Positions 1 through 25,078 of a stretch of 25,078 nt of DNA are shown here, piece by piece. The position numbers and the translations under genes are program-made. Source of the stretch: Pezizomycotina sp. ARF18 (lineage: Eukaryota > Ascomycota); NCBI GenBank assembly GCA_002224055.1, contig AZLU01000133.1, positions 1 to 25,078 of the forward strand. The letters run 5' to 3'. Within the stretch, counting starts at the first letter, position 1; each line of letters opens with the position of its first letter. Under the pieces are notes generated by a model. That model did no database searches. It was not told the DNA's origin and saw only the letters and a list, made by a program, of their open reading frames with translations.

Positions 1-310
1 GTAGTGATGTTCTTCCTTGAGCATATTCCATGTGCTAGAGCTAACCCGGTCCTCAATCACATACAGACAACCAGGACGAGTCTGACGGTACTTTCCTGGT
101 CTCCCTGACGACGGTGATTAGGGCAATCCGCTGACCTGGGATTTGGGATGGTATAATGAAAGACCTCAACGTCGATCTAAATCTATCTGCTAAAATGACG
201 AATCACGGCTTTCTTTCTTTTCCTTCTTTCTTATTTTTCTCAAATTTGCTATCATCAAATATTCTCAGAGAATTTCTGACGATAGAAGTCACTTAAAGAG
301 GTACAAGTTC

Positions 311-337
311 AAAAAAAAAAAAAAAAAAAAAAAAAAA
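311..337 (+). repeat. Poly-A tract, 27 A
   Basis: Uninterrupted run of 27 adenines. It may be a retroposed tail or a simple homopolymer. I see no element body or target-site duplication next to it. Confidence 0.95.
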
Positions 338-1204
338 GCATAAGCATTAAAGCATATGGCGTTTTTATTTTCAAAACAGGAAGCATTAATATTAGGAATG
401 GTGGAGGGTTCTATAACTCATTACGATAGAAAAAGAAGGCTAATCACATTGGACAACAATATCATGACGATTTGTACGATAAGCTGCCACTTACAAGAAT
501 GCGAGACAAGGAGTTATAGGACACCTGTACAATCTTATATTTTTTCCCCCAAAATATAACCAACCTCTCCTAATTAACCTATATTAGATACCCATTTATA
601 CATAACATTGTTGACTCTTATACTCTTAGTACCTTCTCTCTCTCTCAGTCCAATTTTGCTACTTCTAATAAGGTTATCTTAACGTCACCATTGCTGTCAT
701 TTTTGCAGATATCCTATAGCCCAAGAACTTTGTTACTTGCAAGTATATGTATTTCACCTAAACTGCATCAAATATTTTGTAGAAACTAAGTGGCCATCGA
801 TCTTCTCAATTGCGATCGCGAAGTGTATGCATAGATGCTTGAGGGTCTTTCTCGTAGACACTTCACGAGCCGTGGACAGAACATTATTGCTCAGCATAGA
901 AGAAGGACCTAAATGATTTCAAGATCTCTATTTTCCCTCCTTCCACCCCTCTCTCGAGGGGATACTACGCCACCCTCTCCCTTCTTCTTTCCTTTTCTTT
1001 CTTTTTCTCAAGCCACCTAGTTTATTTTTATCCTCATTATTATATTTTGAGGTAATATAAGCAAGAGAAAATTAAGAGGGGTAAATTCGTGACCTGCAAG
1101 TCTCCTCTCCTAACAATAAAGTTTTCAAACCCATACTGGGGCACTCGGCGAATCCTCCAAACATCGGATATTCAAGAACCGTTTATCACGAAGCCATCCA
1201 CTTG

Positions 1205-1229
1205 AAAAAAAAAAAAAAAAAAAAAAAAA
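1205..1229 (+). repeat. Poly-A tract, 25 A
   Basis: Uninterrupted run of 25 adenines followed by TATAT. No associated element is recognised. Confidence 0.95.
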
Positions 1230-1857
1230 TATATCTGACATCAGACAAAGCACCTTTAGCACCTTCTAGGTTACCAGAGATACCAGCAATATCAGTATAT
1301 CGAAGTATCTTCGCAAGCCGTCGTGCTAGCAACGACCGTCATGATACTTGATAGCCCGTCACTACCCTTCCACCCCTCGCCTTACTTTTGCATCATTTTT
1401 GAACTCCCACTGACGTGCGTCACGGAGTTTACTAATGCGGTCTCCACAAGGAGCAGTAGCATTGGCTGGGGGGTAGATTTATCAAAGCCATGGAAGGATG
1501 AGGAACGGATTTCACATTATTTGTGAAGTTTCCACCCCTCTTCCTTTTTTTTCTTTTTTTTTTTTTTCTTTCCCTCCGATATTCGATTCCTTCATGGCCA
1601 CATGGCAATTTGTGTCATACGTGTTTATAGTTAATTGTATACCGCGGTATACTCCGGTTTTGCTGTCCAAGAAGGTGTGCCAAGATGGAGTATTTTTTGT
1701 TACTCTCCGGTCAGGCCGTGAGTCACGCCACAGAAAAGGGCATTATATAAATCTCCCCGTTCCACCTGCAGGTTAGACAACCAAAAAAATTCCCTTCCAG
1801 AAGGCCAAAGGCTAATGCAGGCATCAAACGGAATATATAAATCGAAGGGTTTTCGAC

Positions 1858-1962
1858 ATCCGACGGGAACATATGGATAAGGTGACTCGGCATCCGATAT
1901 CGATATACGACCGTTGAATTCCCCGCCAACGATATCCGAAACCTCCGAGCCGCAATATCCGA
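1858..1962. repeat. Cluster of four ATCCGA motifs
   Basis: The hexamer ATCCGA occurs at 1858, 1892, 1934 and 1957, all on the plus strand, within 105 bp. Two copies are preceded by AT to give ATATCCGA. The surrounding DNA is not convincingly coding. It could be a small binding-site cluster or chance; I do not know a factor for it. Confidence 0.4.
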
Positions 1963-2397
1963 CCGTTCCCGATGAAGAAATAATTTCCTGGATAATTCCT
2001 TTAAGACATCGAATACTGGACGATGAGCGAATCTTGGCTGCGGTTTGAGTGGAAGGACTCACCGGTTAGATTTGACCTGGGACTGACGGTTGAAGCGACG
2101 TTCAGGATATTGGGTTGGCCAGGGTAACTCAACACACTCGAGCCAACCACAATGCAGCCACAGACGACAAGACGTTATCTTCGATCAACGGATGGTTCGT
2201 TTAACAAACCGGTATATTAACCTGCCCGCTCCTGGGGATGATGTAGGGAGACACTCTAGGACTCCTACTTCCAACAACATTGATCGATTGAAGGATGGGT
2301 GGATGAATGGCGACACTGTCCAATGTTAAGGATCAGTATAAATTTGGTGAAAAGCAATTGACCAACTAGCATCCAACCCACCCTCCATGATTTGAAA

Positions 2398-2776
2398 TTA
2401 AAACGCGAAAGGGTTGTCAAATTGATCGACAAGAGCCAGCCAACCACGAAAACGCGCTCGCGTGATCACGTGCAACTCCAGTCGATTCTGTTTTTCTCGA
2501 TCATCGCTTGAACTGGAAGGAAAGTTTCCGGGTGTGAGAATTCGGTGAAGCGCAATTTTTGTCAGCTGTCGACGATCATCCGGGGAAAAATCTCGCCGTT
2601 CAGCCTGGGGATTGGCCGCCCGTACGTCATTGTTAGGATCCAATGTTCGGCCAAACTGAAGCTCTTTGATTGCCCGTTTCACTAAGCTCTTGATGGTAAG
2701 AAATTCCGCGGGGAAGACGGCTGGCCAAGCGCCCAAGTAGGATTCAACGACGGCACCTTTTTTCTCTTCTTTCTCA
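2398..2776 (-). CDS. Possible small or partial protein-coding gene, unrecognised
   Basis: On the minus strand one frame stays open for over 110 codons, with mixed, non-repetitive composition unlike the low-complexity open frames nearby. It includes stretches such as EFLTIKSLVKRAIKEL and RRQLTKIALHRIL. The first ATG that could feed it is at 2776. It begins a basic MRKKRK-like start that meets the open frame only if the A6 run after it is one base off, the same kind of break seen in the recognised genes. I recognise no domain, and the downstream end (NPFAF then stop) may be an exon end rather than the true terminus. It could equally be a chance open frame. Confidence 0.28.
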
Positions 2777-3522
2777 TTAAAATTTATTAGGAAAAATATA
2801 TTGGTGATGTCTGCGCGAAAACGGAGGGATTCTAGCTTTTATCAGAGACGAATGAATTGAACTTTTAGAGCTCAATTCTCCAAAGTCCAGCTGAGTGCTC
2901 CGTGGAGATAGCTACACACAGCCACGACCCCCCACGATATCGGAACCCAGCGACACAGCTTCGTCGAAACTTTTACATCCTTTCAAACACCGGGTCTCAA
3001 TCTTTTACCATCTTATCAGAACAACAGAAGTTTCAACCCCCCACGCGCCCTGGGAGTTCACCAGTGCCTCGTTCTTCAACTAATCTAATCAACGAGATAA
3101 AGGGTCGTGCATTTGGAGGTGGATCATGGATGGCAGTGTAATGCATCACGATGCAGAGGAGGCATCTTGAACCCTACCTAGGGCTGAACGGGACAAAAAA
3201 TTATCGTGGAATTCACCTTTATTTCAATCTGAACGACCTTTTTTTTTTTCTCATCACGCTCCTCATATCATACTCATTTCGCTCCTTCCTCTCGCTGGCC
3301 GAGGCTAAGCGAGGAAGGAAGAAAGATATTCGATGACAAGGGGTAGTGAAAAGGAAAAAAGTGGATACTAATCAATAGGTATTTTTGCGTGAGGGCTTGG
3401 AACAGTAAGCCACCTTTACTTAGAAGCAGAGGAGGGCGAAGGTGGGATTTTTTGGTCTTCCAATATCGCTAGGATTGGTCAGTTGCACAATGCGAAATAA
3501 GCAAAATTTCCCGCGTCCTCCG

Positions 3523-3571
3523 AAAAAAAAAAATAAAAAAATAAAAATAATAATAATAATAATAATAATAT
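3523..3571 (+). repeat. A-rich tract with (TAA)n microsatellite
   Basis: An A-run interrupted by single T is followed by about eight tandem TAA units. Confidence 0.9.
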
Positions 3572-4226
3572 GAGCAGGAAATGAAACAGGGCCAACAATA
3601 ATTTATTTTTAAATTCTTTTTCTTACTTTTCTTTTTAACTTATGTTTTACATTACAGGTTCCTCAAAAAAGTGTGAGTCACAGCTCCGTCTGTCTCATTT
3701 CTCAATGTTACCTAACTATTAATAATATTATTTTATTATTGTTGTTAACGGACGACAGAGAGCTCTTTCCCACTAACAATTTACTCGTTTCGAGTAGCGG
3801 GGTTACTTAGTGCTCGAGATCCAACCGATCATCAGCATGCGAGATGCACGGAAATGCAATGACACGGCCCCAAAGCACAAAAAGTGAAGCAGACATCAGC
3901 CTAAGTATCAAAGTCCCTCTTGAGCGAGAATGCACGAAAGCGACCGATGGAAAAAAAAAAAAAATGAAGTTTTTTCTTCTATAGTGGAAATAAAATGCCG
4001 CAGATTGAACAATTGAAACCCGAAAGAGCCTCAATCACGACCTCAGGTGTATTGTTATCGCACTCCAATCGCTAAATCGCAGTTGATTCGACGGTCGGCT
4101 CTTCTAGACGTTTTGATGTTTAATAGCTTTTTACTATTCGACTCTCAGGATTCCAGTGTAGCCAATGGAGGCATGGCGGGGCAGCTATAGTGCGATACGA
4201 CAACAGCAAGAACGTTTTGCAAAAAT

Positions 4227-4247
4227 ATAAATAAATAAATAAATAAA
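4227..4247 (+). repeat. (TAAA)n microsatellite
   Basis: About five tandem TAAA units. Confidence 0.9.
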
Positions 4248-4431
4248 CCCACATTATTATAATGTATCTGAATCCTACTTACTCTTTTATTTCGGCGTAT
4301 CAAATAGTTATCGCCGTGGGAAGAAAGTATACTTACCATTCACGGAGGTTCATCAACCGTGCCCCGGGAGTAAAACAGTTTAAGTCCAGAAAGTCTATAC
4401 TTTTGGATTATCATCTGGTCTAGCTTTTCCA

Positions 4432-4452
4432 ACAAGCACAAGCACAAGCACA
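4432..4452 (+). repeat. (ACAAGC)3 hexamer repeat
   Basis: Three and a half tandem copies of ACAAGC. They end eight bases before an ATG at 4460 whose frame is not convincingly coding. Confidence 0.85.
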
Positions 4453-4848
4453 GGGGACGATGTCATCTGTTTCTGAGGGACAATCCGCTTACGGGCGAGC
4501 AAATCATAATGAGGTGCAGTCATCAAAAAGAAAAAGAAACAAGTTTATCGATCTGCAACCCTATATTGAATTATCGCTACTAACCCTTGGGATTGGATTC
4601 TTCTGTTCCTTATTTTCACTGCTCTCTCACTCTCTCAATTTCATCACATTCCCGAATGAAATTTTGAGTGTGATAGCTTTCCCTCCTCGGCCACTTCAAT
4701 TTTCGTCTCTTTTTTGCTTATTTCATATATTGATTTATATTGTTTCTAACAATATCCAGTATGAAGCTCAACTTCTCTTCTCGTGTCTGAAATTTCCTTG
4801 GTGATGGCGTTGATGGGTTCATCCTTATCATCTCGTCGTGCTTTTGGA

Positions 4849-4877
4849 ATTATTATTATTATTATTATTATTATTAT
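4849..4877 (+). repeat. (ATT)n microsatellite
   Basis: About nine tandem ATT units. Confidence 0.95.
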
Positions 4878-5374
4878 GACTTTTTATTTTTGCGTCGTTC
4901 AGTTCGTAAGACTCATACCTCTAAAACGCTAAGCCTGATTAGTTCTGAAAAAAAGGAACCATTTTCTTTTTTAAATTTTTTAGAGGTCTTGGCCGGGGAC
5001 AGGGACAATAAGAAGGAAAAGAAGAGAGAAAAAAGGTACCTCCAGGATTCCACTCGAAAAGGTACCGTTGACTCTCTCTCTCCCTCTCTCTCGCTCCTCG
5101 CCAATACCCTGAGGATCCTCCAAATGCTTTTCTCAGTATCGATATTTTCTTCTTTTGCTTCCCTTGTTCCAAACGTCACCTACCGCGTTCATCATCCAAG
5201 CGAAGAAAATGAGAACATCTGGCGGCTCTTTGGACCAGTAGGATTTTCTTTCTTCCTGTTCTTTCCGGTGAGCTTACGGTCACTTGGTGTAACTGACGAG
5301 AATAGTCGGAAAGAAGTAAATTAATTGAGCGGTGCTGTGTTGCCGTGAGAGAGAGCTGCTGCGCCATGTAAGTA

Positions 5375-5403
5375 AAAAGAAAGAAAGAAAGAAAGAAAGA
5401 AAG
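5375..5403 (+). repeat. (GAAA)n microsatellite
   Basis: About six to seven tandem GAAA units. Confidence 0.95.
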
Positions 5404-6024
5404 GACCCTCGCAGGGAAAAAATCATCCGAGATTCTTCTTTTTTCCCTCGCATCGCTCGCTCGCTCGTGTGCTCATGAGCCGCTTTGAAGAATCGTGAAA
5501 CGAGATCCTGAAAAGCTTTTTTTCCCTACCTACTAACCCTTGTTGATAATATTATTTTTCCAACATGAGGTACCTGGAAAAACCCTTTTCAAAGGTACAT
5601 ACAAAGTAGAAATTAGCTAGAGTTCACTATCAGTGAATATCACGAGCCTGCCTGCATTCGCCATTCTACTCAAGGCCAGCATTATACAGCTTACAAATCT
5701 TCTAGGTATTAAAGGAGGCGAATACTCAACAATGGTGCTTCGATTTTCCGATAATCTACGAGCTAGTGATTGCGTTATCTGGAGGATTACAAAGCATCTC
5801 TCGATTCATAGGTAGAATAGCCGCAAATGGATTGAAATGCCTTGATCTTCAAGCTCAAAGCTCCGTTCAAGGTGGGGAGCAAGCGTTCAAGAAATATATA
5901 TCTTTTGACGAAAAACAAGGTAATAAGGGTGGTGGTAGCGTACGAATGGACAAGGAAAAAATTCTCATTCGTCGTTTGAAGGCTGTCACCGGAAGCTATA
6001 CGTGGGGAAAAGGCAAGGCCTCAA

Positions 6025-6332
6025 GTGGCCTTTTTTTTTTTTTTTTTTTTTTACTAACGGTCGTCCGTTTGGCGGCCGCGTGTTGGCTGCGTACGTTTCA
6101 GCTACGAAAGTGCTATTGTTTTGATTATTTATTACCAGCGTCTGCTCGGTTACTTGTTTCTGGGTACTTGAAGGGCCTGACGGCGTGTCCAGTGCACATG
6201 TGGCCTTTGAGCAGCCTGCGTGTCCTTTCTTAAATTGCAGCGCGATTGAAGAGGAAAGACCTTTGGGCTTAGAAAAGGCCAACGTAATTGACGTTCATCA
6301 GAAAAAAAAAAAAAAAAAAAAAAAAAGGCCAC
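6025..6332. repeat. Inverted repeat with poly-T and poly-A arms
   Basis: The left arm is GTGGCC followed by 22 T (6025-6052). The right arm is 25 A followed by GGCCAC (6302-6332). The arms are reverse complements over about 28 bp and enclose about 250 bp of mixed composition. The flanks (TCAA on the left, GGTTTG on the right) show no clear target-site duplication. It could be a small non-autonomous element or two homopolymers in opposite orientation with a chance GGCCAC match. Confidence 0.55.
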
Positions 6333-6780
6333 GGTTTGAAAGAGAGCGCTAACAGGATTTTTTCCCATCTTGACGAAAGGTCTTCGACAAGGTCCCCGCG
6401 GGTCAGTGGGACGAAACGCGGGTCGCTTTTCAGAACACCATTTTCTTTTCTTTTTCTTTCAGGATTCACGAAAAGAAGGCTGCAGGAATGGAAGAAATAA
6501 AATAATTTGCGGTCGCACGAGAATCGCTCAGCACTTTTGGGGGGCCTTTTTCGTTTGATGCGTAACCTATTACGTTTTCCACGTGTAAGTTGTTATATAC
6601 CTTTCGTAGTCAAATATCTTTTATTTGACTAGCAGCTTAGAACGACGATTGGGTTGTGGTGTGGACGGAGAAAAGCGATTGCAATGAACTGGAGAGAGTG
6701 AGAAAGAGAGGTACCGAGTACATCAGAGGCAAAAGCACCGTTGGTACCTTTTTTTCTTCCTCATATTTGGGGGTTTTAAC

Positions 6781-6801
6781 TTTTTTTTTTTTTTTTTTTT
6801 T
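6781..6801 (+). repeat. Poly-T tract, 21 T
   Basis: Uninterrupted thymine run, not obviously linked to a gene. Confidence 0.95.
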
Positions 6802-7328
6802 CCCGAAAGGTCAGCAGAAAAGTAATTTTGATTGAATTTTGCACAGCCAGCCAACCTGTTGATACTTTCTTTCCTTTTTCCTCTCCCTTCATTCTGTCTC
6901 TTTTCTTCCTCTGATGTCTTTGAATGGGAAAGAAAAAAAAAAAAGGTATCTTTCTGCTGCGGACACGATATGAAGTCTACCTTACTCCTTCACAGCCAGA
7001 ATTGGTGTGCCAAATAGACTGACAAGGCTCACTTTCACTCCTTAAGCAATATCGTAATAAAAGGTTTTAAAGAATAATAGCAACCTTTTCTAGTACTCTC
7101 TGAGAGCTTGTACCCAGACCACATTCAAAGTTCAGTTACCTTATTAGAGAAAAAAAAAAAATTTAAAATCAAATAAAATGAGAAAAGTACAGCCAGGATT
7201 CCAAGCAAAAAAAGGTGAGGAAAAAAAAAAAATTATTGACTTTCAAAAAAAAAAGTTAAAAAATTCTATAAAAAGAAAGAAAAAACTCAACACCATAAAG
7301 AAAAAATTTATTATTGCGTCTGGATGTT

Positions 7329-7338
7329 TATAAATATA
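7329..7338 (+). promoter_or_regulatory. TATA-like element upstream of cpc1
   Basis: The sequence TATAAATATA lies about 165 bp upstream of uORF1 and just before a long CT-rich block. In fungal promoters a TATA-like element followed by a pyrimidine block often precedes the transcription start. Assignment to cpc1 is by position only. Confidence 0.4.
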
Positions 7339-7353
7339 TCGTTATCCCCCTCC

Positions 7354-7362
7354 ATGAGTCAC
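7354..7362 (+). promoter_or_regulatory. Gcn4/CPC1-type site (CPRE), ATGAGTCAC
   Basis: The core TGAGTCA fits the general-control element bound by Gcn4, CPC1 and CpcA (TGASTCA). It sits 133 bp before uORF1 of the gene predicted to encode that same factor, which suggests autoregulation. It lies downstream of the TATA-like element, so either that element is not used or the site is close to the transcription start. Confidence 0.6.
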
Positions 7363-7409
7363 TTTCTCCTTCTCTTCTTTTTTTCTGTTCCTTCTATTTC
7401 CCTTTCTTA
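7363..7409 (+). promoter_or_regulatory. CT-rich block, likely transcription start region of cpc1
   Basis: About 47 bases almost entirely of C and T follow the CPRE-like site. Pyrimidine blocks of this kind commonly mark the start of transcription in filamentous fungi. If transcription begins here or later, the ATG at 7495 is the first start codon of the message. Confidence 0.45.
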
Positions 7410-7494
7410 CATTCTATTACTTATAACCGCCCACATTGTCAGACCATATAGATATACAAGACCAGATAGTAACTAATAAGCAGTGCATCGTGCC

Positions 7495-7506
7495 ATGGCT
7501 GCTTAA
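7495..7506 (+). CDS. uORF1 of cpc1, three codons (Met-Ala-Ala-stop)
   Basis: The sequence ATGGCTGCTTAA is a complete 3-codon reading frame with G at -3 and G at +4. Yeast GCN4 uORF1 is also three codons (Met-Ala-Cys-stop), and a 3-codon first uORF is reported for Neurospora cpc-1. The downstream flank is AU-rich, as expected for a uORF that permits reinitiation. After it comes a 234-nt stretch without any ATG, a distance that would allow ribosomes to regain initiation competence before uORF2. Confidence 0.8.
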   Translation: MAA

Positions 7507-7740
7507 TCGCGCTTCTAATATAACAAATCACTTAGCCGATAACCAAGCTCAATCTTTCAAGCTGTCTTCCCACAGTAAAATTAACGTAAACCAAATCTCC
7601 ACTTTTACACCAAAATTTCTGCTCCCCAGCAGCATCGAGAAGGATTCCTTTCGGTCAGATAGCGCATTGTCGCCAGTAGCTTTCAAAGCCAGCACAATTC
7701 CTTCCTCCAAGTTGTCTTCCTCAACCATTCCAAATTCAAG

Positions 7741-8013
7741 ATGTCTTTCCACACTTCCTCCCAGAAGCGAACCCGTACGCCTTCCCCTTCCATTCAGCAG
7801 TACACCCAGCAGAACCACACCCAAGCGATCCTGCAGGACTTTCAGCTCTTCGATTCAGTTCCAGTTTCAGTTCAGTTCAAGCTCCAACATCGACTCGCGC
7901 TCAGGTCAACTTTCCCGAACGCCTGCCGACGACTTCTCGTTCGGTCCCTAATCAATCAACTTCCACTTCCAGTTCTCCTCGCACTCGTGTGGGCGAGTAT
8001 ATTGAAAATCTAG
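7741..8013 (+). CDS. uORF2 of cpc1, about 90 codons as read
   Basis: This is the only ATG between uORF1 and the main start codon, with A at -3. As written it encodes about 90 residues beginning MSFHTSSQKRTRTPSPSIQQ. Known filamentous-fungal second uORFs are a few dozen codons, so this one is long. Because single-base indels are common in this sequence, the true stop may be elsewhere. The neighbouring frames also remain open and protein-like further on. Role inferred from the family: reinitiation here under amino-acid sufficiency keeps ribosomes from the CPC1 start. Confidence 0.6.
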   Translation: MSFHTSSQKRTRTPSPSIQQYTQQNHTQAILQDFQLFDSVPVSVQFKLQHRLALRSTFPNACRRLLVRSLINQLPLPVLLALVWASILKI

Positions 8014-8612
8014 GATACCCATCTTCTCTACCGTCTCTCAGCAACAACCGGTTTACCTCATCGAACGCCGCCGCCGCGCAGGGGCAGTTCACCTCGTCTT
8101 CCCAAGTTCAGGAATATTCGCAGCAACAGCACGCTTCTCGTCATCAGCACAGGCACAGCAAGCACAGCTCAGCTACAAAATTACCCAATCAAGGTCCGCA
8201 TCGGACGTACAATCTATTCTGCGACACTACCAGAACCACGAAGAAAAGAAACACCAAGTTTTGAGACTCCAGCAAGGTATTTTTGCACCCCCAACCTTGA
8301 AAACATTTTAATACACCCATCACATCTTGAAAAGGAAGAAAAGAAAAAGAAAAAACGACTGCGGCCACAATATTAAATACTATTAAAGAAATACGAGAAG
8401 TACAAGTACAAGGACGAGCTCAAGCTCGAGAGAAAAAGAAGACGAAGCAACTAAAAAATCTTTTGAAGAATATTTAAATTTACCACCTTCCCCACAAAAC
8501 TCAAATACTTCCTTCCCATCTCTATCACCACAACCAACGTACCTAGAGAATCCAAAAATACCTTTGCTAAATATTATCCTCCCCACTTCCGCTCAGATCA
8601 TTTGCTGCAACC

Positions 8613-9344
8613 ATGGATCTTGACGAGTGGCTTGCCGCCGACACCGGCGTGCACACCGATTTCTCATCTCCGCACTTCACCACCATCAACGAGCCAGCAA
8701 TGCATACCGTCTCTCCCCAAGACCTCGATCTCTCAATGCAACGCGTCCCGTCCACAGCCCCGAACTCGGCGGCCTGGACCTCCCTCACTTCTCCGTTCCT
8801 CGACTCGCCGTCGGACAGCTTCGAGACCTCCCCGCTCTTCTCGGCGGACGGTCTCGACGCGGAGAACTGGGAACCCCTCTTCCCGGACGCTCAGAGTTTC
8901 GGTATGGAAGCCTGCCTCTCGAATGAAGGTGTATACATCAACCCCGTTGAAGCGGAAAACCCCAAATCTTCTGAAATCCTCCCCTCCACGCTCCGTCCCC
9001 CCTAGGGGCCTCGTAGCTGAGGAGCAGGACGAAAACGACAGCACCTCGCCATCCGCCTCTCCGCTCGTCGGCACCATGAGCAGTGCCGGCAGCAGCAGTG
9101 CCGCACCAAGTCTGGGCGCCACTCCTCTGTTGCGGGCGTTTCCGCAAGGAAGCGTTCCGGTCCCTTCCGCTATCGTCGTCGAAGATCTCAGTGATATCGT
9201 CGCCGTTAAGCGTGCCGCAATACCTTGGCCGCTCGCAAGTCCCGAGCTCGCCGAGTAGAAAAGTTTGAGGAAATGGAGAAGAGGATCGAGGAGCTTGAAA
9301 GCGAAGTCGAGCACTGGAAGAGGCTCGCACAGGCAAACTCTTGA
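8613..9344 (+). CDS. cpc1: CPC1/CpcA/Gcn4-type bZIP activator of amino-acid biosynthesis
   Basis: Nuclear transcription factor of cross-pathway (general amino-acid) control. The start ATG at 8613 has A at -3. Residues 1-130 are rich in S, P and acidic residues and contain TSPLFS (72-77) and NWEPLFP (85-91), typical of the CPC1 activation region. The end of the gene encodes the bZIP: a lead-in PSAIVVEDLSDIVAVKRA, a basic region with the N-x7-R pattern (RNTLAARKSRARR) and a short heptad zipper (EKRIEELESEVEHWKRL), stopping at 9342-9344. Total span is 243 codons, close to Aspergillus CpcA. Two frame breaks interrupt it: C6 at 8997-9002 has one base too many, and near 9214-9216 a C is missing inside the basic region. 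They cancel, so start and stop are in one frame. Both lie in C runs, so I think consensus errors are likelier than a dead gene. Confidence 0.93.
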
Positions 9345-12242
9345 CTAGTGTCGGGTAACACCACGCTGGACAAGTTGCGGAGGAATATAATCTTTAAAAA
9401 CAACAAAAAAATAGCGATAGTTGCAATCACTGTGGTGGATTATGTTTAACCTTAGCCAGTTAAGGGTTTGCCTTTTTTCAATCGTTCTTTGAATATTCTT
9501 ATTATTGTCTTTTTATGTTCGCCTCTCATTTCAATCGTTTTCATGCTTCCAGAAAAAACATTTGCTTCCCTTTCTTTGCCTATTCTTCCCTATAACTACT
9601 TATTACTACTGGTCTTTTAGTCTATGGTGTCACGACAATTTTTTCCTTCTCTCTTGTTCTACTACTATTCTTTTTATTATCATTATTATCGGGAAAAACA
9701 TCTTGAATTTGGAATTGTTCTCTTCTAAAAAGGAAGGATTAGGAGGAACAGACTCTTCTATGGGTGGTAAAGTGGGATTCGTCTTTATATTTTATCTTTC
9801 AAACTCTTTCAACCCTTTTTTTGTTTACTTTCGCAAACGACTGTCTAGTTCAATGTTCGTTCACAGTTCTCTCTAGTAAAGATATAGAAAATCCACAAAA
9901 AAACTTGTCAATTCAGTTCACTCAGTTCCTCAAAAATACAAAAATATTATTTCTAAAAAAAAAAAAGGCTTCTTTACATTCGTATGATTTCCTCACGAAA
10001 GTCATGCTTTTCTCTAGTACTTGCTGTGCACTTGCGTATTTGCTTCTGAAATATCGCGTGTTCATGCTTCACGATAATTTTATGATTTTGATTTCCTTTG
10101 ACAACCTAGATACCTCATATAAAACTCTCAAAATCGCAACAAAAATTCTTCCTGAAACACTTCAGCAGCTTCCAGCGATTGGTTTTTTTTTTTCTAAGCC
10201 AAAGTTAACGTCATTATAATAAATTCTGCAGTCCAGTAAAGCTGGTCAAATGCAAGTGTTTCGATATAATATCTCATGCATGCCGCAAAAATAACACGCA
10301 CGCATCTTAAAACCTAAACTACGTGGAGCCCTTGTGGGGAAGATAACAGTTCACGATACTCCATACATGGCGTTGAAAAAAAAATTTCTTTTCCTTTTTT
10401 TTATAATTCCTTCTGGAAGAAAAGCGTGCAGTAGTACAAAAAACCAAGCCACGAAGAAAGTATCCCTGTGACGTTGCAATGCCTCAAGAGGGAGGCATTG
10501 GCGGGAAGTAGTGCTGACAAGGCAGATTTTTAAAAGCAAAATAGAAGGGTTGTCTTTATCGAGACTAGACGCCGTGAAGGAATGTGCATGTAGCGCTATG
10601 GATAGACATACATCTTTGGGAATTGGTGAGAGATTAGAATGAAAGTAGTGGTGACCAGCAGATACAGATTTATGACCTATAACTTACGCGCTTAGATATT
10701 ATACATCTAACGATGGTCAATGTAGAACGAAAAAGAATAAGTAATATAAGCGGACAAGACAGTCGCTACCCAATTCATGTGAAAAAAAAAAATGCGTCCC
10801 AATTCCGTATATCTATATTTAGTGATACCCGGTGCTGGGATCGGGGTGCTTCGTCGAAGAAGGGTAACTTTTTTCCTTGAGAATTTATTGAGATCTATTG
10901 CCGATGGAATTTCCAGCTCTTTAATCATACGTGCGTAAGTATAATGTTCACCAAAATGAGACTATTAGTATAATGAGATATACGTAAATAAGGTCCCCTA
11001 CGATATGTCCCGCGAATAGGCAATATACGTTCTGCACGTCATCGTGATCCTGTAAATCTTCATTTATAAATTAGTATCAGGGCAATGCCCAATTGCTCGT
11101 ACCATACTGTAAATATATTCATTTACAACCAATAGGAAGTGAAGGGCGGCACCGGTAGCTGATAATATTATAATATCATTTAGTTAATATGGCTTGACCT
11201 TACGGACTCTCGTTTTCTTCACTTATATATTGGCCCATGGGTCTCTACAGAGGAACAGGTTAATATAAACCTAATAGAAACATCTTCTTTTGACGGCGGA
11301 TTTTTTCGCTCAATTTCCTTCTCATTGCAAGCCTTTTCTTTCTGTGTACAATATTTAAGTTAATACATCGTTGTGATTACGAAATTTTTAGAGCTAACTC
11401 ATTTTGATTAACATAACATGATGAGTTCTTTGAATTGCAGTCCTTATACAAAAATAAGTTGAACGTACAGTTGAATATATAAATATATGACTGTAGGTTT
11501 TGTTTATGAGCTTTGCGATAGTGTTTTCACGATTTACCATTCGCAATAATGATGATGGTAACCATGAAGAGGTAGAACGTATATTTTACTCTCAGCTACT
11601 CATCGTACCAATCACGAAATCCTTCCTATTCCTCGGTTTGATATAACAGAAGCGATATAATATATTATAACCAGCTGCATTATCGATGTGCAAATCGGAT
11701 GATGCCAAGGGTACCACAGCTAATCTACCTATTTACCATTCTATAGCATGCTTAATAATAATGTCGGTAGATTCGTTTGGAGAGGGGTGATGTTTTGCAG
11801 CATCTCCAGTCTCGTGTGTAACAAATGCTTTTCTGGGTGATAGCTCTAATTTGAGAGAGATTTACGGGCTTCAGTGGCCGATATCATTTGGATCAATGCG
11901 CCATCTCTTAACGTTAGAAACCTACATTTGTACTAGTATTATTAAACAAATCACTTTGGATCCATGTAACTGTGTTTCTACTTTGTAAGAAGTGAAACAG
12001 TCTCAATCTAGCCCTATGAATCCTCCGCAAAAATAAAAAGAGAACATGTTTTCGTATTTACATTGCAGGGACCTCATCCATATTAACAAATTGTGTTTAG
12101 GCTTTCTGTTCGAACATAACTTGGCTCGGAGTTTAGAGAGCAAAAACTCCAGGATTTTCTTCAGTCCGTCTTTAGTCATGTTGAGGACCATCAGGCTTAA
12201 GTACATCGTTTTTATGCTCGCTTTTATGCTTCCAGTATCGCT
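9345..12242. other. Long AT-rich spacer
   Basis: The first part is T-rich and probably includes the 3' untranslated region of cpc1. I found no protein-like frame, RNA gene or repeat element in the remainder. Open frames at 9505-10219 give F/L/S-rich low-complexity translations. Many short TATATA-like stretches occur between 10900 and 11760. Confidence 0.6.
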
Positions 12243-13416
12243 ATGCGACCGGGTCAGGAAGTCAAACCAGAACCGGTGAGTGGGGAGTTAGACGAGGTCC
12301 TGGCTCGGTGGAAGGAATCAAGGAGAGCGGAAAATCTCGCGATCTCCACCTACCTAAATGGCTCGTTAAATTCATAAAGCGCACTAGGACCCTCAGCAGG
12401 TACTACCCGTGCCAAAATCACCGAACAAAACGTACTCAAAGCCATTAAGCGTAACGAAACCGTCTTCGATATTGTATTTCTCGCTACGGATGCACAAACA
12501 GCTGCAGATAATGCCACCAGAGTCAAAACTCTATAACTACCTCTCCGAGTAGACTAAAAGCTTACAAGCCAAAACGAGGATATTGAGGTCGAAAATATAA
12601 AGAAATTACCGACGCACTCACTTTTATAACGAAGACACGGAAGAATATACTACTTTAGCGCCCGATCTCCAAATTCAGAACAACGAGCCAGTACCGAGGA
12701 AGGGCTAAAATGGCTCGAGTTAACGTGTAACAAGGTAGTCAATATCGTCGAGATTATCGAAAAATGGTTCGGGACATCATCCGGCGAAGTGGCCTTTAAC
12801 CTGAACTTATACTTCAAGGCGCTTCTCAAGCAGAGAACCCCGACAACCATGCGTGGTCCGCCTTGGTGAAGAAGCTCGATGAGGATATCGCCCGGGAACA
12901 AAAGGCTAAGCTAGAAGAGATGCCTTTCGGTGCACCCTCGCTGGTTCGTACTGGCAACAAGCATGAGGTAAAGCTTAGGCTCATTCAAGACATGTTGGAC
13001 CGCCTAGACGATATTTTAAACGTAGGCTTCTCCGTCCCGAAATGGGCAGTAAGGGGTGCTTTGGCTATCCCAATTTGATGACTCCCTCTGCGATAACCCG
13101 GCGAGTCGGAGCAGGTGGGTCCGCAAAGAAGAGGTTTTTAAAAGGCGCACCCGAAGGGATAAAACTCAGGCGCAAAGCTTGGCTAAAGTTGACAGTATGG
13201 CGAAAGGGGCAGATGGAAGCACGGAATTGGCGAGGTAATTGCAAAGGCCATCGCGCCGGGCAGGGAGCTCAGACATGAGAACACGGCATTGCGAAGACCG
13301 AGGGACTATGGAGCTCGCTATTTGCATTCTTGGGGAGGAAAGAGCCAATGTCACCTCGCGACCGATGGGGAGAATCCGATAACAAGCAGGACAGCAATGG
13401 AGAAGAAACAGTGTAG
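12243..13416 (+). pseudogene. Interrupted protein-like gene, unrecognised
   Basis: From ATG 12243 a balanced, charged translation begins (MRPGQEVKPEPVSGELDEVL). It is interrupted by a stop at 12375-12377 but continues in the same frame with good composition (ITEQNVLKAIKRNETVFDI). Further coding-like blocks are WLELTCNKVVNIVEIIEKWF near 12720-12770, KKLDEDIAREQKAKLEEMPF near 12867-12926 and a probable coiled coil (RELRHENTALR) near 13262. The last block ends at TAG 13414-13416. Joining them needs several frame changes and tolerates at least two apparent nonsense codons. I recognise no family. No retroelement motifs are visible. It could be a lineage-specific gene with consensus errors, or a decayed gene. 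The 5' end may lack an upstream exon. Confidence 0.5.
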
Positions 13417-14336
13417 AAGAAAATAGCTAGATCCTGTCCCGCGCAAGTCCTAATTCTATTATTATACTTTTCTTGAACTTCCTATATTCACGAGATACAG
13501 TGGGGCTCTAAAAGCAAGCAAGCGGAGTTGAGAAAAGAGATATCAAGTTTCATGAATGAACATGCTTGTCATTAACAAATCAATAATATCGATATTTCGA
13601 TTTGAGATTATAGCTACAGTTGAGATTATAAAGGATCTAACCACGCCGGTCCTTTTATGTATTGCGAATAGAGGAAAGATTGGAAAGGAAAGAGCTTAGT
13701 ACCCCATAAGAGAGGGTCCCATTTCTTTATGGCTAGGGGGTCCCAATATAGTTTCTCGGCATGTAAGCCCGGCGAAGAAAGTGAGAAATGTAGGCATCAT
13801 TGTAAGGAATAGGCCATTCTCGAATTCCAAACTCGCGCTTCTAGCAGCAAACTGGTAAGTGAACAATGTTTCGCACAAGCATTCCTGGCACCGATCTCTG
13901 ATAACAAGGTCGAGCTGGTTTTATTCCCCGCAAAACTTTAATACTCGGAGAAATCTAGAAATTTCGGTCCAAGTATTAACAGCTTTCGTTTAATTCCAAA
14001 TCAGCGACTAAATGTCTTACTTCACGGCAGGTTTTTTTCTCGAGCTGGACTAGGGAAGGACTAGGAAGAATTAGTATACTGTGTCTTTTTTCCAGGCGCT
14101 ATATTGGAATAGCCTGTCTCACGAATGTTACTTTGCTGAGAGCTAGAGAAGAGAATAAAAAAAAATTTTTTTTTTTACCATTGTTTAAAAACCAGCTCAA
14201 CCTTAATGTACATATGAATGATAAATGGCTATATAGCATATATTCTGCCTAGATCGGAAGAACGTTCGTAGCAAAAAAAAAAAAAAAATATCCTAAGAGC
14301 TCCAGGACACTCGGAGTCATTCTCGATCAAAGAAGC

Positions 14337-14368
<32 letters not shown>

Positions 14369-14508
14369 GAAACCAATTCCAGCAGTATTGTTGCTACTCT
14401 GCGGCGCCGCCAACGCGGGCAAGAACCTGGTAACCTGGAACGCCACGTCTTGTATTTGATCGCGAGAAATATCAAGCAGGAACTCAAGAACCCTGTATTC
14501 CGGGTGAC
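13417..14508. other. Spacer with a short direct repeat and A-runs
   Basis: No gene is recognised in most of this stretch. TTGAGATTATA occurs twice, at 13602 and 13620. Adenine runs lie at about 14273-14287 and 14339-14361. From about 14400 the sequence becomes protein-like on both strands, so the following gene may begin before 14509. Confidence 0.5.
14339..14361 (+). repeat. Poly-A tract, 23 A
   Basis: Run of 23 adenines immediately upstream of protein-like sequence. Confidence 0.9.
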
Positions 14509-16096
14509 GTGGAGTATAGTACCTCTCCGCTCCGAATCCTGAGAAAGAAGGAGGCGTCATACGCCGCATCAGAGCAAGCCCTGCGAAGCGCCTTACCGCT
14601 ACCGTCAGACGACGATGACGACGATATATTAGTAACGAAGGAAGAAATAAATGACGAGGACGGTTGGAGTATTACAAGGAGGAAGACGCATCAACCGAGC
14701 ACGAAAATCCCCGTTTAGATAAGGATACCCAAAGAGGGTTGAGGTACTGGTATGCCGTTCCGGAGCCTACTTCACGCAACGCGTATTCCATCCATTACCA
14801 AAGGCCGGGTCCGCGGAAGCTGCCTGAAATCTCAGACACGGCACAGAGCACGGGAAGCACAGTAGCTCGGAGCTACTAAAGCTGATTGCTGCGCCGAAGC
14901 AGAAGCCTTTACAGCCAGCGATGGAGTTTCGAAGCCCCACGCCGGACTCGATCGAGCCTATGTCTTCCTAGATGCTGCAAAGGCACCTCGCGGTTCGAAG
15001 AAGATGTTATTCGAAGCGTGGGGAGATGCGAACGCGGTGAAGGTAGGTTCGTCAATGACGGAAGTTGGATTACCTTTCGTACAAAAAGTACATAAGAATA
15101 AAGAGGTTGAGTTGCTAAACAATAATGGGAAATTCTACGGTAAGTACGACTATTAATTGAAAATATGTATATCTGGGTATAATTTATATAGTATTTGACT
15201 TCACGATAAAGAATACTTAGCCCGTTTGATGCTCCTGCCACTTATTTTATTATTCTGCGTAGCGTAGTGGCTCAAATACCATATGTGTACCAATGTATGC
15301 CGTGAAACTAACGAAGTAATACGGCATCTCACAGTATGCAGCAACACAGGCGAACCATACGACGATGGCAAATTATCTTCAAAGTCTATAGCTTTTGACC
15401 CGTCCAAGGCTGTGGCCAAGTCAAGCTGCTATTTGCCTCCTCACCCCTATCACCACGTAAACTCACCGTCAAAGCGACCGAAGACCCGAACGTTATCAAA
15501 TGTCAAGATTGCGGAAAGACGTATAAACTATGACGAATGCCGCGGGCCTTTTCAAAGACGTCACGTACGCTTCGAACGTCCCGGAGGAAAAGTCAGCAAG
15601 TCGGGTTTAACTTCAACAACAACAATAAAAAACCAGCGATCAGGCATGCAGACGACCCGCGGAAAATACTGAAACCGAACGGGAAAGTAACGCACCGGTA
15701 AATTTATACCAACCGCTGACAGTTCCCGACGAGGATATCAAAGTGGAGGAAGTCAAGATCGAATTCGCGAGAATCACGAACGGCAACCGCTTTTCAGATT
15801 CGATCCGGCAGTGTTACATCGGTTCGAAAATATACGTATACCTGGCGCAACGCGATGATTGGGACATGCCGCCGTTGTAGGACTATCACGGCGATAGGAG
15901 TCGGACGCAGCGAGAGTACAAAAAGTCACTGGATGCTTAAGCGCGAATAAATTGTGGAGATGAAGGACGCACGCAGAAGCAGATGGATAAGATCATGCGT
16001 TTCATGAAGCAGAGGGCGAGCGAGATGGCAAGAAAGCGAGGAAATCGTATTGGTGGTGCAGATGTTTTGCTCGTAAAAGGGTCAGTGTTGGATTAG
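14509..16096 (+). pseudogene. Interrupted gene with zinc-finger-like patterns, unrecognised
   Basis: Protein-like blocks run along the plus strand in changing frames. They are an acidic segment (PSDDDDDDILVTKEEINDED, about 14605-14664), a block with KKMLFEAWGDANAVKV near 15000, and a 3' part with DEDIKVEEVKIEFARI (near 15740) and QMDKIMRFMKQRASEM (near 15983), ending at TAG 16094-16096. A clean intron lies at 15140-15220. Two zinc-binding-like patterns are visible. Near 15286 there is C-x3-C-x8-H-x3-C followed by TGEPY, like the linker of C2H2 fingers. At 15501-15512 there is CQDC followed by GKTY. The spacing of the first is short for a classical finger. I do not recognise the protein. Several frame changes and stops interrupt it; the cause (decay or consensus indels) is undecided. 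Confidence 0.42.
15140..15220 (+). other. Probable intron, 81 nt
   Basis: It starts GTAAGT and ends ATACTTAG, contains a TATTAAT-like segment and interrupts a coding-like block that ends NNNGKFY. Its length matches the introns of the recognised genes in this window. It supports the view that 14509-16096 is, or was, an expressed gene. Confidence 0.6.
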
Positions 16097-16934
16097 ATCA
16101 AATTCTCAAAAGTCAAAATGTATAATTAAGAGCTTGGAGCCGGGGCAAAGAAAGATTAATAGAAATTTTATATCTTATTTTCAAAAAAAAAAAATGGTAT
16201 AATATACACGCGGACGGTAGCTGCATAGAAGTACCGGTACCATAGAGTTTGTATGTGGTACTTCCAGATGTCATATAATAATAATAGGGAAAAAACAAGG
16301 AGAGGGAAAAAGGGACGTGCTAACAGAAATAAGAAAATATCATGCGGAAAAAACAATAGCAATTACTATTGGAAAAAGAAACAAAAGAAAGATACATGGA
16401 AGGGAAAGCAGAAGGTGATTAATAGATAATAATTGGACCAAGCCAAGGTCGATCTCCCGAAGCACAGAAAGGAGAAAATTCGTGTCGGAATTAAAGATTG
16501 GTTTTAACGGAGATAATTATAACTGCCTGCGCGAAACAAATAAAAAAAGCTGTTTAGGTTGGAAAAAGTAGAATGCTATCTGCTGGGAATTGATTGAGAA
16601 GAGAGATACCCGGGCAACTGAAGAGATAATGAGGCTCCATAATGAATTTGGAAAACGGTCAAGTGCAGTTAATAACGAGATATCCAATCTTATTTTACGA
16701 CGGAAAATGGAAGGATACAAAAAGAAAAAGCCGTGTCTCCAAACCCGACTCTTCAAGAAAAACGAAAAAAAAAAAAAAAAAATCTTTTAACAGGAATGCA
16801 GGTGTGAAATAGAACGAGGATAGTGTTACAGCACGAATCGGGTGATATATCAACTTCCGGTCCAATGTCAATTATCGTAAAGCCGTGTGCTAACGAAGCC
16901 GATACACCTGTGAAAACGACGCTGTTAGTTTCGT
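16097..16934. other. Spacer between two convergent genes
   Basis: AT-rich sequence between the plus-strand gene ending at 16096 and the minus-strand whi2 ending at 16935. A-runs occur near 16183 and 16765. No protein-like frame is seen. Both 3' untranslated regions presumably lie here. Confidence 0.5.
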
Positions 16935-17820
16935 CTATATTAAAAAAAACCGTCTATCGGGGAGAAATACCATTTCAAGGGTCCAAACCCTTCGAATCCA
17001 AACTTGAGCTTGCCCCAACGCCATCAACGCCTTCGACTCCATACCTTCCCACCAGCAACGTCTCTGATAAAAGGCACACGTTATCCTTAAAAGTAATTCC
17101 TCTATATTGCGTAGAGAGGGGAAAAAGAGAAGAAAAACAAGTGAAGATTCACTTACAGCAGCTTCCTCCAGAATAATAGTAGCTTCTGAGCCATACGACC
17201 GTGCTTCCTTGCCTTCCGTCGCTTTCATATCCGTCGTAGCCTAGCTAGGGAAGAGAGCAAATAACAGCCTTGCTTGGTTCACCAGCACGTGGCCCCAACG
17301 TCGTCGGCGTTAAATCCACTAAAAATACAAGGAAAACATTAGTTTTACTAATTACTCCAATAGGAAGACAATCGGCATACTAAATATAGTCGCATACCCG
17401 GCTGTAAGCACTCAATAGAGATGCTGCTCGGTCGTACAGCATCGTCTGTTCTTCGCAGACCAGAAAATATCCCATCTGCTTCAGAAGGACTCGTCCACAC
17501 GCACGCTTAACTTCGATCATTTCGGTTGGGTAATTTCGGCCTTTGGTGGGATGACTAAAAGTCGAGATCTTCCCGAAGCACTATAATTCCAGCGCGATCC
17601 TGAAGTAAATTCGAAGGGCTGTTCGGTGGCGATACTTCCTCTTCATCATCGTCGTGTGATTGAGGAATGGTCGAACCGACTTTGCGGAAAAATTCGAGCA
17701 TATATTGTAGACATGCTGGTCAAACTATGTAAAAAGGTTGGTTGTTAGTCGGATCCTCTATAAGCCACGATTTTAATATCGCGGCCCCACCGATATAGAT
17801 GCAAGTGATCTTGAACAGCG

Positions 17821-17857
<37 letters not shown>

Positions 17858-18115
17858 GCGTAACATTCAAGTGGCAAAGATAACTTACATCTACGGTGTA
17901 TATCTCAGTTTCGTGGTATTGCCCATATGACATCCGGAAAAGACCGTTCGGAAACAAGGAAAGGAGAACAAATTCGGGCAGCGTAAGCAACTCATCACGA
18001 ATAGGATAAACTGGGTTCCCGAGATCTAGCGTGAGTGTCTCGTCGACGGAGGCATCCGCAAGGTTCGTAATAGGGGCCCGCCCTGCTGGACCTGGGTGAT
18101 GATAGACGACGACAT
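16935..18115 (-). CDS. whi2: Whi2-type BTB/T1-like stress and growth regulator
   Basis: Fungal Whi2 proteins act with Psr-type phosphatases in general stress response, nutrient signalling and growth arrest. Exon 1 (18115-17889) carries the T1/BTB-like core LDLGNPVYPIRDELLTLPE and LLSLFPNG. Exon 2 (17724-17398) begins FDPACLQYMLEFFRKV and contains IIVLREDLD and EVKRACG-like sequence. Exon 3 (17318-17157) encodes GFNADD, RWGH, EPSKAVICSL and MAQKLLLFWRKPAR. Exon 4 (17063-16935) encodes RRCWWEG and WIRRVWTLEM, the family C-terminus. I chose ATG 18115 (MSSSIITQ) because no other ATG lies upstream for 628 nt. Breaks at about 17161, 17282, 17300 and 17475 are each explained by one missing C or G in a run, with flanking conserved residues intact; another is needed near the start of exon 1. 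Probably a functional gene with consensus errors. Confidence 0.85.
17064..17156 (-). other. whi2 intron 3, 93 nt
   Basis: In gene sense it starts GTAAGT and ends TTATCAG. Removing it joins WRKPA to RRCWWEG, continuous in the Whi2 family. Confidence 0.85.
17319..17397 (-). other. whi2 intron 2, 79 nt
   Basis: In gene sense it starts GTATGC, contains an ACTAAT branch-like motif and ends TTTTTAG. It joins CLQPG to GFNADD. One G near the donor must be missing for the frame to be kept. Confidence 0.8.
17725..17888 (-). other. whi2 intron 1, 164 nt, carrying a long poly-T
   Basis: In gene sense it starts GTAAGT and ends TTACATAG. It joins EIYTVD to FDPACLQYML, the usual Whi2 order. A run of 31 T (sense strand) lies inside it at 17824-17854, making it the longest intron in the window. 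Confidence 0.85.
17824..17854 (+). repeat. Poly-A tract, 31 A (poly-T in whi2 sense)
   Basis: Longest homopolymer in the window. It lies within whi2 intron 1. Confidence 0.95.
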
Positions 18116-18743
18116 GCAAAAAGATAAAGGAGTCTAACGGCTAGAAATCGTGTACGGCGCGGAGGCTCCGCGCTATCGTCTTTCGATGAAGATGGCGCGC
18201 CTGCTTTTCCTCCTCTCCCTTTCCGCTCGTAGTCTTCCTTTAGTGGTGATGTAGATGTGCCGGCGGCTGAAGATGGTAAACCTTCGTCGTACTTTTCTTC
18301 GAAAAGAGGCGGCTCTTCAGTAACTATAGGGAAGAGTCGGACTCTGGGAGACCCGAATAGAGGTTGTGGTGTTCGTTTTCTGCTGTGTAGTCGGGAAGCG
18401 ATGAGGGGGCAGTCGCTGCGGCAAAAGTCGGGGGCTGAGAAGGCGTAGGGAAGAACACCGGGAACCAAGGTCAGACTCAACTCTGCAGCGGTAAAAAGAA
18501 CGACTGAGGATTTGCTCCAGCAGCAGGGATGATCGGCGAGAGGCTGTCGATACTGCTGCCGGGTATTGGAAGGAGGAGAGGAGGCGGCTTCCTTTGACGA
18601 CGTCAAGGTGACGGCTGGCGAAGGCGTATGCCTGGATAGTAAATATTGAAAAGTTTGGATAAATAACACCTCTCTGGCAGGAGCGAAAAGAAGAAAATGT
18701 CGGACAATGAGCACGTGTGAATTTAGCCTATTTTATCTCCTGT
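18116..18743 (-). promoter_or_regulatory. AUG-free leader upstream of whi2
   Basis: On the minus strand no ATG occurs from 18743 down to the whi2 start at 18115, about 628 nt where roughly ten would be expected. The sequence is C/T-rich in gene sense. It also has long open frames with proline- and serine-rich translations (for example LPSSAAGTSTSPLKEDYE near 18230-18290). Lack of any start codon in three frames favours an untranslated leader over an N-terminal extension. A possible 41-nt leader intron lies at about 18634-18674 (GTGTTA...TATCCAG). Confidence 0.6.
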
Positions 18744-20243
18744 CATATCTATCGCCTTCTGCGCGTTAGCACCAGACTCTCACGGTGGGATTTTGACCAG
18801 AAGGAAATTTTATTTAAAAATCATATGCGGATGCGAAAAAGAAATGGGTGGGAATTGGTCTTCGAACCCAATCCAAAATGGTTTATGACTCCAATGAAAA
18901 AGAGCCGAGACCGTGAGAAACTCGGCTGGGTTCTCCGGTGAAATCGAAACAATAAAAAAGTCAAGGAAAGAGAAGGGGAATGTAACCTTGAAACAGAACA
19001 CAGGATAAGTGGAACTATAGTTTTCAAGAACAATAGTGAATGGTTTAGAGGGATTCCAAAAAAAAAAAAGAGAGGGAATGGAAAATACATTCAACAAAGG
19101 GGGCTACATAATTATTTGCGAACCCTTTTTTTGGCAGTGCGAATCCCCCCCAAAAAAATAATATACTACTGTTGTTATTATTGCTACTCAAATTTATTTT
19201 ATATTAGTTGCTAAGCAAAAGCCGCTTATAGCAAAAGCAAGCCCAATTGGCTGTGGATACACCGCCCTGGTCCCTCCAAAAACCTTTTCAGTATCACTAG
19301 CTAAAAATTGACAGGAAGCGTTTAAGAAAAAAAAAAAAAAAAATAGATTGATAGATAATAAGAAATATTGGCTTTTTGGAAGGGGAAACTAAAAGGGGGA
19401 AATGAGGCAGGCGAGAAAGCAATTGAAGAACGGCAATCCGAAGGACTTCGAAAAGAACCGCGTTTACCTAGCATATATCTCTACCTAATCCTCTGATCGG
19501 GAAAATACGTCCAGGACGATGGAAATTCGTGAGGAGAAGCCTGAGGGGCCACAGAGACGACGTTTCGTGTCACAGGAACGGTGAAGCGATTGCGACGGAT
19601 TGAGAGGTTGATCTTTATTACGTTAAATTCTCTTTCAAAAGAAGAGAGGAAAAGGAAATTAATTAATTAATTAGGATTTTATCGAGATATGATAAATTAA
19701 AAGAATAATAAACTTAAAAAAAAAAAAAAAAAAAGGGGGGAGGGGGGACAATAGTATTATTTATTATTATTATTTTTTTTTTTTTTTTCAAATATACTTA
19801 CTTAAGTAACTCTATCAAGTATTTTATTTTATTTTGGTGGGCGAATGCCCAGAAAATAAGGTAAACTGCTTTCTCTATATTTTCTGGCAGTTTTTTTTTT
19901 CAGCCCACGAATGGGATCCGTCACAGGTACGTCGGCGCTTATTTTAGCAAATCAAATATAAAGTATTTCACATATAATATTATAGCCAGAGGTACTTGAG
20001 AGAAGCACTTCTGAAAAAATACTTGTATCTACAGCTACGATATTGACGCCAGGAAAAAAGTCCTTTGCAAACAAATATATATCAATAGAACTATATGAGA
20101 GTCCCCAATAGTTTAGAAAAAAGCTATCGAAGCATATATCGCTGTTTTAATGGAAGTATTTTGCTCTTTTCGCTGATAATATGTGACGTCACTCCCTTGT
20201 GATATCAAAGCGGCGTGGTAAATAATGCTCGCAGCAGCCTTTC
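18744..20243. other. Spacer between whi2 and pex20
   Basis: No gene is recognised. It holds a short hairpin (AGCCGAG at 18903-18909 pairing with CTCGGCT at 18921-18927), A-runs at 19327-19344 and 19716-19734, and the G-rich/poly-T structure near 19735-19790. The 3' untranslated region of pex20 should lie near its right end. Confidence 0.5.
19716..19790 (+). repeat. A19, G6-A-G6, (ATT)n, poly-T block
   Basis: In order: 19 A, then six G, A, six G, then a TTATTATT microsatellite and a run of about 18 T. The A and T runs can pair, giving a potential hairpin with a G-rich loop. Confidence 0.8.
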
Positions 20244-21566
20244 TTATTGTTGCCGGCGAAGGTCGGTCCCTCCCACTCCCGTTCGGAGCGGGTTGATTCG
20301 TAGTATTCTCGGCTTCGGGGAAAGCTCCGAGGTCCGCGTCCCACGTATCGGTTCTTCAACCTGAGAAAAGAACAAAGCAAATGTGTATTGGAGAAAGAGG
20401 CATAAGAGAATTGCGAGATAGAAAAGACACCCATAAGAATGTGAACCGTTTATCAACAAACATATCGCCATATTTCTAAACAAAAAGCAAAATTAAACAA
20501 AAGCAAAATACCAAGAACGCTGAAAGGAAATGCATTCTATACCTCCACCATTTCCCACCCTCGATACGTACTTCGTGGTCTCTTAGTTTCCGCATCAGAG
20601 CTAAAAAGTTGCTTTCTTTGAATTTTTGCGATGTGTTGTCGCTCAGCGTATCTAGTAACTGCCTGCTGTTCTTGCAAGCTCGTCCGGATCCTCCGTTCCT
20701 CGACGGTCTTTTCCTCTTTTTTCTCCACTTGCTCATGAACAACAGGCGCTTGCCCTGAGCGATGATCGCCTCCTCGGAAGCCGCAATCGCCGCTGCTATC
20801 TGCGCCTCTTCGAACATACGATCGAAATCCTGGCGCTAAACTGTGCCGCCACGTCACCCTGGACCTGCGTCATTCCTCCGAACTGTTGCTGCTGCGCTAT
20901 ACCGCCCATAACATACCACCTCCAGCTGCGTACCCTCCGAACTGCATGGCCATCTGCGCACCCATCGGCGATCCCATCATTGGTTGTTGCTGCTGCTGTA
21001 AGAAATCCGCGCCCATCCTCCCGTCTGCTGCTGGTGCTGCTGGTGTGCATCTGGTGACTGGACCGTGGCCGTGCGACCGGCGACTTTTGCTGCGCTATAT
21101 GCTCGTCGTGAAGATGATGCCGGCGAGCCGCTATATTCAGGTTCATAAAGTCTGCCACCCAAGCCGCCCATTCTGGGGTTGTGGCGACTGCCGGATGGTG
21201 CATGGTGAGGAGAGGCTGAGAGAAGGGGAAGCGCTGTGCTGGAGGTGCGGCGGACCTGTGGTATTCCAGAGAATTGCTCGAACTCAGCCTCAAGGAGGGA
21301 CGCACCAGGAGCGGGAGATGATCGGAAGTTCTGAACAGAAGAGTTTTGTATTAGTAGCAGATTCCTACGGTTAGGAAGTAACGTACCGTTCCTTCACCAA
21401 AACACGAGATTTAAAGCAACGGTAATGGTAATAGATGACGAGGACTTACTGTGGCTGATGCGGCCGCCGGAGTAATCTGTCCTGCTGTAGTGCTTTACTG
21501 CGGAGGCATGTTTCTGGAGGTTTGTAGCGGGTTTGATGGCCCGCACATCGAAGAAGAGGAAGCCAT
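20244..21566 (-). CDS. pex20: Peroxin 20, PTS2 import co-receptor
   Basis: In filamentous fungi Pex20 works with the PTS2 receptor Pex7 and shuttles between cytosol and the peroxisomal docking complex. Exon 1 (21566-21450) encodes MASSSSMCGPSNPLQ, with the conserved N-terminal cysteine at residue 8 (used for receptor recycling in the family), then LQQDRLLRRP. Exon 2 (21330-20543) begins NFRSSPAPGASLLEAEFEQF. It holds a W-x3-F pattern (WVADF) of the Pex14-binding kind, Q/M/G-rich sequence, and the C-terminal block QLLDTLSDNTSQKF, NFLALMRKLRDHEVRIEG. A third exon (20360-20244) after a TTTTCTCAG acceptor is likely; one frame there reads GAFPEAENTTNQPAP. Without it, the frame stops at 20537-20539. 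Several single-base gaps break the frame, for example the T run (gene-sense A run) at 21521-21523. The gene is next to whi2 but I see no functional link. Confidence 0.88.
20361..20542 (-). other. Probable pex20 intron 2, 182 nt
   Basis: In gene sense it starts GTATAG and ends with a pyrimidine stretch and TTTTCTCAG. It joins GEMVE to VEEPIRG. If it is not spliced, Pex20 ends MVEV with a stop inside this segment. Confidence 0.5.
21331..21449 (-). other. pex20 intron 1, 119 nt
   Basis: In gene sense it starts GTAAGT and ends TCTGTTCAG. It separates the CGPSNPLQ-QQDRL segment from the FRSSPAPGASLLEAEFE segment, which are consecutive in Pex20 proteins. Confidence 0.85.
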
Positions 21567-21894
21567 GGCGTATGAGAGAGAGAGAGAAGAGGAAGGGAAT
21601 GCGCGTAGAAGAAGTGGCGGCGTGTCTTGAGAGCGAAGAGCAGTTTGAACAGTACTAAGCGCTACCCCCGGCGGAAAAATCAAGAAATGAGCCAAATGGA
21701 ACAAGCTCAAGAATCACCAGAAAGCTTGATAGATTAGATGAAAAAATGGGAGATGAAATTGGATGAATTTGTTTGTAAGTGAGTGAGTCGATAACGAAAA
21801 GAAGGGTGAGGGATGTCGAGTTTCTTTGTGTAAGATTTTTCCGTTATCTTATAATACTTGGTATATTTCCGCCGATTTTGGACCTCGAAAAGCA
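21567..21894 (-). promoter_or_regulatory. pex20 upstream region without ATG
   Basis: On the minus strand the first ATG upstream of the start codon is at about 21896. A CT repeat in gene sense (GA repeat at 21573-21592) lies just before the start codon. This resembles a CT-rich fungal leader. Confidence 0.5.
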
Positions 21895-22924
21895 CATGGG
21901 TCAGTAGTATTTTAATGGCTTCACCTCAAAACATGGAATAAATGATTATTATTAATATATCACACAATCAAAGGAACCAACGCTCAGGAGATATTACATA
22001 GCTAATAAAATATTATAAAACTTCAAAATACGTACAATACATGGAATCACTTCAAGAACTTGTAAAAGCAATTAAAAAAAAAAACGGCACGGCTCTCTTC
22101 AGCATCGGCGCACCAGATATCCAATACCAGGGGTCGGTAACCTGTCGTAGAGCCGCCAATTTTGACCCGCATCAAGCTCTCGTATCCATTTACCAAGCCG
22201 CATCTGTCTACCCAAGTCTTCCCTCTTCAAGATCTTGTCCGGTGATCCTGGTCCCTTTCAATCCGCAGCTGCGAGTGGGGGTTATGAGGGAATACGCTTG
22301 AACAACAATGCCTTTGTTCCTTTCCCTTCGTCCATGTTTCTGCGTTTTCTAAAGCTTTAGATATAGCAGTGTGCATACGATGCCTCTAGAATTGTGAAAT
22401 ATATATTGCAAGAGTTGCTTCATCTTTAATGCATACACCTTTTGGAGTTGCTTATTACAAGCCTCGGCCGCGCCGTTCTCAATAGTATCTTTACGATGAA
22501 TAATAATCGTCCCGGAAGTAATCCACCACTTGGCAGAGAGAGTGCCATCGGTTTCTTCACCTTTTCGCTTAATTAATGGTTTCGTTACACCCCGCTGGTC
22601 ACTATAATTTTATTGCTTAACATTTTCGCCTCGGCTCGGTTTATTCCCCCACAACTTCGACGACGACAGGCAAACATCCAACCGCCTTATCCATGAGGGA
22701 ACTGTCATACCCACTGGACATCGTCAAACAAACACCCCCGCAGCCCAGGTGCAAGGTATTTCTATCCCTCGAAGTCGCACGATCGATCCTTTTGGATCAT
22801 CGTATTCTAAGCAATTGAGACAACTCCACTAAAACGCAATTGCAAAACCAATTCCACCAACTCAGGACCACCGCAAAGACAACAACCTTATCCAGCTCAA
22901 AAAAAAAAAAAAAAAGTAAAAAAT
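21895..22924. other. Divergent spacer between pex20 and the hydratase gene
   Basis: Head-to-head promoters should lie here. An open frame at 22041-22301 has no recognisable motif. A run of 17 A (22899-22915) ends ten bases before the hydratase start codon. Confidence 0.5.
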
Positions 22925-23816
22925 ATGTCGTCCTCAACGCTCACCCCTCCACCCCTAAAATACGCCATCGCTACCTTCCCAGACCGAACGTCCTCCTCGT
23001 CACCTTAAACCGCCCGAAGGCCCTAAACTGCATAAACATGGAAGGGAACAAAGAGCTGACGACCTCTGGCAATGGTACGACGATACCCCCAGCTTACGCA
23101 TAGCAATCATAACGGGAGCCGGTAGGGCGTTCGCGCCGAGCGGACCTGAAGGAGTGGAACGAGCGGCAGAGTAAGAGCGGTGAAGGTGGCGCTAGGCCCG
23201 TTCGGTGTTCTTGCGGTGGGTTTGCGGGTTATCTAGGAGGACGGAAAGAAGCCTGTTATTGCGGCTGTTAATGGATGTGCTTTGGCGGAGGGATGGAAGC
23301 GGTAAGGAATTTGCTTTTATGAAACTCCATTTCTACTATCTTTTCGCTGATTGTGTGAAACATTTTTCAGGCTACGAACTGCGACCTCGTCATCGCGGGC
23401 AAGTCCCGCCGTCTTCGGCCTGCCAGAAGTCAAAACGCGGCGTAGTCGCCTCTCGCGGGCGCACTCCCTCGCGTAATGCGTAACCTCGGTCTCCAGCGGC
23501 CTCAAACTAGCCCTAACCGGCCGAACTTTAGCCCGAGGAAGTGTTACAGTGGGGTTCGTAAACAGGGTCGTCGAGGACGGGAAGGTGGTCGAGGCGGCGC
23601 TGGAGCTCGCCGACCAGATCGTCGACAACAGCCCCGATAGCATCATCAACACGAGGCGGGGTTAGGTACGGCTGGGAGGCTGGTAGCGTCGAGGATGCCG
23701 TTAGACTGTACATGGATAGGGATCATAAGGCTCTGGACAGAGGGGAGAATATCAAGGAAGGGTTAAGGGCTTTCGTGGAGAAGAGGAAGCCGGTTTGGAG
23801 GGATTCTAAGCTCTGA
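22925..23816 (+). CDS. Enoyl-CoA hydratase/isomerase (crotonase) family protein
   Basis: The crotonase family hydrates or isomerises acyl-CoA esters, as in fatty-acid or branched-chain amino-acid breakdown. From ATG 22925 the protein begins MSSSTLTPPPLKYAI, then NVLLVTLNRPKALNCINMEG, IAIITGAGRAF and ADLKEWNERQ. Next come KPVIAAVNGCA with GGGMEA (oxyanion-hole glycines), an intron, then ATNCDLVIAGKSAVFGLPEV with the LPE motif of the active-site region. The C-terminus includes LQWGFVNRVVEDGKVVEAAL or similar and ends WRDSKL at 23814-23816. About 274 codons remain after intron removal, normal for the family. At least six single-base gaps break the frame, for example at 23058 (a G missing) and at 23131-23140 (two bases missing around the FCAGADL-equivalent). 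Location (mitochondrion or peroxisome) cannot be told. No PTS1 is evident at the C-terminus. Confidence 0.88.
23302..23370 (+). other. Hydratase intron, 69 nt
   Basis: It starts GTAAGG, contains GCTGATTG as a possible branch site and ends ATTTTTCAG. It joins GGGMEA to ATNCDLVIAGKS, continuous in crotonases. Confidence 0.9.
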
Positions 23817-25078
23817 AGCTTTTGGTTTATTGGGAAGATATGATATATTTTCCACCTCTTGGGACTAGGTTTGGAAGAGTGGACACGAATGAGCACTTTT
23901 TTTTTTTCCGGCTTGGAGCTGTTCACAATTCGTTGTTGTTTACATGACTGTTGCGCATTACGTAGTTACATAGCATCCTGTTGTTAAATGTAATTTAAAC
24001 TCTAGCCCGTTGGATGGACCGCACAGAATTACAATAGCATTTCATTTAAAGGTAGCCGACAGATATATCCGAGGCTGCAATGATCAAATCACCCCAAATG
24101 ATCCTATAACTATAGGCCATCGACTATCTTATATGGTATAAGTGGATGCATATGCACACGTGCAAACACCTACTTAGTAGATAAATATCCAATTTTTCTA
24201 GTATCGTAGAGGGAAAGTATTAATTGAATTACCGATTTTGTTTATAAATAAAAAAAAAATTCCAATTGCGCTTCGTTGCAGTCGTAATACACAATGTATA
24301 GAAACGATAATAGTAAGATAAATATACTACTAATGAAAAAGAAAATGCACGTTATACTATTTATGTATGAGAAAGAAAGTTTTTGATGAGGAACAGGGAG
24401 TGAAAAAGAGCAGGAAGACCTTACGAATCGGATATTTGCGAGAAAGCTTGATAAAGAGAGGGATACAAAACATCCGAACACTGGCAATACTGCAAGTACA
24501 ATGAGGGATTCTTTCTAAAAATTTAAAGAGTACGATGTGAAGAAAAAAGAAAAAGGGTTTTGAGTGCCATGATGAGAAAGAAAGTATGATGTAAATACAC
24601 GAGGAATAAGAAAAGAATGACAGGCGACAGGGGGCATCGGTAATGGAATGATGAAGCAAAAAAATGGAAAAGCGATCCACTACAGCATCAACATTAGACG
24701 TGCAAACATTAAGTGATTAATGATAAGCGAGCATGATATCTGGCCAAGAACTTGACATGACCGGGGTTTAAAAGCATGAAAAAAAAAATCTTAAAAGGTC
24801 AATGATCATACACAAATATTAGAGAAGGAGAAAAAGTGGTCAAATACATCTTCAAGCTTTGTCAAAACGACTTGCGTCATTTTCACACACTGATAATTAA
24901 ACAGAAGTACCTCAGAAATACCTCATTCCATCGTTATAAGCGCGTCCCTGGCGCCTTTTTCTTCTGATTAAACAGATGGGAGGAAAATGAACCCTTAGAG
25001 CCTGAGCTCGGAAATAATCTTCGTTATCATGTTCTATAAGACCATGTATTGCCTATATTTTAATAAGATGCGTCAGAA
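23817..25078. other. Spacer to the window end
   Basis: No gene is recognised. The minus-strand open frames at 24242-24680 give F/S/L-rich low-complexity translations. A run of T at about 23898-23908 may belong to the hydratase 3' region. Confidence 0.55.

Follow-up and report, generated by a model that had tools for sequence, protein, structure and literature searches.

A probable GCN4-type two-uORF leader and cpc-1/cpcA gene in a frame-shifting draft assembly of Pezizomycotina sp. ARF18

A fungal leader that opens with a three-residue upstream open reading frame (uORF), and offers only one further AUG before the main start codon, raises the question of whether its gene is controlled by reinitiation in the manner of yeast GCN4, and of which gene that may be. 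We addressed this question in bases 1-25078 of contig 133 (the window, that is, the whole stretch of 25,078 nt that was analysed), which belongs to a genome of 46.4 Mb in 408 contigs. The reading that we hold with good, though not full, confidence is that of a cpc-1/cpcA gene of a filamentous ascomycete, which would have the standard two-uORF leader and N-terminal extension and is seen here in a frame-shifted assembly.

Start codons of the leader and the gene behind them

By exact scan, the plus-strand ATGs observed around the leader lie at 7178, 7324, 7354, 7495, 7741 and 8613; the first three sit further upstream, leaving two AUG-started uORFs when counted from 7495 on. uORF1 (7495..7506, plus strand) reads ATGGCTGCTTAA, that is ATG GCT GCT TAA or Met-Ala-Ala-stop, with G at both -3 and +4. 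A sequence-only reading of this DNA had reported a 3-codon uORF1 at 7495, and the ATG at 7741 as the sole one on the plus strand in 7498-8612, and the exact scan agrees on both. uORF2 (7741..8013, plus strand; A at -3, T at +4) encodes 90 amino acids plus stop as assembled, and the main ATG, in good context (A at -3, G at +4), opens the first segment of the main ORF, 8613..9005 on the plus strand, which as assembled closes with a stop at 9003-9005. In a survey of 100 Pezizomycotina cpc-1 genes (PMC5487733), uORF1 spans 3-6 codons and uORF2 35-70 codons, stops included. Counted in this way, uORF1 has four codons, inside the published range, and uORF2 as assembled has 91 (273 bp) against the published 35-70.

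Approximately 135 nt upstream of uORF1, the plus strand carries TGAGTCA (7355..7361), which matches the GCN4/CPC1 binding element (GCRE/CPRE). TGAGTCA-type sites number three in the window against 2.45 expected, a count without significance by itself. Promoters of cpc-1/cpcA bear elements of this type (PMC5487733; PMC3199737), and the site at 7355-7361 is a possible candidate for autoregulation.

Beyond its first segment, the main ORF continues on the plus strand in another frame at 8950..9258 (approximate start), as delimited by open frames and codon usage, and ends in a third segment (9222..9344, plus strand) where Pfam, PDB and genome searches place a partial basic region and leucine zipper, followed by TGA. 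All four PDB sequences matched by this bZIP piece (9222-9341) at E <= 0.01 were GCN4, while its score against PF07716 (bZIP_2) was 21.1 bits, under the cut-off of 22.3, with the basic region cut by a frame break. A C-terminal GCN4-type bZIP is present, and we assign the gene by this homology to cpc-1/cpcA, the GCN4 homologue. Searched against the 46.4 Mb genome, the piece matched here and nowhere else. A family-level search for bZIP domains picked up a single bZIP elsewhere, on contig 79, but not cpc-1 itself, whose domain is cut. A second copy of the gene was considered and rejected, the bZIP piece matching one place and the leader matching itself and one partial copy. Rfam returned zero known RNA elements at gathering thresholds and ARAGORN zero tRNAs; among viral contigs the leader peptide gave 17 pattern matches, and among prokaryote genomes the first main-ORF segment gave 165, with no relative among either set, neither being a fungal collection. 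A genome search with ribosomal protein L3 gave zero matches, and the PDB chains among the listed matches of the Hsp70 comparison are named as Hsp70 only; we read the host as a filamentous ascomycete from its type of leader, its GCN4 homology and a RIP-like partial copy of the leader.

The likeness to Saccharomyces cerevisiae GCN4, whose uORF1 is Met-Ala-Cys, lies in a uORF1 of the form Met-Ala-X-stop and in a homologous bZIP. Yeast differs in having four uORFs and no N-terminal extension (PMC5487733). Set beside the Neurospora crassa cpc-1 gene described there, the present gene, when counted from 7495 on, likewise has a very short AUG uORF followed by one that is long as assembled, a leader frame open for a CPC1 extension, and a main ORF that ends in a GCN4-type bZIP; unlike that gene, it has frames broken as assembled, more nucleotides between uORF2 and the main AUG, and a likely intron. 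In Leptosphaeria maculans cpcA (PMC3199737), uORF1 encodes MAAI and lies at -541, uORF2 is 159 bp long at -344, TGACTCA stands upstream, and the gene is intronless. The leader studied here likewise has a uORF1 beginning Met-Ala-Ala, uORF2 next and a TGA(C/G)TCA-type element upstream, whereas its uORF1 lies at -1118 and its uORF2 at -872, uORF2 measures 273 bp as assembled, and an intron is probable.

Frame breaks in the assembly and the length of uORF2

As assembled, the main ORF consists of three segments in changing frames and is broken at least twice. The leader had been taken to imply a functional gene; that implication is not supported, the main ORF being interrupted as assembled by the stop at 9003-9005 with the bZIP in another segment. 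The breaks are most simply caused by frame-shifting assembly errors. Across 8,681 nt of Hsp70 coding sequence from five loci, we counted at least 19 frame jumps at places too tight for an intron, an average of at least one per 457 nt. Same-frame neighbours merge into one row in this count, such that a difference of frame in 19/19 pairs holds by construction; what carries information is the density, no fewer than 19 jumps per 8,681 nt. One example of frame-jumping coding sequence is found at 53036-54818 of contig 49. Beside cpc-1 itself, an enoyl-CoA hydratase/isomerase-like gene (22819-23662, plus strand) appears to be split over frames: two of its four tested pieces match different parts of the ECH_1 family in different frames, both weakly (positions 5-30, E 0.098; positions 158-198, E 0.011).

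Alternatively, the breaks could be real mutations in a decayed cpc-1 pseudogene, a reading that would suit a main ORF broken at least two times as assembled, and also the state of the leader's sole other match in the genome. This partial copy, found by a search with the leader, covers about 355 bases of contig 13 (318812-319166; 1501-1855 of our stretch L003, and also in L054) and is 89% identical to 7934-8290. Among its substitutions, C-to-T changes number 19 and G-to-A changes three; CpA sites account for 13/19 of the former, compared with 42/113 of all C. This is the pattern of repeat-induced point mutation, and with the sequence that it adjoins the copy reads as a RIP-like, chimeric gene fragment. 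However, the bZIP piece has no other match in 46.4 Mb, similar breaks occur in the five Hsp70 loci, and the broken segments of the gene keep gene-like codon usage. We consider a pseudogene very improbable.

Assembly errors, the preferred explanation, also bear on uORF2. The sequence-only reading gave it about 90 codons and called this unusually long, which is accurate for the letters as assembled; the length itself is not to be trusted, because coding sequence in this assembly shifts frame on average once or more in 457 nt. It is quite possible that a jump falls inside uORF2 (273 nt); with a single one, uORF2 would close at 7951 (70 codons), 8005 (88 codons) or 8264 (175 codons), according to the type and position of the jump, and the first of these equals the upper limit of the published range. 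For the odd length of uORF2 as for the interruptions of the main ORF, assembly errors are the best explanation. More generally, the lengths and frames of uORFs are unreadable from a draft in which the frame shifts at intervals of a few hundred bases, and at an average of one jump or more per 457 nt, any ORF-based finding from this assembly is unsafe.

Long runs of A or T are common across the window (for example, about 31 A at 17824-17854) and are possible sites of sequencing error. The region 12200-15900 looks like degenerate, frame-broken coding sequence; Pfam searches of two pieces within it, 14330-14671 (minus strand) and 15268-15669 (plus strand), returned zero matches.

Coding-like sequence and a probable intron in the leader

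Leaders of this kind are reported to encode, in addition, an N-terminal extension of CPC1, which the sequence-only reading missed. In the surveyed set of 100 cpc-1 genes (PMC5487733), the main frame stays open upstream to beyond uORF2, such that CPC1 can be extended from non-AUG codons; an AUG able to start the extension was never seen, and relative to the main ORF uORF2 lay in frame -1 in 100/100 homologues. By this -1 rule, the extension is predicted here in the frame whose codon starts are 2 mod 3. That frame is observed to be without stops over 7427..7948 on the plus strand, spanning uORF1 and most of uORF2, with seven and eight stops in the other two frames; we had noticed it open before we met the -1 rule in the literature. 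Among 2000 dinucleotide shuffles of 7427-7948, it was open in 10, and any frame in 28. Over shorter intervals, the same frame was open in 51/2000 shuffles (7508-7948), 116/2000 (7508-7740) and 1012/2000 (7741-7948, uninformative), and the open frame over 7508-7740 is weak by itself.

Codon usage offers a second line of evidence. We built codon models from 28 of 40 listed stretches, the 12 with a stop being dropped (8.4 kb, later 12.1 kb), a small training set from Hsp70 and kinase loci only; in a leave-one-out check they assigned the right frame in 93/99 windows of 120 nt. Codon paths, which permit frame jumps, were run eight times over 7400-9450 with a plain model (M1) and one adapted in composition to disordered protein (M2), and coding sequence was called in the leader in all eight runs. 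Every run called a coding-like stretch at 7663..7887 on the plus strand (starts 7666-7699, ends 7884-7953) in frame 1 mod 3, that of the 7741 ATG, which begins upstream of that ATG. The paths also mark 7890..8168 on the plus strand as coding-like in frame 0 mod 3, that of the main ATG, with 5/8 runs continuing in this frame to about 8150-8170 and variable ends; over 7953-8189 the main-ATG frame is open by chance in 290/2000 shuffles. Scored by itself, 7507-8290 reached 13.3 with M2 against a shuffle maximum of 2.7 (0/100), and 0.0 with M1, no better than shuffles, while 7507-7740 by itself scored 0.0 with both models. Coding sequence in the leader is likely on these scores, but model-dependent.

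The two lines of evidence conflict at 7663-7887, where the -1 rule predicts 2 mod 3, a frame open throughout 7427-7948, yet codon usage points to that of the 7741 AUG. Taken literally, the codon signal would put the 7741 AUG in frame with the extension, making it the start of a longer CPC1 and not of an inhibitory uORF, with a choice between long and short protein. The preference for this frame in 7663-7890 holds also upstream of the AUG, synonymous-only scores are 12.7 in it compared with -5.1 and -12.6 in the other two (sums over seven rows), and all eight codon paths cross 7741 in it without a jump in 7741-7884. On the other side, uORF2 is out of frame, always -1, in 100/100 published homologues (PMC5487733), the genome's jump rate makes a jump within 7741-7890 possible, and the models were trained on few loci of two kinds. 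We consider an in-frame 7741 AUG unlikely. If it were real, the response to amino-acid starvation would be a switch between two forms of the transcription factor, one long and one short, in place of a switch between off and on, and the locus would show a repressing uORF turning into an alternative start.

We favour instead an assembly error nearby and a misleading codon signal around 7741, because all 100 relatives are out of frame and because of the jump rate and the small training set. The weakness of this favoured explanation is that it needs a jump in the 7741-7884 region of which codon usage gives no sign, 0/8 runs placing one between 7741 and 7884.

Between uORF2 and 8613, the main frame as assembled contains stops at 8262, 8298, 8328, 8475, 8544 and 8568, and to this extent the letters depart from the published rule of no stops. 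Five of the six (8298-8568) fall inside a probable intron in the leader at 8277..8596 on the plus strand, delimited by AAG/GTATTT, a GCTAAA, a pyrimidine tract and a terminal CTCAG that lies 16 nt before the main AUG. The segment is A-rich and has stops in all three frames, and none of the codon-model windows centred on 8172-8616 was coding-like in any frame. Counter to an intron, 4/8 codon-path runs place coding sequence inside 8277-8596 (8386-8430 twice, 8482-8602 once, and from 8577 once). uORF2 lies 872 nt from the main AUG, compared with 344 nt in L. maculans, a difference that counts against the favoured reading; with these 320 nt removed, the distance would shrink to about 550 nt. If 8277-8596 is an intron, the last third of what had been described as an ATG-free leader would never be scanned; the sequence-only reading missed this probable intron, and hence that the region is probably unscanned. 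On sequence statistics, both the CPC1 extension and the intron are probably real.

Start-codon scarcity and the proposed control

The sequence-only reading had expected about seventeen ATGs between uORF1 and the main start and saw strong selection against extra starts. In the 1,115 nt of 7498-8612, one ATG is present against 12.2 expected from base composition and a mean of 4.9 in dinucleotide-preserving shuffles (one or fewer in 42/2000), which puts the figure of seventeen too high. The six orderings of A, T and G in the stretch occur 1 (ATG), 5 (TGA), 5 (TAG), 8 (GAT), 11 (GTA) and 15 (AGT) times. Among 4,793 plus-strand windows of 1,115 nt (step 5), one had an ATG count this low, namely the stretch itself, and on the minus strand of the same contig stretch there was none in 4,793. 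For comparison we sampled five other stretches of the genome (L054-L058; 49.9 kb, 1,699 bases masked), of which L054 had been picked for another reason; 0/1,664 windows of 1,115 nt on both strands had fewer than three ATGs (mean 16.0), and 1/1,362 ATG-to-ATG gaps, at 891 nt, exceeded the leader's 872 nt.

Divided at the probable intron, 7507-8276 has one ATG against 8.2 by composition (as low in 3/2000) and 2.4 with dinucleotides kept (as low in 580/2000), and 8277-8596 has zero against 3.5 by composition (53/2000) and 1.9 with dinucleotides kept (196/2000). The stretch is ATG-poor beyond base composition, and much of the shortage tracks its C-rich, TG-poor make-up. Selection against AUG in the leader is only weakly shown, because dinucleotide-preserving shuffles reproduce much of the depletion, and the claim of strong selection fades with the 580/2000 of 7507-8276. 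Compatible with any other reading of the locus, the scarcity could be a by-product of this make-up without selection, as the average of 2.4 ATGs in the shuffles of 7507-8276 and the existence of an 891-nt gap without ATG elsewhere, among the five sampled stretches, would suggest. Against a by-product, the whole stretch is as low in just 61/2000 shuffles (7507-8612) or 42/2000 (7498-8612), the TG shortage may itself be a product of selection, and published leaders (PMC5487733) are likewise without further AUGs able to start the extension. We find a pure by-product conceivable, if short of probable.

Of the GCN4-type reinitiation leader proposed in the sequence-only reading, the parts borne out are uORF1, one further AUG, the main AUG and a GCN4 homologue, while reinitiation itself enters by analogy with N. 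crassa and yeast. In N. crassa extracts, uORF1 allows ribosomes to reinitiate and uORF2 does not (PMC5487733). By this analogy, 40S subunits would resume scanning after translation of the three-residue uORF1; with amino acids plentiful they would reinitiate at 7741, translate uORF2 and be lost, and upon eIF2 phosphorylation they would bypass 7741 and start at 8613. The same leader would probably encode the N-terminal CPC1 extension from non-AUG codons, and here the assembly, and probably also the one intron (8277-8596), would divide the extension among several frames. Counterparts of the N. crassa non-AUG starts were found in neither of the two most distant species of the survey (PMC5487733). 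This architecture is already known in about 100 related fungi, and the locus is most likely an ordinary example in a poor assembly, by which a well-described control system gains a further fungus.

Two minor observations concern neighbouring sequence. The partial leader copy on contig 13 adjoins sequence that we take to resemble the first DNA-binding domain of replication protein A; Pfam gave an OB-fold match there at E 0.026, below the cut-off, and no other match. In the window, the piece at 20800-21350 had no Pfam match, and next to it, on the minus strand at 20479-20835, we observed a weak match to the PEX18/PEX21 C-terminal family (E 0.031, below the cut-off), which we assume may mark a peroxin-20-like gene.
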